From Elusimicrobiota bacterium (lineage in GTDB: Bacteria; Elusimicrobiota; UBA8919): a DNA stretch of 64,000 bases. Within the stretch, counting starts at the first letter, position 1, and each line of letters starts with the position of its first letter. The position numbers and the translations under genes are program-made. The notes below the pieces were generated by a model. The model ran no database searches. It was not told where the DNA came from and worked only from the letters and a program-made list of their open reading frames with translations. The stretch is taken from positions 653,186 through 717,185 of the forward strand of contig JAQUMH010000001.1 in NCBI GenBank assembly GCA_028718185.1, written 5' to 3'. Of this stretch, positions 1 through 64,000 are shown piece by piece.

Positions 1-839
1 TCAGCTTCCTGTATTATTATATACCCGCCGGACGGAAGCTTAATTTTTTGTTTCTGAATATTTTTAATCTGCTGTTCAACATTATTCATATCAAAAATCG
101 GTGTCTTACCTTTATATAAGTGAATTTTATCCTTAAATCTTGGAGATACCATCTCGACAAAATTAAGAGTATCTTCATATTCATCCTTCGAGTCAATGAA
201 AAATGCGCTAACTTCATCATTAAGATAATCTCTCACTGTTTTGAAAACTAATCCTAAATCTCTATGTAAAAGCGAAATACCGGGTGCTGATTCATATTTC
301 CTGTTAATTGTTTCCCACAATCTTACCAGGTATTTTATCTCGCGCTTAAAAACATCTTTTTCTTTGCCCACGCCTTCGCTTCTTACGATTAAACCGCCGG
401 TCGCCGGTTTTATTTCTTCTATTATTGACTTGAGACGGAACCTTTCTTTATCATCACTAATGTTTTTTGAGATACCCACATTGAAAGAACTGGGCATATA
501 GACCAGATAATGACCGGGAAGAGAAATCTGCTGGGTTAGTTTACAACCTTTAGTACCAAGCGCGCCTTTAGTAACCTGAACGAGTATATTTTTTACTTTT
601 GGCAGTTCTGATTTACTAATCGTCAATTCTGAAAATGGAAGATATCCATTTTTTGAAACACCTATATTAACAAAAGATGCCTGGATGCCGTCAAGCACCG
701 ATACAACTTTACTCCTGTAAATATTGCCAACAAGATTTTCCTCACCTAATCGCTCAATAAACAAATCTGTAAGATGTCCATCCTCTACTATTGCAACTCT
801 TATTTCATCTTCGGTACAATTTGCCAAAATTTCTTTCAT
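1..839 (-). CDS. rng: Ribonuclease G/E family protein (N-terminal part)
   Basis: This is the first ~279 codons of a cytoplasmic RNase G/E endoribonuclease, which processes rRNA and degrades mRNA; the rest lies beyond the window edge. The translation starts MKEILANCTEDEIRVA, carries an S1-like RNA-binding stretch (residues ~35-100, with VGNIYRSKV and GYLPF), and then the family segment GGLIVRSEGVG. The catalytic aspartates of the DNase I-like subdomain are not in view. The ATG has a GAGG ribosome-binding site about 8 nt upstream. The preceding gene encodes a DUF2344 protein, a pairing common in bacteria, often followed by rplU. Family assignment is firm; RNase G versus a short RNase E cannot be decided from this part. 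Confidence 0.9.
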   Translation of the reverse strand, partial: MKEILANCTEDEIRVAIVEDGHLTDLFIERLGEENLVGNIYRSKVVSVLDGIQASFVNIGVSKNGYLPFSELTISKSELPKVKNILVQVTKGALGTKGCKLTQQISLPGHYLVYMPSSFNVGISKNISDDKERFRLKSIIEEIKPATGGLIVRSEGVGKEKDVFKREIKYLVRLWETINRKYESAPGISLLHRDLGLVFKTVRDYLNDEVSAFFIDSKDEYEDTLNFVEMVSPRFKDKIHLYKGKTPIFDMNNVEQQIKNIQKQKIKLPSGGYIIIQEA

Positions 840-853
840 TATATTACCTCACT

Positions 854-881
854 GAGATTGTTAAAAAAAAACAACAATCTC
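854..881 (-). promoter_or_regulatory. Leader hairpin before the RNase G/E gene
   Basis: Perfect 9-bp arms (GAGATTGTT / AACAATCTC) enclose a 10-nt loop that is nearly all T in the transcript. It ends just upstream of the ribosome-binding site of the RNase G/E gene. RNase E autoregulates through its own leader in Enterobacteria; a similar role here is inference. Confidence 0.4.
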
Positions 882-926
882 TGATTACACCGATTAAAAC
901 CCAACGGCAGTATCTGTGTAATCAAA

Positions 927-950
927 ACCGTTGAGTATTTTCTCAACGGT
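927..950 (-). terminator. Hairpin after the DUF2344 gene, possible weak terminator
   Basis: Perfect 9-bp arms ACCGTTGAG / CTCAACGGT with a 6-nt loop lie 5 nt beyond the DUF2344 stop codon. Only three T residues follow on the minus strand, so termination would be weak or partial. It could act as an attenuator before the RNase G/E gene. Confidence 0.4.
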
Positions 951-954
951 CTAT

Positions 955-1626
955 TTACTGTTTTATCAGTCTTCCATCTTCTGTTTCATAAAAAAGCTCG
1001 TCTCTGTTTATAATCAAAGCTGACCTTTCACTATCATTTAAATTAAATATCTTTTGAATAATCATATCCGGTTTAACAGTCTTCCTTGGTCCAAACCTGA
1101 CCAACATTTCTATTTTACCGTCAATATTTTTTATATCAATTACAAGCGGTCTGACATCAATTTCTCTTTTATTTTTATCTGTCAGCCGTTCTACTAAAAG
1201 TTCCTTCAACTCAAAAAAATCTTTTATTCTTACCGGTATCATATTTTCAGATGTAGTTAACCATTTAACAGAATATTTAGCTACATTCATTGATAACTCC
1301 ATAGACTTTGCTGCAACGGGAACAGACGTAACAGCTAAAATTCCAAGAGAAGAAGGCATGCTCAATAAAAGAGATTTCTTGACTTCTTCAGGAATTACCC
1401 TGCTAACCATCTCCATATCAAAAATTTCACATGTAGAAGTGTAACCGACAGAAAGCGGGGGACCGAATGCAATTTTTAACTGCGGGCTAAATCCCTCAGA
1501 AAAACAAACGGGCAAATTTGCCCGTCTAACACCCTGTCTTATTGCAGACACAACTTCAAGATGAGAAAGGAATCTTAATGGGTCCTGTTTAGCATATTTA
1601 ACTCTTATTTTAATTATTGTTTTCAA
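955..1626 (-). CDS. DUF2344 (TIGR03936-type radical-SAM-linked) protein
   Basis: This 223-residue protein starts with the family's typical IIKIRVKYAKQDPLRFLSHLE and continues with SEGFSPQLKIAFGPPLSVGYTS in two parts. In many bacteria this domain is fused to, or sits beside, a large radical-SAM protein (TIGR03960) just upstream of RNase G. Here it stands alone: the gene before it encodes a receiver-domain protein (4-nt overlap) and no radical-SAM partner is adjacent. The molecular function is not established; the linkage to rng and ribosomal genes in other genomes suggests a role in RNA or ribosome biology. Family call is confident, function unknown. Confidence 0.8.
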   Translation of the reverse strand: MKTIIKIRVKYAKQDPLRFLSHLEVVSAIRQGVRRANLPVCFSEGFSPQLKIAFGPPLSVGYTSTCEIFDMEMVSRVIPEEVKKSLLLSMPSSLGILAVTSVPVAAKSMELSMNVAKYSVKWLTTSENMIPVRIKDFFELKELLVERLTDKNKREIDVRPLVIDIKNIDGKIEMLVRFGPRKTVKPDMIIQKIFNLNDSERSALIINRDELFYETEDGRLIKQ

Positions 1627-1982
1627 ACAGTCCTTGCCCTGCTGACAATATTTGACTTAAGATATTCAAAATTAAGCGGTTTTAATATACAGTCAACTGC
1701 CCCTTCCCTGAAAGCAGCTATAACTTTTTCAGCATCTTTGAACGCAGTTATCATCATAACCGGCAGTTCGCTGTCAACTTTATGTATTTTCTTCAGCAAT
1801 TCAATTCCATCTATATCAGGTAAATTAACATCCAAAAGAACAAGTGAAAATGTTTCCTTAAGGATTGTGCTAATTACTGTCCCGCCTTTTTCATGCAAAG
1901 AAACAGTATAACCCTCAGTTTCCAGGAAAACTTTTAACAGTTCTCTTACTTCCGGATCATCATCAACAACAAGAATCTTCAC
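1623..1982 (-). CDS. Single-domain response regulator (CheY-like)
   Basis: This 119-residue protein is only a receiver domain. The acidic pocket is visible as VVDDDPEV near the N-terminus, the phosphoacceptor Asp as LLDVNLPDIDG, the switch Thr in MMITAFKD and the conserved Lys in CILKPL. With no output domain it must act through a partner protein or in a phosphorelay; no histidine kinase lies in the window. It overlaps the next gene by 4 nt, so both are translated from one message. The stop of the upstream exbD-like gene is 38 nt away, so all four may be co-transcribed. Confidence 0.88.
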   Translation of the reverse strand: MKILVVDDDPEVRELLKVFLETEGYTVSLHEKGGTVISTILKETFSLVLLDVNLPDIDGIELLKKIHKVDSELPVMMITAFKDAEKVIAAFREGAVDCILKPLNFEYLKSNIVSRARTV

Positions 1983-2020
1983 TTATCCCTCCCTTTGTCA
2001 TGAATTATATATTAAAAAAA

Positions 2021-2437
2021 TTATTTTGTTATAGGTTTGGCTTCCGTTGCTATGGCAAGCCGTTTTACGCCTATTGTCTTAGCCATATCTAAAATTTCAA
2101 CAACATTTCCATGATATGCCATTGTATCTGCTTTCATTATGACAAGAAGATTTGGATCATTAAGCAATCTGTTTTTAAGTGCATTCTCAAGATTATTTTT
2201 ACTCACTTCAATGTCGTTAAGATAAATCTTATCATCTTTTGTAAGTACTATTGTAAGCCCCGCACTAGAAACATCTTGTATAGTTTGTGTTTTAGGAAGC
2301 TTAACAGAAATCCCTGCCTGCATTATTAAAGGTGTAGTAACCATAAATATTATCAACAATACAAGCACTACATCAGTAAACGGTGTAATATTTATTTCCG
2401 ACATTATCTTTTTTGAATTATTGCTTGACATTCCCAT
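2021..2437 (-). CDS. ExbD/TolR-family energy transduction protein
   Basis: A 138-residue inner-membrane protein with one N-terminal transmembrane helix (~residues 16-40) beginning INITPFTDVVLVLLIIFMV. The Asp at the start of the helix is the conserved proton-pathway residue of ExbD/TolR. The rest is a periplasmic domain (SVKLPKTQ..., ILDMAKTIGVKRLAIAT). With the ExbB-like protein upstream it forms a proton-driven motor that powers outer-membrane transport or envelope maintenance through a TonB or TolA partner, which is not in the window. Whether it is ExbD or TolR cannot be told from sequence alone. Confidence 0.9.
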   Translation of the reverse strand: MGMSSNNSKKIMSEINITPFTDVVLVLLIIFMVTTPLIMQAGISVKLPKTQTIQDVSSAGLTIVLTKDDKIYLNDIEVSKNNLENALKNRLLNDPNLLVIMKADTMAYHGNVVEILDMAKTIGVKRLAIATEAKPITK

Positions 2438-2444
2438 TTTATGC

Positions 2445-2518
2445 TCCTACGCCCCTACTATCCAACTATCCCACTATCGCACAATTCAAAGACTCTACGA
2501 CCCTACGACTCTATGACG
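2445..2518. repeat. Degenerate CTCTACGA/CCCTACGA-type short tandem repeat
   Basis: The gap between the ExbB and ExbD genes is made of 8-9-nt units such as CGACCCTA, CGACTCTA and ACTATCCCA. The same family recurs at 4251-4353, 13478-13508, 25931-25978 and 38850-38932. Confidence 0.55.
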
Positions 2519-2521
2519 CTT

Positions 2522-3136
2522 TTACTTGTATATTATTGGGCTTAAAATTTCCAGCGCGTAATTTTCAATTTCAACCATAATATGATTTATGCTTTTTGAA
2601 AAATAATTATATAGTAAAACGGAAGGTATCGCAACCAAAAGCCCTGCCGCTGTTGCAACAAGCGCTTCGGCAATTCCTGCTGAAACAATTGACGGATTTC
2701 CAACACCATATTTACCTAAATCGTGAAATGCCCGCATAATTCCAATAACAGTTCCCAAAAGCCCTATAAAGGGCGTAATTGCACCTATTGTTCCGACAGC
2801 TGAAAGGTATTTTTCAAGAGATAATGTCTTTTGGGATATTTTTCTTAATACTGCTTCTTTAATAGCAATACCATTTTTATTTTTTAAACCTTCAATTAAT
2901 ACTTCACCCAACAACGTTTTATTTTTCTGGGAAATTTCCTTTGCTGTATTTATATCCCCGCTTTCAACTGCAGCTTTAATATTATCCATCTCTTTCTGAG
3001 ATAATGATTTTATTCTGGAAATAGCTATAAATTTATCAATTACAATTGCAACAGAAACTATCGAGCACAAGATTAATACAACAATTGTATATCCACCCTT
3101 AGTTACAAGTTGAAAAAAATCCAATGATTCGAACAT
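2522..3136 (-). CDS. ExbB/TolQ/MotA-family proton channel protein
   Basis: A 204-residue inner-membrane protein with three predicted helices: residues ~12-33, ~113-138 and ~155-178. The second and third carry the family core GTIGAITPFIGLLGTVIGIM and EALVATAAGLLVAIPSVLLYNYF. It is the stator partner of the ExbD-like protein 85 nt downstream. The length (~200) is typical of ExbB rather than of longer TolQ. The ATG has an AGGAGG site (AACAGGAGGTTGTAATG). No TonB-dependent receptor is nearby, so the process energised is unknown. Confidence 0.9.
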   Translation of the reverse strand: MFESLDFFQLVTKGGYTIVVLILCSIVSVAIVIDKFIAISRIKSLSQKEMDNIKAAVESGDINTAKEISQKNKTLLGEVLIEGLKNKNGIAIKEAVLRKISQKTLSLEKYLSAVGTIGAITPFIGLLGTVIGIMRAFHDLGKYGVGNPSIVSAGIAEALVATAAGLLVAIPSVLLYNYFSKSINHIMVEIENYALEILSPIIYK

Positions 3137-3189
3137 TACAACCTCCTGTTTTTTGTTTATTACAAAACAAAAATATTAATTCTGCACTT

Positions 3190-4242
3190 TTATTTTGCTG
3201 ATATTTTCCATAAAAGTATGGTGTCGAAAATACTCCACGCAAGCGATAAGAAAAATATTACATCTAACAATATAAAAAAGTTTGTTGATAAAAAATCCCT
3301 GGCGTTGTCATATGAATCTTCTATTCTTGTAATTTTTATTTCAACCCACTTATATAGTTCATCTGTGTTAAATATTTTATTAATATTGGTATAAAGCGTC
3401 TTCAAGTGCCAGTCATTTTCGATTTCAGGAAAACTTGTGTGAATACTTGATACGATTTCAAGCTTATCCCTGTTAAAATCAAGGGAATCTTTGCTAAAAT
3501 GGTTATATTGGGTGAATGTCTTTAATATTTTCCATCCGGATGGAATATCAGTAAGATGTTTTTGCGCCTCATCCAATTCTGTCTCTAAAATATAATCGTA
3601 TGACTTCAAAACCCACCATTGCACTAAAACCAATTTTATTATATCTTTAATAGTATCGGACTCCTGTGATGATATAAATGCTCCGAATCTTTTAATTAAT
3701 ATTATTTCATCTTCATAATAACCATAATTTGCAAGCGGCTCCTGCCTTATTACAAATTCCGATAGTTTTTCATAATTGGTTTCCGAGGATACTATTCCAT
3801 AAAGTGTCTTTAAGTTTTTTGTAATAAAAGAATCTGCTGACACAGAAAGCTTATCCATTGTAAAAATCGGAAATATTTCCACATCCTTAAATTTACTGTC
3901 ATATTTATGTGTCGCAAATTGCTGCGCTTTCATTATAATATCATCTGCAATTTTCCTACAGTAGGTGGTAATATCAGTATCATTTATTTTTATTTGGGAA
4001 GATAAATTTGCTATTTGAGTACACGCCTGTATATTCTTATCAATTTTAAAAGATATAGCAATTAACCCGCAGCCAAACCTGTAAATACGGGATTCCACAT
4101 CAATTTCTTCATAACGATCATCAAAAAAATTTAAAGAAGAGATTTTTTCAGAATGCAAAGTCTTATAGAAAGAATTCGTCCCTTCTTTCTTAAAATCCAA
4201 ATCTAAACCCATATCAAACGGAAATAAAAGTGTACAAATCAT
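3190..4242 (-). CDS. Hypothetical protein with C-terminal membrane helix
   Basis: I do not recognise this 350-residue protein. It is mostly hydrophilic, with mixed alpha/beta character in the first half (IYRFGCGLIAISF), a helical middle part rich in acidic and aromatic residues, and a single hydrophobic C-terminal segment (~residues 316-345, FFILLDVIFFLSLAWSIFDTILLW). A soluble domain tethered by a C-terminal helix loosely recalls the DUF155/RMD1 layout, but I see no diagnostic motif. No clear ribosome-binding site precedes the ATG, and the upstream gap is a short tandem repeat. It lies head-to-tail with the ExbB gene, 53 nt before it. Confidence 0.55.
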   Translation of the reverse strand: MICTLLFPFDMGLDLDFKKEGTNSFYKTLHSEKISSLNFFDDRYEEIDVESRIYRFGCGLIAISFKIDKNIQACTQIANLSSQIKINDTDITTYCRKIADDIIMKAQQFATHKYDSKFKDVEIFPIFTMDKLSVSADSFITKNLKTLYGIVSSETNYEKLSEFVIRQEPLANYGYYEDEIILIKRFGAFISSQESDTIKDIIKLVLVQWWVLKSYDYILETELDEAQKHLTDIPSGWKILKTFTQYNHFSKDSLDFNRDKLEIVSSIHTSFPEIENDWHLKTLYTNINKIFNTDELYKWVEIKITRIEDSYDNARDFLSTNFFILLDVIFFLSLAWSIFDTILLWKISAK

Positions 4243-4250
4243 AAAAAAAT

Positions 4251-4353
4251 AGTTTTAGGGTTATAGGGTTGTAGAGTTATAGGGTTATAGGATTATAAGG
4301 TCTACGACTCTACAAACCCCACGAACTCTATAAACTCTACGAACTCTATAAAC
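4251..4353. repeat. Degenerate GGTTATAG / CGAACTCTATAAACTCTA tandem repeat
   Basis: About 50 nt of GTTATAGG-like units are followed by about 50 nt of ACGAACTCT / ATAAACTCT units. The two halves are roughly inverse complements, so the whole block can fold into a long imperfect hairpin. It fills the gap between the histone gene and the hypothetical gene. Confidence 0.6.
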
Positions 4354-4361
4354 TTTTCTTT

Positions 4362-4544
4362 CTATATTAAATCTTCTGCGCCTACTGTTTTCTTTTTGCC
4401 TTCTGCTTTTACTTTTTCAAGCGATGCTTTTATGATGCCTTCTACCTTCGCTGACAATGCTTCAATGTAATCCTTGCCAGTTCTCAAGCCTGCTTCTTTA
4501 CCCATCTTCTTTATCTTTGATACAACAACAAGAGTCTCAGCCAT
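4362..4544 (-). CDS. Bacterial histone-fold protein
   Basis: The 60-residue product has the pattern of the bacterial/archaeal minimal histone fold: VVVSKIKKMGKEAGLRTGKD (helix 1 and loop 1), EALSAKVEGIIKASLEKVKA (long central helix) and KKKTVGAEDL (loop 2 with the K-T/x-D pair before helix 3). This resembles the short histones known from Bdellovibrio and related families once called DUF1931-like. It is Lys-rich and probably dimerises to bind DNA. A strong AAGGAGGTGA site precedes the ATG. The upstream 135 nt contain two TTCACGAATAA direct repeats about 40 nt apart, possibly regulatory. Confidence 0.75.
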   Translation of the reverse strand: MAETLVVVSKIKKMGKEAGLRTGKDYIEALSAKVEGIIKASLEKVKAEGKKKTVGAEDLI

Positions 4545-4682
4545 TTTTTTTCACCTCCTTTTTACTTATTCACGAATAACATATCACAAATTTTATCACA
4601 AATGTTCACGAATAAATTTCAATGCCGTTATTCGTATCAATTAGTGAATTTTTGCCATTCGTATTCTTTTATTCGTGATTCT

Positions 4683-5438
4683 TTAAAATTCTTTTTTTGA
4701 AAAAAGAATTGAACATAAAATTATACATACTGTTGAATAAACAACAGTATAAATAACAGGAACTACCAAATTCATACTGCCGACATCTATCCTGTCCCTA
4801 AAATTTAAATACTGGAAATTAGGAATAATGTAAAAGAAAAACTTTACTATTACTTTTATAAAAATATTGCTAATTTTAGAAGCTAAAAATTTAAGTTCCA
4901 CACCAAAATGCCCCAGTATCCAGAAAAAAATGGTAAAAACTATTGATGCCACGGCAGAAGTAGAAAACAGTGAAAAGAAAAGCGCAACTGTAGAAATTAA
5001 TATTATTTTCAATATTATTCCAACTATAGAAATAAAATAAACTTTATCAACTTCCCAGCCGATTGCAAGCAGGAATCCCAGATGCAACACAACCATAATA
5101 CAAAGACCCACAATAACTGTTAAAATCATACCAAAATATCTGCCTAAAATATATTTGAAACGTTTTAACGGCCTGGACAATAAAAGGTAAATGGTTTTTG
5201 ATTCAACTTCCTCAAGTATCAGTGATACAGCAACGAATATGGCAACCAGGAGTCCGAATATCTCAATAGCGCCAAGCCCTAAATCCAGAAGAAGCCTTAC
5301 CTGCTCGTCACCGGCAAGCACTCCAAAAAGTATATTAGCACCAATAATAGCAAACGTAAATAACACTAAAACATAAAAAATCTTATGTCTTATGTTTTCT
5401 TTCACCGTATACCGGATAATAGGAATTATATCATTCAT
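4683..5438 (-). CDS. ABC-2-type transporter permease
   Basis: A 251-residue integral membrane protein with about six helices, starting IIPIIRYTVKENIRHKIFYVLVLF, which is typical of ABC-2 permeases of the NosY/GldF kind. A cytoplasmic loop contains EEVESKTIYLLLSRPLKRFK, the coupling-helix region that contacts the ATPase. Its ATG overlaps the end of the ATPase gene by 4 nt, so the two form one exporter. The substrate is not indicated. An aminotransferase gene heads the same operon, which may be coincidental. Confidence 0.85.
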   Translation of the reverse strand: MNDIIPIIRYTVKENIRHKIFYVLVLFTFAIIGANILFGVLAGDEQVRLLLDLGLGAIEIFGLLVAIFVAVSLILEEVESKTIYLLLSRPLKRFKYILGRYFGMILTVIVGLCIMVVLHLGFLLAIGWEVDKVYFISIVGIILKIILISTVALFFSLFSTSAVASIVFTIFFWILGHFGVELKFLASKISNIFIKVIVKFFFYIIPNFQYLNFRDRIDVGSMNLVVPVIYTVVYSTVCIILCSILFSKKEF

Positions 5439-6175
5439 TGTAATTCTGCTTTGCTTACTTCTGAAATAAAAATGTCTTCTAAAGAACCCGGTTGTATTTC
5501 GTTCATTTTTACAACTCTTAAAAGTTTCCCCTTGTAAATAATGGCAACACGATTACATATTTTCTCAGCTTCTGAAATTATATGCGATGAAAAAAATACT
5601 GTTTTACCTTCACCTTTAAGTTTTAAAATAACATCACGCATATCTTTTAACCCGATCGGGTCAAGACCGGTAAACGGTTCGTCCAGTATAAGAAGCTCAG
5701 GTTTATGAAGCAAAGCTTGTGCAACGCCGACTCTCTGAAGCATTCCTTTTGAAAATTCACCAAGACGAACATCTCTTACTGTTTTAAGTTTAACAATATC
5801 AATAGTTTCATCAATACGATTATTTAAAACATTTCCCGGAATATGCGATATCGCTCCGTAAAGCCGTAAAATTTCCCTGGGAGTCAGGTATTTATAAAGA
5901 TACGGGATTTCGGGAAGATAACCTATTTTTGATGAAGCTAATAGTGACGGGATTTTTTCGCCGAATATAAAACAATTGCCTTCTGTAGGAAAAAGAAGCC
6001 CCAGGAGAAGTTTTATCGTAGTTGTTTTACCGCTGCCATTGGGTCCCAAAAAACCAAAAATCTCTCCCTCTGCAATTTCAAGACTTAAATTATCAACTGC
6101 AAGAAATTTCTTAGCATTAATAAGCCGCTTTTTTTTGTAAATTTTAGTAAGATTTCTTATCTCTATTGCACTCAT
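5435..6175 (-). CDS. ABC transporter ATP-binding protein
   Basis: A 246-residue ABC ATPase of the CcmA/NatA/GldA group. Walker A is GPNGSGKTT, the signature is FSKGMLQRVG, Walker B and D-loop are LLILDEPFTGLDP, and the switch His is in FFSSHIISEAEKICNR. It overlaps the permease gene downstream and the aminotransferase gene upstream by 4 nt each, so the three are translationally coupled. It powers export by the adjacent ABC-2 permease; substrate unknown. Confidence 0.9.
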   Translation of the reverse strand: MSAIEIRNLTKIYKKKRLINAKKFLAVDNLSLEIAEGEIFGFLGPNGSGKTTTIKLLLGLLFPTEGNCFIFGEKIPSLLASSKIGYLPEIPYLYKYLTPREILRLYGAISHIPGNVLNNRIDETIDIVKLKTVRDVRLGEFSKGMLQRVGVAQALLHKPELLILDEPFTGLDPIGLKDMRDVILKLKGEGKTVFFSSHIISEAEKICNRVAIIYKGKLLRVVKMNEIQPGSLEDIFISEVSKAELQ

Positions 6176-7251
6176 TTTCCTATTTCTTCTTTTATTGAAT
6201 TCAAGGCAACCTTTACATCCATCTCACAACAATAACCAAGATGCCCTATTCTAAATATTTTTCCTTTAAGCTCTTCCTGCCCGCCTGCCAGAACAACACC
6301 ATATTTTTCTTTGACTTTTTTTCTTAAATCATCAGCAGCAACACCTTCAGGAGGGAAAACAGATGTAACGGCACACGATGCAACGTCATCGGAAGCGAGT
6401 AATTTTAATCCCAATTTTTTCAAACCTTCACGTGCAAAATCCCGTAATTGCTTATGCCTCTCAAATACATTCTCAAGCCCCTCTTCTTCAATCATATTTA
6501 ATGCTTCTTCTAGTCCGTAATAAAGTGATACAGGCGGAGTAAACGGGTTTTGTCCTTTATCCGCAAAATCTTTCATTGATTTAAAATCCCAGTAAAATTT
6601 CGGCATTTTTGCCTTTGAATAGTATTCCCACGCTTTCTTAGAAAACGAAACGAATGAAAGTCCGGGCGGTAACATAAATGCCTTTTGGGAAGCTGCTACA
6701 ACAACGTCCAATCCCCACTCATCTGTCCTTAAATCTGCAGTAATAAGACCTGAGACGGCATCAACAATAACCAAGGCATCGTATTTTTTAATAACTTTAG
6801 CTAAAGCTTTTACATCGTTCAACACACCGGTAGATGTTTCGTTCTGCTGGAAAAATACTGCCTTATATTTTTTTGATTTCAACTTATTTTCAACGGTTTC
6901 AATATCAGCAGCTTTACCTCTTTCAAATTTTAACTCGTCGACATTAGCACGAAATGCTTTCAATATTTTAACAAACCGGGAACCGAACGCACCGATATTT
7001 AGAACAAGCACATCATCGCCTTCGGAAAGTATGTTAACAATCGCTGCTTCCATTCCGCCTGTTCCTGATGACGGAATTATAAGTAAATCGTTGTTTGTCT
7101 TAAAACATTTTTTTGCACCGGCAGTAACATTACCCAGAATTTTCACAAATTCGGAACCACGGTGATTTATCATCTCGCGAACCATTGCCCGTAAAATCCG
7201 TTCCGGCACCATTGTCGGTCCGGGAATCATCAGATATTGCTTCTTAAACAT
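6172..7251 (-). CDS. Class V aminotransferase (alanine-glyoxylate / serine-pyruvate type)
   Basis: A 359-residue PLP-dependent enzyme of the serine-pyruvate/alanine-glyoxylate aminotransferase family. Visible marks are YLMIPGPTMVPERIL at the start, the small-molecule pocket SSGTGGMEAAI, DAVSGL, and the PLP-binding Lys in AASQKAFMLPPGLSFV. I start at the internal ATG at 7251 because AAGGGGG lies 9 nt upstream; an earlier in-frame ATG has no such site. Homologues often pair with phosphoglycerate dehydrogenase in serine metabolism, but here it precedes an ABC exporter with 4-nt overlap. Precise amino donor is not deducible. Confidence 0.87.
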   Translation of the reverse strand: MFKKQYLMIPGPTMVPERILRAMVREMINHRGSEFVKILGNVTAGAKKCFKTNNDLLIIPSSGTGGMEAAIVNILSEGDDVLVLNIGAFGSRFVKILKAFRANVDELKFERGKAADIETVENKLKSKKYKAVFFQQNETSTGVLNDVKALAKVIKKYDALVIVDAVSGLITADLRTDEWGLDVVVAASQKAFMLPPGLSFVSFSKKAWEYYSKAKMPKFYWDFKSMKDFADKGQNPFTPPVSLYYGLEEALNMIEEEGLENVFERHKQLRDFAREGLKKLGLKLLASDDVASCAVTSVFPPEGVAADDLRKKVKEKYGVVLAGGQEELKGKIFRIGHLGYCCEMDVKVALNSIKEEIGK

Positions 7252-7381
7252 TTTACAAACCCCCTTTATTAACAAGAATCAAGACGCAAGATGCAAGAAG
7301 TAAGATTAGGTTGTCCGTTTTTCTAAATACTAATCTTAAATCTTCAATCTTGATTCTTAAATCTTAATTCTTCAATTTTAC

Positions 7382-9718
7382 TTACTTCACCCCTAATGTC
7401 TTTTCAATAACTTCTTCTACTTCTTTAACAGGAACAAATTTAATTTTCCCCTGAACTTCTTTTGGTATTTCTTCCATGTCCTTCATGTTTTCATAAGGGA
7501 ATATCACAGTTTTTATCCCGTTTCTATATGCTGCCAGAACTTTTTCTTTAAAACCACCTATAGACAAAACCCTGCCGCGTAATGTTACTTCGCCGGTCAT
7601 TGCTATATCTTTTTTAACCGGTTTATTTGTCAATGCAGAAAGCAAAGCGGTTACCATGGTTATTCCTGCAGAAGGACCGTCTTTTGGAATAGCCCCTTCA
7701 GGAACGTGTATATGAATCTCCTTATCTTTGAAAAAATCTTCTTTCAAATGAAACTTTTTTGCATTTGACCTTATGTATGAAAGTGCTGCCTGTGCCGATT
7801 CCTTCATCACGTCGCCAAGCTTTCCGGTCAGGGTAAGTGAACCTTTACCCTTCATTATAGAAACTTCAATTGATAACGTATCACCTCCGACCTCTGTCCA
7901 GGCAAGACCTGTTGCTACACCTACCTGATTTTCCGATTTTTCATCAGTGTGATATTTTGGTATACCAAGATACTTTTTCGCATTTTTTTCGGTAACTTCA
8001 ACGGTTCCTTTTTTCTTTTCTGAAACAATTTCTTTAATAACTTTTCTTATTACATTGGCTATTTCCCGTTCAAGACTTCTAACCCCTGCTTCAAGCGTAT
8101 ATTCTTTTATAATAAAGTTTACCGCTCCATCAGTAATACTCAGCTGTTCCGGTGTAACACCATGTTCCTTAAACTGTTTCGGAATAAGAAATTTTCTTGC
8201 AATATGTACCTTCTCTTCTTTTGTATAACCGGAAAAATGCAGTATTTCCATCCTGTCGGCAAGCGCCGGCGGGATTGAATAAAGGGTGTTCGCAGTAGTT
8301 ATAAACATTACATCAGACAGGTCAAAATCAACTTCCATATAATGATCTGAAAAAGTTGAGTTTTGCTCCGGGTCTAAAACCTCTAAAAGTGCAGAGGCGG
8401 GGTCACCGCGAAAATCCATACCCATTTTGTCAATTTCATCCATAAGAAAAACCGGATTTTTTGATTTTGCTTTTCTTAGCGACTGTAGAATTCTGCCAGG
8501 TAAAGCACCAATGTAGGTGCGGCGATGCCCTCTTATTTCAGCTTCATCCCGAACTCCACCCAAAGATATACGAACAAATTTTCTGCCAAGGGCACGGGCA
8601 ATTGACTTACCAATACTTGTTTTCCCTGTTCCGGGCGGTCCGACAAAACACAATATCGGACCTTTTAATTTCTTTCTCATTTTAGAGACAGCAAGATACT
8701 CGACAATCCGCTCTTTTATTTTCTCAAGTCCGTAATGGTCTTCTTCTAAAATATCTTCAGCATGTTTTAAATTAAGATTGTCTTCTGTCTTTATTTCCCA
8801 CGGCAAAGCAATTAACCAGTCAATATATGTTCTTATAACTGTTGCCTCAGGTGAAAAAGGCATCATCTTTTCCATGCGAGAAAGTTCTTTTAATGCAACA
8901 GTTTCAGCCTCTTTTGTCATTTTTGCTGTTTTTATTTTGCCACGAAGCTCATCTACTTCTTTAGCATTATCGTCTTTCTGTTTGAGTTCTTTCTGGATTG
9001 CTTTCATCTGCTCGGTAAGATAATATTCTTTTTGTGATTTTTCAATCTGGCCGCGTACTCTTGACTGAATTTTTTTCTCTATATTGAGAATCTCCAGCTC
9101 CCCGTTCAATATCTCAATAATCTTTTCTAACCGTTGCTCGGGATTTACTGTTTCAAGGATTATCTGTTTCTGTGCATTCTTTACAATAAGATGCGCCGCT
9201 ATCATATCAGCAAGGCGACCGGGCTCTTCAATTGAATTCAAAACTGAAATTGTTTCATATGGCAAACGGGGATTTAAACCAATATATTGTTCGAAAAGAT
9301 TTATTGTCTGCCTCATTAACGCCTCTACCTTTGGTGTTTTATCAATAACAACTTCAAGTTTTTCTATATCAACTTCAATATAACCTTTCTGGACAAGATT
9401 AAAATTACTGAACTTTGCCCTGACAAGACCTTCAACTAAAATTTTAGCGCTCCCATCCGGCATTTTCAGAAGCTGCAGAACCTCGGCAACAACACCAATC
9501 TCGTAAATTTCAGCAGATGTAGGGTCCTCGGTTTGTATCTTTTTCTGTGTTGCAAGAAAAATAATATGGTTACCTGCCATTGCTTCCTGAAGCGCTTTCT
9601 GCGATTTTTCCCTGCCTACTACCAAAGGCAGTACCATATACGGAAAAACCACCACATCTCTTACCGGTAAAAGCGGCAACGTTTTAGGAATTATACTGTT
9701 CTTGTTATCATGTACCAT
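7382..9718 (-). CDS. lon: ATP-dependent protease Lon
   Basis: A 778-residue Lon protease. The N-terminal substrate domain begins [20 protein letters not shown]; the AAA+ module has Walker [10 protein letters not shown] and Walker [11 protein letters not shown] with the pore segment around YTKEEK; the C-terminal protease has the catalytic Ser in [11 protein letters not shown] and catalytic Lys in [14 protein letters not shown]. It degrades misfolded and regulatory proteins in the cytoplasm. The chosen ATG has GGAG 5-6 nt upstream; an earlier in-frame codon 16 residues upstream lacks a site. It follows tig and clpP on the same strand, separated by a repeat-filled gap. Confidence 0.97.
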
Positions 9719-9764
9719 TTTTTCTCCTATTTGTTTTTTATTTTGTAACAGCAAAACATAAATC

Positions 9765-9927
9765 ACAAGTTAAGCAAAGCTTTGCTTTGCAGCTACAAAC
9801 CAATTGATATTGTAGCCGCAGAGCGTTAGCTCTGCTAAACATTGAAATTCCTATACATAGATTTAGCAGAGCTAACGCTCTGCAACTACAACTACTTTAG
9901 GATTGCACCATAGATTCCGATGCAATC
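9765..9927. repeat. Composite palindromic element plus partial second copy
   Basis: The gap between clpP and lon holds a complete composite element (9765-9858): an AAGCAAAGCTTTGCTTTGC-type palindrome, GCTACA...TGTAGC, then the palindrome GCAGAGCGTTAGCTCTGC and the tail ATTGAAATTCCTATACAT. A partial inverted copy follows (9864-9890), then a hairpin with perfect GGATTGCA/TGCAATCC arms (9900-9927). A near-identical copy of the first part lies at 50901-51000. Confidence 0.75.
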
Positions 9928-9937
9928 CGGACAAAAA

Positions 9938-10528
9938 CTATTTCCTCTCTACGATTACTTCATCTACAATACCGTAAATTTTCGCTTCATCAGCAGTCAT
10001 AAAAAAATCACGGTCAGTATCTTTTTCTATTTTTTCAATCGGCTGGCCTGTATGTTTTGACAGCATATCGTTAAGCCGGCTTTTTACTCTTAAAATCTCT
10101 TTTGCCTGTATACCTATATCAGTTGCCTGCCCTTGAACACCGCCTAACGGCTGGTGAATCATTATCCTGGAATTAGGAAGCGCATATCTTTTCCCTTTTG
10201 CACCGGCAGTAAGAAGTATTGCTCCCATAGATGCCGCTTGTCCCATGCAGATTGTTTTAACTTTTGATTTTATAAACTGCATTGTATCATAAATTGCAAG
10301 ACCTGCAGTAACCATACCGCCGGGTGTATTGATATAAAGCGAGATTTCCTTTTCGGTACTTTCCGATTCAAGAAAAAGAAGCTGGGCAATAATACTATTT
10401 GCAAAATCATCATCAAGAGGCGCCCCGATAAATATAATCCTGTCTTTCAAAAGCCGCGAATAAATATCATAAGCACGTTCGCCGCGAGGAGATTGCTCTA
10501 CGACCATTGGTATAAGATTTGCTTTCAT
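9938..10528 (-). CDS. clpP: ATP-dependent Clp protease proteolytic subunit
   Basis: A 196-residue ClpP of normal length. The catalytic Ser is in [11 protein letters not shown], the His in MIHQPLGG and the Asp in [10 protein letters not shown]; it starts with [20 protein letters not shown], as typical ClpP1 proteins do. It forms the barrel-shaped peptidase that needs an AAA+ unfoldase such as ClpX or ClpA. The ATG has AAGGAGG 6 nt upstream and overlaps the tig stop codon by 4 nt. clpX, which usually follows in the tig-clpP-clpX-lon order, is absent here. Confidence 0.97.
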
Positions 10529-11772
10529 GCTTTGACCTCCTTAATCTTTGCGTTTTCCAGAAGAAAATCAAAGAGTTTCTTTTCCTTGATTTGAAGCGAT
10601 AAATATTCACGATATTTCTGGTAATTTTCAGCTACTTTTTTATCCCCGCCTGATATTTCTTCAATCTTTTTATTTATCTCATCTTCATCCACGTTTATAT
10701 TTTCATTTTTAATTATTTTTGATAATAAATACGAACTGTGGACTGTTTTTTCCGCGTCAGTTTTGTACTTGTCCCGCATCGCAGGAATAGATTTTTCAAA
10801 TTCTTCCTGATTAAAACTATGATTACTAACAAGATATTGTTTTGTCCTGTCAATCATATTATTTAATTCATATTCAACCAGTGTTTCCGGAACCGGAAAA
10901 TCATTTGACTTTAACAATGACTCTATAATCTGACTTTCCATATCCTGCCTGGTTTTTTCTTCTTCTGTTTTTATAATATCTTCCTTTATCTTTTCTTTCA
11001 GCTGGCTGACATTTTCATGTCCAAAATCCTTTGCAAATTCGTCATTTACTTCCGGTAAAACCTTCTTCTTTATTGATTTTATTTTAATATCTAATTTAGC
11101 GGGTTTATCGGAAATTTTTGTCTCTATTGTTTTAGTTTCACCGGATTTCATACCCACAAGACCTGTTGCAAAACCTTCCGGCAGTGATTTATGCGATAAA
11201 TCTATTGTCTGATTTTCAATGGGCTTATCAATTTTCTTTCCGTCAATAATCCCGTCATAATCGGCAACAAGAAAATGATGAGGTTCAGCTGCAATATCAC
11301 CGGCATCTATGAGGTTTGCCCGCCTGTCCTGGAGATTTTTTATTACTTCGTTCACTTCTTTTTCTGTAATTTTTTTTATCTTTTTCGTAATTTTTATTTT
11401 CTTGTAGTCTTTCGGTTCAAATTCCGGAACTTGCTCAACCTTTAACTTGAATGAAAACGGTTTACCTTCATTATAATCCTCAGGTTCAGCTTCCGGTGTC
11501 ACTACCGGGTGAAGATCTTGCTCTTTGATAATTTTTTCTATCGCAGATGTCATAAGATTCTGAAGTGTTTTATTTAAAGCAGTTTTTGCAAATTCTCTTT
11601 TGACAAAATCCATAGGTGCATGCCCTTTCCTGAACCCGGATATAACAGCATTTTGCTGAATATCTGCAAAAACGACAGTCCTTTCTTTTTCTACTTCATC
11701 AGCTGGAATTTCAGCCTTAATTTCCACTTTGCAGCCCTTTTTCTCTAAAATATCAACTTTCATATTTTCCAT
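10525..11772 (-). CDS. tig: Trigger factor chaperone / peptidyl-prolyl isomerase
   Basis: A 415-residue trigger factor. The N-terminal ribosome-binding domain carries the signature GFRKGHAP; the central FKBP-like domain spans about residues 150-240 and contains [12 protein letters not shown] and [11 protein letters not shown]; the rest is the helical chaperone arm rich in Lys/Glu. It binds at the ribosome exit tunnel and shields nascent chains. AAGGA precedes the ATG. Its gene is the first protein-coding gene of the tig-clpP-lon cluster and lies directly downstream of tRNA-Leu, an arrangement also familiar in Deltaproteobacteria. Confidence 0.95.
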
Positions 11773-11850
11773 TTTATTCCTTTTCTTGCTTTTCCTTAAA
11801 GCAGGATTGTTGCGGGAAGAGAGTTTCCCACCCGCGCTGTTTTTTTAACT

Positions 11851-11931
11851 TGGGCGGAGAGGGAGTTGAACCCACACCCTGAAAGGACACGGTCCTAAGC
11901 CGTGCGCGTCTGCCAGTTCCGCCATCCGCCC
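11851..11931 (-). tRNA. tRNA-Leu (anticodon UAG)
   Basis: The minus strand folds as a class II tRNA: acceptor GGGCGGA / TCCGCCC plus discriminator A, a D-arm with TGGCAGACGC, an anticodon stem CACGG/CCGTG around loop CTTAGGA (anticodon TAG), a long variable arm, and a T-arm with GGGTTCAACTCCC. CCA is not encoded. One U-U mismatch may exist in the T-stem. The 3' end of the methyltransferase gene overlaps its 5' half. Confidence 0.93.
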
Positions 11932-13436
11932 AAAAGCTTTTGTCTTGCCTGTGTTTGCAATTTCAATTCAACTTTTTGTATTAGAGCGTTTAATTTTCCT
12001 ATAGATTCACTGATTTTTCTTTTTCTATATTGACTGATAATTTCTTTATAACATTTTCCGATGTTTTTTTGAAGCCCGGCACTAACTAACGGGACAGGCA
12101 ATGACAAAATATCTGTTTTGTTTATACTGATAGTTCCAACACCGTGTTTCAAAAGCTGTATAGTTTCCCTGCCATATTTTGTTTTTAAATATAATACAAG
12201 ATAATAGGGGTCAATCCCTTTTACTCTTAAAATGTGAAGATAATCAGAAGCTACCCCTTCATCATCTTTACTGTCAATAATGGCAACCTTACCGGCACAA
12301 CCAACTCCCACCCTCACGAATAAAATCTCGCCAATTTTTGTATGGGCACCAAGAAAATCCATTTTACTTTCCGCTGTAATATATCTTTTATCTTTCCTGT
12401 AATCTATGCCGACATCCGTAATATTCGTAGCGTGAAGAAACTTTAATCCTTTATCAGAAAACTCTCTTTCCTTACCATAAACAGTTTTTCCTGTTTTATA
12501 ATAAACAACAAAATCTTTCAAAGGACGGAAAGGAATATTATTATGTTTTATCTCGCCAATACTACTTTTATTTAAAAATCTGTAATACTGATAATCCATC
12601 CGGTCCAGCAAATCTTTTCTCGATATTTTTATTGTATTGTCAATTATTCCTGTTTTTCCAAATTCGCTTATTTCAGCACAATAGCCTGTATTTGTGCAGG
12701 ATCCTTTTTGTAAAATTAAAACGCTTGTTTTGGCAGAAGTCCCTTCAAAAACATTTCTTGGCAAACTGATTATATTTTTAACGGTTGTTTCTCTTAAAAT
12801 ATATTCTCGTATGTACCGGTCTTTAGGATTTGAAAGAATCCCTTCCGGCAACACTATAACAATATAACCGCCTTTTTTAGCAAGTTGAATGAATTTCTCA
12901 AGAAAAAGGACTTCTATTGCCTGACTTTTTCTTAGATTCCCCTTATTCTTCGCCAATTCGTAATCAGTTAATATCTCTTTTGACTCAACACGCTGAAACC
13001 AACTGCTAAACGGGGGATTTCCCACAACAAGGTCAAAACCATTATCTAAAATTCCATCGCCGATTTCAGGAATTTTTTCCCATGTTTTTGTTTTTAAACT
13101 GTCCCCTGTTTTAAGAAAAGAGTTTTCCAGTCCTGTATTTTTTAAATTCGTGATTATTTCCGTATCAATATCAATCCCGAATAATTTAGCAATATTCCAC
13201 TTTTCCGATGCAATTCTGAGAAAAACACCATTACCGACAGACGGGTCAACTACATTTTTAATATCTTTCACAGGAACAAGCGACAACGCCTTCTCTACCA
13301 CAAATTCCGGTGTAAAATACTGATTATGAACCTTCCTGTGTTTATGCCTTATAACCGGCAATTCATTAAACGGGAAAAATGGAGTTTTACAACTTATATT
13401 CTTAAAAAAATTCCCGCTTATAATCGCATTTCTCAT
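11895..13436 (-). CDS. N6-adenine DNA methyltransferase fused to specificity-like domain
   Basis: About 513 residues. The N-terminal half is an HsdM-type adenine methyltransferase with motif I DPSVGNGVF (SAM binding) and catalytic motif IV NPPF. The C-terminal half (roughly the last 200 residues) resembles one target-recognition unit of HsdS: FRPLKDFVVYYKTGKTVYG, a long conserved-helix end and ILSLPVPLVSAGLQK. This is an M-S fusion with no endonuclease gene nearby, so it may be an orphan modification enzyme. The start is uncertain: I use the first ATG (13436), because the upstream in-frame codons fall in a short tandem repeat. The last 12 codons and the TAG stop lie inside tRNA-Leu. Confidence 0.8.
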   Translation of the reverse strand: MRNAIISGNFFKNISCKTPFFPFNELPVIRHKHRKVHNQYFTPEFVVEKALSLVPVKDIKNVVDPSVGNGVFLRIASEKWNIAKLFGIDIDTEIITNLKNTGLENSFLKTGDSLKTKTWEKIPEIGDGILDNGFDLVVGNPPFSSWFQRVESKEILTDYELAKNKGNLRKSQAIEVLFLEKFIQLAKKGGYIVIVLPEGILSNPKDRYIREYILRETTVKNIISLPRNVFEGTSAKTSVLILQKGSCTNTGYCAEISEFGKTGIIDNTIKISRKDLLDRMDYQYYRFLNKSSIGEIKHNNIPFRPLKDFVVYYKTGKTVYGKEREFSDKGLKFLHATNITDVGIDYRKDKRYITAESKMDFLGAHTKIGEILFVRVGVGCAGKVAIIDSKDDEGVASDYLHILRVKGIDPYYLVLYLKTKYGRETIQLLKHGVGTISINKTDILSLPVPLVSAGLQKNIGKCYKEIISQYRKRKISESIGKLNALIQKVELKLQTQARQKLLGGWRNWQTRTA

Positions 13437-13477
13437 TTTTAATAAAACACTCAAAACAACGTCGTTGCGTCTTTGGG

Positions 13478-13508
13478 TCTTTAAGTCTATGACCCTACGA
13501 CTCAATGA
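13478..13508. repeat. Short tandem repeat of the CCCTACGACT family
   Basis: A short block with the units TCTATGACCCTACGACTCAA, matching the repeats at 2445-2518 and 25931-25978. It lies upstream of the methyltransferase gene; the stretch up to tRNA-Lys (13509-13631) also has imperfect palindromes such as TTCGCAAGCGA but nothing that looks coding. Confidence 0.45.
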
Positions 13509-13631
13509 CTATATTTCGCAAGCGAGGGAGAAATTTCTGAAGAGCCTAAATTTGCGACTTATTCTTTCCAGGAGCAAATGATAGAGCGAGTTCTAACGAG
13601 CGTCTCGAAGAAATTTACTCCCGAGCGACTT

Positions 13632-13704
13632 TGGGCTGTATAGGAATCGAACCTATAACCTATTGATTAAGAGTCAATTGCTCTACCAATTGAGCTAACA
13701 GCCC
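13632..13704 (-). tRNA. tRNA-Lys (anticodon CUU)
   Basis: A 73-nt cloverleaf on the minus strand: acceptor GGGCTGT / ACAGCCC plus A, D-arm TAGCTCAATTGGTAGAGCA, anticodon arm ATTGA-CTCTTAA-TCAAT (anticodon CTT), and T-arm with GGTTCGATTCC. CCA is not encoded. Confidence 0.96.
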
Positions 13705-13811
13705 AGAAAAATCAATTAAGTGAAGATTTTATCAATTTATTTTCAATTTGTCAACCTTTTTAAGGCTGTTTTATTGATATATTTTACATCAGTAAATTGA
13801 TTTAAACAGAT

Positions 13812-14747
13812 TTAAAATTCAATATTCGGTCTAAATAGAATCTGGAAATTATTAGATTTGTCAGTTCTCTGTAGCGGACCCGTATATTTATCTTCCCCTT
13901 CCCAAACTAAACCTGCGCTTAAATTAAGCATTATTTTTGGGGTTTTTAAAGGGATTTTCTTTCCAACTATAAAAAAATGCCTGATTATTTTGCTATTTTC
14001 AGTGTCAACATCAAAGGTATATTCAAAATTACTATTATGAAATATTGAAGGTTTAACAGCATTATAATCAGTTCTATCTCTACGTAGTGAAAAATATATA
14101 ACATCTTTAATATACTCGTTATCATGAAATTTTGCCCCGATTCTAAAACTCCAGCTCATTTTAGTATTATGTGTAGTTCTGTCACCTTTTATCTTTATTT
14201 CACTTTCTACCCAGTTATCAATTATAAGTTCGTTATCTTTAATATGATAATTACCTCCGCTGACTAACAAACCCATATAACCTTTACCACTCATATCTTT
14301 GCTTTCTTTAGGTTTAAAACTTATAACATTACCTAAAAATACTGACATGGCATACGGTTCTTCAAAACCTGCACAAACACTCTTAACGATGTTAATATTT
14401 TCCGTGATATCCATATTCCGGTAAAATTGCCGCAAATTCTTTTTTGTGAATACTCCCATCCAGGGTAACGGATATGTACTCAACTCAAATACCAAGTACC
14501 TCGGTACCGGAGAAGCTACCAGCCTCTTATATATATTAATTTCACTTTCGTCATCAAAATACGGTACCGGTGTTTTTGTCAGCGGTAAATAATAGTCCAG
14601 TGACGAGTAATACATATCAGCTTCTAATTCTATTTCCTGATTGTTTATTTGTTTCTGGTAAATAGATTTAGAATGAATAGCGGTAATATCCAGTAATAGA
14701 AAAACTATTAAACAAACTGTAATTTTTTTCAGTAATTTCATTTTCAA
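13812..14747 (-). CDS. Secreted protein, probable outer-membrane beta-barrel
   Basis: A 311-residue protein of unknown family. It has an N-terminal signal peptide (KMKLLKKITVCLIVFLLLD followed by a small-residue region) and then alternating polar/hydrophobic stretches typical of beta strands. It ends in Phe (RPNIEF), the usual terminal aromatic residue of BAM-inserted barrels. The length would suit a 12- to 14-strand barrel. It is transcribed divergently from the MCE lipid-transport operon, with a shared promoter region, so an envelope-lipid connection is possible but unproven. No ligand or enzymatic motif is visible. Confidence 0.6.
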   Translation of the reverse strand: MKMKLLKKITVCLIVFLLLDITAIHSKSIYQKQINNQEIELEADMYYSSLDYYLPLTKTPVPYFDDESEINIYKRLVASPVPRYLVFELSTYPLPWMGVFTKKNLRQFYRNMDITENINIVKSVCAGFEEPYAMSVFLGNVISFKPKESKDMSGKGYMGLLVSGGNYHIKDNELIIDNWVESEIKIKGDRTTHNTKMSWSFRIGAKFHDNEYIKDVIYFSLRRDRTDYNAVKPSIFHNSNFEYTFDVDTENSKIIRHFFIVGKKIPLKTPKIMLNLSAGLVWEGEDKYTGPLQRTDKSNNFQILFRPNIEF

Positions 14748-14755
14748 TATGTTTC

Positions 14756-14785
14756 ATTATACTATTTTCTGTATTGCTTAGTCAA
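14756..14785 (-). promoter_or_regulatory. Sigma-70-type promoter for the barrel-like gene
   Basis: On the minus strand TTGACT (14785-14780) and TATAAT (14761-14756) are separated by 18 nt. The start codon lies 9 nt past the -10, so the leader would be very short, as for the divergent gene. Confidence 0.65.
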
Positions 14786-14815
14786 TCGAAACTTATAAAC
14801 TTCACGAATGAAGGA

Positions 14816-14844
14816 TTGACATCGGCTAATTTGTTTTGTATACT
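14816..14844 (+). promoter_or_regulatory. Near-consensus sigma-70 promoter for the MCE operon
   Basis: TTGACA (14816-14821) and TATACT (14839-14844) are 17 nt apart. The ATG of the mlaE-like gene is only 8 nt past the -10, so transcription starting at the usual distance would leave a leader of 0-3 nt and no ribosome-binding site. Confidence 0.75.
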
Positions 14845-14852
14845 AACGGTAC

Positions 14853-15665
14853 ATGAAAAAACTATTTTTGCAGTTTTTTTTACTGGCTAACAATATTTTA
14901 ATTAAAAATGTTGTTTCTGTTTTCGACTTTTTTTCAGACAATATCACCCTTTTTATTTTTTCTATAAAATCACTCTTTAGCAAAAATAAAAAAGGCAAAA
15001 TCCTAATATCTAACTTAACAAAATCTCAAATTTATTTTACAGGTGTCCAGTCTTTTTTGTTGGTCAGTTTAGTTGCCCTTATGCTTGGCGGTGTAACAAT
15101 TGTTCAAAGTGTGACCCAGCTGTCAAAAATTAATGCCGAACAATTCATAGGTAAAATTCTTGTTCTGGTAATTGTTAGGGAATTAGGTCCCGTATTTACC
15201 GCACTTATTGTAATCGGCCGTTCAGCCAGTGCAATAGCTACTGAAATCGGAAATATGTCAATCTCAAAAGAAATTGAAGCAATGGAATCTATGGGAGTTG
15301 ACCCGCTAAGATACATTATGATTCCAAGACTGTTAGGCATGGTTATTTCATTAATACTTTTAACAGTTTATTTTAACATGGTTGGTATATTTGGAGGTCT
15401 TTTAGTAGCGAAAATCACATTGTCCACTTCGCTCAACATTTTGTTTAACAATATCATAAGCACAATTACATATACCGATATGCTTGTTTCTTTTTTGAAA
15501 AGTCTGGGTTTTGGAATAATTATAGCAACTATCTCTGTCTATCAGGGATTTAAAGTAAAAATTTCGCTGACAGAGGTCCCGCAAGCTGCCACAAAAGCAG
15601 TTGTAAACTCGTTGTTGGGTTCGTTTATTTTCAACAGCATATTAACAGTTTTGTTCTACATATAA
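14853..15665 (+). CDS. MlaE-family ABC transporter permease
   Basis: A 270-residue inner-membrane permease of the MlaE/YrbE/TGD1 family, part of an MCE phospholipid transporter. Family landmarks are VRELGPVFTALIVIGRSASAIATEIG, which spans the conserved loop, and EAMESMGVDPLRYIMIPRLLG. About five to six helices are predicted. It partners with the downstream ATPase and the MCE protein to move lipids between the inner and outer membrane. The gene opens a four-gene plus-strand operon. There is no ribosome-binding site, in line with a leaderless transcript. Confidence 0.92.
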   Translation: MKKLFLQFFLLANNILIKNVVSVFDFFSDNITLFIFSIKSLFSKNKKGKILISNLTKSQIYFTGVQSFLLVSLVALMLGGVTIVQSVTQLSKINAEQFIGKILVLVIVRELGPVFTALIVIGRSASAIATEIGNMSISKEIEAMESMGVDPLRYIMIPRLLGMVISLILLTVYFNMVGIFGGLLVAKITLSTSLNILFNNIISTITYTDMLVSFLKSLGFGIIIATISVYQGFKVKISLTEVPQAATKAVVNSLLGSFIFNSILTVLFYI

Positions 15666-15675
15666 ATTTTAGTTG

Positions 15676-15774
15676 TTACAAGTGAAGCAAAGCTTCGCTT
15701 TGCAGCTACATAAACATGTAGTGGCAGAGCTTGCTCTGCCTGCATCTTTCAAATTCCTATACAATAAATTACAA
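15676..15774. repeat. Composite palindromic element between mlaE-like and mlaF-like genes
   Basis: Contains AAGCAAAGCTTCGCTTTGC, GCTACA...TGTAG, the palindrome GGCAGAGCTTGCTCTGCC and the tail AAATTCCTATACAATAAATT. It fills the whole gap and ends directly at the ATG of the ATPase gene. It stays open in frame with that gene, which creates a false 34-codon N-terminal extension from a TTG. Confidence 0.78.
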
Positions 15775-16521
15775 ATGGAAATTAAAATAAACAATATTCA
15801 CTATAACGTTCATGGAAGTGGAAAACAGATATTAAACGGAATTGATATTTCTGTTTCCGAAAATAATATTTTAACAATAGTCGGACCAAGCGGCTCCGGT
15901 AAATCCACTTTTCTTAAAGTGGCAGCAGGACTGATTGAACCTACATCCGGAGAAGTTATTATAGAGAATATAAATTTTACAAAAGACAGCAGAAAACAAA
16001 TTTATGAAATTAGAGAAAAAATGGGTTTTTCGTTTCAAGATGCAGCATTAATAAATAATTTAAATGTTTATGACAATATCGCCCTTCCTTTGAAATACCA
16101 TACAAACTTGAATGAAAAAGAAATATTTACTAAAATATATTCATGGCTGGAAAGAATGGAGTTGTCTAAAAATATTTATGATTTACCCGCCGAACTGAAT
16201 ATCAGCCAAAAAAAAGTTGTCGGACTTATAAGAACCATTATAAATTCGCCAAGATACATTTTTCTTGATGAACCGACAAATAATATGGATTATCACTATG
16301 CAGATTTAGTACGAAAAGTTATAAAAGAACTCAAGAACGAGAATACAGCTATTATGATGACAACAAACCATATAAAATGGGCATCTGAGATTTGCAATAA
16401 TATTGCAGTGCTTATTGAAGGTAAATTGGAAATGTGCGGAAAATACGAAGATATATGTTCTACGGAAAATAAAAAAGTGAAAGAAGTTATGCGTCGTATC
16501 GGAGGTCATAATGCTAATTAA
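15775..16521 (+). CDS. MlaF-like ABC transporter ATPase
   Basis: A 248-residue ABC ATPase of the MCE transporter. Walker A is GPSGSGKST, the Q-loop is MGFSFQDAALINNLNVYDNI (as in MlaF), Walker B/D-loop is IFLDEPTNNMD and the switch His is in MMTTNH. The ABC signature is unusual: the position of LSGGM is occupied by LNISQKKVVG, so hydrolysis or dimer closure may differ. I start at the ATG at 15775 (MEIKINNIHYNVHG), since the upstream reading frame is a repeat element. It overlaps the next gene by 11 nt. Confidence 0.88.
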   Translation: MEIKINNIHYNVHGSGKQILNGIDISVSENNILTIVGPSGSGKSTFLKVAAGLIEPTSGEVIIENINFTKDSRKQIYEIREKMGFSFQDAALINNLNVYDNIALPLKYHTNLNEKEIFTKIYSWLERMELSKNIYDLPAELNISQKKVVGLIRTIINSPRYIFLDEPTNNMDYHYADLVRKVIKELKNENTAIMMTTNHIKWASEICNNIAVLIEGKLEMCGKYEDICSTENKKVKEVMRRIGGHNAN

Positions 16522-17275
16522 GACAAAAAGAATAGAAAGGATTGTGTATATATTTGTAATCTTAGGTTTAATCTCTATTTTATCTTTGTTAGTTCTTGTC
16601 GGTCGCGGGAAAAGATTATTCAGCAGCAAAAACTATTACTATTCCAGGTTCAACTCGGGAGAAGGATTAAATAAAGGTATGCCGGTTAATATAAACGGGA
16701 TACAAATAGGAACTTTAGAAAGTATAAAATTAGACGGCAACAATAACATTGCATTAAAGTTATCTATTTATGAAGAACATATTCATAGAATCAGAAAAGG
16801 TTCCGTATTACGGTTAATATCGCCATTATTAGGTTCAAAAACACTGGATATAATTCCGGGAGATATATATTCTGCTGAAATAAAAAATAACGACTATATA
16901 CCGTCTTTTGATTCTGAAGATGGCAAGAAGATATTATTGGCAAGAAAAAGTGACGTACAATTATCAACAGCAGAAAATATACTTGCCAATGTTTCCAGCC
17001 TGGTCCAACGTTTAAACGAACCAAACGGACCATTATTCGCAAATTTGGAAAATTTTAAAATAATAAGCCAAAACATAGGTAAACTAAGTGAGAAATTTGC
17101 AAATAATCAGGAAAGGATTGACAGCATATTTAAACATGTTGAAGACACCACAGTAAATCTTAACACTATTTCAAGGTCTATAATGAAATCACAATTTTTT
17201 AAAGAAAAAGAAACAAAACCGGGAAAACAATCTATAGATTTAAATGAATCTTACAGTCCTTATAAAAACAAATGA
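16511..17275 (+). CDS. MCE-domain (MlaD-family) lipid transport protein
   Basis: A 254-residue protein anchored by one N-terminal helix (~residues 10-31), followed by an MCE domain (~residues 36-115) with FNSGEGLNKGMPVNINGIQIG and RLISPLLGSKTLDIIPG. The C-terminal part is a helical, Asn/Lys-rich segment. MCE proteins form a hexameric periplasmic ring that holds phospholipids and docks on the MlaE/F complex. It overlaps both neighbours slightly and is clearly part of the same operon. Confidence 0.9.
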   Translation: MLIKTKRIERIVYIFVILGLISILSLLVLVGRGKRLFSSKNYYYSRFNSGEGLNKGMPVNINGIQIGTLESIKLDGNNNIALKLSIYEEHIHRIRKGSVLRLISPLLGSKTLDIIPGDIYSAEIKNNDYIPSFDSEDGKKILLARKSDVQLSTAENILANVSSLVQRLNEPNGPLFANLENFKIISQNIGKLSEKFANNQERIDSIFKHVEDTTVNLNTISRSIMKSQFFKEKETKPGKQSIDLNESYSPYKNK

Positions 17276-18186
17276 AAAAAATAACATTATTACTAATCTT
17301 ACTTTCTTTAATCTATCTATCCGGTTGTGTTCCAAAAATAGAAATTAATAATTCTACTAAAAACCAGGAAGCCAGCGGTCTGATTGAATCAGGTAAGAAT
17401 TACTATTCCCAGGGAGATTTTCCTAAAGCACTTCAATCATTTCAAAGAGCACTGGAAATAAACCAAACGCTTGATAACCAGCCTGACGCTGCTGTCGCTC
17501 ATAATAATATCGGAACAACATTTCTCGCTCTGGAAAATACAAACGAAGCAGAAAAACATTTTCTACAGGCGTTAGAAATAAACCGCAAACTTAATTTAAA
17601 AGAAGAAATCGTCACTAACCTTAATAATCTTGGCCGTCTTTACAGTGTAAAAAAAGATTACACCAAAGCAAAAGAAACATTTGAAGAATCTCTCAAATTA
17701 AGCAAAGAATTAAAGGATTTAATAAGTATTGCAATCACCAATAATAATCTCGGTATGTGTGAAATGAATGCCGGTAATTTTGAAAAAGCAAAAGAATATT
17801 TTGAAAAGGCAGCGAAAACAAATAAAGATAAAAACAATAAAACAGGGCTTGCTATAAATATGTTAAATTTGGGGAACCTTCTCTTAGAACAGGATAAATA
17901 TGAGGATTCACTGACCTTTTTTAACGAGGCGTTGAAAATACACAAACAAATCGAAGACCCGTATTATATAGCGGCTGATTTAAGCAGCATCGGGCTTACT
18001 ATGGAAAAACTTAAACGATATGCAGAAGCACTGGAATTTTTACAAAGAGCATATGAAATAAATCAAAAACTCGCAGATAAAGAGCGTATGAAAAAAGACC
18101 TTTCGGATATAATACGAGTTGCTAAAATACTAAATAAAAAAGAACTTATTGAAAGTTCCCAGGAAGATTTAAAATCCCTACCGTAA
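17272..18186 (+). CDS. Tetratricopeptide-repeat lipoprotein
   Basis: A 304-residue lipoprotein. The signal peptide ends in the lipobox LSGC (Cys ~19). From residue ~30 there are about six consecutive ~40-residue TPRs, with units such as AVAHNNIGTTFLALENTNEA and AITNNNLGMCEMNAGNFEKA. It overlaps the MCE gene by 4 nt and closes the operon. Its place is where a soluble lipid carrier (MlaC) or an outer-membrane partner (PqiC-like) sits in other MCE systems, so it may link the MCE ring to the outer membrane; this is inference from position only. Confidence 0.85.
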   Translation: MKKITLLLILLSLIYLSGCVPKIEINNSTKNQEASGLIESGKNYYSQGDFPKALQSFQRALEINQTLDNQPDAAVAHNNIGTTFLALENTNEAEKHFLQALEINRKLNLKEEIVTNLNNLGRLYSVKKDYTKAKETFEESLKLSKELKDLISIAITNNNLGMCEMNAGNFEKAKEYFEKAAKTNKDKNNKTGLAINMLNLGNLLLEQDKYEDSLTFFNEALKIHKQIEDPYYIAADLSSIGLTMEKLKRYAEALEFLQRAYEINQKLADKERMKKDLSDIIRVAKILNKKELIESSQEDLKSLP

Positions 18187-18188
18187 CA

Positions 18189-19109
18189 TTATTTTTTTAT
18201 TAAATCCGTGTATTTCTTGTTGATTGATTCAAAACTGTACTTGGATACCAAGAATATCTGATTTGTATCTTTTAAAGACAGGTAAACCTTTGATTCCTTG
18301 TCTTCTTTCCCTAACAAAATCTCTTTTTCTATGCCATCTTTAAATTTTATTTTCAGCCTGAGAACCGGACTATTTAATCCTGTGGTCTTTATCCCTAATT
18401 CCGAATTATCATCATAAAAATCTTCGGCGCTCAAATTATTTAATTGATTTAGAAAATCTATATACTTTTGAGCATCAATATCATATTTCTTTGCAGATGT
18501 TCTAAGTATTAACTGCCCGGAACTTTTTGTAATTTCAAATCCATCTTTTTTATTTAAAACAACTGAATCCACATCTTCATTTTTAAACTTCAGGATTACC
18601 CTGTCCATCCACAGTTTTAAATCTTTTTCTAAAATATTCTTCTCAAGACCCGAAGAAATAAAAACTTCTTTTTTATCTGCAAATTTTATAAATGTCGATT
18701 GGTAATTTCCTGCCATTTTACCGAATATAACATTAACAGAATTCCCGCCATCCATATTATTTACCTTAACTTCCGTCCCTTTTTCGGGACTCACTTCATA
18801 ATCGGAATATTTATCCTTATTTTCTGTAATTACTTCACCCACTTCAATATCTTTTAACTTATTCAGCAGCTCGTTGACAGAATTATCGTCTGCTTTATAA
18901 TTTACGGGTTTTTCTATCTTCCAGATATTGTCTTTTTTTACTATTTTTAAATCCAATTTCCAGTTTTTCAATTCTATGCTTGCAACCTTTTCAATATTAA
19001 GTTTTGAAAACGGAATTTTTACCGGGGTCCTGTCCCTCATTTTTCTGAAAAAGACCGCAACCAAAATAAGAATTACAAAAATAATAAATAATTTAATTAA
19101 ATTTCTCAT
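18189..19109 (-). CDS. DUF4340 domain protein
   Basis: A 306-residue membrane-anchored protein with one N-terminal helix (residues ~5-21) and a large extracytoplasmic region. It matches the DUF4340 pattern: repeated segments of the type VASIELKNWKLDLKIVKKDN...WKIEKPVNYKADDNSVNELL and a second half with VDSVVLNKKDGFEITKSSGQ. In many bacteria DUF4340 genes follow GldA/F/G-type ABC genes, exactly as here, and probably supply an accessory subunit of that transporter. The exact function is unknown. It is separated from the upstream gldG-like gene by 175 nt of repeats. Confidence 0.82.
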   Translation of the reverse strand: MRNLIKLFIIFVILILVAVFFRKMRDRTPVKIPFSKLNIEKVASIELKNWKLDLKIVKKDNIWKIEKPVNYKADDNSVNELLNKLKDIEVGEVITENKDKYSDYEVSPEKGTEVKVNNMDGGNSVNVIFGKMAGNYQSTFIKFADKKEVFISSGLEKNILEKDLKLWMDRVILKFKNEDVDSVVLNKKDGFEITKSSGQLILRTSAKKYDIDAQKYIDFLNQLNNLSAEDFYDDNSELGIKTTGLNSPVLRLKIKFKDGIEKEILLGKEDKESKVYLSLKDTNQIFLVSKYSFESINKKYTDLIKK

Positions 19110-19143
19110 TATAGTTAGTGACTAACCGCGAAAGTCTTTATTG

Positions 19144-19275
19144 TTCCCCTCATCTTTCATCTTCTTCTTTATGGGAAAAGAAAGAAGCGGGACCATTACT
19201 TTAACTTCTTATCGGGTGAGCAAGCTCACCCCTACGCGTTCATCTTCTCCCCTATGGGGAGAAGAAAGAGTTGAG
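19144..19275. repeat. Dispersed repeat with GGTGAGCAAGCTCACC and CTCCCCTATGGGGAG palindromes
   Basis: Holds GGGTGAGCAAGCTCACCCCT followed by ACGCG and the palindrome TCTCCCCTATGGGGAGA with AGAAAGAG. Relatives lie at 34689-34785, 40160-40312 and 42177-42292. The gap between the gldG-like and DUF4340 genes contains nothing else recognisable. Confidence 0.65.
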
Positions 19276-19284
19276 GGGTTCTAC

Positions 19285-20904
19285 TTAGTTTTTTAACTCC
19301 AAAATCTCTTTGCTTCTATTCTCGATTAATATCTTTCTGGTTTTCCACCTGAATAAACCATAGAAAATAACGAGTATCGGAAGTAAAAGCAAATTAGAAT
19401 ATTTAAAAATCAATCTTACGGCATCAGAAACCTTGTTTAATGGTCTGTAAATAAATCCTTTAGAACGTATACTTAAAAGGTCATAATCTTCTGCTAGCCA
19501 ATCCAAAATATTCATAAAATAAGTAACACAGGTAGGGTCAGATAAAAACTCTTTTCTTACGATTGAGGATGTGCCTGATAACATAATTCTGTTATATTTT
19601 ACTTCTGAAATATCTCCTGAATTCGGTTGAATTTCAACTTTTGTTTTACTATCTTTAGCTTTTTCTCTTTTTGGAGGCGTCCTCCCTTTATATAAACTGT
19701 CAAATGAACCTTCCAATATTCCACCCAAAACAAAAGGACCCATTTGATTATTTTTAGATGGCATGTATTTTTGCATCGGATTTGCCATATAAACATTTGC
19801 CATTATCCAGGATTCTCTTGAAGAATACATAAGCGGAATAAACTTCCTGTTTTGTTGTGTTAAAGTAGAAATATTTGTTTCAAATGAAGATACAAAAGGC
19901 AGCGACAATTTTTCAAAGTTTTTAACAATTAGATTTTCAGTATTAAATTTTGTAGCAACCGGTATGAAAGGATATTCCACGTAATTATTAATAACAAAAT
20001 ATCCCTGCTTCTGCTGGATTCCGATTCTTTGGCATTGTAAATCCAGGACCAGTCCCGGATTAACGGAAACCCCGTAATAATTCAACATATCTTTTAAACC
20101 ATTGTCAGTTTGCCTGACATAGAAATTATCAAACGCAACATCATATTCATTAAGTAAAATTCCCACCGGTTTGCCGGCCATTACAAACTGGTCAATTAAA
20201 TAAACTTCATAATCAGTCAGTTTAGTTTTAGGACCGACAATCAACAAACAATCTATATCCGCAGGTATATCTTCCTTTGTTGTATCTACCATTTTAGAGT
20301 TGAATTTTTCACCGAAATATCCTGAAAATTCCGGTATTTCCAGCGGGTTGGTTTCATTATGACCGGTTAAAAAACCTATGGTTTTCTTTGTAGGATTCAT
20401 TAACTTCTTTATTTTACTTGAAATCTCATATTCCAAACCATCAGTATCCTTTATAACCGGGATAGTTTCAGTTTTATCATTATACATAATGGAAACACCC
20501 ATGTAACCTTCTTTCAGTTCCATTTTGTCTTTCTCAACCGAAGTAAATCTCATGGGCATAATGCCTGCAAGCTGCGCTTCTCTCTGCAGTTTTTCATTAC
20601 CTGTGGGGTCTATAAAGGAAAGTTTAATTTTTGATTTCGAATATGCCTGGTACTCCTCCAAAAAGTCCCTTAGATAACGACCGTTAGCACCATAAGGATT
20701 CGGCAGATTTTTTGTAAAATAAACCCTGAATATAATGTTATCTTCTAACCGTGACAGGATTTTTTTGGTCGCAGGAGAAACAGAATACATTTTCTGGGGT
20801 GAAAAATCCAACTTCAAAAAAAGCATTGAAGAGATAAAATTAAGCACCGCAAGTATGCCTAAAAAAATCAAAATATACGTAATGGAATATATTTTTTTGT
20901 TCAT
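19285..20904 (-). CDS. GldG-family ABC transporter auxiliary/substrate protein
   Basis: A 539-residue protein with an N-terminal helix (~10-30) and a C-terminal helix (~505-525). The large extracytoplasmic part begins with the characteristic LDFSPQKMYSVSPATKKILS and RVYFTKNLPNPYG, and contains the GldG/IFT52-like domain with TIGFLTGHNE and DCLLIVGPKTKLTDYEVYLIDQF. It overlaps the permease gene by 4 nt. In Bacteroidetes GldG works with GldA and GldF in gliding; the same trio is widespread in non-gliding bacteria as an ABC system of unknown substrate. Confidence 0.87.
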   Translation of the reverse strand: MNKKIYSITYILIFLGILAVLNFISSMLFLKLDFSPQKMYSVSPATKKILSRLEDNIIFRVYFTKNLPNPYGANGRYLRDFLEEYQAYSKSKIKLSFIDPTGNEKLQREAQLAGIMPMRFTSVEKDKMELKEGYMGVSIMYNDKTETIPVIKDTDGLEYEISSKIKKLMNPTKKTIGFLTGHNETNPLEIPEFSGYFGEKFNSKMVDTTKEDIPADIDCLLIVGPKTKLTDYEVYLIDQFVMAGKPVGILLNEYDVAFDNFYVRQTDNGLKDMLNYYGVSVNPGLVLDLQCQRIGIQQKQGYFVINNYVEYPFIPVATKFNTENLIVKNFEKLSLPFVSSFETNISTLTQQNRKFIPLMYSSRESWIMANVYMANPMQKYMPSKNNQMGPFVLGGILEGSFDSLYKGRTPPKREKAKDSKTKVEIQPNSGDISEVKYNRIMLSGTSSIVRKEFLSDPTCVTYFMNILDWLAEDYDLLSIRSKGFIYRPLNKVSDAVRLIFKYSNLLLLPILVIFYGLFRWKTRKILIENRSKEILELKN

Positions 20905-21635
20905 TTTCTAATATTTATCATTCTTAATGTCAGGAGATAGAAAAAAGCTGAAACAGAAAAATAATATATTATATCCCTTGAATCTATAAGCCCTTTTGTA
21001 ATATTGTTAAAATGACTGTCAATCCCGATATATTCAAAAACAGAGGTTAACGCTGAGTTGGGCAGTATATTTACAGTTTTTCCTGCCATAAAAAAGAAGA
21101 AACAAATAATAAAACTTACCAAAAAAGCAACAATCTGATTTTTGGTTATCGAGGAAGCGAAAATACCTATTGAACTATAAAACATTGCAATAAACAATAA
21201 ACCCAGATAAGAACCGAAAATTGTTCCTACATGAGGCTTTGAAATAAAAAACAGTGTAATAGGATAAAAAAGCGTGAGCAGTATTGAAATAGATATAATC
21301 CCGAAACCAGCAAGATATTTACCCAGAATAATTTCATAATCTGCTATAGGCATTGTGGATAATATTTCTATGGTGCCGGATTTATATTCCTCCGAGAAAA
21401 GACGCATGGTAATGGCAGGAACAAAAAATATAAAAATCAAAGGTAAGATATCAAGATAACCTTCAAGCGTGGCAAAGTTAATAAGAAAAATAGAAGATGA
21501 AAAAAACCATCCTGAAACTGCAAGAAAAGATACAATAACAATATATGCAACAGGGGAATCAAAAAAAGCATTTATCTCCCTTTTAAAAATCACTAAAATA
21601 TTATTAAAATTAATTTTTCTTAACTCGTTAACCAT
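20901..21635 (-). CDS. GldF-family ABC-2 permease
   Basis: A 244-residue six-helix permease. After a short cytoplasmic start (MVNELRKINFNNILVIFKRE) come IVSFLAVSGWFFSSSIF and the coupling loop MRLFSEEYKSGTIEILSTMP, then ILGKYLAG, all typical of GldF-type ABC-2 permeases. I start at the ATG at 21635, one nucleotide after the ATPase stop codon, which implies translational coupling; an in-frame upstream start inside the ATPase gene would add 20 residues with no family match. There is no independent ribosome-binding site. Confidence 0.87.
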   Translation of the reverse strand: MVNELRKINFNNILVIFKREINAFFDSPVAYIVIVSFLAVSGWFFSSSIFLINFATLEGYLDILPLIFIFFVPAITMRLFSEEYKSGTIEILSTMPIADYEIILGKYLAGFGIISISILLTLFYPITLFFISKPHVGTIFGSYLGLLFIAMFYSSIGIFASSITKNQIVAFLVSFIICFFFFMAGKTVNILPNSALTSVFEYIGIDSHFNNITKGLIDSRDIIYYFSVSAFFYLLTLRMINIRK

Positions 21636-21636
21636 T

Positions 21637-22596
21637 TTAATTTTTATCAACACGAGGTTGATTAGACCCGTCTTGAGTAAGCATTCTGAAAACATCTTCT
21701 AATGAAAGTATTGTCCTTGTTTGTTCCAGTATTACAAGTCTCCTTTCAACCGCTCTATTAAAAACTTTTTCCCTTAAATCATCGCCTTGTTTTGATACTA
21801 TTTCTATTTCAGTCAGCATATCAGTCATGTTCTTAATATTTAGCTCAACAACACCCGGTAAATCGGAAAATATACCGGAAACATTTTCTATCTTTCCTTT
21901 AAATTGAACCACCAGTTCCTCGTTGCCTGCAACAAATTTGTCTATTTCGGTTGTTTTACCATCGGCTGCAATTTTTCCTTTATTTATAATTATAACCCTG
22001 TCGCAAGTAGCCTGAACTTCGGATAAAACATGCGTGGATAAAATTACTGTTTTTTCCTTTCCAAGCCGCCTGATAAGGTCTCTTATTTCTATTATCTGGT
22101 TGGGGTCAAGACCTGAAGTAGGTTCATCCATAATCAATATATCCGGATTATGAATCATTGCCTGGGCTATCCCGACCCTTTGCTTGTATCCTTTGGATAA
22201 ATCAGAAATATTCTTTTTTAAAACATCTTTGACACCGCAGATCTGAACAACTTCACTAAGTCTTTTTTTAATGTTATTTTTTTCTATACCGCGCAGTTGT
22301 GCAATAAATGTAAGGTAATCAAGGACATTCATTTCATAGTAGAGAGGGTTTGATTCTGGAAGGTAACCAATTCTTTTTTTTATTTCTATCGGATTTTTTT
22401 CTAAGGTGTAATCAAAAATGTTCACTTGCCCGGAAGTGGGAGTCAAGTAACCGGTAAGTATTCGTAATGTTGTAGTTTTACCGGCACCATTAGGACCGAG
22501 GAAACCGACAACTTCACCCCGCGAAATACTAAAACTAATACCTGAAAGCGCCTGTTCAGTCCCGTAATATTTTACCAAATCTTTAACTTCAATCAT
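21637..22596 (-). CDS. GldA-family ABC transporter ATPase
   Basis: A 319-residue ABC ATPase: Walker A GPNGAGKTT, signature LSKGYKQRVG, Walker B/D-loop ILIMDEPTSGLDP, switch His in STHVLSEVQATCDR, and a ~90-residue C-terminal extension common in GldA/DrrA-like proteins. It energises the GldF/GldG-type complex downstream. The start is the ATG at 22596 (MIEVKDLVKYYG); six codons upstream an in-frame GTG lies inside a palindromic element. No ribosome-binding site is visible because that element abuts the start. Confidence 0.9.
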   Translation of the reverse strand: MIEVKDLVKYYGTEQALSGISFSISRGEVVGFLGPNGAGKTTTLRILTGYLTPTSGQVNIFDYTLEKNPIEIKKRIGYLPESNPLYYEMNVLDYLTFIAQLRGIEKNNIKKRLSEVVQICGVKDVLKKNISDLSKGYKQRVGIAQAMIHNPDILIMDEPTSGLDPNQIIEIRDLIRRLGKEKTVILSTHVLSEVQATCDRVIIINKGKIAADGKTTEIDKFVAGNEELVVQFKGKIENVSGIFSDLPGVVELNIKNMTDMLTEIEIVSKQGDDLREKVFNRAVERRLVILEQTRTILSLEDVFRMLTQDGSNQPRVDKN

Positions 22597-22600
22597 AATC

Positions 22601-22697
22601 AACAAGTTTGGCACACCAAGGGTCTACGGCAACTACAAAACTATAATTAAATTGTAGTTTCACGCCCTCGGCGTGATAACATTGAAATTTCAATAAA
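22601..22697. repeat. Composite palindromic element (GGCGTG type) upstream of gldA-like gene
   Basis: Reads GGCACACCAAGGGTCTACGG, AACTACAA...TTGTAGTT (perfect 8-bp arms), the palindrome CACGCCCTCGGCGTG and the tail ATAACATTGAAATT. Nearly the same composite occurs at 55191-55284 and 57179-57277. It abuts the start codon of the ATPase gene. Confidence 0.78.
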
Positions 22698-22765
22698 TTA
22701 AGTAATTAAGATTTTTAATTTTAGATGCAAAAACTAAAAAAAAGATTCACAAAAAATATTATTTT

Positions 22766-23773
22766 TTATTTTTTTATTATTTTCAGAAAGGTATTTACTA
22801 CTTCCGGGTCAAATTGTGTTCCGCTGTTTTTTTCTAATTCTTCTATCGCTTTTTGTTTTGTTAATGCTTTCCGGTATGGCCTGTCACTAAGCATTGCATC
22901 ATATGTATCTGCAACTGCCAGTATCCTTGCCCCTAAAGGTATTTCTTTTTCTTTTTTTCCTAAAGGATACCCGCCGCCGCCGTATTTTTCATGATGTTGT
23001 TCAATTATATTAATTACATTACTTAGAAATTTTAACGGTTTCAATATTTCCGTACTTTTTGACGGATGTTTTTTGATTTCTTCCCAATCTTTAGATGTTA
23101 ATTTTTCTGTTTTTCTGAGAATTTCATCCGGGATAGATATCTTACCTAAATCATGAAGCTGTGCTGCACGGTCTATTTCTTCTATTTCAATTTGATTAAG
23201 CCCCATTGCTTTAGCAATAATTACCGCGTTCTTAGCGACATCATCGCAATGGCTAAAGGTATAACTATCTTTAGCATAAATCGCAGTTGCTAATGCCCGG
23301 ACAGTTTCCATATACATGGTCTGAATTTCTTTTGTCTTATCATCAACCTTAGTCTCTAAATTTTTATTCATTTCCGATAAGTCATCTGAAAGCGATTTTA
23401 TACGAAGCATTGCTTTTATACGGGCTGATATTTCTATAATTTCAAACGGCTTGACGATAAACTCGTCGGCTCCTGCACCCAACCCTTTTACCAATCCTTT
23501 AGTATTCCTATCTGCTGTCATCATAATTATCGGTAAAAACCTGATATTGTTTTTTTCTTTTAATATTTTACACATTTCATACCCGTTCATTTTAGGCATT
23601 ATAATATCAACTATTATTAAATCAGGGTTAGATTCCTTTGTCAGTTCTATAGCCCGCTCTCCATTTTTAGCAGTAAGAACCTCGTAGTTTTCTATTTCCA
23701 AACCTTCTTTTAAATATACGAGCACACTTTCTTCATCATCTACAACAAGAATTTTATGTTTTTTATCTACCAT
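22766..23773 (-). CDS. Response regulator with HD-GYP domain (putative c-di-GMP phosphodiesterase)
   Basis: A 335-residue cytoplasmic protein. Residues ~5-120 are a receiver domain (VVDDEESV, phosphoacceptor in VDIIMPKMNG, Thr in IMMTADRN, Lys in FIVKPFE). A helical linker leads to an HD-GYP domain from ~residue 150 with HCDDVAKNA, the HD pair in AAQLHDLGKI, HPSKSTEIL, HHEKYGGGGYP and ARILAVADTYDAM. The usual DG before GYP is GG, and the canonical metal-binding residues otherwise appear present. HD-GYP proteins degrade cyclic di-GMP; the Asp-to-Gly change may affect activity. No partner kinase is adjacent. Confidence 0.9.
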   Translation of the reverse strand: MVDKKHKILVVDDEESVLVYLKEGLEIENYEVLTAKNGERAIELTKESNPDLIIVDIIMPKMNGYEMCKILKEKNNIRFLPIIMMTADRNTKGLVKGLGAGADEFIVKPFEIIEISARIKAMLRIKSLSDDLSEMNKNLETKVDDKTKEIQTMYMETVRALATAIYAKDSYTFSHCDDVAKNAVIIAKAMGLNQIEIEEIDRAAQLHDLGKISIPDEILRKTEKLTSKDWEEIKKHPSKSTEILKPLKFLSNVINIIEQHHEKYGGGGYPLGKKEKEIPLGARILAVADTYDAMLSDRPYRKALTKQKAIEELEKNSGTQFDPEVVNTFLKIIKK

Positions 23774-23827
23774 ATTTTTACCTCATTTTTTACCGTGGAA
23801 CATTGATTATACCCCGAATCAAGTCAG

Positions 23828-23859
23828 AATAGTTTTTATCAAAAACAATAAAAACTATT
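23828..23859 (-). terminator. Long AU-rich hairpin after the PorV-like gene
   Basis: Perfect 12-bp arms AATAGTTTTTAT / ATAAAAACTATT with an 8-nt loop lie 70 nt beyond the stop of the PorV-like gene and 55 nt before the response-regulator gene. There is no following T-run, so it could be a terminator stem, an mRNA 3' stabiliser or an operator. Confidence 0.4.
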
Positions 23860-23928
23860 TTACATATATTTAGTAAAATTTCAAGTAAAAAATATTTTTG
23901 AGTTTAAAATTGGTGAATGGTAAATTAT

Positions 23929-25929
23929 CTAGCGGGGAATATAAGGACTTGGCGGAACTTTTGCTCTTATTTTCTTTACATCAAAAATTATAACATTATC
24001 ATCTTTTTTGTAAACACCGTCTTCATTAAAAGGAATACCGTTGGCAAACTCATTCTGCAAATCGTTATTTTTTGCCAATAGCTTCCCTTTTGATATTGCT
24101 TTCTCAAAATCCTCTCCAAACATATTGGTTTCAAGCAGATTATATATATCTTTGCCATCGCCTGAAACTCTCCAACCGACTGTTGCATGGCTGTCTTTAA
24201 TCAATATTACTAATATCGGTTCTACCTCTATTCCTTCAAGCAAACTTGCAAACAATACGGCTAACTCTATACAATTACCTTTATTCTTTAATGTATCACC
24301 CGGCAATTTTATCCTCTGTGTATTTTTGTACGCTATGGGATTGTTTACATAAGTCAACTTGTAGTCATCTTTAAGCGTATCATACATAAGTTTTATTTGA
24401 GATAAATAATCCTTATCTTTTTCTTCTATTGAACGGTAATCCTTGTTTATTCTTGTGAATATATTCGGCGGCTGAAACCCTACTATCTTTACCGGCGGAT
24501 TCATTGTTGCACCTTTCTCACTTGCTTTAGAAATTACTTCATTTAGACTACGGTCGTTGAATGTTACCCATGATGCTAAAGTATTCATCATATCATATGT
24601 TTTACTATTTGCATCTACTACTTGCGGTGTAAACTGGTCAAAGGGCAGTAGTATTACCGGGAACTTTTCTTTCCGGGACGCCTGTATATTTCCTTCACTT
24701 GTCAACTGGCTTATTTCTACACTTATTATGCTTGGTGTTGGCATCACTGTTACTGTTTGAATATCTTCCTGCGTAAGTGTCGGAATTATTTTGGTTTCAC
24801 GTGTAGCTCCACCTGCGATATCAATCTCCATTTCTTCCTTTTCTTTCTTTATGCCTATATTGTAGACTATTTTGAATTTCTTATTGTCTTCTGATGTATT
24901 TTTCATCTTTATATTTATTACAGGTATATTCCTTTCTGTAATCACATTGTATATTGCAGCGGGTATTTCTTTCATTGTATCTATCTTTGCATCAAAATTC
25001 TTTTCTTTTGTTTTTTTACTATCAAATCTGTAAGTCAGCTCAAGCCTGTGTGTAGTACCTATGTCACCATACGGAACAAATGCATAATCTATTTCTATCT
25101 TCTTTTTTAAATTTATACCTGTCCCGGCACTCAGTTTACTTAATTTACCGGTTTCAGCACTGGTGTTATATCCTATTCTTATCGGTATTAAGTCTTTTAA
25201 TATATATTCAGCACCTACTCCAAATGAAAAACTGTTTTCAAACAAATAATCGCATTCTAATGCTGTTGTAAGATTATTTAGTATCTTATAATCAAACCCC
25301 GCTTTGACAGATGCAGGTAGTGACGCACCGGCTATCTTGTTACCAAGGTTTTGGACCACGAATCCCGCTCTTAGCTTATCCACTATTATTTGATATTGAC
25401 TGCCTATATCAAATGCAACGCCTGAATCTTTTTCCGTATCTATTTTTTCGTTTATCAGTTTTATTCCTACACCAGCATATAATCTATTGTTTATTTTTCT
25501 ACCCATACCAAGCATTATTGCGGTCTGTAATATGTTGTAATCTCCTGCTACATCCACAAAATCGCCACCGCTATCTTCTGTTGTCTTATCTATTCCATTA
25601 GTATATAACCCTAAGCCACCTATACTTAATACTCCTATATTTCGTAACGGTATACTATAAGCCAAATAATCATAATTTATGTTTTGAAAATATAACATAT
25701 GCATTAAGTTTACTTGCGAATTAGTTATACTCGCTAACCCTGACTGGTTCCAGTATAAGCTGTTACCGTCATCTGTTAATGATACATATGCATTCCCTAA
25801 CGCTGATGCTCTTGCACCGGGCTGAATTTCAAGAAACTGGGCAGCAGTGGACCCCGCTCCTTCTGCATGAAGGCAGTAAGAAAGTGAAAATATTAGAATC
25901 AAGTTTAATATTTTTTTAGACATAATCAT
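23929..25929 (-). CDS. PorV/UPF0164-like barrel protein fused to transglutaminase-like domain
   Basis: A 666-residue exported protein with a signal peptide (KILNLILIFSLSYCLHAEG). Residues ~25-310 match the PorV/UPF0164 outer-membrane barrel family: FLEIQPGARASALGNAYVS, DDGNSLYWNQSGLA, then repeated strand patterns up to YRFDSK. The middle is beta-rich and Ig-like. The C-terminal ~190 residues contain a transglutaminase-like core: KGNCIELAVLFASLLEG (Cys), SHATVGWRV (His) and LLETNMFG (acidic residue). It follows the giant surface-protein gene by 87 nt and may help export or anchor that protein, as PorV does in type IX secretion; that link is inference. Two ATGs two codons apart are possible starts. 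Confidence 0.78.
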   Translation of the reverse strand: MIMSKKILNLILIFSLSYCLHAEGAGSTAAQFLEIQPGARASALGNAYVSLTDDGNSLYWNQSGLASITNSQVNLMHMLYFQNINYDYLAYSIPLRNIGVLSIGGLGLYTNGIDKTTEDSGGDFVDVAGDYNILQTAIMLGMGRKINNRLYAGVGIKLINEKIDTEKDSGVAFDIGSQYQIIVDKLRAGFVVQNLGNKIAGASLPASVKAGFDYKILNNLTTALECDYLFENSFSFGVGAEYILKDLIPIRIGYNTSAETGKLSKLSAGTGINLKKKIEIDYAFVPYGDIGTTHRLELTYRFDSKKTKEKNFDAKIDTMKEIPAAIYNVITERNIPVINIKMKNTSEDNKKFKIVYNIGIKKEKEEMEIDIAGGATRETKIIPTLTQEDIQTVTVMPTPSIISVEISQLTSEGNIQASRKEKFPVILLPFDQFTPQVVDANSKTYDMMNTLASWVTFNDRSLNEVISKASEKGATMNPPVKIVGFQPPNIFTRINKDYRSIEEKDKDYLSQIKLMYDTLKDDYKLTYVNNPIAYKNTQRIKLPGDTLKNKGNCIELAVLFASLLEGIEVEPILVILIKDSHATVGWRVSGDGKDIYNLLETNMFGEDFEKAISKGKLLAKNNDLQNEFANGIPFNEDGVYKKDDNVIIFDVKKIRAKVPPSPYIPR

Positions 25930-25930
25930 T

Positions 25931-25978
25931 TAAACCCTATAACCCTATAACCCTAAGACTCTACGACCATATCTGCGG
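25931..25978. repeat. Short tandem repeat (AACCCTATAACCCTA / CTCTACGAC)
   Basis: Three CCCTATAA-like units followed by GACTCTACGACC, then a different short repeat, ATCTGCGGCTATCCGCAT...ATCTGCGGTAATCTGCGTT, up to the stop of the giant gene. Same family as 4251-4353. Confidence 0.55.
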
Positions 25979-26016
25979 CTATCCGCATTACTCTTATCTG
26001 CGGTAATCTGCGTTCC

Positions 26017-29000
26017 CTATTTTATCACACCTATTCTCCCCGTTTTCTTGTCACCGTTTTCACCTTCTATTATATATATGTATAGTCCCGTCTCTACTTC
26101 ATCGTTTTCTTCGTTCTTGCCATTCCATTCTGCTTTGCCGCTGGTTCCATCGTTGTTGGATGTGCCTGTATCTAATGTCCTAACTAATCTACCTGATACG
26201 TTATATATCTTTATTTTGGGATTCTTTGGCAAGTTAGTAAATTTCAATGTGTTCCTTACTGATTTTGAAAAGTTAACAGGATTAGGATATACTTTCAAAT
26301 TATCTAGGTTGACTGATATTGCCTTGCCTATTGTATATATTGAAAAATGTTGGACTTGTGCTTCAACTACTTTATTTGCTTTATCCACTTTGTTTTGCCC
26401 GTCAGTAACTACTTTCCATTCTTCTTTATTCTCATCTAACCTTACTATCTTTAGGTCATCTACGGATATATCGGTACCATCTGCTATATTATCGTTATTA
26501 TCGTCTTTATATGGTATTTTAATATTAACAAGCTCATCAAAATTATCTGTATAACAATCACCATCATCTTTATATGCTGCAAACTCACGCACTGCATTTG
26601 ATATTACCTTGCCTGTAACTTTATCTGTCGCATTATGTATTTTATTTTTATGGATTATCGTTAAATCTGTTAATGTATTTATACATATAAAAATATTATT
26701 AACTATTGCATTAGGCGGAATTGTCGCTGTTGTGTTAGGGTCTTCACTGGCTACTATTGTGCCTCCTACAGTTGAATATATCAGTACTCCTACGTTTACA
26801 TTTGCATCTGCAGTTAAATTGTTTACTGTAGCTCGTATTGTGTTTACTTCCGGCTTAATGGCAGTATCTCGTTTAAATGTTACCTTTGCCTGACCATTAG
26901 TATCAGTTAGAACTGAAGATGCACTTATACTTCCACTACCTTTGACTACGCTAAAACCTACATACACATTATTAAGCGCATTACCGTAAACATCAATTAA
27001 TGTTGCAGTTATTTCTGAACTCTGTCCGGTTATAATTGTACCAGGGTTAGCAGATATACTCAGTTTTGAAGTATTATCTGCAAAACCTATTACAGTTATA
27101 CTTGAAGATTTACCTGTAATACTGTTTATATCCGTTACTCTTATTTTAATGTTTTCCGCTTTAGTATATGTCTGGTTAGATATTGTTACCGTTCCGTTGA
27201 CCAGATTGGCAATGCTTACCCCTAATATGCCGCCTCCTGCACGAGTTTCGTTGCTTGTTAATACCGTCTGAATATTTACAGTACCGGAATAACTTGTTAT
27301 TGTATCATTACTGGAACTTTTTGCTGCTATTGTTATTGAAAAATCATTGCCTGCGGGGACACTTGTTGGAGCTGTTACTTCAAAATGATTATATGTTATA
27401 GCTTTAATAAAACAACTTGTTGTATTTGACATTAATGACGGGTTACCGGATGTGTCTGCTGATTCTATTGCAAAGTAATATGTTGCTCCCTCTGATAGGT
27501 TGCCTAATGTTTTACTTTCAATTGTCCCATAAGCGGATGGTATCCATGTTTGTGTATATGTTGTTGCATTATTAAAATCTGCTTGACTGGATATTGGTGT
27601 AATAGCGTACTTTAATATGTATGATGCTACTCCTACTTCGTCGCTTGGGGCACTCCATGTTATTTCTGCTGTCCCTAATGTTGAACCTGTAGCAGCAGTT
27701 AAGTTTGTTATCTGGGTAGGTGGAGTAATATCAACTATATCAGGAGCATCTATTGAAGTTGTTGGAGTTCCCGTTGCAGAAGAATTCCATACATCATATG
27801 CAGAAAAATAATATGTGTAATCTGTTCCAAGTGCCAAAGTCATTGAAGAAGAGTATATCTTACCATCAGTATATGTCGTATCTGCAGTGTCAACTGCTGT
27901 CATCGTAAATGGACTGCCGGTTATATTTGTCCCGCTCTTTTTAATATATAACTTCGGATAACCACTTGCTGGTGCATCATTGTCCTCATGTATATATTTC
28001 ACCCGGTAAATATACGTATTTGTTGATGCACCAATTTCAGGGTCAAGCCCATCTGTGATATAATTTATATCTTCTGTCCAAGAAAGTGTTGGACCTTTTT
28101 TAGCTATTGCATCAGGGGCATCTATAGGGGTTACCGGGGTTCCGATTGCAGAAGAATTCCACACATCGTACGTCTCAAAATAATAGGTATACTCGGACCC
28201 GGCAGAAAGTCCAGTTTTTGAATATGTATAAATTGCCCCTGTATTGTAATTTCCTGAAACATAAGTCATTGTAAACGGACTGCCGCTGATTTCCACCCCG
28301 CCATTTTTTATATGAACTCTGGGAGAAGTAGTTGATGGTGCATCGTTATCAGCATCTGAATACATTACTCTATATACAAATTGAGATGTCGTTGAACCAG
28401 CTAATGGATAAACCCCTGACGCAGTATAATTCGGTTCATTTGTCCATGTTAAAACAGGTGCATGATTATTAGGCTCAGGCCACACACAATTTACTACCAC
28501 ACCATTTGAAGGAATTGCATTTGACATAACAGACAGTAGCCAAAAACCGCTGGCTAAATTGTTTGGTGTCTTGAAAGACATTTCGGTGTCCGCATTCTGC
28601 CACTGGATAGAGGTCATCGGATAGACAGAAGTTGTAACATCTATAAGCCAGCCTCCTTCTGATATACTGCCATTACTACCAGTATTCATCTTTTGCAGAT
28701 AGACCCTTGGATAGTTTGTCGGTGAGTTTATAGAGGCATAATTACCACCCGAACCCTCAGAATAGCCCCTAAACCTTTGTCCTGTGAGTGTGAAAACTGT
28801 GTCTTTTGATACATTGACAGGAAAATTTCCCGAACCGTTAACTGTTGCTATTGACGGCTGCATAGTTGATGCAGCTACTGAATAGTCGTATTCTGTGTAT
28901 CTTACTAATTCCGCTGTAGAAAGGGTTTCTGAAATACCCCACCCACCTATAATAAGGACTTTGCCATTGGGTAATAATGTCGCTGTATGGTAACACCTTG

Positions 29001-32000
29001 AGCTTAACATAGAGTTGGTAGTGGAAAATATGCCTGCTGATGGATCATATAACTCTGCTGTGGAGAGGGCAGGTGCTGAATCATTATACCCACCTGTTAT
29101 AAGAACTTTGCTATTGGGTAACAATGTCGCCATATGTGCAAACCTTGAAGTTGTCATAGAGCCAGTAGTAGAAAATGTACCTACTGATGGGTCATATAAC
29201 TCTGCTGTGGAAAGTAATCCTGATGAAGGAGTAGAAGAAGTCCCACCTGTAATAAGAACTTTACCATTGGGTAACAATGTTGCTGTGGCGAATTCTCTTA
29301 CGATTGTCATAGAACCGGTTGTCGAAAATGTACCTGCTGACGGATCATATAACTCTGCTGTGGAAAGTAATCCTGAAGCTGTACCATTAGAAGTCCCACC
29401 TGTTATAAGGACTTTGCCGTTAGGTAATAATGTCACTGTATGCCACTGCCTTGCAGTTGACATAGAGCTAGTAGCAGAAAATGTTCCCTCTCCAGCAGGA
29501 TCATATATTTCCGCTGTGGAGAGAACTACTGAAGCAACATTCCCACCTATTATAAGGACTTTGCCATTAGGTAATAATGTCGCTGTATGACTATATCTTT
29601 TAGTTGTCATAGAGCCAGTAGTAGAAAATGTGCCTGATGACGGGTCATATAATTCTGCTGTGGAGAGATATCCTGAAATATTATTCCAACCACCTGTTAT
29701 AAGAACTTTGCCATTGGGTAACAATGTCGCCGTAGGTAACTCTCTTTTAGATGACATGGAACCGGTAGTTGAAAATGTTCCCGCCCCAGCGGGATCATAT
29801 AACTCCGCTGTGGAAATACCACCACCCCATCCACCAGTTGTAAGAACTTTGCCGTTAGGTAACAATGTTGCCGTATGCAGTTGCCTTGCAGTTGACATAG
29901 AGCCGGTTGCAGAAAATGCACCTGCTGACGGGTCATATAATTCTGCTGTGGAGAGAAATTCTGAAATATTATTCCAACCACCTGTTATAAAGACTTTCCC
30001 ATTGGGTAACAATGTCACTGTAAAAGATCTTCTTCCTGTTAACATAGAGCCGGTAGTGGAAAATGTACCTGTTGACGGGTCATATAACTCCGCTGTGGAG
30101 AGTAATCCTGAATCTGTAGCATTAGAATTACCACCTGTTATAAGAACTTTGCCACTGGGTAACAATGTCGCACTATGAACATATCTTGTTGTTGACATAG
30201 AACCGGTTGTCGAAAATGTTCCTGCTGATGGGTCATATAATTCAGCTGTGGAAAAGTATGTTGTACCGTACCCACCTGCTATAAGGACTTTGCCATTGGG
30301 CAACAACGTCGCCGTATGACCTTGTTTTGCAGTTGACATAGAACCGGTTGTAGAAAATGTCCCTGCTGATGGGTCATATAATTCAGCTGTTGATAGGTAT
30401 GCTGAAACAGAATACCCGCCTGCTATAAGGACTTTAGCGTTAGGTAATAATGTTGCTGTGTGGTATGTTCTTGTAGTTGACATAGAACCAGTTGTGGAAA
30501 ATGTGCCTGTTGCCGGATCATATAATTCTGCTGTGGAAAGAGCTATTACATCACTCCCACCTGTTATAAGAACTTTACCATTGGGCAATAATGTCGCGGT
30601 ATGATATAGTCTTGCAGTTGACATAGAGCCGGTTGTGGAAAATGTACCTGCTGACGGGTCATATAACTCCGCTGTGGATAGGCTGATAGATGAACCATTA
30701 TTCACACCTTCATACCCCCCTGTAATAAGAACTTTGCCATTGGGTAACAATGTCGCTGTGTGAAATCCCCTTCTAGTCGTCATAGAGCCAGTTGTGGAAA
30801 ATGTGCCTGATGATGGATCATATAATTCTGCTGTAGAGAGAAGTGTTGGACCAATATTATACCCGCCTGTTATAAGGACTTTGCCATTAGGCAATAATGT
30901 CGCTGCGTGCTGACCTCTTACAGTTGACATAGAGTTAGTTGTTCTCCATGTCGGGTCTATAAGTACCGGATATTTTAAATTCTCATTATTAAATGAAAGT
31001 TTTACAAAATGCCTATCATTTTGCTGTAGTTGCAGAGCTTGCTCTGCTTGTTTTGTAGTCAAAGCAAGCTTTGACACTACATTGTCATTGCAGACTTCCC
31101 ACTTGCCTTCAACTTTTTTACCTGTAGCATCAAAGATAACAGGTTTTGATAGTGTTAGTCCGGAAACATTTATTTCTCCTGATTCATTTATGGAAACATT
31201 TTTTGCATTATATTCATATTCAAATTCCAATGGTGCGGTTTTATCTCTTAGTAAAATCATTTCCTGGCACTGGTTATTTTCGAAAACATACAGAATATCA
31301 GTTGATTGATAGGCATTTTTGTAGACAAGAACGCCTGACTCAGTTTCAGCTTTACTATCTCCACTAATATGTTTTACAGAAATTTCTTCTCTATTATATT
31401 TAACAGTGTAGCCATCTTTTATGTTTTCTGAAAAAATGAATTGTGGATTAGCAGAGCTTTGCCCTGCGGCTACATTACCTACTTCCCGCTTCTTCATCGC
31501 CTCCAATGCTTGGACTTCGGCTGGCTTTAGTGAGTCCTTTGATTGCGATGAACCGAGATAAGCCTTCTTTATCTTAATGCCGTCTTTTGTTTTTTCAAAT
31601 TCAACTCCGACAGAATTTATTATTGAGTCCTGCACTACAGAGTCGTGGAATTTCTCCTGGACAAATCTTGTGACTTGGTTGTTGTTTTTATTTGTAGTCG
31701 CAACCCCTTGGGTTGCTTCTTTTCTATCAGCACGCCAAGGGTCTACGACGACTACGTTATTCGATTCTGCTTTCTTTTTTGCTTCAACAAACAAAAATAG
31801 ATTGCGTTTTGTTTTTTCCATTTGGGGATTTTCAGTAAGTATCTCTTTACATAAATTTATCGCTTTATCTAAATCTCCATAATATGCATACGCAGTTGCA
31901 AGATTTGTTTTTGCTTCTAATTTAGCAGAGCTTCGCTCTGCGGCTACACTTACCGCTTTTTCAAGTGTCTTTACTGCTTCTTCGTAATTGCCTTTATTAA

Positions 32001-33525
32001 AATATGCAAGACCTAAATTATTAAGTCCATCAAAGAAATCTACACGTTTTTGAACCGTCTGACGATATTTTGAGATTGTCTCATCAATATTACCTGTTTT
32101 TGCTGCAATTCTGCCAAGGTCGTTTGTCGCTTCATCATATTGCGGGTCTATTTTAAGACATAATTCAAACTCTTTTGACGCTTCTTCAAACATACCCTTT
32201 GATGCATATGCACGCCCCATTCCATAATGAAGCGTCTCTGACTGAGGGCAGGTCTTTAAGTTAGCAGTTACAAATGACCAGTGGTCGTGCCAGTCACTGG
32301 TACGATTGATGGAAATGTATGCATAAAGCGAAAATAAAATTAATATAGGTAACACAAGAATCGCACTTTTGACATGTCGAACACAAGCAGACCAAGGGTC
32401 TGCAACTACATTAGCAAGTCCGCAACCTAATATTAGGCCAAAACCTGCTACGGCTAAATACAAAAATCGTTCGTTGATGATTGTTCTTATCGGGATTATG
32501 TTGGAGACAGGAGCTAACGACAGGAAAAATAAAAATATTCCAAAACTAAGTATCGGTTGGGTCTTTTTTAACCGCCAAGCTAAATATATTATACCACATA
32601 ATACAAAACCACAAATCAGAACTTCAATGTCAGCTGCATATTTTACAGAAAACAGATATTCGGCACTTAATGGATACGGGGCAAACATTAACTTAATATA
32701 ATATGCAAAACCTTTAACCATCGTAAGCATTTGTGGGATAAATCCGCCCGCCCAGTAGGTTGTCTGTGCTGTCTGCCCGATTACTGTTGAACGAATCAGG
32801 ACAAAGAAGAATAGTATGGCAAAATATGGGAAAGAACGATAAAAGGCACTAAAGAGTTTTTGTTTGTTCAATATATATTCATATGCAAGAATTACCAATG
32901 GTAATGAGATTGCCATCTCTTTGGAAAGCAGCGACAATATAAAACAGGAAGTGGGAAGTAGGAAGCCCTCCACTAAATCTTTGGCGGGCAAGTAGGAAGT
33001 TGAAAATTGTTTATTATTTGTGTTTTGCGTATGTTCCGCGTGTTTTATATAGAAAATCAAACTTAGCAAATAGAAAAACAAAAACAGTATGTTTGAACGC
33101 TGGCTGACCCAGGCTACTGTTTCTGCCTGGACAGGATGGATTAGAAAAACTATTGCTGTAATAAATGCAGGGAGTTCTTTTCTAGTTATTAAAAATATTA
33201 GCCAGAATAGCAGAAGTCCATTGATTAAGTGAATTATTAGATTTGCCAGGTGAAATGACTTCGGATTAAGTCCGGAAAGCTTATAGTTTAATGCATAACT
33301 GAATGTTGTTAGCGGTCGCCAGATGTCGCGGTTCATTTGCGGGTTATTGGAAGATGTTCCCGGTGAGAAAAACTTTGCAACCGGAGTTAATGTACGGATA
33401 TTCTCGTTTAATACGATAAATGTGTCATCATCATAAAGAAACTGGTTATTAGCGACATTCTTCCAAACTAAAAATCCACTAATAATCAATAATATACTAA
33501 AAAATATGTTTTTTTTCATATTCAC
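26017..33525 (-). CDS. Giant envelope protein: GT-C membrane domain, TPR, 14 kelch repeats, Ig-like domains, FlgD-like tail
   Basis: A 2502-residue protein. Residues ~1-420 are a multi-helix TMTC/DUF1736-type GT-C domain, with the first-loop acidic motif FLYDDDTF and RPLTTFSYALNYKLSGLNP. TPRs follow (~425-590), then a linker, then 14 kelch repeats of ~48-53 residues (~861-1547; consensus SMSTARxxHTATLLPNGKVL then STAELYDPSAGTFS). After these come a galactose-oxidase-like E-set domain, two related ~115-residue beta domains, an FN3 domain, an invasin-like Big_1 domain and a C-terminal FlgD/T9SS-like domain from ~2409 (LKVYPNPVNF). Fragments of dispersed palindromic repeats are translated in frame at six places in the N-terminal third. 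An ECF-type promoter lies ~100 nt upstream. The membrane/propeller fusion is unusual and substrate is unknown. Confidence 0.8.
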   Translation of the reverse strand: MNMKKNIFFSILLIISGFLVWKNVANNQFLYDDDTFIVLNENIRTLTPVAKFFSPGTSSNNPQMNRDIWRPLTTFSYALNYKLSGLNPKSFHLANLIIHLINGLLLFWLIFLITRKELPAFITAIVFLIHPVQAETVAWVSQRSNILFLFFYLLSLIFYIKHAEHTQNTNNKQFSTSYLPAKDLVEGFLLPTSCFILSLLSKEMAISLPLVILAYEYILNKQKLFSAFYRSFPYFAILFFFVLIRSTVIGQTAQTTYWAGGFIPQMLTMVKGFAYYIKLMFAPYPLSAEYLFSVKYAADIEVLICGFVLCGIIYLAWRLKKTQPILSFGIFLFFLSLAPVSNIIPIRTIINERFLYLAVAGFGLILGCGLANVVADPWSACVRHVKSAILVLPILILFSLYAYISINRTSDWHDHWSFVTANLKTCPQSETLHYGMGRAYASKGMFEEASKEFELCLKIDPQYDEATNDLGRIAAKTGNIDETISKYRQTVQKRVDFFDGLNNLGLAYFNKGNYEEAVKTLEKAVSVAAERSSAKLEAKTNLATAYAYYGDLDKAINLCKEILTENPQMEKTKRNLFLFVEAKKKAESNNVVVVDPWRADRKEATQGVATTNKNNNQVTRFVQEKFHDSVVQDSIINSVGVEFEKTKDGIKIKKAYLGSSQSKDSLKPAEVQALEAMKKREVGNVAAGQSSANPQFIFSENIKDGYTVKYNREEISVKHISGDSKAETESGVLVYKNAYQSTDILYVFENNQCQEMILLRDKTAPLEFEYEYNAKNVSINESGEINVSGLTLSKPVIFDATGKKVEGKWEVCNDNVVSKLALTTKQAEQALQLQQNDRHFVKLSFNNENLKYPVLIDPTWRTTNSMSTVRGQHAATLLPNGKVLITGGYNIGPTLLSTAELYDPSSGTFSTTGSMTTRRGFHTATLLPNGKVLITGGYEGVNNGSSISLSTAELYDPSAGTFSTTGSMSTARLYHTATLLPNGKVLITGGSDVIALSTAELYDPATGTFSTTGSMSTTRTYHTATLLPNAKVLIAGGYSVSAYLSTAELYDPSAGTFSTTGSMSTAKQGHTATLLPNGKVLIAGGYGTTYFSTAELYDPSAGTFSTTGSMSTTRYVHSATLLPSGKVLITGGNSNATDSGLLSTAELYDPSTGTFSTTGSMLTGRRSFTVTLLPNGKVFITGGWNNISEFLSTAELYDPSAGAFSATGSMSTARQLHTATLLPNGKVLTTGGWGGGISTAELYDPAGAGTFSTTGSMSSKRELPTATLLPNGKVLITGGWNNISGYLSTAELYDPSSGTFSTTGSMTTKRYSHTATLLPNGKVLIIGGNVASVVLSTAEIYDPAGEGTFSATSSMSTARQWHTVTLLPNGKVLITGGTSNGTASGLLSTAELYDPSAGTFSTTGSMTIVREFATATLLPNGKVLITGGTSSTPSSGLLSTAELYDPSVGTFSTTGSMTTSRFAHMATLLPNSKVLITGGYNDSAPALSTAELYDPSAGIFSTTNSMLSSRCYHTATLLPNGKVLIIGGWGISETLSTAELVRYTEYDYSVAASTMQPSIATVNGSGNFPVNVSKDTVFTLTGQRFRGYSEGSGGNYASINSPTNYPRVYLQKMNTGSNGSISEGGWLIDVTTSVYPMTSIQWQNADTEMSFKTPNNLASGFWLLSVMSNAIPSNGVVVNCVWPEPNNHAPVLTWTNEPNYTASGVYPLAGSTTSQFVYRVMYSDADNDAPSTTSPRVHIKNGGVEISGSPFTMTYVSGNYNTGAIYTYSKTGLSAGSEYTYYFETYDVWNSSAIGTPVTPIDAPDAIAKKGPTLSWTEDINYITDGLDPEIGASTNTYIYRVKYIHEDNDAPASGYPKLYIKKSGTNITGSPFTMTAVDTADTTYTDGKIYSSSMTLALGTDYTYYFSAYDVWNSSATGTPTTSIDAPDIVDITPPTQITNLTAATGSTLGTAEITWSAPSDEVGVASYILKYAITPISSQADFNNATTYTQTWIPSAYGTIESKTLGNLSEGATYYFAIESADTSGNPSLMSNTTSCFIKAITYNHFEVTAPTSVPAGNDFSITIAAKSSSNDTITSYSGTVNIQTVLTSNETRAGGGILGVSIANLVNGTVTISNQTYTKAENIKIRVTDINSITGKSSSITVIGFADNTSKLSISANPGTIITGQSSEITATLIDVYGNALNNVYVGFSVVKGSGSISASSVLTDTNGQAKVTFKRDTAIKPEVNTIRATVNNLTADANVNVGVLIYSTVGGTIVASEDPNTTATIPPNAIVNNIFICINTLTDLTIIHKNKIHNATDKVTGKVISNAVREFAAYKDDGDCYTDNFDELVNIKIPYKDDNNDNIADGTDISVDDLKIVRLDENKEEWKVVTDGQNKVDKANKVVEAQVQHFSIYTIGKAISVNLDNLKVYPNPVNFSKSVRNTLKFTNLPKNPKIKIYNVSGRLVRTLDTGTSNNDGTSGKAEWNGKNEENDEVETGLYIYIIEGENGDKKTGRIGVIK
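28885..30950. repeat. Tandem kelch-coding DNA repeats (14 units)
   Basis: Fourteen head-to-tail units of roughly 140-160 bp encode the kelch repeats of the giant protein. Stretches such as GGTCATATAATTCTGCTGTG and CATTGGGTAACAATGTCGC recur almost unchanged, so the block is prone to recombination and unit-number change. The long opposite-strand reading frames across it are shadows of the repeat. Confidence 0.9.
31026..31081. repeat. Palindromic element inside the giant coding sequence
   Basis: TGTAGTTGCAGAGCTTGCTC continues to TGC, then TTTTGTAGTCAAAGCAAGCTTTGACACTACA: two palindromes with TGTAG/CTACA borders, as in the intergenic elements. It is translated in frame as about residues 815-834 (KQAEQALQLQQND). 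Shorter fragments of the same kind lie at 31449-31480, 31731-31765, 31919-31952, 32383-32416 and 32946-33001. Confidence 0.75.
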
Positions 33526-33627
33526 TTTTCCCTATATCTATATTATTATATATAACGGACTTTTTACTTTATGTCAATGGCTTTTTGAAACTTTTTTACC
33601 TTCCGAAATATATCCCCCATTTAGTTA

Positions 33628-33653
33628 GACGAACAACTTTCAAAAACTCTGCA
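33628..33653 (-). promoter_or_regulatory. ECF-sigma-type promoter for the giant surface-protein gene
   Basis: On the minus strand TGCAGA (33653-33648) is followed after exactly 16 nt by CGTC (33631-33628). The same hexamer, spacing and flanks recur before the ECF sigma gene. This matches the layout of ECF promoters (TGMAAC-N16-CGTM). The leader to the start codon would be about 95 nt. Confidence 0.65.
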
Positions 33654-33678
33654 TTGAAAATTATTTTTTTTCATATTA

Positions 33679-34575
33679 TTAATCCTTACTGATTACTACA
33701 ATATGGTACGGTTGAGTAAGTTGCTGGGTGACGGTGGTGTTTGGTGATGGGACTGTTTCTACTGTTTCTATGTAGATATTGCTGTCTGTTTCTTCTATTT
33801 CTGATATTTGTATTCCGTAACCGCCGGTTTTTTGCTCGCCCATAAAAACTGCTATAACAATTTCTTTGTTGAAATCTATTTCGGGAATAGAACCTGTTTT
33901 GCCTGTGTGTGTTTCCCACAGGGCCTGCCATTCTTTCTGTGTTTTTATAACTAAGGATTTTTTTGTCTTTATACCGCTGTTTGTATCCTGCCATTGTTTA
34001 AGGATTCTTTTTGTTTTATATTTTGGTCCCGCACCCCTGAGTATAACCTGACTGTCTTTCCCAACATCAGCTTTGGCGAATTCTATTGTTCTTATTATTT
34101 CTTTTCGTTGTCCCTTAATGGTGGTTTTTTTGTTGATTTCTTTTATTTTAGATGCTACTTTGATTTGTGGTTGTGGACTACTTGCTTTTTCTACATTGGT
34201 CACGGTTGGCGCATTAGCAACTAACACTGTTTTATCTTTTTTGAATGTAAAACATACTATACCAACCAACAATATAATCACGGTCGCTGAAATTGGTATG
34301 AATATATTATGTTTTATTCCAAGAAATGGATGTTTATTTGATTCGAGTACGGTTTGAGCAGCGTCAAGTTTAAGTCCGAATTTCTGGTAATAATCTGCAG
34401 GAAGTTCTTTTTCGTTTACTGTTTTAAGTAAATTGATGGTAGTTTTAAATTCTTCTAAAAACTGTGAGCAATCTTTACAATGCTGGATATGGACATGGAC
34501 TTCTTCTTTTAGTTTGGGGTCTAGTTTATCTTCCAGATAAAGTGATAATAAATCCTGTATTTTTTCGCAATTCAT
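33679..34575 (-). CDS. Anti-sigma factor with zinc-finger and PrcB-like C-terminal domain
   Basis: A 298-residue membrane protein. The N-terminal cytoplasmic part is a zf-HC2 anti-sigma domain (MNCEKIQDLLSLYLEDKLD and HVHIQHCKDCSQF with the H-x3-C-x2-C zinc ligands). A transmembrane helix follows at ~90-112 (IFIPISATVIILLVGIVCF). The periplasmic part ends in a PrcB_C-like domain (KEIVIAVFMGEQKTGGYGIQ, then a strand-rich end). It probably binds and silences the ECF sigma factor encoded upstream until an envelope signal releases it. The sigma gene ends 232 nt upstream, with a repeat in between. Confidence 0.85.
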   Translation of the reverse strand: MNCEKIQDLLSLYLEDKLDPKLKEEVHVHIQHCKDCSQFLEEFKTTINLLKTVNEKELPADYYQKFGLKLDAAQTVLESNKHPFLGIKHNIFIPISATVIILLVGIVCFTFKKDKTVLVANAPTVTNVEKASSPQPQIKVASKIKEINKKTTIKGQRKEIIRTIEFAKADVGKDSQVILRGAGPKYKTKRILKQWQDTNSGIKTKKSLVIKTQKEWQALWETHTGKTGSIPEIDFNKEIVIAVFMGEQKTGGYGIQISEIEETDSNIYIETVETVPSPNTTVTQQLTQPYHIVVISKD

Positions 34576-34688
34576 AATTTTACCTCTGGCATGAAAATAT
34601 GTAATGTGCGATGTGTGAAGTGTAATGAATAACTAAAAACACATTATATTTTTTCATATCTATTAATCTATTTTTTAACATTAACTGA

Positions 34689-34785
34689 CTTTGGGCGGGC
34701 AAGCCCGCCCCTACGCGTAAGTAACAAACATTTTGTACATCAACTCATAGCACCGCAAGGCGGTGCGACTACAAATATGGCTTAA
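34689..34785. repeat. Two perfect palindromes between sigma and anti-sigma genes
   Basis: GGGCGGGCAAGCCCGCCC followed by CTACGCG, and GCACCGCAAGGCGGTGC followed by GACTACA. These have the same borders (CTACGCG, CTACA) as the other dispersed palindromes but different stems. Nothing else is recognisable in the 232-nt gap. Confidence 0.65.
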
Positions 34786-34807
34786 TCCATTCATAGAGAG
34801 GGGATGT

Positions 34808-35389
34808 TTATTGTTTTGGCTCTATGTATGGTTTGAGATGTTTGTTCATCTCTTTTATTCCTCTTGTTAATCTGGCGCTTATTGTGCCTATGGGACAATT
34901 GCATATTTTCGCAATTTCTTCCAGCGATTTGCCCTCAATATACTTAAGGACAATTGCGATTTTTTGGTCCGGAGTTAAAACATCCAGTGATTTTTTTATA
35001 ATTTTTTCTAATTCTTTGTTTTCCATATTTTGCTCGGCAATTAAACCGGAATCTGCAAACTCTCTTTGGAATTCCCCGCCATCTAATTTTATTGTTTCAT
35101 CAATAGAAGTAAAATTAAGTACCTTTCGCTTCCTTGAAATATCAATCCATAAATTAACTGCAATCTGATGTAACCATGTTGAAAAACTTGATTTCTGTTG
35201 AAAATCCTTTATTGACTGCAGTGCTTTAAGAAGTACATTCTGCGAAAGGTCTTCCGCATCCGTAGTGTTCCCGGAAAGCCGGTAACACAGGTTGTATACT
35301 TCTTTGGCGTATTTTCTAACTAATATATCAAAAGATTCTTTGTTGCCTTGTTTAGCAGAAAGAATTATTTTGTCTTCACTGTAATCCAT
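34808..35389 (-). CDS. ECF-type RNA polymerase sigma factor
   Basis: A 193-residue sigma-70 family protein with region 2 (ESFDILVRKYAKEVYNLCYR, DAEDLSQNVLLKALQSI) and region 4 (LEEIAKICNCPIGTISARLT, a helix-turn-helix); region 3 is absent, as in the ECF group. The anti-sigma gene follows on the same strand. Its own promoter region matches the one before the giant surface-protein gene, so it is probably autoregulated and controls envelope proteins. Start ATG at 35389 with GGAG/AGGG upstream. Confidence 0.92.
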   Translation of the reverse strand: MDYSEDKIILSAKQGNKESFDILVRKYAKEVYNLCYRLSGNTTDAEDLSQNVLLKALQSIKDFQQKSSFSTWLHQIAVNLWIDISRKRKVLNFTSIDETIKLDGGEFQREFADSGLIAEQNMENKELEKIIKKSLDVLTPDQKIAIVLKYIEGKSLEEIAKICNCPIGTISARLTRGIKEMNKHLKPYIEPKQ

Positions 35390-35403
35390 TCCCTACTCCA
35401 TTA

Positions 35404-35429
35404 GACGAACAACTATTAAAAACTCTGCA
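35404..35429 (-). promoter_or_regulatory. ECF-type promoter of the sigma/anti-sigma operon
   Basis: TGCAGA (35429-35424), 16 nt, CGTC (35407-35404) on the minus strand, within a ~40-nt stretch nearly identical to 33628-33653 and flanks. The start codon of the sigma gene lies 15 nt past the -10, giving a very short leader. Confidence 0.65.
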
Positions 35430-35524
35430 TGGAAAAATAATATTATGGCTTGCCAAGGGCGAACAACTACAACAACGTTATAGTGATTCTATTTATCTTG
35501 CCAAGAACAAGATACTACATAACT

Positions 35525-36379
35525 TCAAATAAACTTCAATATCTCATTGAAGCGTTCAAATACTTTATTTAATTCAAAATTTGTGTTGACTCTGACCACG
35601 GGGAGTAAATCTGTTTCTACCTGATTGTGAAGCATTTTTACTTCTTCTTCGTTTAAACCAAAATCTATTTTATAATCCCTTTTATATTTTTCATGCTCTA
35701 ACTTTTTCCTAAATAAACCGATAAAATGCTTATCAGAAAAATTAAAATCAGATTGTGAAATTTGCCATAAATCATAGTAATCTCGTATTGCAACTTTTTC
35801 CCGTGTTATTGCGGCTCTTAATTTTTCCGCTACTGTTTCTTTTAAAGATAATGACATTATTCTATTTCTTGGCATTATATCTTTCCCGGTAAATGGATCC
35901 TGAAAGAAATGTTTAATTTCATTGTGAACCGGTTTATCAATCGGCAATTGTCTTAATGATATTTCTATTTTTATTCTTTCTTCTTTTCCGGTAATTATTG
36001 AATCATACAAAATAACGAATAAATACTGGGTTGAATTATTAAATCCTTTTCCCCTCGGATTCTCACTTCGTAATTTTATATCAGCTACGAATGTTGCCAT
36101 TTTTTCTCTGATTGGGGCAATGGCTTTGGATCTTTGAGAACGAGTAGTCAGAAGACTATCAGAATAATAGCAAAAATCGAGATCTTCACTTAAACGATTA
36201 TAATTAAGATATATCTTGTTAAGTAGTGTTCCGCCTTTAAATACCAGATTCTTAGTTAAACGTGATTCTATAGAATTTAAGATAACTGTAAGATAATAAT
36301 CTTTTTCTATAATAGCTGTACGAAAATTATATTTCTTTGCAATTACAGGAATTAAATTTTGCAATGTTAGTTTATCCAT
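35525..36379 (-). CDS. AbiEii-family nucleotidyltransferase toxin
   Basis: A 284-residue protein of the AbiEii/AbiGii (DUF1814) family. The nucleotidyltransferase core is visible as VFKGGTLLNKIYLNYNRLSE then DLDFCYY, with the D-x-D metal-binding pair; further family segments are RIKIEISLRQLP and ETVAEKLRAAITREKVAIRDYYDLW. AbiEii toxins transfer nucleotides (shown on tRNA for some homologues) and arrest growth or abort phage infection. The gene overlaps the antitoxin gene upstream by 8 nt, the normal order for type IV AbiE systems. Confidence 0.9.
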   Translation of the reverse strand: MDKLTLQNLIPVIAKKYNFRTAIIEKDYYLTVILNSIESRLTKNLVFKGGTLLNKIYLNYNRLSEDLDFCYYSDSLLTTRSQRSKAIAPIREKMATFVADIKLRSENPRGKGFNNSTQYLFVILYDSIITGKEERIKIEISLRQLPIDKPVHNEIKHFFQDPFTGKDIMPRNRIMSLSLKETVAEKLRAAITREKVAIRDYYDLWQISQSDFNFSDKHFIGLFRKKLEHEKYKRDYKIDFGLNEEEVKMLHNQVETDLLPVVRVNTNFELNKVFERFNEILKFI

Positions 36380-37163
36380 TTATTATAATTCGCCAATTTT
36401 TATCTATTTTTCCCCGGCGATTAGAGTTGTCAGGATTTAGTTTAACAAAAGTCATATCGTTATCTATAGACCTTTTTAATTTTTGCAATAACTCTTTATT
36501 AAAATTTATTTTTTCTAAAAGGTAACCCGCTCTTTTTTTTACTGACGCAACAGGAAACGCAATTAAATATTTAATAAATTTCTGCCGGTCTATTTTACTG
36601 ATATTGGATTCTAATACTTCTTTAATGCTGCCGAATGAAGATATAGGATAATATAAAAAATCAACCAGTGTTCTTTCCCTATCACTAACACTAACATATT
36701 CATTATCTATTTTTATTTTTTTAATACCGTAATATTTTTTATTCTCTATTTTTACCGCTTTATACCTAATACTTCCTATCGTCTTTAAAAAAGATCTTTT
36801 TGTATTCAAAACAAATATTGTATTAGGCACCTGTTCGGTAAAACCCCAATAATTATACATTGTAAAATAGCCGATATAATAAGGTATATCACCCATCCAC
36901 AACTTTGCTGTTATAAACTCATTTGGCGACCATAACTGATTAGGTGCATCAAGAGGAACAATAATATACTTTCCCCTTTCAATCTGTAGAAGCCGCCCTT
37001 TTTTAGTGAGTCTATATAAAACATTCACCGCTTTTCTCTTATCGCCAAATAAAGCTCGCACATATTCTTTAGTAATAAGTTTTTGCTTCTCGTAACCGGC
37101 ACGAGAAATCAGATATACTTCATCTTTAGATAATCCCCTGTAATTATTGTTTTTTTTATTCAT
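36372..37163 (-). CDS. AbiEi-family antitoxin / autorepressor
   Basis: A 263-residue protein with the AbiEi layout: an N-terminal winged-helix region (LSKDEVYLISRAGYEKQKL, TKKGRLLQIERGKYIIVP) and a larger C-terminal domain with the pattern YYIGYFTMYNYWGFTEQVPN and SVSDRERTLVDFLYYP. AbiEi neutralises the AbiEii toxin and represses its own operon by binding inverted repeats. I start at the ATG at 37163; an in-frame TTG six codons upstream overlaps the operator. The operator palindrome is 18 nt before the start. Confidence 0.88.
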   Translation of the reverse strand: MNKKNNNYRGLSKDEVYLISRAGYEKQKLITKEYVRALFGDKRKAVNVLYRLTKKGRLLQIERGKYIIVPLDAPNQLWSPNEFITAKLWMGDIPYYIGYFTMYNYWGFTEQVPNTIFVLNTKRSFLKTIGSIRYKAVKIENKKYYGIKKIKIDNEYVSVSDRERTLVDFLYYPISSFGSIKEVLESNISKIDRQKFIKYLIAFPVASVKKRAGYLLEKINFNKELLQKLKRSIDNDMTFVKLNPDNSNRRGKIDKNWRIIING

Positions 37164-37180
37164 TGTATTGCGTTTTACCA

Positions 37181-37199
37181 ATTCTCATATTATGAGAAT
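37181..37199. promoter_or_regulatory. Palindromic operator of the AbiE operon
   Basis: ATTCTCATA-T-TATGAGAAT is a perfect inverted repeat with 9-bp arms. It lies just downstream of the predicted -10, about +10 to +28 of the transcript, where a bound repressor would block transcription. AbiEi is the likely ligand, as autoregulation is known for this family. Confidence 0.7.
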
Positions 37200-37215
37200 A
37201 CCACTAACTGAATAT

Positions 37216-37243
37216 ATTATATAAAATAAAGGTATTTTGTCAA
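37216..37243 (-). promoter_or_regulatory. Sigma-70 promoter of the AbiE operon
   Basis: TTGACA (37243-37238) and TATAAT (37221-37216) on the minus strand, 16 nt apart: both hexamers are perfect consensus. The operator palindrome follows 17 nt downstream. Confidence 0.75.
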
Positions 37244-37417
37244 GGGGGTTTTGCTAAAATAATTTTTTATTTTTTGGGATAGGCGAAGATGTCCTGTGAA
37301 AGAGTAAAAAAATTAACACTAATAGGGTTTTTTATAGGTATGGCACGCCCCACCACTTAAGCTTTGGCGGGCGAGCAAGAACATGCGACTACAATTATGA
37401 CACCAAAAGATTATGGT

Positions 37418-38824
37418 TTACTTTTTTTCTATGATTGGTAGGCTGGCGGCTACTACTGCTTGGCCTAGACGTTTGCTTTTTTCGTCTGGAGTACGCAACT
37501 TGATTGAAGATGCTAAATCAGGAAATTCTTCTTTTAAAATATCCTCTGCTATTGATATTACTAAATCACCACCGGTTCCGGTCATAACACGTCCTAAAAC
37601 TAACAAGTTTTTCATGTCATAAAAATCTGCGTAATGGGCTATGGTATAACCCAGGTAAGTACCGATAGTTTCATATATTTTTTTAGCTTTCTGGTCACCT
37701 GCAGCCATTAGTTTTTGGACTCCAACAAGCTTTTCAGGTAAAGGCATTCCTTTCGGGAAATCAATTCCGGCAACCGGTGCCAATCTACCTACTGCCTGCT
37801 GGGAGAAATACTGTGAACCGCAGCCTATATCACCGGACCACTCGTCAATAGGCGCGTTATCACGGTAATCAACAGGGACAAACGCCAATTCGTTCAGCCA
37901 GTTTGTGATAGTGCCTTTAGATGTGACATAACCTGCCGCCTGACTGGTGCCCATTGCTATCCCTAAAAGGGTGTTTGTATTCATTGATATCGCACCGGCA
38001 AGGGCTGTAACTTCACCGTCATTTACAACAACAAAGGGAACATTGTTCCACTCTTTTTTCATGTCAAGAAACATGTTAACTATATGTTTTTTAAAATCCG
38101 CTTCCGGAACTGCGCGAAAAAGAGATGCGACCCGAACCTGGTTATTTACATATGCACCAGCAGCGCTGCCGCCTATCGCATCAACACGCGGCATTTTTGC
38201 AGCTGCACGCTTTAAAGAATCGGCTACACCCGATATATGATATTGCGGGTCTTTCTGGACATAAGGGTCCCACACAACTTCATCCGTAAAGACAACTTTA
38301 CCATCAATAACAGCCGCACATTTCCGGTCAGAACCACCGAGGTCAAAACCAATCCTGCATCCGTCAAAATGACCGCCAAGAGGAATGTCTATTTCACGGG
38401 AAGAAGGAGCTTTTTCAAACGGACAATTTATTACTTCAATCGGTTTGCCATAATTTTTTACGCCTATAATGTCATCGTCAAATTTTCGTTCGCCTTTCGG
38501 AGAATAGGTTTTTCTGATAAAATCCGCAATCTCTTTATTCCCTGCTATTGTTATTTTATACCCGCCTTTCATCCACAATAAAAACTTTACGATACGCTCA
38601 ACATATTTTATATTTAGGTCAACCCATTCTTTCTTGTGAGGAAAGATTTCAGTCGTATAGATGGATACTGTACCATCGCTTCTTTCCAGTGCAATAGTCA
38701 TCTTTTCGCCCGAACCGGAACTTTTAACAGCTTCCCTATAAGCCCTGTTCCAAAAAATTGCAGGGACAAAATTGGGATCCAAGACGGGTTTCCTTTTGTT
38801 ACTCACCTTAATTTTCAAAGCCAT
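37418..38824 (-). CDS. ROK-like sugar kinase with N-terminal extension
   Basis: A 468-residue ASKHA-fold kinase. The phosphate-1 loop is IGFDLGGSDRK near residue ~170; further ROK/BadF-like marks are VVVNDGEVTALAGA, LLGIAMGTSQAAGYV and IGCGSQYFSQQAVG, the last replacing the Cys-rich zinc motif of ROK kinases. A ~165-residue N-terminal part precedes the kinase core and is not typical of ROK proteins (~300-320 residues). It lies downstream of nagA on the same strand, so N-acetylglucosamine or a related amino sugar is the likely substrate; this is inference. AGGAGG precedes the ATG. Confidence 0.75.
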   Translation of the reverse strand: MALKIKVSNKRKPVLDPNFVPAIFWNRAYREAVKSSGSGEKMTIALERSDGTVSIYTTEIFPHKKEWVDLNIKYVERIVKFLLWMKGGYKITIAGNKEIADFIRKTYSPKGERKFDDDIIGVKNYGKPIEVINCPFEKAPSSREIDIPLGGHFDGCRIGFDLGGSDRKCAAVIDGKVVFTDEVVWDPYVQKDPQYHISGVADSLKRAAAKMPRVDAIGGSAAGAYVNNQVRVASLFRAVPEADFKKHIVNMFLDMKKEWNNVPFVVVNDGEVTALAGAISMNTNTLLGIAMGTSQAAGYVTSKGTITNWLNELAFVPVDYRDNAPIDEWSGDIGCGSQYFSQQAVGRLAPVAGIDFPKGMPLPEKLVGVQKLMAAGDQKAKKIYETIGTYLGYTIAHYADFYDMKNLLVLGRVMTGTGGDLVISIAEDILKEEFPDLASSIKLRTPDEKSKRLGQAVVAASLPIIEKK

Positions 38825-38849
38825 GATTGGCCTCCTATATGTAAAACAT

Positions 38850-38932
38850 AAAGTTATAGAGTTATTGGGTTTTAGGGTTATAGGGTTTTAACTCTATGAA
38901 CTCTATAACTCCATAAACCCTATAACTCTGCC
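38850..38932. repeat. Short tandem repeat (GTTATAGAG / AACTCTATAACTCC)
   Basis: GGGTTTTAGGGTTATAGGGT units are followed by ACTCTATGAACTCTATAACT units, forming an imperfect inverted repeat that fills the nagA-kinase gap. Same family as 4251-4353. Confidence 0.6.
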
Positions 38933-38934
38933 TT

Positions 38935-40080
38935 CTAATATTCATGCAATTCGCCGTTTACGAAGACTGCTTTCGGGCAGAATTTATCATCTAAAATCGC
39001 TATGTCTGCAAAATATCCTTGTTTAATTTCACCGACTTTTTCGATTCCTAAACTTTTTGCCTGGTTATAGCTGGTGGTTTTAATCAGTTGACTTAACGGC
39101 AAACCGGTTATTTCATAAACATTTTTCAGGGTGTCATAATATTTTATAGTGCTTCCGGCTAATGCGCCGTTAGATACCAGGCGAGCTTCACCGTTTTCAA
39201 CTTTAACATCCAGTCCGCCTATTTGAAAATTGCCGTCTTTAAGCCAGGCAGCTGCCGAAGCGTCTGTGATAAGAACTATTTTTTCAACGTTCCTGACTTT
39301 AAATATAAGTTGTATCATTTCAACGCATAAATGAACTTTGTCGCAAATAACTTCTGTAAGAATATCGTTATCTAAAAGTCCTGCCCCAACAAGTCCTATT
39401 TCTCTGTGATGCAGTTTTGTCATCTGGTTACAGAAATGGGTCAAATGCTTAAGTCCCGCTTTTTTTGCCTCATAAAATTCTTCATATGTCGCAGCACTGT
39501 GCCCGCAAGATGAAGCAATACCCATGGCACTTAAATCTTTTATAAATTTTAGCCCGCCTTCTACTTCGGTTGCAAATGTTACTTTCAAAACTTTTACTAT
39601 TTTATTAAGTCTTTTAACTTCTTCAATATCGGGTTTCCGTACAAATTTGGGGTTCATTGCACCCAAACAAGTAGGATTTATGTACGGTCCTTCAAGATGC
39701 ATACCTGCAACTTTAGAATATGTTGTTTTCTTCTGATAATCTGCAATAGCTTGTAAGCATTTTGTAATACCTTCTTCCGGGGCGGTTAATGTCGCGGGCA
39801 CCATTGTTGTCACACCTTCGTTTAATTTCCATTTGGCTATTGTTTCAGCAGCTTCTAATGTACCATCTATAAAATCAAAACCGCTATTACCATGAAAATG
39901 TATATCTATAAAACCAGGAACAGCCATTTTCCCGTTTGCATCATAAACTTTATCTGATTTGGGTAGTTGTTCTCCGGCAGAATAAATTTTCTCTATATAT
40001 TTCCCTTTTATGGCTATGGATGCTTTGGATATTTCCAAATCCGGCGAAATTAACCTGCAATTAGTAATTAGCTTGTCCAT
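38935..40080 (-). CDS. nagA: N-acetylglucosamine-6-phosphate deacetylase
   Basis: A 381-residue amidohydrolase of normal NagA length. Visible marks: VPGFIDIHFHGNSGFDFIDG (metal-binding HxH), GMHLEGPYINP (Glu ligand), SCGHSAATYEEF (His), HLTHFCNQMTKLHHRE, and LITDASAAAW (catalytic Asp). It hydrolyses GlcNAc-6-phosphate to glucosamine-6-phosphate in amino-sugar catabolism or cell-wall recycling. The ROK-like kinase gene follows downstream. NagB is not in the window. GGAG precedes the ATG. Confidence 0.93.
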   Translation of the reverse strand: MDKLITNCRLISPDLEISKASIAIKGKYIEKIYSAGEQLPKSDKVYDANGKMAVPGFIDIHFHGNSGFDFIDGTLEAAETIAKWKLNEGVTTMVPATLTAPEEGITKCLQAIADYQKKTTYSKVAGMHLEGPYINPTCLGAMNPKFVRKPDIEEVKRLNKIVKVLKVTFATEVEGGLKFIKDLSAMGIASSCGHSAATYEEFYEAKKAGLKHLTHFCNQMTKLHHREIGLVGAGLLDNDILTEVICDKVHLCVEMIQLIFKVRNVEKIVLITDASAAAWLKDGNFQIGGLDVKVENGEARLVSNGALAGSTIKYYDTLKNVYEITGLPLSQLIKTTSYNQAKSLGIEKVGEIKQGYFADIAILDDKFCPKAVFVNGELHEY

Positions 40081-40159
40081 TGTTTTTTCTCCTTTTTAAA
40101 AAAATGTGTTATGTGTTAAGTGTAATGTGTGATGTATGATGGTTTTTTAACTATCTTCT

Positions 40160-40312
40160 TATTGTCCCCCCTCATCTTTCATCTTCTCCCCTATGGGAAG
40201 AAGAAAGAGACAATTTTTTACTGCGGATTGCCAAGGGCAATCCACTACATAAACTACTTTTTGGGTGAGCAGGCTCACCCCTACGCGGTCATTTTCTCAC
40301 CACAGAAGAGAA
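40160..40312. repeat. Dispersed repeat cluster upstream of nagA
   Basis: Contains CTCCCCTATGGGAAGAAGAAAG, GGATTGCCAAGGGCAATCC with CACTACAT, and GGTGAGCAGGCTCACCCCT with ACGCG. The last two occur in the same order at 42177-42240, so the pair is duplicated about 2 kb apart, flanking the radical-SAM gene. No gene is seen in 40081-40349. Confidence 0.7.
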
Positions 40313-40349
40313 TATAATAAATTTTATTATTTTTTTTCTAAAAATCAAG

Positions 40350-42068
40350 TCAATTGTATTCCTTTTTATTTTTTGAAAATAGTACAATTTCTTTCTGGGC
40401 TCCTTTTTTGTTTGTATCTTTTTCTACGAAAACAGGCTCGTTGGTAAAAGGGTCTTGTTCGGTGTAATACATCAGTGTTGAATAGGTTGAAGGTGTAGGG
40501 GTAAATATCTGCATTTGTTCCGGGATTAGCTTTAACTCTCTTGATGCGAATTCTTTTAATTTTTTCATTTCCTCAATACCGCATCCCGGGTGAGCTGCAA
40601 TAAAATAATATGTTAAAAATTGTTTTTTCCCACATTCTTTATTAAGACTATCAAACAACTTCTTAAAATCACTTAAATAGTGCTTGCCGGGTTTGCCCAT
40701 CTTTTTTAATACAACATCTTCGGTATGCTCGGGCGCTATTTTTAACTGTCCTGAAACATGATTTAAAACCAGTTCTTTTAAATACGCAGTACCATATTGT
40801 TTATCTTCTAATATAAGGTCATACCTGATACCTGATGCTACAAAAACTTTTTTTATACCGGGGATTGTCCTTAATTTTGCCAAAAGGTCTATTTGTTTTT
40901 TATGGCTTAATCCCAGATTTTTACATATTCTAGGATAAACACATCTTTTATTTGAACAATGTCCCTGTGTAAATTTTTTACTGCACTCTATCCCATACAT
41001 ATTGGCAGTCTGTCCGCCTACATCCAGAACATATCCTTTGAAACCCGTCAATTTAGTAATCTTTTTCGCTTCATCTAAAATAGATTTTTCGGTCCTTGAT
41101 ATAACAGTGGTTCCCTGGTGAACAGCAAGCGAACAGAAATTACATTCTCCGTAGCAACCCCTGTGGGTAGTAATTGAGAATCTTATAGTTTCTAATGCCC
41201 GGACCTCCCCGCTCTTCTTATAGTACGGGTGGATATCCCGCTCATAATCCAAATCATATATTCCGGATAATTCCTGCTCTGTTAAATTATACTGAGGCGG
41301 GTTATGAATAAGATATCTTGTGTCCTGTTTCTGGCATAAGCCTTTCGCTGTTAAAGAATCAATATTAGCATAGAAAGTATTGAACATTTCAGTAAATTTT
41401 TGCATACCATCCGGCGAACTCACTTTAACTTCTTCGTATGAAGGAAGCAAATGATACCCGTCTTTTTGAGTCTTGGAAATATAACAAATTCCCAGGACAT
41501 CCTCCGATGATTCATTATTTTTCAGTTTTTTTGCAAGTTCTAAAACAGATTTTTCGCCCATTCCGTAAACCAAAAAATCTGCTTTAGCGTCAAATAAAAT
41601 AGACCTTCGAACTTGATTGTCCCAGTAATCGTAATGCGGTATTCTTCTTAAACTAGCTTCTATACCGCCAAGTACAATAGGTTTTGTGTTTTTGAAATGT
41701 CTCCTAATTAAATTTGAATAAGCTATAACCGCCCTGTCAGGTCTTTTGTTGTTTTCACCGCCGGGTGTAAAATCATCCTGTTTTCTTCTCTTTTTGGTTG
41801 CTGTATAATTTGCAACCATAGAATCAACACAACCTGAAGTAATACCCCAGAAAAGTGACGGCTCACCTAATCTTTTAATATCGGAATCAGTGCTAATGTC
41901 CGGCTGAGCGATAATACCGACTTTATAACCGGCGTTGAGAAAGACTTTACCTATAACTGCGGAACCGGTATGAGGACTATCAATATAGGTATCGCCTGTA
42001 ATAAGAATCACATCCAGATTTTCCCATCCGAGTTTGGTAACTTCTTCTTTGGTTGTAGGTATAAACAT
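40350..42068 (-). CDS. YgiQ-family radical-SAM protein (UPF0313)
   Basis: A 572-residue radical-SAM protein. The N-terminal ~250 residues are the family's own domain (DVILITGDTYIDSPHTGSAV, GIIAQPD, PSLFWGITSGCVDSMVANYT). The [4Fe-4S] motif is HRGCYGECNFCSLA, followed by SRTEKSILDEAK. The C-terminus contains the usual PTPSTYSTLMYYTEQDPF. The reaction of YgiQ proteins is not established. The gene lies between two copies of a repeat pair and has no obvious functional link to its neighbours. The start is the first ATG; no strong ribosome-binding site. Confidence 0.92.
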   Translation of the reverse strand: MFIPTTKEEVTKLGWENLDVILITGDTYIDSPHTGSAVIGKVFLNAGYKVGIIAQPDISTDSDIKRLGEPSLFWGITSGCVDSMVANYTATKKRRKQDDFTPGGENNKRPDRAVIAYSNLIRRHFKNTKPIVLGGIEASLRRIPHYDYWDNQVRRSILFDAKADFLVYGMGEKSVLELAKKLKNNESSEDVLGICYISKTQKDGYHLLPSYEEVKVSSPDGMQKFTEMFNTFYANIDSLTAKGLCQKQDTRYLIHNPPQYNLTEQELSGIYDLDYERDIHPYYKKSGEVRALETIRFSITTHRGCYGECNFCSLAVHQGTTVISRTEKSILDEAKKITKLTGFKGYVLDVGGQTANMYGIECSKKFTQGHCSNKRCVYPRICKNLGLSHKKQIDLLAKLRTIPGIKKVFVASGIRYDLILEDKQYGTAYLKELVLNHVSGQLKIAPEHTEDVVLKKMGKPGKHYLSDFKKLFDSLNKECGKKQFLTYYFIAAHPGCGIEEMKKLKEFASRELKLIPEQMQIFTPTPSTYSTLMYYTEQDPFTNEPVFVEKDTNKKGAQKEIVLFSKNKKEYN

Positions 42069-42176
42069 AAATTTGATAATAGTCCGCCACTAAATCTTTG
42101 GTGGATTAAAGACTTATGGTCTCCCATACTCCCTGCTTGCCGGTAGGCAGGGTTCATCTTCTAACCTGTGGGGATT

Positions 42177-42292
42177 TTACTGCGGATTGCCAAGGGCAAT
42201 CCACTACATTAATTTCTTTTTGGGTGAGCAAGCTCACCCCTACGCGATCATCCTCTATCCGTTGGAGAGAAGAAAAAATTTAAGGGTATGCG
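42177..42292. repeat. Dispersed repeat cluster, second copy
   Basis: GGATTGCCAAGGGCAATCC-ACTACAT, then GGGTGAGCAAGCTCACCCCT-ACGCGATCATC and a decayed TCTATCCGTTGGAGAGA palindrome. Just upstream (42087-42112) is CCGCCACTAAATCTTTGGTGG, another dispersed palindrome. The gap 42069-42310 has no gene. Confidence 0.65.
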
Positions 42293-42310
42293 GATAACTG
42301 TGATTTGCTA

Positions 42311-43330
42311 TTAAGGAATGATTATTACTTTCATGGATTCTTTGGCTTCGGCGACTGTTTTAAAACCAAGACCGGTTTCATCTAAGCTGAATCTATGGGT
42401 AATCATATCTTTCACTTTGATTTTACCTGATTTCATTAGATCAAGTGAGGCGGAGAGGTCATCCGGTGCTGCTCCGTATGAAGTCAATGTCGTCATTTCA
42501 TTCCGCCAAAAATCGTTTATCGGTATCGGCAAATCAATCCCGGGTTCTGGAACTGCAAAAAACAATATTTTTCCACCACGGTCGGCTAATTTTAATGCTT
42601 GTTTTGATGCAGAAAGTGCACCTGTGCAAACTATGACTGCATCTGCTAAACGGTTATCGTTTAATTTAAGAATTTCTTCGGAAATATTTTTTGAAGCGTT
42701 TATAGCATAATCTGCGCCGAACTTTTTCGCCATGCTGATACGGTATTCATTTAAATCGGCTGCAATTACTTTCCCTGCACCGTAGATTTTAGAAAGCTGG
42801 ATATGGAGTATACCCGACATCCCGCAACCGAGAACCAGCACGCAGTTACCCGGTTTAATACCAAGCAGTCTTTGTCCCCGTACAGCACAGCCTATCGGTT
42901 CGATAAAAGTTCCTTCCTCAAAACTCATACTATCGGGAAGGATATAAGTACCTTTATCTATATTTATCTTCGGAATTCGTATATACTCGGCGAAACCGCC
43001 CGGGTAAAAATTTGTCTTGTGCAGTGTTTCACAAGCTGTATGATGACCATTCAAACAATAGTGGCATTCATTACAGGGAACGTGATGGGACACAAAAATT
43101 CTGTCACCAACTTTATATTTTTTTACTTTTTTCCCTACAGAGGACACAACACCTGCTGCTTCATGGCCTAACACAATAGGCGCTTTTTTAATCCTGTACC
43201 ATTCCATGACATCGCTGCCGCAAATACCGCTTGCCATTACCTTTAAAAGCAATTCGTCATCACCTATTGCAGGTACAGGTACTTCCTGTATTCTGATATC
43301 TTTATTATTATAATAAACCGCTACTTTCAT
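42311..43330 (-). CDS. Zinc-dependent medium-chain dehydrogenase (alcohol/polyol type)
   Basis: A 339-residue MDR-family dehydrogenase. Catalytic zinc ligands are seen in GICGSDVMEW and LGHEAAGVV; the structural zinc Cys cluster is CNECHYCLNGHHTAC; the NAD(P) site is VLVLGCGMSGILHIQL with the acidic strand end IAADLNEYR, suggesting NAD. Family members oxidise sorbitol, threonine, inositol derivatives and other polyols. It follows a class I aldolase gene in what appears to be a sugar-degradation operon. A palindromic element directly abuts the ATG and no ribosome-binding site is visible. Confidence 0.88.
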   Translation of the reverse strand: MKVAVYYNNKDIRIQEVPVPAIGDDELLLKVMASGICGSDVMEWYRIKKAPIVLGHEAAGVVSSVGKKVKKYKVGDRIFVSHHVPCNECHYCLNGHHTACETLHKTNFYPGGFAEYIRIPKINIDKGTYILPDSMSFEEGTFIEPIGCAVRGQRLLGIKPGNCVLVLGCGMSGILHIQLSKIYGAGKVIAADLNEYRISMAKKFGADYAINASKNISEEILKLNDNRLADAVIVCTGALSASKQALKLADRGGKILFFAVPEPGIDLPIPINDFWRNEMTTLTSYGAAPDDLSASLDLMKSGKIKVKDMITHRFSLDETGLGFKTVAEAKESMKVIIIP

Positions 43331-43420
43331 AAGTTGATGCCGACCAAGATCGGCAACTACATCAATATTGTAGTGGCAGAGCTTGCTCTGCCTTCATCCT
43401 CCCAATTTCCATACAATAAA
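43331..43420. repeat. Composite palindromic element between aldolase and dehydrogenase genes
   Basis: GCCGACCAAGATCGGC, AACTACATCAATATTGTAGT, GGCAGAGCTTGCTCTGCC and the tail AATTTCCATACAATAAATT. It occupies the complete 90-nt gap from stop codon to start codon. Confidence 0.78.
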
Positions 43421-44212
43421 TTATTTACTTCTTTTTTTAGATAAACTTTCGTATAAATCCAACGCTTCTTTAACTGACGCTTTTTTGTGAACAATTGAAC
43501 GGACTGCCTGGATCATAGCTATAGGATTTTCCGATTGGAATATGTTTCTACCCATATCAACCCCTACGGCTCCTTTATCTATAGCGTTATAAGCAAGTTG
43601 TAACGCTTCTTTTTCGGGTAGTTTTTTCCCGCCGGCAATAACTACCGGGACAGGACATGTTTTAATCACTGTTTCAAAATCGTCACAATAATATGTCTTT
43701 ACTATATTTGCACCGAGTTCCGCTGCTATACGGCAGCATAAACTGAGATATCTCGCATCCCTGACCATATCTTTACCGACAGCAGTAACCGCAAGGACCG
43801 GTATCCCGTATTCCTGCGCTTCGTTTATTAAATCTGTCAACCCCAATAATGTCTGTCTTTCATTAGGTGAACCTACAAAAATAGAAATCGCTACTCCGGA
43901 AACGTTCAAGCGTATTGCGTCTTTCATAGAAACCGTTGTCCCTTCATTTGACAGCTCACTTAATATACTTGTCCCGCCGGAAACCCTTAAAACAATCGGG
44001 ACATCAGATTTCGGGTCAACTGCCGCCCTCAACATCCCTCTTGTGAGCATCAGAGTATCCGCATATGGAATAAGCGGCTTGACGGTTTTAGTAAGATCTT
44101 CCAGCCCGGTTGTCGGTCCTAAAAAATACCCGTGGTCAACTGCCAGCATAACTGTTTTCCCCGTGCCCGGTTTAATAATCTTTGATAAACGATTTTCCAT
44201 TCCCCAATCCAT
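43421..44212 (-). CDS. DhnA/LsrF-type class I aldolase
   Basis: A 263-residue TIM-barrel protein of the archaeal-type class I fructose-bisphosphate aldolase (DhnA/FbaB/LsrF) family: MLAVDHGYFLGPTTGLEDL, VAISIFVGSPNERQTL, the Schiff-base Lys region ANIVKTYYCDDFE, PVVIAGGKKLPEKEAL and GAVGVDMGRNIFQSENP. Members cleave fructose-bisphosphate or act as the LsrF thiolase on autoinducer-2 breakdown products; sequence alone does not separate these. AAGGAGG lies upstream of the ATG. It precedes the polyol-type dehydrogenase gene. Confidence 0.88.
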   Translation of the reverse strand: MDWGMENRLSKIIKPGTGKTVMLAVDHGYFLGPTTGLEDLTKTVKPLIPYADTLMLTRGMLRAAVDPKSDVPIVLRVSGGTSILSELSNEGTTVSMKDAIRLNVSGVAISIFVGSPNERQTLLGLTDLINEAQEYGIPVLAVTAVGKDMVRDARYLSLCCRIAAELGANIVKTYYCDDFETVIKTCPVPVVIAGGKKLPEKEALQLAYNAIDKGAVGVDMGRNIFQSENPIAMIQAVRSIVHKKASVKEALDLYESLSKKRSK

Positions 44213-44243
44213 TTTCTTACCCTCCTTATATCTATTAAGCCAC

Positions 44244-45716
44244 CTAACAAACGCTGTCTCTTATTACATGATTTATATACCGTCCCAGTTCAGATAAACT
44301 TCTATCCTTAAAAATTATCTTAAAATATGCAAGAATATGTTTTGGTTTCTTCAAGCTGAATTTTACAACATCAAAAATAAACCTATAATCCAGCACCAGC
44401 GATTTATATATAGCCGGAAAATATTTTGAATAAAGCCGTTTCTGCAAGGCGAGCAATTCATCCGCTGTGAAATTTATTACCATTACAGGCCTGCTTGCCA
44501 GTACCCCGGCATGCAGCCATGTTCCTTCCCTTAACCAACCATTTTTTTTTGCCATTTCATACAATTCTGTGCCGGGATACGGGGTAATCGTGAAAAATTC
44601 CGTGTAATCACTTTTGATTTCATCAGCAAGTTGTTCGCTCAAAATAACATCTTCCATCTTTTCTTCCGGATTCCCAATCATAAAACTGGAAGCAGTACGC
44701 ATACCAACATCCCTGCATATTTTAAACGCCCGCCTGATAGCATCAATTTTTATATCTTTGTGAAGAGCGTCTAATACTTTTTGAGAACCCGATTCAACCC
44801 CGAACTCCAGTTGAACACATCCGGCATCTTTCATTGTCTTTACCAACTCAGTGTCTATGGTATTTACCCTGGACTGGCATGCCCAAAGTATGCGTCTTGT
44901 ACTCTTTTCTTTTATTAGCTTACAAAGCTCCATCATCCAGGGCTTGGTCATAGCAAGCGTGTCATCACAGAAATAAATCCCTTCCAAGCTATCATATTTT
45001 TCCATCAATTGATTCATTTCTTTTAAAACATTTTCAGGACTTCTTCTATGTACTCTTCTCCCGTACAATTGATAGCTCTGGCAAAAAATACATCTTCCCG
45101 GACAACCTCTCCCTGCAATAATTGTCCCGCAACGCAGCCACTTGCCCCTGATGATGCTGTCTCTCTGCAAATACCACTTCATATCAAACAAATGCCAAGC
45201 CGGAAACGGTAATTTATCTAAATCCGAAACCGCCGGGCGGGGTTCAGTAAAAAACTGCTTACCATCTTTTTTATAGCCGATTCCTTTAATTGTGTCGATT
45301 GCATCGATTGCATCAATATTCCGGGATGGATTATAACTATTCACTATCTCGAGCATTGTCTCTTCACCTTCGCCAATTACTACTATATCAATATTTTTAT
45401 CAGACAATACCTGTCTTGGAAGAGCACTGATATGCGGACCCCCGATGACTACTAAATAGTTTTTATCAGCTCCCTTTACAACTTCAGTAAAATGTAAAGC
45501 CAGTGTTTCCTGCGCTGTTGTACAGGTTATACCGACAATATCCGGCTTGAAATCCGTCAACAATTCCTTTATTTTTTCGTCCTGTTCAGGGACTATCGGG
45601 TCGTATACTTTAACCTGATGGTGATTTTGCTCGAGAACAGCAGCAATATACGCCAACCCTAAAGGGATTGAGGGACGGGATTCTACACGGGGATTCATTA
45701 AAAATACTTTAGCCAT
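44244..45716 (-). CDS. B12-binding-domain radical-SAM protein
   Basis: A 490-residue protein with an N-terminal cobalamin-binding-like domain (AKVFLMNPRVESRPSIPLG, DIVGITCTTAQE, VVIGGPHISALP) and a radical-SAM core with GRGCPGRCIFCQSY as the cluster motif; the C-terminal ~100 residues are helical. Such proteins include methyltransferases and ring-forming enzymes of the BchE/hopanoid C-methylase group. I start at the ATG at 45716 (MAKVFLMNP), because the upstream in-frame 17 codons lie in a CAGCCGCTGATTACACAGAT repeat. Substrate is unknown. Confidence 0.88.
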   Translation of the reverse strand: MAKVFLMNPRVESRPSIPLGLAYIAAVLEQNHHQVKVYDPIVPEQDEKIKELLTDFKPDIVGITCTTAQETLALHFTEVVKGADKNYLVVIGGPHISALPRQVLSDKNIDIVVIGEGEETMLEIVNSYNPSRNIDAIDAIDTIKGIGYKKDGKQFFTEPRPAVSDLDKLPFPAWHLFDMKWYLQRDSIIRGKWLRCGTIIAGRGCPGRCIFCQSYQLYGRRVHRRSPENVLKEMNQLMEKYDSLEGIYFCDDTLAMTKPWMMELCKLIKEKSTRRILWACQSRVNTIDTELVKTMKDAGCVQLEFGVESGSQKVLDALHKDIKIDAIRRAFKICRDVGMRTASSFMIGNPEEKMEDVILSEQLADEIKSDYTEFFTITPYPGTELYEMAKKNGWLREGTWLHAGVLASRPVMVINFTADELLALQKRLYSKYFPAIYKSLVLDYRFIFDVVKFSLKKPKHILAYFKIIFKDRSLSELGRYINHVIRDSVC

Positions 45717-45886
45717 GTTTTTCGTTAACAGCCGCTGATTACACAGATTATCCCAAAACTTCAACATGTGTTTAATCAGAGATCATTGGGGAATCCAATA
45801 ATCTCATTTTACAAATATTTAAAAATATTTCAATTAAAAAAACAGATATACTTATTATAAACACTTTGAGAAGTATGGATTTCTCC

Positions 45887-45915
45887 TTGACAAGACCAGG
45901 AAACTTATTTATAAT
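45887..45915 (+). promoter_or_regulatory. Consensus sigma-70 promoter for the isomerase-oxidoreductase operon
   Basis: TTGACA (45887-45892), a 17-nt spacer and TATAAT (45910-45915): both hexamers are perfect. AAGGAGG at 45938-45944 precedes the ATG at 45955 by 10 nt. This is the strongest-looking promoter in the window. Confidence 0.85.
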
Positions 45916-45954
45916 TACGCTTAAAGTTTCTACATTGAAGGAGGAAATTATTTT

Positions 45955-46851
45955 ATGTATCTTACTGGTTTCGCGGATGAAGCGGCAACTGATATTGACG
46001 GTCAAATTGAAGCGACAAAAGAACTCGGTTGGAAAAATATAGAATCACGGGTAATTGACGGAATTAACTTAACAGATATACCTGAAGATAAATTCAAAAT
46101 TGTATGTGACAAACTTAGTAACGCAGGTGTTAAAGTTAACTGTTTTGGAAGTGCTATCGGTAACTGGGCAAAAAAACTTTCCGAATCCCCTCAGTCAAGT
46201 TATGATGAAATGAAACGCGCAGTACCGCGCATGCAGAAACTCGGCACAAAACTTATAAGGATAATGAGTTTTGCAATACCTGACCCTTTACCATTAACAA
46301 ACAAAGAAGCGGAAAAAGAAGCAATAAAAAGAATAAAAGAAATTGTTAAAATTGCAGAAGACGGCGGCGTAATTTGTGTACACGAAAATTGTGCATGCTG
46401 GGGCGGACAGTCATATGAACATACTTTACGACTTTTAGATGCAATACCATCTAAAAGTTTAAAACTTGTGTTTGATACCGGTAACCCGGTTTTTGACCTA
46501 GATATCCGCGGTAATTCCCCGTATAAATACCAGAATTCTCTTGAGTTCTACAGAAAAGTAAAAAAGCATATTGTTTACATACATATTAAAGACGGTAAAA
46601 TGATAGACGGCAAAATGCAGTATATGTTTGCCGGTGAAGGTGACGGTTCAGTAGTTGAAATACTAACAGATTTGATGAAAAACGGTTATGATGGCGGGAT
46701 TTCCATAGAACCGCATCTTAAAGTAGTTGTGCATGACTCCTCGGTTAAATCGGATGCAAAAGCAATGTATGACAGCTATATAGAATATGGAAGAAGAACT
46801 GAAAAAATTCTTTCCGAAATCGGATGGAATATCCACCACTCCCGCCACTGA
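45955..46851 (+). CDS. Sugar phosphate isomerase/epimerase (xylose-isomerase-like TIM barrel)
   Basis: A 298-residue protein of the AP-endonuclease-2/xylose-isomerase-like barrel superfamily: GFADEAATDIDGQIEATKEL at the start, GGVICVHENCACWGG (metal-binding His/Glu), KLVFDTGNPVF, HIVYIHIKDGKM (His-x-Lys-Asp) and GGISIEPHLK (Glu-x-His). Homologues isomerise or epimerise sugars, inositol derivatives or hydroxypyruvate. The oxidoreductase gene 60 nt downstream is a usual partner. The last residues (IHHSRH) and the stop codon lie in a CCCGCCACTGAATCTTCAGC-type palindrome, so the native C-terminus may have been altered by the repeat. Confidence 0.88.
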   Translation: MYLTGFADEAATDIDGQIEATKELGWKNIESRVIDGINLTDIPEDKFKIVCDKLSNAGVKVNCFGSAIGNWAKKLSESPQSSYDEMKRAVPRMQKLGTKLIRIMSFAIPDPLPLTNKEAEKEAIKRIKEIVKIAEDGGVICVHENCACWGGQSYEHTLRLLDAIPSKSLKLVFDTGNPVFDLDIRGNSPYKYQNSLEFYRKVKKHIVYIHIKDGKMIDGKMQYMFAGEGDGSVVEILTDLMKNGYDGGISIEPHLKVVVHDSSVKSDAKAMYDSYIEYGRRTEKILSEIGWNIHHSRH

Positions 46852-46911
46852 ATCTTCAGCGGGCAAGGAACTGTTGGCGGATATCAGAGAGCTCAATAAG
46901 GAGAAATATCA

Positions 46912-48069
46912 ATGAAAACTGTAAGAATCGGGGTTATTGGTGTTGGTGTGATGGGAAGCGCTCATGCTAAAAATATTAAAGGGCTTAAACGTATGGAACT
47001 CACAGCTGTATGTGATGCCGATAAGGAAATGGCAGATAAACTTTCAAAAGAACTTAACTGTAAGGTATATTATGATTCAAAAAAACTCATAAGGTCCGGT
47101 GATGTAGATGCTGTCATTATAGCGACCCCACACTACGACCATACTATAACCGGTATTGATGCTCTTGAACAAGGGCTACACGTCCTTGTAGAAAAACCGA
47201 TTTCCTCTCACAAAGCCGACTGTGAAAGATTAATTGCCGCACACAAAAACAAAAAACAGATTTTCGCTGCGATGTTCCAGTTCAGGACTTTTCCCAGATT
47301 CAAAAAAATAAAATCAATTATAGAAAATGGCGAGCTCGGTGAAATTATCCGGACCAACTGGATAAAAACCAATTGGTTCAGGCCGGAAGCATATTACTCC
47401 AGCGGTTCGTGGCGTGCAACATGGAAAGGAGAAGGCGGCGGTATACTTTTAAACCAGTGCCCGCACAACCTTGATTTATTCCAATATATTTGCGGTATGC
47501 CTAAAAAAGTTGTAGGTTTCTGCGGGTTAGGAAAAAGACATAATATTGAAGTTGAAGACGAAGTTACTGCATATCTGGAATATCCTAACGGAGCTACCGG
47601 AGTATTTATAACCTCAACCGGCGAAGCACCTGGGACTGACCGGTTCGAAATATGCGGTGAAATGGGAAATCTTATCTGCGAAAATGACGAAATAATATTC
47701 TTGCGTAATGAAATGTCTTCTTCCAAATTCAACAAAACAACAAAATTCAAATTCCAAGGTCCTGATTTCTGGAACATAAAAATACCTGTTACCGGCACTG
47801 CCGGAATGCACGCGGAAATAATACAAAACTTTGTGAACGCAATACTTGACGGCACACCGCTTATAGCACCTGCCGAAGAAGGTATAAAATCAGTTGAACT
47901 TGCTAATTCAATTTTATATTCATCGATTACAGGTAAACCCGTGGAACTGCCTTTGAATAGCGCTGCTTATGAAAAGATGCTTAAGAAACTTATTGATTCT
48001 TCTAAATATGTAAAAGTAGTTAAAAAAAGTGAAGTTGAAGAAGATGTTTCAAAATCATTTCATAAATAG
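46912..48069 (+). CDS. Gfo/Idh/MocA-family oxidoreductase
   Basis: A 385-residue NAD(P)-dependent sugar dehydrogenase. The Rossmann motif is IGVIGVGVMGSAHAKNI; the family signature LVEKPISSHKADCE contains the catalytic-site Lys; the substrate domain has GGILLNQCPHNLDLFQYICG with the His of the active site. AAGGAG lies 8 nt before the ATG. With the isomerase-like protein it probably handles a cyclitol or a modified sugar; the exact substrate is not deducible. Confidence 0.92.
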   Translation: MKTVRIGVIGVGVMGSAHAKNIKGLKRMELTAVCDADKEMADKLSKELNCKVYYDSKKLIRSGDVDAVIIATPHYDHTITGIDALEQGLHVLVEKPISSHKADCERLIAAHKNKKQIFAAMFQFRTFPRFKKIKSIIENGELGEIIRTNWIKTNWFRPEAYYSSGSWRATWKGEGGGILLNQCPHNLDLFQYICGMPKKVVGFCGLGKRHNIEVEDEVTAYLEYPNGATGVFITSTGEAPGTDRFEICGEMGNLICENDEIIFLRNEMSSSKFNKTTKFKFQGPDFWNIKIPVTGTAGMHAEIIQNFVNAILDGTPLIAPAEEGIKSVELANSILYSSITGKPVELPLNSAAYEKMLKKLIDSSKYVKVVKKSEVEEDVSKSFHK

Positions 48070-48082
48070 CTCAAAATAATTA

Positions 48083-49348
48083 TTATCCGGTAATGAGCGA
48101 TATAATCGGCGAGATTACTAGAATGATTGTCAGTATTAAGAGGATTACTGTGATTGACCAACCGACAATATTTTGAAATTTATTATTCACATAACTACCC
48201 ATTATCTTCTTATCATTGACTATAATTATCATTGAAATCAATACCACCGGCAGAAGAATAGCGTTTATTACCTGGGACCAGATTGTTATCTTAATAAGCG
48301 GGGCGTTCGGTATCAATATAATAATGACCGCAGCTAATATGATAGAAGCAAATAAAGCATAAAAATAAGGTGCCTCTTTGACTTTCTTATTTATACCCGC
48401 CTCAAAACCAAAAGCCTCACAAACATAAAATGCAGTCGCCAGCGGCAGTATAGTTGCAGAAAAAATTGAAGCTACGAAAAGCCCGAAAGCAAACAACTGC
48501 GAAGCAAATACACCAGCAAACGGTTTAAGCGACATTGCTGCATCTTTAGCTTCATTTATTATAACACCATTTTTATTTAAAGTAGCCGCACAGGCAACAA
48601 TAATGAAAAATGCTACAACTACGGTAGCGACACAACCGATAATAACATCCCATACGGCATATTTATATTCTTCTATTTTAATTCTTTTCTCTATTACAGC
48701 TGACTGCATGTAAAACTGCATCCACGGTGCAATAGTTGTTCCGACAATTCCCAAAACCATACTCAAATAGTCTTTATCAAACTGCATTGTCGGTGTTACA
48801 AAAGCTTTCCCAACCTGAACCCAATCCGGCTTAGAAAGAACTGCTGATACAACATAAGATAATAGGCAGAAACTGAAAAATAAAAATATTCTTTCCGATA
48901 TTTTGTAATTCCCCTTGGTAACCAGCATCCAGACAAATACCGCAGACAACGGAACAGAAATATATTTAGATACTCCAAAAATATTCATACTACCAGCCAC
49001 ACCCGCGAATTCGGTAGCAGTATTGCCTATGTCTGCTATTATCAAACCTAAAAATATAAAAAAGGTAATTTTAACGCCAAAATTTTCCCTGATTAAATCT
49101 GCGAGTCCTTTGCCGGTAAAAATACCCATCCTTGCATTCATTTCCTGAACAACAACTAAAACAACAAAAGAAGGAATTAGCGTCCATAAAAGTTTATACC
49201 CGTATATCGCTCCTGCAACCGAATAAGTAGTAATACCACCGGCATCATTATCAACACTACCTGTAATAATACCGGGACCTAATATACTGAGAAATATCAA
49301 TATATTTACTAACATCCTGTTTTCTCTGATTTTATCCAATAGCTTCAT
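48083..49348 (-). CDS. NRAMP-related divalent cation transporter
   Basis: A 421-residue, ~11-helix transporter of the NRAMP fold. Helix 1 has GPGIITGSVDNDAGGITTYS where metal-transporting NRAMPs have DPGN, and helix 6 has GTTIAPWMQFYMQSAV where they have a Met-Pro-His motif. Loss of the transition-metal-binding Met fits the NRAMP-related Mg2+ transporter (NRMT)-like branches rather than MntH. The gene lies 5 nt downstream of one encoding an MgtE-like cytoplasmic sensor, which supports Mg2+ or a related ion as substrate. The transport direction and ion are inference. Confidence 0.85.
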   Translation of the reverse strand: MKLLDKIRENRMLVNILIFLSILGPGIITGSVDNDAGGITTYSVAGAIYGYKLLWTLIPSFVVLVVVQEMNARMGIFTGKGLADLIRENFGVKITFFIFLGLIIADIGNTATEFAGVAGSMNIFGVSKYISVPLSAVFVWMLVTKGNYKISERIFLFFSFCLLSYVVSAVLSKPDWVQVGKAFVTPTMQFDKDYLSMVLGIVGTTIAPWMQFYMQSAVIEKRIKIEEYKYAVWDVIIGCVATVVVAFFIIVACAATLNKNGVIINEAKDAAMSLKPFAGVFASQLFAFGLFVASIFSATILPLATAFYVCEAFGFEAGINKKVKEAPYFYALFASIILAAVIIILIPNAPLIKITIWSQVINAILLPVVLISMIIIVNDKKIMGSYVNNKFQNIVGWSITVILLILTIILVISPIISLITG

Positions 49349-49353
49349 ATATT

Positions 49354-50628
49354 TTATACTTCCTCTTTAATTTCACCGTATACCGCTTCAAAAGCATCTT
49401 TCAGGGTTATTATACCCATAATTTTATTTTGTTTATCTATAACAGGTATTTCGTAGAAGTTATATTTTGAAAACATCTGAGCTACTTTTTTTACATCTGT
49501 GTTAATTTTAACTTTTTTAATTCTCTTTCTCATAAAGTCGGAAACAAGTTTTGTCGGTTCCATAGACAGTAATTGCCTCAAAGTAACGATTCCTATCAAC
49601 GAATCATTATCATCTAATACATAAACATAATAAAATGATTCCGTATTTTTTGCCTTGGCTTTTACATTATTTAAAACATCATTCGCAGTTACATTGATTT
49701 TTGTAACCATAAAATCTGTGTTCATTATACTTCCGGCAATATGTTCAGAATGTGATAATAAATCTTTTATCTGGCTTACTTTTTCTTTAGGTAATATGCT
49801 GTAAAAAGAACTTACCAATTTTTTTGGCAGATGTGCCAGAAGATCCACTACTTCATCCATCGGCATTTCTTTCAAAACAACAGATAAATGTTCCTGCGGA
49901 AGCGATTCAGCAACCTGAATACGGATTTTCAAAGGTAATTCATGTAAGGTTTTTGCAGCAGTAACTTTATCTAATGAAAGAAAAATCCTTTTTCTTTCAT
50001 CAACTCCTAAATCCATCAATATATCAGACAAGTCAGCAGGATGCAATTCTGATAATTTAGGCTGTTGAATTTTTAAATGCAAAGATTCGCGTGAATTAGA
50101 ATCCTTTATTGGCTGAACATATTTCCACGAAATCAGGTTATCTTTAATTTCGTATGAAAATAATAACTGAAAAATAGCATCGACTATATGATAGCAGCCT
50201 AATCTCAACAGCAACCCTCTAAAACCAACGTTCATGTGAACAACCCAGAAATTCAGCCCTTCTCTTAGCAAATGCAAATCATTAACACGAACTACTTTGG
50301 CGCCGGAAATATCAACTATCTGCTTATCCCAAAATGTCTCCTTGAGAAGCATTTCTTCTTCACTTTGATTTACACTATTTCCCGCATTTACTGCAGGATT
50401 TTCTACATAAATTGCTTTGTCCTCAATTACTTTCTTTACATATATCCATGATAAATAAAATTTTTTCTTTTTATTTTTAATTATTAAACCGCTTACCTTT
50501 GGATACATTTCCTTGAGCAAAACCGCAACATCATCTATTTTACCTATCTTTTCATTGCTGTTAATATTAACTACAGGTAATCCTATTATTTGCGATAAAT
50601 ATATAAAACTTTTCTCAAAACCGTTCAT
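49354..50628 (-). CDS. PRC-barrel/MgtE-N/CBS protein without membrane domain
   Basis: A 424-residue cytoplasmic protein. Residues ~1-75 are a PRC-barrel-like start (GLPVVNINSNEKIGKIDDVA), with a second similar unit at ~95-165. Then comes the superhelical MgtE_N domain (~180-285: LHPADLSDILMDLGVDERKR, MDEVVDLLAHLPKK) and a CBS pair (~290-424: IAGSIMNTDFMVTKINVTAN, FYEIPVIDKQNKIMGIITLK). In MgtE these two domains sense Mg2+ and gate the channel, but the MgtE membrane domain is missing. The transporter is encoded 5 nt downstream, so it may be a sensor in trans. Confidence 0.85.
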   Translation of the reverse strand: MNGFEKSFIYLSQIIGLPVVNINSNEKIGKIDDVAVLLKEMYPKVSGLIIKNKKKKFYLSWIYVKKVIEDKAIYVENPAVNAGNSVNQSEEEMLLKETFWDKQIVDISGAKVVRVNDLHLLREGLNFWVVHMNVGFRGLLLRLGCYHIVDAIFQLLFSYEIKDNLISWKYVQPIKDSNSRESLHLKIQQPKLSELHPADLSDILMDLGVDERKRIFLSLDKVTAAKTLHELPLKIRIQVAESLPQEHLSVVLKEMPMDEVVDLLAHLPKKLVSSFYSILPKEKVSQIKDLLSHSEHIAGSIMNTDFMVTKINVTANDVLNNVKAKAKNTESFYYVYVLDDNDSLIGIVTLRQLLSMEPTKLVSDFMRKRIKKVKINTDVKKVAQMFSKYNFYEIPVIDKQNKIMGIITLKDAFEAVYGEIKEEV

Positions 50629-50713
50629 AAAAAAATGAAGCTCCTTGCGACAAGCTCAGGACATCAAATCGGAATAGTTCAGAACAACATCTTAAGTTTA
50701 TTTTATTAAGCAT

Positions 50714-50741
50714 ATTCTACTAATCAGAAATAAAATGTCAA
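50714..50741 (-). promoter_or_regulatory. Promoter of the MgtE-N/CBS-NRAMP operon
   Basis: TTGACA (50741-50736) and TAGAAT (50719-50714) with a 16-nt spacer on the minus strand. The leader is about 80 nt and I see no M-box-like fold in it; AAGGAGC lies 11 nt before the ATG. Confidence 0.6.
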
Positions 50742-50833
50742 TCATTATTTAACCTAATGATAAGTACCGGAGTTTGCAGTGAAGGAATGCCAAAATTAAA
50801 TCAATAAATATTTTTTCTAAATAAAAATATTTA

Positions 50834-50862
50834 TTGACATAAAAGAATTTATTTTATAAACT
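50834..50862 (+). promoter_or_regulatory. Promoter of the carboxynorspermidine operon
   Basis: TTGACA (50834-50839), 17-nt spacer, TAAACT (50857-50862). The ~135-nt leader contains a full composite palindromic element. Confidence 0.65.
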
Positions 50863-50900
50863 AATGCACAACAAAAATTTGCCGACACAATCAATAAAAA

Positions 50901-51000
50901 CAAGTTAAGCAAAGTTTCGCTTTGCAGCTACAAACCAATTAATATTGTAGCCGCAGAGCGTTAGCTCTGCTAAACATTGAAATTCCTATATATAAATTTA
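50901..51000. repeat. Composite palindromic element in the nspC leader
   Basis: AAGCAAAGTTTCGCTTTGC, GCTACAAACCAATTAATATT and TGTAGC, GCAGAGCGTTAGCTCTGC, and the tail ATTGAAATTCCTATATATAA. It is nearly identical to 9765-9858 and ends about 6 nt before the nspC ATG, with no ribosome-binding site in between. Confidence 0.78.
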
Positions 51001-51005
51001 TAATT

Positions 51006-52109
51006 ATGACTTTAACAACACCTTATTATTTAATTGATGAATCAAAATTATTAAAAAATTTAAAAATAATAAAACACGTCAGGGATGTGTCCGGCGCTAA
51101 GTCGGTACTGGCTTTGAAATGTTTTTCCACCTGGTCTGTTTTTGATATTATGAATAAATACATGGACGGAACAACCAGCAGTTCCCTGTATGAGGCACGT
51201 TTAGGTCATGAAAAATTTCAAAAAGAAGTCCATGCTTACAGCGTGGCTTTTTCAAAGGAAGATATTAAAAATATAAAACAATATGCAGACAAAATAATTT
51301 TTAATTCCATATCACAGTTAAAAATGTTTTACAGTGATGTCCGCACTCTAAAAGTAGGATTAAGAGTGAATCCGCAGATCAGTTATTCTCATTTTGATTT
51401 AGCAGACCCCGCACGAAAATATTCGAGACTTGGTGTAATTGACAAGAAATCTTTATTAAAAGTAGCTCATCTAATTAGCGGTTTAATGTTTCATTTTAAT
51501 TGCGAAAATGCAGACTTTAATAATTTTTCTTCTACCCTGGATATCATCGGCAGTAAATACGGAGATTTGCTTAAAAAATTAGAGTGGATTAGTTTAGGCG
51601 GCGGACTTTATTTTACAAAAGATGGTTACCCGTTGGAAAAATTCTGCAATAAATTAAAAGAGTTCAGTGCCAAGTTCGGAGTTCAGGTATATTTAGAACC
51701 CGGAGAAACAGCTATTACACAATCAGCAGAGTTAGTAACAAAAGTTTTAGATATTGTTCATAATGAAATTGATATCGCAATAGTTGACGCTTCTACTGAA
51801 GCGCACATGCTGGACTTGCTAATTTATCGAATAGATGCTAAAATAGAAAATTCTAATCAAGGTAGATTCAAATATATGATTGCCGGGCGGTCGTGTCTGG
51901 CAGGAGATATATTCGGGACATATAATTTTAAATCCCGGTTGAAAATAGGTAGTATCGTTAGAATTACCGATGCTGCTGGATATACAATGGTGAAAAAAAA
52001 CTGGTTCAATGGACTTCAAATGCCTTCTATCGTAGTGAAAAGACTAAACGGAACTATGGATATTGTTCGCAATTTTGATTATAAAGATTATATTAACAGT
52101 TTATCATAA
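51006..52109 (+). CDS. nspC: Carboxynorspermidine decarboxylase
   Basis: A 367-residue fold-III PLP enzyme of the NspC family: TPYYLIDESKLLKNLKII, the PLP-Lys in SVLALKCFSTWSVFDI, TSSSLYEARLGHE, the phosphate-binding SLGGGLYFT, EPGETAI and AGRSCLAGDIFG. It decarboxylates carboxynorspermidine or carboxyspermidine to the polyamine in the alternative (aspartate-semialdehyde-based) route. The dehydrogenase gene for the previous step is 15 nt downstream. The ATG sits against a palindromic element and lacks a visible ribosome-binding site. Confidence 0.93.
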   Translation: MTLTTPYYLIDESKLLKNLKIIKHVRDVSGAKSVLALKCFSTWSVFDIMNKYMDGTTSSSLYEARLGHEKFQKEVHAYSVAFSKEDIKNIKQYADKIIFNSISQLKMFYSDVRTLKVGLRVNPQISYSHFDLADPARKYSRLGVIDKKSLLKVAHLISGLMFHFNCENADFNNFSSTLDIIGSKYGDLLKKLEWISLGGGLYFTKDGYPLEKFCNKLKEFSAKFGVQVYLEPGETAITQSAELVTKVLDIVHNEIDIAIVDASTEAHMLDLLIYRIDAKIENSNQGRFKYMIAGRSCLAGDIFGTYNFKSRLKIGSIVRITDAAGYTMVKKNWFNGLQMPSIVVKRLNGTMDIVRNFDYKDYINSLS

Positions 52110-52124
52110 GGAGGTTTATTAATT

Positions 52125-53381
52125 ATGAAAAAAAATGTTCTGATTATTGGTGCCGGGGGTGTCGCTCATGTAGCGGCACATAAAGCTGCTCAAAACAACG
52201 ATGTGTTGGGAGATATCTGCATAGCGTCACGGAAACAGGAAAAATGTGAAAAAATAATTGAAAGCGTTCTCAGGAAAAACAACCTTAAAGACAAGACAAA
52301 AAAAATATATGCCAAGCAGTTTAATGCGCTGGATGTCCAGTCAACCATAAAACTGATAAAAGAAACTAAATCTTCCATAGTTATTAATCTTGGTGCATCC
52401 TTCATTAACATGTCAGTTTTGGAAGCATGCATGGAAACCGGTGTAGTTTATCTGGATACTGCTATTCATGAGGAACCGAACAAGGTATGTGAGAATCCGC
52501 CATGGTATGCTAATTACGAGTGGAAACGAAAAGACCGTTGCAAACAAAAAGGTGTAACAGCTATACTTGGCGTTGGATTTGACCCAGGCGTTGTCAATGC
52601 TTATTGTGCCCTTGCAGTGAAACATCATTTTGATAAAATAGATACTATAGATATAATGGATGTCAATGCAGGCAGTCATGGAAAATATTTCGCCACTAAC
52701 TTTGACCCTGAAATAAATTTCAGGGAATTCGTTAAGGTATGGACTTGGATTGACCGCAAATGGGTATGCAAACCAATCCATACGGAAAAACTGGTCTATG
52801 ATTTTCCTGTTGTAGGTAAACAGACCGTGTACCTGAACGGCCATGATGAACTGCATTCTCTTTCAAAAAACATTGATGCAAACAGTATACGGTTCTGGAT
52901 GGGGTTCAGCGACCATTACCTGAATTGCTTTAGCGTACTGAAAAACATCGGATTACTTTCAGAAAAACCTGTACGGACAGCTGAAGGGCTGGAAGTCATA
53001 CCGTTAAAAGTTGTAAAAGCATGTTTACCTGACCCGATGTCACTGGCTCCAAACTATACAGGTAATACTTGTATCGGTAATTTAATAAAAGGTAAAAAAG
53101 ACGGCAAGAAAAAAGAAATATTTATTTATAATGTCTGCGACCACAAGGAATGTTACAATGAAGTGGAGTCCCAGGCAATCAGTTATACTGCAGGAGTACC
53201 GCCGGTGGCAGCAGCCATGCTTGTGTCAGACGGCGTATGGGATGTTAAAACTATGGTAAATGTTGAAGAGCTGGACCCGGACCCGTTCATTGAACTATTA
53301 AACAAAACCGGACTGCCGACAGAAATCATAGAAACCAAGTGGCACAGGGTTTCAAAAACTGCTGAGCATAAATCTACATAG
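52125..53381 (+). CDS. Carboxynorspermidine dehydrogenase (saccharopine dehydrogenase family)
   Basis: A 418-residue NADPH-dependent enzyme related to saccharopine reductase: Rossmann motif VLIIGAGGVAHVAAHKAAQ, GVTAILGVGFDPGVVNAYCA, DVNAGSHGKYFATNFDPEIN and SYTAGVPPVAAAMLVSDGVW. It condenses aspartate semialdehyde with a diamine to carboxynorspermidine or carboxyspermidine. AAGGAGG precedes the ATG. It is the second gene of the polyamine operon; a strong terminator follows. Confidence 0.93.
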   Translation: MKKNVLIIGAGGVAHVAAHKAAQNNDVLGDICIASRKQEKCEKIIESVLRKNNLKDKTKKIYAKQFNALDVQSTIKLIKETKSSIVINLGASFINMSVLEACMETGVVYLDTAIHEEPNKVCENPPWYANYEWKRKDRCKQKGVTAILGVGFDPGVVNAYCALAVKHHFDKIDTIDIMDVNAGSHGKYFATNFDPEINFREFVKVWTWIDRKWVCKPIHTEKLVYDFPVVGKQTVYLNGHDELHSLSKNIDANSIRFWMGFSDHYLNCFSVLKNIGLLSEKPVRTAEGLEVIPLKVVKACLPDPMSLAPNYTGNTCIGNLIKGKKDGKKKEIFIYNVCDHKECYNEVESQAISYTAGVPPVAAAMLVSDGVWDVKTMVNVEELDPDPFIELLNKTGLPTEIIETKWHRVSKTAEHKST

Positions 53382-53422
53382 TTCCGGTTTTACCGTAACG
53401 TCAGGAATACTTTCTTACAATT

Positions 53423-53462
53423 AAAAAGCCCCCACATAATTAATTATGTGAGGGCTTTTTTT
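53423..53462 (+). terminator. Intrinsic terminator of the polyamine operon (possibly bidirectional)
   Basis: AAAAAGCCCCCACATAAT / ATTATGTGAGGGCTTTTT: a long stem with one C-A mismatch and a TTAA centre, with A-run before and T-run after. The convergent small exported-protein gene ends 26 nt further, so it may serve both strands. Confidence 0.93.
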
Positions 53463-53487
53463 GAACTTTTGTGCATTTGGTACGGGT

Positions 53488-53964
53488 TTACTTCTTTACA
53501 GGTTCTTTTTGTTTTGGTGGAATATGCACAGTGATTGATTTAGCTACTTTTTTGTCCGCTGACATAAAATAAACAACGGAAACTTTATCACCGCTAACAA
53601 TATCCGCAAGAGTGATTTTCTTGTCCGCTTTCATAACTGTCGTTTTGTCATCTGTTGTAACTGTTTCATCAACACTCTTTTTCTCTTTACCTAATGTAGA
53701 AATAACAATTGTATTATTTGCAGCATCAATTGATGCTACAGTCCCTTTCAATCTCATTGTCTTTACTTTTGCAACCGGAGCAGCTTTTTTAGCCGGCTCT
53801 GCTTTTGCGGGTGCCACTGCCGGTGTCGCTGGCGTTGCCGGTGTCGCTGGAGCTACTGATGTTGCCGGTGTCGCAGGTGTTGCCGGAACAACACTATCTG
53901 CTGCTTTCACAAAAACCAATGTTCCTACTAATAACATTACTACCAACAAAATAACTTTCTTCAT
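53488..53964 (-). CDS. Exported Ala/Pro-rich protein with small beta domain (DUF5666-like)
   Basis: A 158-residue exported protein. A signal peptide (MKKVILLVVMLLVGTLVFVKA) is followed by a low-complexity linker of PATPATPA and APAKAEPAKKAAP repeats, then a ~80-residue beta-rich domain (LKGTVASIDAANNTIVIS, ITLADIVSGDKVSVVYF) resembling the OB-like DUF5666 pattern, and a basic tail. Function unknown. The ATG at 53964 has AGGAGG 7 nt upstream; an earlier in-frame start lacks support. The ~270-nt upstream region has a structured leader and a Pho-box-like promoter. Confidence 0.75.
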   Translation of the reverse strand: MKKVILLVVMLLVGTLVFVKAADSVVPATPATPATSVAPATPATPATPAVAPAKAEPAKKAAPVAKVKTMRLKGTVASIDAANNTIVISTLGKEKKSVDETVTTDDKTTVMKADKKITLADIVSGDKVSVVYFMSADKKVAKSITVHIPPKQKEPVKK

Positions 53965-54017
53965 TACTATACCTCCTTTTATCTTTACCCGTCCACACAT
54001 AATGCGTAAAGGGAATT

Positions 54018-54149
54018 CGCCAACGTTTCAGTGGCGGATACTTCGGCGAGGTGTTCGCTGAAGTTGGAGCAGATGCCACTGACCTTAGTCAGTGAGGCTC
54101 CATGCTCATGCCGGTTATCCCGGCATCATTTAAATTTTTCATCACCTCC
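54018..54149 (-). ncRNA. Structured 5' leader with four hairpins
   Basis: On the minus strand, after GGAGGTG (54149-54143), four hairpins follow: ATGCCGG/CCGGCAT (54126-54108), GGAGC..GCTCC enclosing CACTGAC/GTCAGTG (54101-54066), ACTTC..GAAGT enclosing GCGA/TCGC (54064-54040) and CGCCA/TGGCG (54036-54018). The gene's own ribosome-binding site is ~45 nt further on. A 17-codon reading frame could start within GGAGGTGATG. It matches no riboswitch class I know. The rest of the gap up to 54381 holds the promoter and AT-rich sequence. Confidence 0.5.
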
Positions 54150-54226
54150 GTCTTTATTAATAATATTACTAAAAATCATCACAACAAATTTGTATATATC
54201 AAAAAAATATTATCTTTTTTTGATTC

Positions 54227-54290
54227 TGGTTATACTATACAACAAAAATAATTAAAATAACATTAAAGCAATATTAAAAATTTTTAATCT
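54227..54290 (-). promoter_or_regulatory. Pho-box-like promoter with three 11-bp-spaced TTTAAT repeats
   Basis: TTTAAT starts at 54278, 54267 and 54256 on the minus strand (11-bp period); after 11 nt comes TATAGT (54239-54234). There is no -35 hexamer. A hand alignment with 63252-63315 gives about 54 of 64 identical positions without gaps. Confidence 0.6.
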
Positions 54291-54381
54291 TTAAATTACT
54301 AAGCATATTCTGATGAAATCCGGATAACCTGCCTTTTTTGATTATAACAAGTGCAGATTAAAGGTCAAACCTCAATTTACT

Positions 54382-55188
54382 TTATGTGATTTTTTTATAT
54401 AGGAGGCTGAGGACAAACAATAGGACATTTACCATTACAACTGTTGCTCCTGCGGGCAGATTCAGGAAAAAGGAAAAGATAATCCCGATAAGTACAGAGA
54501 AAAGCGCAACAATACTTCCTATTAGCATAGCTGATTTAAAACCTTTGGCGACCTGCAAAGCAGTAACGGACGGTAAAATAAGAAGCGCGGAGACAAGCAT
54601 TATTCCAACCATTTTTACTGATAAAACAACTGTTATCGCTGTAAGGAGGGTGAGAAGCGTATTGATAAAATTTGTTTTTATTCCGGTTGTTTTGGCGTAT
54701 TCTTCATCAAATGTTACAGAAAAAAGATCGTAATAGAAAATATAAATAACCGATAAAACTATAAGAGATAAAACTATTGACAATACTACTTCAGTAGTAC
54801 TGATTGATAAAATATTACCGAACAGGTAACTGAACAAATCAACATTAAAACCTTTGGAAATACTGGCTAAAATAACACCGCCGGCAATTCCGACCGCAGA
54901 TACAATACCTATAGCAGCATCACCGTATACCTTCGCTTTTTCCGTAATTTTTAAAACCACAATTGAACTAATCATAACCAAAGGTACTGCCACATAAAAA
55001 GGATATACGCCGAAAAAAAGTCCCAAAGCAATGGCGCCGAAACTGACATGAGAAAGACCGTCACCAATCAAAGACATTTTTCGCAAGACCAGAAATAAGC
55101 CGAGCGAAGAGCAAAGCACAGCAACAAACGAGCCGGCTAAAAATGCTTTTTGAATGAAAGAGTATTGCAAAATATTTATTATATCCAT
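54382..55188 (-). CDS. ZnuB-family metal ABC transporter permease
   Basis: A 268-residue permease of the ABC-3 family (ZnuB/MntB): MDIINILQYSFIQKAFLAGS, LVLRKMSLIGDGLSHVSFGA, the conserved loop around FDEEYAKTTGI, and about eight helices. It imports Zn2+ or Mn2+ with the ATPase and binding protein encoded upstream. I start at the ATG at 55188; the in-frame TTG ten codons earlier lies within a palindromic element that abuts the gene. No ribosome-binding site is visible. Confidence 0.92.
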   Translation of the reverse strand: MDIINILQYSFIQKAFLAGSFVAVLCSSLGLFLVLRKMSLIGDGLSHVSFGAIALGLFFGVYPFYVAVPLVMISSIVVLKITEKAKVYGDAAIGIVSAVGIAGGVILASISKGFNVDLFSYLFGNILSISTTEVVLSIVLSLIVLSVIYIFYYDLFSVTFDEEYAKTTGIKTNFINTLLTLLTAITVVLSVKMVGIMLVSALLILPSVTALQVAKGFKSAMLIGSIVALFSVLIGIIFSFFLNLPAGATVVMVNVLLFVLSLLYKKIT

Positions 55189-55190
55189 AT

Positions 55191-55387
55191 TAGTTAGGCT
55201 TGAAGGGTCTGGCGACAACTAAAAAACTATAATTAAATTGTAGTTTCACGCCCTCGGCGTGATAATATTGAAATTCCTATACATCAAGTCAAGCCGACTC
55301 CGCCACAAAACGTTGGCGGACAAGCAAGGTCGGCAACTACAGAAAGATTGTAGCGGCAGAGCTTGCTCTGCATTACTGAACAATAAA
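55191..55387. repeat. Two tandem composite palindromic elements between znuC-like and znuB-like genes
   Basis: The first copy (55191-55284) has AAGGGTCTGGCGACAACTA, ATAATTAAATTGTAGT, CACGCCCTCGGCGTG and ATTGAAATTCCTATACAT. The second (55285-55387) has CCGCCACAAAACGTTGGCGG nested in CCGAC..GGTCGGC, AACTACA..TGTAGC and GGCAGAGCTTGCTCTGC. Together they fill the entire 199-nt gap from stop to start codon. Confidence 0.8.
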
Positions 55388-56140
55388 TCAGTCGTGCTGG
55401 TGGCAGATTAGATGTTTTTGGGCATCTCCAAAATACAAACTCATTTCGGATGAATTACAAAATTCATTGAATTTTCCGAAATAAACCACCTTTTTATCTA
55501 TGTACAACAACTTACCGGCATATTGCCCGATATAGCTGGTAGCATGTGTAATTAAAATGACTGTGACGCCGGTTTCATGGTTTAATCGCTTTACTATTTC
55601 GAAAAAAGATTCTCTGGATTGCGGGTCTAACGCCGTGCTCGGCTCGTCGAAAATCAAAAGTTCCGGACGCGACACCAGGGCGCGGGCTAACAAAACCTTT
55701 TGCTGCTGGCCTCCTGAAAGTTCGCTAAGAATTTTTCTTTTAAGGTTGGTAATTCCTGATATTTCTAATATTTCATCAACTCTATTCCTATCGTCATTCG
55801 TTATTCTTCTCGGCAGTTTCTTTTGAGATAAAAGTCCGAGTATAACCACTTCCTCCACAGTTGCAGGGAAAAGCACATTTATTGCAGAGGATTTTTGCGG
55901 CAAATATCCTATTTTCCCCCAGTTGCTAAATTTAGACTGCGGCATACCGAATAGCTTTATCTCCCCGGCAGTTGACGGTAAAAGACCTAATATTGTTTTT
56001 ATAAGAGTGGTTTTTCCTGCACCATTAGGACCGGCTAACCCGATATAATCACCTGCCTCAACTGTAAAAGAAACATCTTTAATAACTTCAGTCTGACCGT
56101 AGTTTATGGATAATTGTTTAATTTCAATAATTGCAGACAT
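55388..56140 (-). CDS. ZnuC-family metal ABC transporter ATPase
   Basis: A 250-residue ABC ATPase: Walker A GPNGAGKTT, signature LSGGQQQKV, Walker B/D-loop LLIFDEPSTALDP, switch His in VILITHATSYIGQYAG. The C-terminal end HLICHQHD is rich in potential metal ligands, as in several zinc-importer ATPases. It sits 4 nt after the binding-protein gene and is followed by the permease gene beyond a repeat-filled gap. Confidence 0.92.
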   Translation of the reverse strand: MSAIIEIKQLSINYGQTEVIKDVSFTVEAGDYIGLAGPNGAGKTTLIKTILGLLPSTAGEIKLFGMPQSKFSNWGKIGYLPQKSSAINVLFPATVEEVVILGLLSQKKLPRRITNDDRNRVDEILEISGITNLKRKILSELSGGQQQKVLLARALVSRPELLIFDEPSTALDPQSRESFFEIVKRLNHETGVTVILITHATSYIGQYAGKLLYIDKKVVYFGKFNEFCNSSEMSLYFGDAQKHLICHQHD

Positions 56141-56144
56141 ATTT

Positions 56145-57092
56145 TTAGTCTTGATATTTAAGACCGGTTTTTAAATTCTTTAAATTATTTTCCATTATGG
56201 AAACAAACGATATATTATTATTGAATTGCTCTTTAGAAATATTATGTGCCGCATTTAAAAAAAGCATTTTCGCTTTAGTTTCATTTGTAATGGTTTCAGC
56301 TATCTTCGGGCTGGTCAATTCCTCGTAAAAAACATATTCAATTTTGTCTTTCCTAATCTGATTAATTAATTTTATAAGGTCTTGAACAGTCGGCTCAGCG
56401 TCCGGAGAAACTCCCTGTGCGGACAAATACTTTAAACCATAACGGTTGGCTAAATATCCGAAAGCATAATGCCCGCAATAGATGATTTCTTTGTTTTTAC
56501 AACTAGCCAGAGACTTTTTATATTCGTTATCTAACTTTGAAAGAGTATCTTTATATTTCCTGGATTGTTGTTTGTAAAATTCTTTATTGCCCGGATCCTT
56601 TTCACATAAAGCTTGTGTGATATTGTCAACCATAATTTTAGCGTCATCAAAATCAAGCCAGATATGCGGGTCAAGCGAACCTTTCTTTTTGTCTTTATCC
56701 CGGGAAACTGCCTGGATCATTCTCGTCCCTTTACTGGAATCTACAACCTTGACATTTTTATCTATGGAACCTTTTATTACGTCTTCTGCCCACGGTTCCA
56801 TAAATTTACCTGTATATATAAAAACACCGGATTTGCTTATTCTTATAATGTCGCTGGGCTTAGGCTCAAACGAATGAGCTTCAACACCCGGAGGTAAAAG
56901 CAAGGAAATATCCAATTTATCCTGCCCGATATTTCTGGCAAAATCATACAGCGGGAAAAGCGTGGTTACGACTTTGATTTTTTTAGTTTCAATATCAGGT
57001 TTGCGTGAAAGATTTGATATTATTAATAAGCTCAAAATAACTACTACGAGAAATATTGTAATAAACGCTATCTTTTTATTCATATTTTTCAA
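56145..57092 (-). CDS. ZnuA-family metal-binding protein
   Basis: A 315-residue extracytoplasmic solute-binding protein of cluster 9 (ZnuA/MntC). Probable ligands are the His residues in PPGVEAHSFEPKPSD, DPHIWLDFDD and IIYCGHYAFGYLANRYG, plus an acidic residue in the C-terminal lobe (SPDAEPTVQDL). There is no His-rich loop; that segment is short and charged (RDKDKKKGS). The N-terminus is an uncleaved-looking membrane anchor with no lipobox Cys. It delivers Zn2+ or Mn2+ to the downstream permease/ATPase. No clear Zur operator was found, although TATAATTATA lies ~50 nt upstream. Confidence 0.9.
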   Translation of the reverse strand: MKNMNKKIAFITIFLVVVILSLLIISNLSRKPDIETKKIKVVTTLFPLYDFARNIGQDKLDISLLLPPGVEAHSFEPKPSDIIRISKSGVFIYTGKFMEPWAEDVIKGSIDKNVKVVDSSKGTRMIQAVSRDKDKKKGSLDPHIWLDFDDAKIMVDNITQALCEKDPGNKEFYKQQSRKYKDTLSKLDNEYKKSLASCKNKEIIYCGHYAFGYLANRYGLKYLSAQGVSPDAEPTVQDLIKLINQIRKDKIEYVFYEELTSPKIAETITNETKAKMLFLNAAHNISKEQFNNNISFVSIMENNLKNLKTGLKYQD

Positions 57093-57178
57093 ACATTATA
57101 TTTAGGATATAAACAATATACGAATTTTTAATCGGCTATAATTATACTTTTTTCTCTTTATTTTTCAATCAATAAAAA

Positions 57179-57277
57179 CAAGTTAGGCACGCCAAGGGTC
57201 TACGACAACTACAAACTATAATTAAATTGTAGTTTCACGCCCTCGGCGTGATAACATTGAAATTCATAGACATCAAG
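57179..57277. repeat. Composite palindromic element (GGCGTG type)
   Basis: GGCACGCCAAGGGTCTACGA, AACTACAA..TTGTAGTT, CACGCCCTCGGCGTG, and ATAACATTGAAATTCATAGA. Very close to the copy at 22601-22697. It lies upstream of znuA, after the rubredoxin gene. Confidence 0.8.
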
Positions 57278-57284
57278 TTAGGTT

Positions 57285-57590
57285 CCCGCTTTCGAGATTG
57301 TGTCATAACCCACGATTTGTCATTTCGAGAGCCAATTTATTGGCTCGTGGCAATCCCTTCTTCGACGAGCTACATTTTATGAGATTGCCCCATGAATGGG
57401 ATCTTCGACTTCGCTAACACTCGCAATGACATTGCGACACAGCCTCTTCACGGGAATGACAGGCTTCTTAATTCCCCTATGCGGGATGACACAGCCTCTT
57501 CGCGGGAATGGCACACATGAAGAAATTGTCATTCCGAGTTTCTTAATCGGGAATCTATAATATTGAAATCTCTATACATCATATTAAAAA
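57285..57590. repeat. Cluster of degenerate GTCATTCC/TCGCAATGAC repeats and hairpins
   Basis: About 300 nt with repeated units of GTCATTCCGAG, GGGAATGACA, CACAGCCTCTTC(A/G)CGGG and CTCGCAATGACA, plus a perfect GAGCCAA/TTGGCTC hairpin. It ends with ATTGAAATCTCTATACAT, the tail of the composite elements. No gene is visible in it. Confidence 0.6.
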
Positions 57591-57596
57591 CATTTC

Positions 57597-57770
57597 TTAT
57601 TTTATTAATAATTCAATTTTCACAAAATTAGTTTTCGGCACACCACATAAGGGACAAATCCAATCATCGGGAATATCCTCAAATTTAGTTCCCGGGGTAA
57701 CTCCATTTTCCGGGTCCCCTACTGCAGGGTCGTAAATATAAGGACAAGATAAACATTGCCATTTTTCCAT
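57597..57770 (-). CDS. Rubredoxin
   Basis: A 57-residue protein beginning [20 protein letters not shown]. The four iron-ligand cysteines are in CLSC and CPLC, with [20 protein letters not shown] between and after them: a complete, standard-length rubredoxin. GGAGG lies 5 nt before the ATG. It carries single electrons in the cytoplasm, in anaerobes often to superoxide reductase, rubrerythrin or radical-SAM enzymes. It is 15 nt after the type III PKS gene on the same strand, so it is probably in that operon; a superoxide reductase gene lies 3 kb upstream. Confidence 0.96.
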
Positions 57771-57785
57771 GTTATCCTCCTCGCA

Positions 57786-58865
57786 CTAATCAGCGTATTT
57801 TTTTAATAATGCTGCTTGTATTTGAAATCCTGCTCCGAAAGCGAGTAATATAACAATGCCGTTTTCTTTAATAGTGTTGTTCTGAATTATGTTGTCCAGA
57901 ACGAAAATAACTGTCGGGGAAGACATGTTGCCGTAATTTTTTAATATTTCCCGCGTGTACTGTAATTTTTTTTTATCTATTGCAATGCTGTCTTCTATTG
58001 ATAACAAAATATTTTCACCGCCCGGATGCACTGCCCAGTAATCAATATCTTTAATTTTCAGGGAGTGCTTCGCAAAGAAACCTTCCAAAAATTCCGCAAT
58101 GCTTTTTCCGACTATTTCAGGAAGACGCAGAGAAAGCTTATTATACAGACTGCCTTCCTTATATATAAACCGTATATCTTCACGAAATTTCGGTAAACAA
58201 GCCGATTCAAAATCCAATATTTCAAAACCTGACGGTTTGTTACGGACAATATAAGATGCTGCACCATCTGCAAAAATTGCATTTGATACTATAATGCCAA
58301 TATTGTCATCCATCCTGAAATCGCAGCTCGAAATCTCCACAGAAACACCTAATACCGGTGAATCCCCGTTTGATTTTGCAATATCCCTGCACAACCTTAT
58401 ATTAGGTATAGCTCCGGCACAACCTGCACCTACAAGGTCATAAAACATAATATCTTTTCTTAAACCCATACGTTCTATGAGGTAACTTGAAATCCCGGGA
58501 CAGATGTAACCGGTACATGTATTCACTACTACGGCGGCTAAGTCCTTTTTATTAACTTTCGCTCTTTTCAAAGCCTCTTCCGCAGCATGAGCGGCTAATT
58601 CAACGGATTGTGCAGTAAAACGGTCAATTCTTGTGTCCTGATTTTCAGATAAAAATTGGTTTGCATCGGAAAAAGCAAAATGCCTTTTTGCCACGCTTGG
58701 ATGGGAAAATATTTTTTTGGTTAACTTTAAAGTCGAGGGTTTGATTGTTTCACTATAATTATCTTCAATAATTTTAAATGCCTTATCCTGTTCCAAGCAA
58801 AATTCAGGCACAGCCGTTCCGATCCCGGCAAGAAACATATTATCATCACTTTTCACATCTCTCAT
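57786..58865 (-). CDS. Type III polyketide synthase-like (chalcone/stilbene synthase family)
   Basis: A 359-residue thiolase-fold enzyme. The active-site Cys is in DLVGAGCAGAIPN, the His in YWAVHPGGENILLSI and the Asn in KNYGNMSSPTVIFVL, the Cys-His-Asn triad in the spacing of bacterial type III PKSs; LAAVVVNTCTGYICPG and RHFAFSD also match. Such enzymes condense malonyl-CoA units on an acyl starter to make pyrones, resorcinols or phloroglucinols; a KAS III-like role is less likely. The ATG at 58865 overlaps the stop of the radical-SAM gene (ATGA), so both are translationally coupled. Confidence 0.85.
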   Translation of the reverse strand: MRDVKSDDNMFLAGIGTAVPEFCLEQDKAFKIIEDNYSETIKPSTLKLTKKIFSHPSVAKRHFAFSDANQFLSENQDTRIDRFTAQSVELAAHAAEEALKRAKVNKKDLAAVVVNTCTGYICPGISSYLIERMGLRKDIMFYDLVGAGCAGAIPNIRLCRDIAKSNGDSPVLGVSVEISSCDFRMDDNIGIIVSNAIFADGAASYIVRNKPSGFEILDFESACLPKFREDIRFIYKEGSLYNKLSLRLPEIVGKSIAEFLEGFFAKHSLKIKDIDYWAVHPGGENILLSIEDSIAIDKKKLQYTREILKNYGNMSSPTVIFVLDNIIQNNTIKENGIVILLAFGAGFQIQAALLKKYAD

Positions 58866-60289
58866 GAATGCACTCCTATTGTTTTTAAAGTACGCCTCAA
58901 TAATCCGGTCTTTTTCCAAAGAGGCGGTCTGCCGCCTAAACTATAATATATACTTGACAACTCTGAAAGAAAAGGGAAAGAAAAAGAATTTGAATCAATA
59001 AAATTCATATTGGAATTAATTTCATTTTTAATTTTTGCATTAATCCAATTTCTGTCTAAAAGCGGGGAAAGGTAAAAGAACGGCTCTAACATTTCTGACT
59101 TATGCAGGTTCAACACACCTTCTTCACGTGCGACTTTTTCCAGTTTTGTCCCGGGATAAACCCTTATACCCACATTGAAAAAAGCTACATCATTTTTACG
59201 TATACAGTTCTTTGCAAAATTGAATGTTTCTCTGACTGTTTCCTTTGTTTCACCGGGTCCCCCGATGAGAAAAATCCAAAAACACGGTATTTTACTTTTT
59301 GCTACAATATCTGCCAACTTCAGCAAATCATTTTTTGTATAATTCTTGCCAAGGTTTTTTAAGATAATATCTGAGGCGCTTTCAGCAGTAATTCCTATAC
59401 CCTTAAAATTAGCCGCTTCCATTGCAAGCATAAGCTCACTATTCACAAAACCGGGATTCACATCAACAGCACAGAACCTGGCTTTTATTTTTGCTCGGGT
59501 AATTTCATCAAGAACTGCCATAGTATGCTCATATGGTGAGTTAAAAACATTATCTACGAATTCAAAATCTTTGTATCCTTTTTTTACCATTTGTAAAATA
59601 TTCTTTACAACATCTTTTGGATCTGAAAGAACATAGTTATCTCCTTCAATAATCGGATACGTACAGTAAACACATTCATACGGGCAACCCACCTTTGTCC
59701 TAATCGGGAACGGGACCAATTTGCGAACGTAACGGTCCGTATCAACCCAATTATAAAAATCTTTATCGGAAAAAATACTTAATTTACTAAGTGATTCCAT
59801 CGGATTATATCTGAAGCTGTAACCGGTAATTGAAGCAAGCCCGGGTATACCAGTATAATCTTTTCCTGATTTTAAAGCGTCAAGATATTCATTAAAAACT
59901 ATTTCGCCCATTCCCACACAAGCAACATCTGTGTCTGTTTCACGCATAATCTCTTCCGGCATTATCTTAACTGCTGAACCGCCAAGTATAATTTTTGCTT
60001 TAGTTTTTGTTTTTATGAGTTGGCAAACAGGTTTTACTTCACTGCCAAGCATTTTCGTATTTTCCATATCATTATTATCTATGTTCCTTACAGAGATTCC
60101 AACGATATCAGGATTGAACTTTTCTAATTCGCGAGCAATATCTTCATAAGGATTTCTGGAAAACATCATATCTAAAAATTTTACGTTATGCCCTTTTGAA
60201 TGGACTGACTGGGCGACTATGGCAGCTCCATAAGGCATTACAACCACAGGATTATGATTTCTATTTGAACTTATTATTAGAACTTTCAT
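58862..60289 (-). CDS. B12-binding-domain radical-SAM protein coupled to the PKS
   Basis: A 475-residue protein. The N-terminal domain is B12-binding-like (VLIISSNRNHNPVVVMPYGA, DIVGISVRNIDNND, IILGGSAVKIMPEE); the radical-SAM motif is KVGCPYECVYCTYP; the C-terminal ~90 residues are specific to this subfamily (GGRPPLWKKTGLLRRT). Members often methylate carbon or perform ring rearrangements. The 4-nt overlap with the type III PKS gene suggests that it modifies the polyketide or its starter. No acyl carrier protein or acyl-CoA ligase is in the window. Confidence 0.88.
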   Translation of the reverse strand: MKVLIISSNRNHNPVVVMPYGAAIVAQSVHSKGHNVKFLDMMFSRNPYEDIARELEKFNPDIVGISVRNIDNNDMENTKMLGSEVKPVCQLIKTKTKAKIILGGSAVKIMPEEIMRETDTDVACVGMGEIVFNEYLDALKSGKDYTGIPGLASITGYSFRYNPMESLSKLSIFSDKDFYNWVDTDRYVRKLVPFPIRTKVGCPYECVYCTYPIIEGDNYVLSDPKDVVKNILQMVKKGYKDFEFVDNVFNSPYEHTMAVLDEITRAKIKARFCAVDVNPGFVNSELMLAMEAANFKGIGITAESASDIILKNLGKNYTKNDLLKLADIVAKSKIPCFWIFLIGGPGETKETVRETFNFAKNCIRKNDVAFFNVGIRVYPGTKLEKVAREEGVLNLHKSEMLEPFFYLSPLLDRNWINAKIKNEINSNMNFIDSNSFSFPFLSELSSIYYSLGGRPPLWKKTGLLRRTLKTIGVHS

Positions 60290-60304
60290 AGTATATTAAC
60301 AAAG

Positions 60305-60372
60305 TTTTAGCAGAGCTAACGCTTTCGCCTCAGGCGAACCTACTCGGCTGCGGCTACAATTTCAGGGTTACA
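60305..60372. repeat. Degraded composite palindromic element
   Basis: TTTAGCAGAGCTAACGC, then TTCGCCTCAGGCGAA (palindrome), CTCGGCTGCGGCTACAA. It is a partial, diverged copy located between the response-regulator and radical-SAM genes. Confidence 0.5.
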
Positions 60373-60383
60373 ACTCAACCTAT

Positions 60384-60791
60384 TCAGTCGGTGTGACTTG
60401 ACTGTTTTGACAGGGCTTTCATAACATGTATTAATAAATCATTAATGTCTATGGGTTTTGTAAGGTAATAATCAACTTCACTGCCTAATAATCCTTCCAT
60501 TTTATCTAAAGGCTGATTTTTGGCGGTAAGCATAATTATCGGTATATCCGAAATTTGTTTTTTGCTCTTAATTTGTTTAGCTACCTCATACCCGTTAAGC
60601 TTGGGCAGCATCAAATCAAGAATTATCAAATCCGGTCGCTGACTACCTTTGTTCCATACTTTTTCCAACGCCTGCTCACCGTCATAGGCAATATCAATTT
60701 CATAACCGGCACCCTCAAGATTAACACGGATAAGTTCAACTATTTTCTTATCATCGTCAACTACTAAAATAATAGATTTTTCTTTTTCCAT
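60384..60791 (-). CDS. Single-domain response regulator
   Basis: A 135-residue receiver domain: LVVDDDKKIVELI, phosphoacceptor in LIILDLMLPKLNGYE, Thr in IIMLTAKNQ and Lys in YYLTKPIDI. It has no output domain. The second stand-alone receiver protein in the window; the first is at 1623-1982. It lies 29 nt downstream of the superoxide reductase gene on the same strand. Confidence 0.9.
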   Translation of the reverse strand: MEKEKSIILVVDDDKKIVELIRVNLEGAGYEIDIAYDGEQALEKVWNKGSQRPDLIILDLMLPKLNGYEVAKQIKSKKQISDIPIIMLTAKNQPLDKMEGLLGSEVDYYLTKPIDINDLLIHVMKALSKQSSHTD

Positions 60792-60820
60792 ATAACTCCT
60801 GTCCTGCCAAAAAATATAGT

Positions 60821-61222
60821 TCAGTTGCCTTTTACAACAATATCATGGGAATTTTCCCACAGACCGTGTACATTGCAATAAGATAAAGCATAAATCGTTC
60901 CGGATTTATCTGTTTTAAAACTCGCCTTGACTTGCGGAAGTGTATATATTGCGCTGACATTAAGTCCCCGGGTAGATTCGCCGTGTGCACTAAATTTATA
61001 TTTTCCTATCTGAAACGGAAACTTTCCTCCTTTTGGAAGAAAATATAATTGAAGCCACCTGATATGATGACCCGTCGTATTGGGATGAGATATCTCCTTA
61101 CCTATAGTAACGATAACTTCACATGCCTCGCCTTTTTTTACTTTACCGGACACCTCAATCACGGGAACATGCTTTTCTTTTTTCCAATCCCCACTATGAA
61201 ATAAATCTTTCATACTTTTCAT
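60821..61222 (-). CDS. Superoxide reductase (neelaredoxin, class II)
   Basis: A 133-residue protein with the catalytic Fe(His)4(Cys) centre: KHVPVIE and an earlier FHSGDWKKEKH, HPNTTGHHIRWLQLYF, and the C-terminal CNVHGLW that supplies the Cys and the last His. It lacks the N-terminal desulforedoxin Fe(Cys)4 domain, so it is neelaredoxin-type. It reduces superoxide to hydrogen peroxide, with rubredoxin as a likely electron donor (gene at 57597-57770). The start is the first ATG (AAGG upstream). This supports an anaerobic or microaerobic host. Confidence 0.92.
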   Translation of the reverse strand: MKSMKDLFHSGDWKKEKHVPVIEVSGKVKKGEACEVIVTIGKEISHPNTTGHHIRWLQLYFLPKGGKFPFQIGKYKFSAHGESTRGLNVSAIYTLPQVKASFKTDKSGTIYALSYCNVHGLWENSHDIVVKGN

Positions 61223-61265
61223 AAATATACCTTAATATAACACTGTTCTATATCATTTTATAAGT

Positions 61266-61311
61266 GGGAGTTTCACGAAAAAATGATTCAAGAAGAATCC
61301 GTGAAACTCCC
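61266..61311. terminator. Stem-loop between the superoxide reductase gene and the exported-protein gene
   Basis: Perfect 12-bp arms GGGAGTTTCACG / CGTGAAACTCCC with a 22-nt loop. It lies just downstream of the exported-protein gene (ends 61330) and upstream of the superoxide reductase gene, so it most likely terminates the former; there is no clear T-run. Confidence 0.55.
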
Positions 61312-61329
61312 TTATGACTATATTTATTG

Positions 61330-61782
61330 CTATTTCATATCACCCATTTTCATATTATCTTTTTTCATCTCACTTTTTTTCATATCATTCTTCATCGTAG
61401 TTTCATTTTTAATTGAAACCAGATGCAGCATATCGCCGTCTTTCTTTGCTTTTAAAACCACTTGCAGTTTGCTGTTTTTATTCTTCAAAAATTTGACAAT
61501 TTTCGGATTGCTTTCTTTATCAAAACCGATGAGCTGTCCATCCGCTGTGTATAATGAATATCCGCTTGCCTGGCAGTTAGCCATTAAAGCACATTCTTTT
61601 GTATGTGTCTTTACAAAATCTCCCAACTTATCTTTGTTTGAGGTAGCACACATATTATCAATAACAATCCCTTTGAACTCCATCACATTTTTATCTGCCT
61701 GTTTTGCCGTTTTCGGCATATTTTCCGCAGAAACTAATGTAAATCCCAACAACAACAAACTTAAAACAAACATTTTCTTCAT
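61330..61782 (-). CDS. Exported Cys-containing protein with Met/Lys-rich tail
   Basis: A 150-residue protein with a signal peptide (MKKMFVLSLLLLGFTLVSA). The mature domain holds VMEFKGIVIDNMCATSNKDK and HTKECALMANCQASGYSLYT, a conserved pattern of secreted proteins of unknown function with three Cys and an adjacent His. The C-terminal tail alternates Met and Lys (EMKKDNMKMGDMK), which could bind copper or another soft metal. AAGGAGG lies 5 nt before the ATG, and a GGAGGTG leader element lies ~60 nt upstream. I do not know its function. Confidence 0.7.
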   Translation of the reverse strand: MKKMFVLSLLLLGFTLVSAENMPKTAKQADKNVMEFKGIVIDNMCATSNKDKLGDFVKTHTKECALMANCQASGYSLYTADGQLIGFDKESNPKIVKFLKNKNSKLQVVLKAKKDGDMLHLVSIKNETTMKNDMKKSEMKKDNMKMGDMK

Positions 61783-61841
61783 AAGACCTCCTTAAAATTT
61801 TCGTTTATGCTGCTTACTCCAACACCATTTAATTTTTACAC

Positions 61842-61848
61842 CACCTCC
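61842..61848 (-). promoter_or_regulatory. GGAGGTG leader element upstream of the exported-protein gene
   Basis: GGAGGTGGTGTAAAAATTAA followed by ATGGTG on the minus strand closely matches GGAGGTGATGAAAAATTTAA followed by ATGATG at 54149-54121. A small hairpin (TGTTG/CAGCA) follows. The true start, with its own AAGGAGG, is ~60 nt further. Confidence 0.4.
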
Positions 61849-61901
61849 CTTCTTACAACAACTCAGATTCCCGTTTTTGTTGGAGAGCTTGTCATTCCCT
61901 A

Positions 61902-62411
61902 TTATTTTACTTCAATTGGAAAATCTATCCTAAAATTGTCACCTGACTTTAACTGGATTGAATAAACAACAACCCACTTCCCGGCATTATCAAAAGACAA
62001 CGGTAAAAGAGTACACACACCGGGACTTACAACGGGATACTGTTTATACAAAGCAAGCACACGTATATAACCCGGAGTATCGGGCATAAGCGATGTACAT
62101 TCAATACTCGCATCATCTAATGGTACTTTATTATTACTTAACTTATCAAATATTTCCAAATTAAATTCAACTTTTTGATTCACTGTTATTTGTGAAGGAG
62201 TACTTTTAAATGTTATTCTATACCTGTCATCTTGTGCAATCCAGCCATTTTCCGTTTTGTCATATTTTAAATCTTTTAAGCTGTTTTTATACTCAACCAG
62301 ATTACTAATTTGCAAATGAGAGCAAGACGAAATACTAAAAAGTGAAATTATTAGAAATAAAGGTAATAATTTATCATTCATTATTTTTTTGTAACATTTA
62401 TTATTTTTCAT
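61902..62411 (-). CDS. Lipoprotein, YtkA/FixH-like
   Basis: A lipoprotein of up to 169 residues. The lipobox SISSC marks Cys 30 if translation starts at the first ATG, or Cys 20 if it starts at the ATG at 62381, which gives a more usual signal length; neither has a clear ribosome-binding site. The mature part has an Ig-like beta sandwich with ITFKSTPSQITVNQKVEFNL and a late GKWVVVYSIQLKSGDNFRID, reminiscent of YtkA/FixH domains, some of which bind copper. It follows the DUF4136-like lipoprotein gene by 24 nt. Confidence 0.65.
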   Translation of the reverse strand: MKNNKCYKKIMNDKLLPLFLIISLFSISSCSHLQISNLVEYKNSLKDLKYDKTENGWIAQDDRYRITFKSTPSQITVNQKVEFNLEIFDKLSNNKVPLDDASIECTSLMPDTPGYIRVLALYKQYPVVSPGVCTLLPLSFDNAGKWVVVYSIQLKSGDNFRIDFPIEVK

Positions 62412-62435
62412 ACCTGTATATAAAATATTTCTCCT

Positions 62436-63062
62436 CTATTTCATTAATCCAAGCAATTTATGTTTAGCCATAGTTTTCACTATGACTTCTATGTACGATA
62501 AAATAAATTTCTTATCGGAACCTAAAATTTCTGTTTTAGATGAAGTTGACCAAATAAGATTGCTTTTGCCGGCATCATACATGTTGGTTTCTATTATTGC
62601 ATAATCGGTCTCTGACATATAACCCGGAGAATACATATCCTGGCAACCGTATAAATAATAGTCGCGCCATGTACTGTAGTAAACTGGCGGATAATATTCA
62701 CAATTCGGAGCATATGTGTATACTGCCTTTTTGTTAACTAACCTGGTAATAATTACCGCATCGGCGCCAAGCTCAGTCATCTTAGATTCAATTAGCTTGT
62801 CATCCCCTTGTTTATCATCGGGAATAACAGAATAACTCGCAATGGCTGCTGTCCCATGAACATTTAACTGTTTGACAAACTCATCTTCTAATATTCTTCT
62901 ATCTGCCGAACTCTTGAGTATACCTATTATCATAATCTTGTGTGCCTGTAACTGATATGACTTATTTTTCCAAACCGAAGTAATACTTGTCGTGGCACAT
63001 GCCGTAATGAGCATTGCAACAACAGCACAAAAGCCAAGCGAAACCCGCACATTTAATTTCAT
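62436..63062 (-). CDS. DUF4136-like lipoprotein
   Basis: A 208-residue lipoprotein with lipobox ITAC (Cys ~22) after a signal peptide. The mature part resembles DUF4136-type proteins: TSVWKNKSYQLQAHKIMIIG, RRILEDEFVKQLNVHGTAAI, GADAVIITRLVNKKA, and a Tyr-rich region (CEYYPPVYYSTWRDYYLYGC) followed by IIETNMYDAGKSNLIWSTSS. Function unknown; probably outer-membrane attached. AGGAGGT precedes the ATG. The promoter region ~200 nt upstream is the second Pho-box-like copy. It heads a run of three genes for exported proteins. Confidence 0.78.
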   Translation of the reverse strand: MKLNVRVSLGFCAVVAMLITACATTSITSVWKNKSYQLQAHKIMIIGILKSSADRRILEDEFVKQLNVHGTAAIASYSVIPDDKQGDDKLIESKMTELGADAVIITRLVNKKAVYTYAPNCEYYPPVYYSTWRDYYLYGCQDMYSPGYMSETDYAIIETNMYDAGKSNLIWSTSSKTEILGSDKKFILSYIEVIVKTMAKHKLLGLMK

Positions 63063-63144
63063 TGTTAGTTACCTCCTAAACAAAACACTTAATTTCCATC
63101 AACCGACAACAAGCTTTTTTAACAAACCTATACTTTCTGTTTGT

Positions 63145-63151
63145 CACCTCC
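63145..63151 (-). promoter_or_regulatory. GGAGGTG leader element upstream of the DUF4136-like gene
   Basis: AAGGAGGTGACAAAC on the minus strand followed by a hairpin with arms ACAAAC / GTTTGT, ~85 nt before the real start. No long reading frame follows it. Layout parallels the leaders at 54149 and 61848. Confidence 0.35.
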
Positions 63152-63251
63152 TTACTTCATTGAAAATCTTTACAATTAGAATCTTAATACACCCAATGCC
63201 AATTAATATATTTATTGAATTTTCAAAAACATCTTTTTAGCTTAATTCCGT

Positions 63252-63315
63252 TGGTTAGAATATACAATAAAAAGAATTAAAACAACGTTAAAATATTATT
63301 AAAATTTTTTAATCT
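63252..63315 (-). promoter_or_regulatory. Pho-box-like promoter, second copy
   Basis: TTTAAT (63303), TTTAAC (63292) and TTTAAT (63281) at 11-bp period on the minus strand, then 11 nt and TATATT (63264-63259). The rest of the 63063-63444 gap is AT-rich, with the leader on one side and a terminator on the other; no gene is seen. Confidence 0.6.
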
Positions 63316-63363
63316 TTTATGAGGTTCGCTGCGAATTGAATGAGAACAAATAAACAAACAAAA

Positions 63364-63390
63364 ATACCACCGATTTATTATCGGTGGTAT
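63364..63390 (-). terminator. Intrinsic terminator of the propeller-protein gene
   Basis: Perfect 11-bp arms ATACCACCGAT / ATCGGTGGTAT with a TTATT loop, followed on the minus strand by TTTTTGTTTGTTT. It lies 55 nt beyond the stop at 63445. Confidence 0.85.
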
Positions 63391-63444
63391 TGTTAAAAAA
63401 TATCAATTCTTTTAAAGAAGTATAGAATCCCCAACCGGGACAGT

Positions 63445-64000
63445 TTACTTTTTTTCTATCTTTTCTGTTACTATATAAATATCGCGATTATTGCTAACGG
63501 CAAAATAATGGAACATTGTAGTACTGTCCCACACTATCCCGACCTTGTTGACAAACATGTTATAATCGCTGCCTTTTTGTTCATCCAGTACTATAAAATA
63601 CTGGTTATACAATCCGGCAATATACGCCACGTGAATACTGTCCGAACTGAACGATATTGCATCTTCCTTTATAAATGTATATGTCTTGCCGGGAGTTCCG
63701 TCCACTACAACACACAAACCATTAAACCCCTTTGCAACATAAGCAAGGCGTTTGCTGTCCGGACTGAATGTCAATGAATTACTCTTAATATCATCATACT
63801 GTCCCTGCGGGGCACCATCAAGTACTACCATCCATTTGCCATACTGGCTCGCGATATAAGCAAAATGATTGCCGTTCGGACTGAAAACAAGCGAGTCCGT
63901 CTTAATATCATCATAGGAAGTATCGTTTTTATTGTCCCGGTAAATATGCGGTCTTCCCTGAGAACGAACAATATATGCAATATGCATGTTGTCTGTACTG
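63445..64000 (-). CDS. PD40/WD40-like beta-propeller protein (C-terminal part)
   Basis: The reading frame is open to the window edge, so this is the C-terminal ~184 residues of a longer protein; the first Met in view (63987) is inside a repeat and is not a likely start. Three to four ~45-residue propeller units are visible, with the consensus FSPDSKRLAYVAKGFNGLCV and VLDGAPQGQYDDIKSNSLTF, as in TolB-like/PD40 repeats. It is probably exported, and may be a periplasmic or surface scaffold. It ends in a Lys/Glu tail and is followed by a strong terminator. Confidence 0.8.
   Translation of the reverse strand, partial: STDNMHIAYIVRSQGRPHIYRDNKNDTSYDDIKTDSLVFSPNGNHFAYIASQYGKWMVVLDGAPQGQYDDIKSNSLTFSPDSKRLAYVAKGFNGLCVVVDGTPGKTYTFIKEDAISFSSDSIHVAYIAGLYNQYFIVLDEQKGSDYNMFVNKVGIVWDSTTMFHYFAVSNNRDIYIVTEKIEKK

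Follow-up and report, generated by a model that had tools for sequence, protein, structure and literature searches.

An ECF sigma factor gene in this Elusimicrobiota genome (G000; 3.03 Mb, 97% complete) is preceded by a 29-nt element, TGCAGRGTTTTT-N10-CGTCTAA, that is found in exactly three copies in the whole genome, the other two lying upstream of surface-protein genes, one the giant gene of 2502 codons and the other on a different contig. Very probably the three copies are promoters of this sigma factor, which, once freed by an envelope signal, would transcribe its own operon and the cargo/PorV genes. The first-pass annotation had predicted that the sigma factor drives itself, its anti-sigma partner and the giant gene, and this stands as the best reading; from sequence we infer recognition of the element by this sigma factor, positive autoregulation and release by an envelope signal. 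Several genera share the predicted circuit, which is linked to components of a type IX-like secretion pathway (T9SS). For a phylum in which genetics hardly exists, it provides a sequence-defined candidate regulon of an ECF sigma factor, and the putative promoter signature, lacking the AAC typical of ECF -35 boxes, could be tested in E. coli. The window mentioned below is the whole stretch analysed, 64,000 nucleotides of contig 1 (bases 653186-717185), and its features are collected in Table 1.

Table 1 Features of the sigma factor locus and the third copy of the element (window positions unless a contig is given)
Feature	Position	Strand	Remarks
Putative ECF promoter P1 (TGCAGAGTTTTTAATAGTTGTTCGTCTAA)	35401..35429	-	5' end 40 nt upstream of sigma ATG at 35389
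ECF sigma factor, 193 aa	34808..35389	-	PF04542, PF08281; TIGR02937 over cutoff; ortholog alignment; tree
REP-like palindrome	34693..34714	-	In the 232 nt that separate sigma and anti-sigma genes
Anti-sigma factor, 298 aa	33679..34575	-	PF13490 and PF14343 over cutoff
Putative ECF promoter P2 (TGCAGAGTTTTTGAAAGTTGTTCGTCTAA)	33625..33653	-	Upstream of giant gene
Sigma-70-type promoter-like site, TTGACA-N17-TATATA	33549..33577	-	Between P2 and giant gene; 0.04 expected in window
Giant gene, 2502 codons	26017..33525	-	From GTG 33525; likely start ATG 33519
PorV-family barrel + transglutaminase-like domain (PorV/TG), 666 aa	23929..25929	-	NF033709 163.6 bits, cutoff 90
Third copy of the element	contig 2, 43197-43225 (L015 13198-13226)	-	Upstream of 1074-aa protein gene

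The element in the source genome

Both coordinates annotated for the motif TGCAGA-N16-CGTC, 35429-35404 and 33653-33628 (minus strand), are exact. They are its only sites in the window, where shuffled sequences gave an expectation of 0.02. The similar flanks also noticed at that stage span about -10 to +30 of the motif, with background beyond, and the sequence shared by both sites is longer than the motif first described (TGCAGAGTTTTTnnnAGTTGTTCGTCTAA). P2 is located 26 nt beyond the anti-sigma stop codon and ~134 nt upstream of the likely giant-gene ATG. The genome-wide scan proposed in the first-pass annotation gave six exact-N16 matches of the short motif against ~2 by chance, three being unrelated matches; with spacings of N15-17 there were 11 matches versus 8 in the reversed control, and the short motif is not diagnostic alone. 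Given ~2 chance matches per genome it was dropped as a genome-wide predictor and the evidence rests on the long form, for which 7e-5 copies are expected by chance per genome. Allowing up to 3 mismatches still recovered only the three copies, with 0 in the reversed control.

The early hallmarks of ECF promoters were AAC at -35 and CGT at -10 (PMC8103513). The agreement with the pattern TGMAAC-N16-CGTM claimed previously holds for the CGTC -10 box and the N16 spacing but breaks down at the -35 box, TGCAGR, that has no AAC. Actually, the ECF definition was later narrowed to domain content (PMC8103513), so that the missing AAC is no bar to ECF membership. Other ECF genes of these and related genomes have TGGAAC-N16-CGTCTAA (source genome, contig 7), TGGAAC-N16-TGTCTAA (G001) or TGGAAT-N16-TGTCTAA (G337, contig 8), all at the same distance to the gene. 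These TGGAAC-like boxes with the same position and spacing indicate that the 29-nt elements are ECF promoters. However, a minimal ECF promoter would be shorter and less conserved than the element, which includes a T-tract 3' of the -35 box (AGTTGTT in the source genome); a mobile repeat, an operator or a short leader ORF might suit this better than a promoter. We regard this as highly improbable, since the -35/-10 spacing is fixed, the distance to the start codon equals that of the other ECF promoters and every copy that the source genome yields with as many as 3 mismatches allowed lies in a related context. A leader ORF was rejected specifically because reading frames and stops vary among copies, with no frame common to all.

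Downstream of the third copy is a gene whose predicted product, 1074 aa long, would be a secreted beta-propeller protein and has a FlgD-like C-terminus; next come a PorV-family gene and very large surface-protein genes. Its leader is long (~600 nt), a point against the promoter reading, because a duplicated intergenic block of ~460 nt sits between element and gene. This block, ~90% identical at two places of contig 2 (L015 12657-13115 and L106 2628-3050), contains sigma-70-like promoter sites. In L015, Rfam gave no matches to known RNA elements near the third site.

Conservation across Elusimicrobiota

We surveyed 341 Elusimicrobiota genomes, five with the sigma/PrcB_C anti-sigma pair and 336 others. 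The five (G000, G005, G040, G272 and G337) belong to five genera and three families, and full-length anti-sigma orthologs beyond the source genome were found in G005, G040, G272 (two copies) and G337. All five carry the element before the sigma gene, 40-43 nt upstream of the start codon and with invariant -35/-10 spacing (TGCAGAGTTTTTGGAATTAATACGTCTAA in G005, TGCAGGGTTTTTAATAGTTAAGCGTCTAA in G040, TGCAGAGTTTATGGGAGTTACGCGTCTAA at the main copy of G272 and TGCAGAGTTGTAAAAAATGATACGTCTAA in G337). The second copy of the pair in G272 has a variant, TGCAAA-N16-TGTCTAA, in its place. Searching with TGCAGRGTTTWT-N10-CGTCTAA and at most 1 mismatch returned nine matches, seven of them in the ortholog-bearing genomes, one in G002 and one, with 1 mismatch, in G119. 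That is, the element was present in 5/5 genomes with the anti-sigma ortholog versus 2/336 without it (Fisher's test, 6e-10, or 1e-7 when strict-pattern matches alone are counted, G337 then being missed; the genomes are related, so both figures overstate independence). The G119 match was treated as a chance stray, and so were weak matches with 2 mismatches in G012, G015, G024 and G046. G005 has a second site, with 1 mismatch, at a contig end. The element stands before the sigma gene in 5/5 genomes, with invariant spacing and where other ECF promoters lie in this phylum, and almost every genome lacking the sigma factor lacks the element too; this argues for autocontrol together with control of the giant gene.

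The sites could also be genuine ECF promoters used by a different ECF sigma factor, the adjacent one being a target and not the driver. The source genome does contain nine ECF sigma matches at E<=1e-10, and in G002, a 91% complete genome where no sigma ortholog was detected, a site precedes genes for a surface protein (773 aa) and for PorV/TG and has no sigma gene in its vicinity. However, G001 and G004, which have other ECFs but lack the pair, have no copy of the element, the paralogs have their own different -35 elements, and the element and the sigma clade are conserved together; we consider a different driver very improbable.

Relatives found with the anti-sigma protein as query include the Elusimicrobia MAGs RIFOXYD2_FULL_34_15, RIFOXYB2_FULL_48_7 and RIFOXYA2_FULL_39_19, and in whole-genome searches the MAGs found with this protein fall in the phylum of the window. 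A phage or mobile origin was discarded, the anti-sigma protein having no relatives in viral contigs.

The sigma and anti-sigma factors

The sigma factor contains only sigma-70 regions 2 (Sigma70_r2) and 4 (Sigma70_r4_2) joined by a short linker, as defines an ECF factor, and the cognate anti-sigma gene is adjacent in 5/5 genomes. Its region 4.2 helix reads ...CPIGTISARLTRGIKEM. The sigmas of the five pair-bearing genomes form one clade in the tree (support 94/90), and the comparison of predicted promoters shows that the unusual -35 box without AAC is what is specific to this clade. The -35 recognition helix is GT[IVM]S[AS]R[LI][TS]RG in the five sigmas, GT[IV]KSR in the paralogs with TGGAAC-type promoters and GT[IV]GSR in the nearest other paralogs, a difference that, in few and related sequences, fits a change of specificity.

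The anti-sigma factor has the layout of the ZAS proteins, zf-HC2 with Hx3Cx2C followed by one TM helix (about 88-111, read from the sequence), with a PrcB_C domain at the C-terminus. PF13490 scored 36.8 bits (cutoff 22.2) and PF14343 62.1 bits (cutoff 24); the match to the PrcB equivalog NF033596 was below cutoff. In the zinc motif H29-x3-C33-x2-C36 the residues H29, C33 and C36 are invariant. The N-terminus had weak Foldseek matches to RsiW and RslA, and with low confidence AlphaFold models (mean pLDDT 54, and 55 for PorV/TG) fold matches only back up the profile hits. Related PrcB_C anti-sigmas are also found in G001, G006 and G031, at loci without cargo module or motif. The REP-like palindrome in the gap between both genes, whose family (GTAGGGGYGGGCTTGCCCRCCC) has two variant copies elsewhere in the window (19214-19235 and 42222-42243), might uncouple their expression. 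Directly upstream of the sigma operon there is an AbiEii/AbiEi-type toxin-antitoxin pair (35525-37181).

Surface-protein cargo and type IX-like secretion genes

The giant protein has a polytopic N-terminus, TPRs, Kelch repeats, an Ig-like domain and a C-terminal T9SS type A sorting tail (TIGR04183, 30.4 bits, cutoff 23). Other predicted cargos matched TIGR04183 below cutoff, had FlgD_ig only, or neither. A polytopic membrane N-terminus with TPRs has apparently been fused to a Kelch/Ig cargo with a T9SS tail, an N-terminal membrane domain being odd for T9SS cargo; this part resembles the TMTC-type glycosyltransferases. When the junction (TPR/downstream) was used as query for the fusion in relatives, matches covered the N-terminal TPR-like part only, and no relative showed the fusion.

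The 666-aa protein belongs to the PorV/PorQ family and its profile matched the T9SS translocon PorV (6h3i_F, 1.4e-12), which was also the best Foldseek match. Transglut_core matches were weak, in 6/7 relatives, with the Cys conserved in 6/7 and the His in 7/7. Orthologs are found in L037, L058, L064, L079 and L080, with an invariant PPSPY near the C-terminus; the paralog at L064 233-2113 has lost the Cys and one in L080 most of the N-terminal half of the barrel. In G040, G272 and G337 the gene order is sigma, anti-sigma, large surface protein and PorV/TG with no internal site after the anti-sigma gene, whereas the cargo gene in the window has its own copy of the element. By sequence, the targets resemble a module for type IX-type secretion, a cargo with sorting tail plus a PorV-barrel/transglutaminase-like protein.

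The sigma-70-type site between P2 and the giant gene is likely a second, constitutive promoter, and with such a housekeeping-type promoter the giant gene would probably not depend solely on the sigma factor, basal expression without it being likely. Furthermore, a perfect TTGACA-N16-TATAAT lies immediately before the 1074-aa gene. Both sites, and the cargo genes directly following the anti-sigma gene in G040, G272 and G337, would also be compatible with P2 and the third site being relics of operon duplication or rearrangement, with housekeeping promoters and P1 read-through mainly driving the surface-protein genes. We find this improbable, given that the full consensus is kept in both cargo copies of the source genome and also in the G002 copy, whose cargo gene has no sigma gene close by, what suggests selection.

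A divergent SprA/Sov-like protein of 1726 aa is encoded beside glycolytic genes on contig 12 of the source genome (L101 1126-6306), with SprA_N over the Pfam cutoff and TIGR04189 at 6e-35 but below cutoff, suggesting T9SS-type secretion in Elusimicrobiota. The search for Peptidase_C25 (PorU sortase) gave no match, and neither did the control genomes. Contig 7 has a second ECF/anti-sigma pair (L044, 12000-18500), and the genes after it encode a surface protein whose T9SS tail scores near the cutoff and a PorV-family protein. The promoter of this locus is the canonical TGGAAC-N16-CGTCTAA and it is possibly a parallel cargo regulon.

A recent review assigns T9SS to the Fibrobacteres-Bacteroidetes-Chlorobi group (PMC11205867), and no papers on T9SS regulation in Elusimicrobiota were found among the open-licence literature. 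The source genome, which has a SprA-like gene, lies outside that group, and one regulator would control both its T9SS-type cargo and a protein of PorV type.

Proposed circuit and comparison with known systems

In the circuit that we propose, the membrane anti-sigma factor (zf-HC2, TM, PrcB_C) would hold the sigma factor at the inner membrane until an envelope signal frees it. Once free, the sigma factor would transcribe the operon that encodes it as well as the giant gene and the contig 2 gene, so that its targets would include large surface proteins of T9SS type and the PorV-like protein that accompanies them. In Bacteroidota the shuttle and attachment roles are split between PorV and PorU. 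It is conceivable, if rather unlikely, that this lineage-specific non-AAC ECF clade is a secretion-coupled switch, in which PrcB_C keeps track of either T9SS cargo in the periplasm or the PorV-transglutaminase protein, the sigma factor fits cargo production to secretion capacity and the PorV-transglutaminase fusion unites the shuttle and attachment roles.

The circuit would work like a classical autoregulated ECF/anti-sigma pair. Like the SigW-RsiW type (ECF/ZAS operons), it has a two-domain sigma factor, an adjacent membrane anti-sigma factor with a zinc-binding cytoplasmic domain and a putative autopromoter whose CGTC -10 box lies at N16 spacing; unlike it, the -35 box is TGCAGR-GTT without AAC, the periplasmic domain is PrcB_C and the predicted regulon consists of T9SS-type cargo. 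T9SS genes of Porphyromonas gingivalis, porV among them, are likewise regulated by an ECF sigma system, SigP-PorXY (PMC4800418). However, SigP acts with the response regulator PorX, an anti-sigma factor is unmentioned in the text of that paper, and its proposed promoter motif differs from TGCAGR-N16-CGTCTAA; the predicted targets here are Elusimicrobiota genes for cargo and PorV-like proteins. Treponema denticola PrcB likewise carries PrcB_C at the cell envelope, yet as a lipoprotein interacting with the PrtP protease, which requires it (PMC8167434), whereas here PrcB_C is the predicted periplasmic end of an anti-sigma factor. By analogy with this partner of a surface protease, PrcB_C might bind exported proteins, and the role as sensor suggested in the first-pass annotation, perhaps of cargo or of the secretion state, is a plausible lead. 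Finally, the barrel of the 666-aa protein matches that of the T9SS PorV by profile and fold, but the protein adds a C-terminal beta domain and the transglutaminase-like domain outside the PorV match.

Follow-up and report, generated by a model that had tools for sequence, protein, structure and literature searches.

Pairs consisting of an NRMT-type transporter gene and a gene for a detached MgtE-type sensor have been known since 2014, and the locus described here is a further example. Shin et al. 2014 (PMC4072509, cited here and below from the portions of the text available to us) reported a gene for the MgtE cytoplasmic domain beside most nrmT genes, as well as, in C. acetobutylicum, a version that is split, and proposed that the MgtE-like protein exerts feedback regulation, with chaperone activity named as an alternative. 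The NrmT of C. acetobutylicum was functional without its own MgtE-like gene, which counts against the feedback model. For the Acidobacterium capsulatum pair, the one pair tested, the transporter restored Mn2+ uptake fully but Mg2+ uptake only weakly, and co-expression of the MgtE-like gene gave no added Mg2+ rescue; these results argue for caution. However, such a rescue assay is blind to a negative regulator, and the missing added rescue therefore does not settle the matter of gating. In the literature that we searched, outside the scope of which lie many subscription papers, we found no test of direct regulation of NrmT by the MgtE-like fragment.

The closest structurally characterized transporter is EleNRMT of Eggerthella lenta (Ramanadane et al. 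2022, PMC8806188, likewise cited from the parts available to us). According to this source, NRMTs are defined by the motifs DxxG (helix 1) and TxxA/T (helix 6), whereas canonical NRAMPs carry DxxN and A/CxxM, and two histidines of helix 6b are replaced in EleNRMT by Trp and Asn. No sensor gene is discussed in those parts of the paper. Here, we analyze a sensor–transporter pair in a 64,000-nucleotide stretch of an Elusimicrobiota genome (hereafter, the window), compare it with these systems and trace related pairs across the phylum and on plasmids.

Results

Gene order at the locus

The initial annotation gave the positions, strand and 5-nt spacing of the two reading frames correctly (Table 1), and the short gap is consistent with a single transcript covering sensor and transporter. 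An Rfam search yielded no credible leader RNA at the locus and, in the whole window, only two tRNAs and no M-box; a scan for consensus promoters and terminators returned counts close to the shuffled expectation. None of 8 other window genes was found in the six related loci L002-L007 (flanks ≤6 kb). The divergent neighbours at 51006-53381, also absent from L002-L007, encode a pyridoxal phosphate (PLP) decarboxylase and a saccharopine-dehydrogenase-like protein, a pair which we take to resemble the carboxynorspermidine-type polyamine pathway. Farther along lie a small protein (53488-54000) that looks exported, contains Ala-Thr-Pro repeats and matches DUF5666 below the threshold, and a metal-type ABC set (54382-57092) comprising an ABC-3 permease and an ATPase, both recognized by Pfam, together with a binding protein assigned by visual inspection.

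Table 1. Features of the sensor–transporter locus (window coordinates).
Feature	Position	Strand	Length	Basis
Detached MgtE-type sensor gene	49354..50628	-	424 aa	ORF, Pfam, NCBIfam, alignment to Thermus MgtE
Intergenic gap	49349..49353	-	5 nt	Between sensor stop and transporter ORF
NRMT-type NRAMP transporter gene	48083..49348	-	421 aa	ORF, Pfam, EleNRMT match, site residues

The transporter carries the NRMT signature

The downstream protein belongs to the Nramp family (PF01566, aa 39-389, 328.3 bits, 7.3e-98), and its best solved relative is EleNRMT (7qia; 365.7 bits, E 3.1e-108, residues 7-416), followed among solved structures by MntH chains, none of which exceeds about 114 bits. As first annotated, the NRAMP fold has DNDAGG in place of DPGN and APW in place of the Met-Pro-His motif: TM1 reads VDNDAGGIT and TM6 reads GTTIAPWM, versus IDPGNWA and GAVVMPHN in the canonical relatives of the phylum. 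An assignment to the canonical NRAMP/MntH proteins was considered and rejected, since DAGG and APW stand where their DPGN and MPH motifs would be. The metal site, D35-x-x-G38 with T204-x-x-A207, corresponds to the NRMT signature. The proton-path histidines of TM6 are replaced by W209 and M214, and the TM3 glutamate, E113, is retained. Across 24 aligned transporters, N34, D35, A36, G37, E113 and W209 are invariant wherever a letter is present. EleNRMT shares NDAGG, GTTIAPWM, the TM3 Glu and the Trp with the window protein, from which it differs at the second proton-path position (Asn rather than M214).

The sensor resembles the MgtE cytosolic region and lacks the channel

Pfam identified in the upstream protein a PRC domain (aa 8-79, 3.8e-9), MgtE_N (195-295, 6.4e-21) and two CBS stretches (4e-19) that together span about aa 300-417, bearing out the annotated combination of MgtE_N and a CBS pair without the MgtE membrane domain. 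The channel domain (PF01769) was found by Pfam neither in this protein nor anywhere in the window genome; the NCBIfam model of full MgtE covers the protein only at model positions 24-258 of 450, and its alignment with Thermus MgtE is confined to the cytosolic part, ending close to where the plug helix begins. Thus, compared with MgtE of Thermus thermophilus (2yvx), the sensor lacks the channel domain and has an extra N-terminal region including a PRC barrel. PRC-like units had been annotated in the plural; one is significant, and a second is possible at about 88-190, where there is no significant match (profile-profile probability 2.5%, E 0.019) and model pLDDT is below 50 over most of the segment. 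The AlphaFold2 model of the sensor, built from 7 sequences, is poor overall (mean pLDDT 48, pTM 0.32), with moderate values only at about residues 10-80 and 200-290. The PRC domain is not mentioned for NrmT partners in the portions of PMC4072509 available to us, and we found no paper in the literature searched in which a PRC barrel occurs together with MgtE. As a channel-less homologue of the MgtE cytoplasmic domain encoded beside an nrmT-type gene, the protein falls among the MgtE-like fragment partners of NrmT.

Mg2+-site and ATP-site residues of MgtE were taken from the available parts of PMC5882242 and PMC5529423, and MgtE numbering was transferred through the Thermus MgtE alignment with a 23-residue offset between chain and paper; every checked acidic plug-helix residue lands on an acidic letter. 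Only part of these residues is retained in the sensor. D258, D262 and D411 correspond to the Mg4/Mg6 ligands D91, D95 and D247; among 26 sensors, they are retained in 21, 26 and 25, respectively. Conservation of D411 is weak evidence of Mg2+ sensing, because this is presumably also a generic CBS position. The Mg5 site is partly altered (N390, for MgtE D226, and E414), the Mg7 ligand is lost (MgtE E59 to K226), and E422 and E423 occupy would-be Mg2 and Mg3 ligand positions. In the ATP pocket, Y334, R351 and F391 are retained, and MgtE D188 and N203 are replaced by Q352 and R367. Judged from these residues, the sensor may plausibly have a reduced Mg2+ site, and its binding of ATP is uncertain.

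The detached sensors of the phylum adjoin NRMT-type genes

MgtE_N-CBS matches (E 1e-20) occur in 37 of 198 Elusimicrobiota genomes; 11 of these encode a full-length detached sensor, and all the other 26 encode the MgtE channel domain. Eight of the 11 sensors are close to that of the window and three (G149, G159 and G068) are divergent, and every one has as its neighbour an NRAMP gene whose product carries DNDAGG and [AT]PW. The 20 NRAMP genes of the phylum above the cut-off comprise these 11, 6 with DPGN/MPH, 2 with DVDA/IMPF and 1 other (G106). No sensor was found beside the 8 DPGN/MPH or DVDA/IMPF genes within flanks of about 1.4 kb, and neither DNDAGG nor [AT]PW occurs in them. With loci L003-L006, which come from outside the phylum set, the survey suggested at first annotation, of MgtE_N-CBS proteins without a membrane domain beside NRAMP-like genes, gives adjacency in 15 of 15 distinct full-length loci; L002 and L007 apparently correspond to G086 and G163, with the same identities (L002 with L011, L007 with L014). 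The arrangement is conserved in more than one phylum and recurs far above chance. The phylum-wide adjacency of detached sensors to NRMT-type genes, 11 of 11 across 198 genomes, is new.

Plasmid relatives and partner exchange

Most of the sensor sequence is also carried by 18 plasmid records, from which we examined 11 loci, setting aside 7 near-identically scoring records listed under the same or a related organism. An adjacent NRAMP gene with DNDAG and APW is present in 9 of the 11, the sensor preceding the transporter gene in 4 and following it in 5; within about 3 kb of the sensor, none was found in the Tsukamurella and Nonomuraea plasmids. In the Tsukamurella plasmid (L071:2989-4802), the detached sensor-like gene is followed by a DUF1003 gene rather than an NRAMP gene. 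Heavy-metal ATPase and ArsR/SmtB genes adjoin two of the plasmid relatives.

Among the 20 of 73 related loci that were searched for it, the M-box aptamer was detected in 4; as only part of the NRMT members are preceded by this riboswitch, it does not strictly define them. One of these is on an Alicyclobacillus plasmid (L062:2704-5491), where an M-box is followed by a sensor and then an NRMT gene. The L062 transporter is 70.9% identical to that of the window and groups with the window's transporters, whereas its sensor is 30% identical and falls outside the group of all close sensors. A topology forced to agree was rejected in the case of the sensors (p-AU 6.6e-5) and, less strongly, in that of the transporters (0.011), with groups that were named after the trees had been seen, a long branch for the L062 sensor, and L028 left out since its transporter is cut. 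Because the two trees disagree, partners have probably been exchanged, a reading that these limits of the trees make suggestive only.

These observations bear on the possibility that the MgtE-like protein acts separately, as a chaperone for Mg2+ or in signalling, and is only co-expressed with the transporter, the former function being that named by Shin et al. in the part of PMC4072509 available to us. The two plasmid sensors standing apart from NRAMP genes, one of them beside DUF1003, and the probable exchange of partners would fit such independence. Nevertheless, adjacency in all 15 distinct loci, and its survival when the gene order is reversed, favour a working partnership, and we regard a separate, merely co-expressed protein as unlikely.

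Substrate of the transporter

In the window genome (completeness 96.7%), neither MgtE nor CorA is matched, nor is MgtA at 1e-100. All three importers are missing above the cut-off from 7 of the 11 genomes with the pair versus 15 of the 187 others (Fisher p 2e-5, a descriptive value, the genomes being related). The exceptions among the pair genomes are G083, with MgtE and CorA, G068, with CorA, and G149 and G159, with MgtA; in G036 and G163, weak MgtE matches lie below the cut-off. A single CNNM/CorC-type protein, which has CBS domains, was found in the window genome (L073, G000:C1:473036-474004).

Shin et al. suggested that an M-box indicates specificity for Mg2+ (PMC4072509, in part), and we favour Mg2+ over Mn2+ because the 71%-identical plasmid transporter sits, together with its own sensor gene, behind an M-box. 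Mainly Mn2+ (or another transition metal) could instead be imported, with the MgtE-like protein sensing that metal, as suggested for the A. capsulatum pair: according to the same source, with the NrmT encoded beside that MgtE-like gene, rescue of a Mn2+ defect was complete, and rescue of a Mg2+ defect was confined to low millimolar Mg2+. The window locus itself is devoid of an M-box, and the heavy-metal ATPase and ArsR/SmtB neighbours of two plasmid relatives point the same way. Yet a genome without CorA, MgtE and MgtA above the cut-off speaks against this alternative, as does the M-box on the close relative, and the nearby metal-type ABC system could supply Mn2+/Zn2+. We therefore consider Mn2+ unlikely to be the main substrate and Mg2+ to be probably so. 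The site residues, the nearest homologue of known structure, the M-box preceding the 71%-identical relative and the absence of further known Mg2+ importers from the genome thus support the initial assignment to the Mg2+-type NRAMPs.

Discussion

Taken as a whole, we slightly favour the explanation that the two genes form an NrmT/NRMT operon encoding a Mg2+ importer with a feedback sensor acting in trans. The NRAMP-fold protein would import a divalent cation in hydrated form, with Mg2+ as the likeliest candidate, and its DxxG/TxxA site is devoid of the Met and the histidines that fit canonical NRAMPs to Mn2+/Fe2+ and to proton coupling. The PRC-MgtE_N-CBS protein, soluble and probably a CBS dimer, would bind cytoplasmic Mg2+ and perhaps a nucleotide, and would feed back negatively on the transporter, so that domains which work in cis in MgtE would here do so in trans. 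Direct feedback of this kind is, on balance, somewhat favoured, and gating in trans by the MgtE-like protein, proposed as speculation already in 2014, is a reasonable guess.

The window pair resembles the operons of Shin et al. 2014 in joining an NRAMP-outgroup transporter to a homologue of the MgtE cytoplasmic domain, and differs from them in belonging to another phylum and in the absence of an M-box from its locus. A farther-reaching proposal, which we hold to be doubtful, is that an NRMT with a swappable, trans-acting MgtE-type sensor displaced CorA, MgtE and MgtA in this lineage and became its sole dedicated Mg2+ importer, the sensor being a modular regulatory subunit that changed transporter partners in the course of evolution.

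Our results broaden the published pairing and do not constitute a new type of system. If the favoured explanation is right, the locus would offer a clean system for the question raised in 2014, namely the role of the MgtE-like fragment for NrmT. A genome without CorA, MgtE and MgtA above the cut-off, together with relatives preceded by an M-box, makes a good case for Mg2+ and provides candidates for reconstitution.
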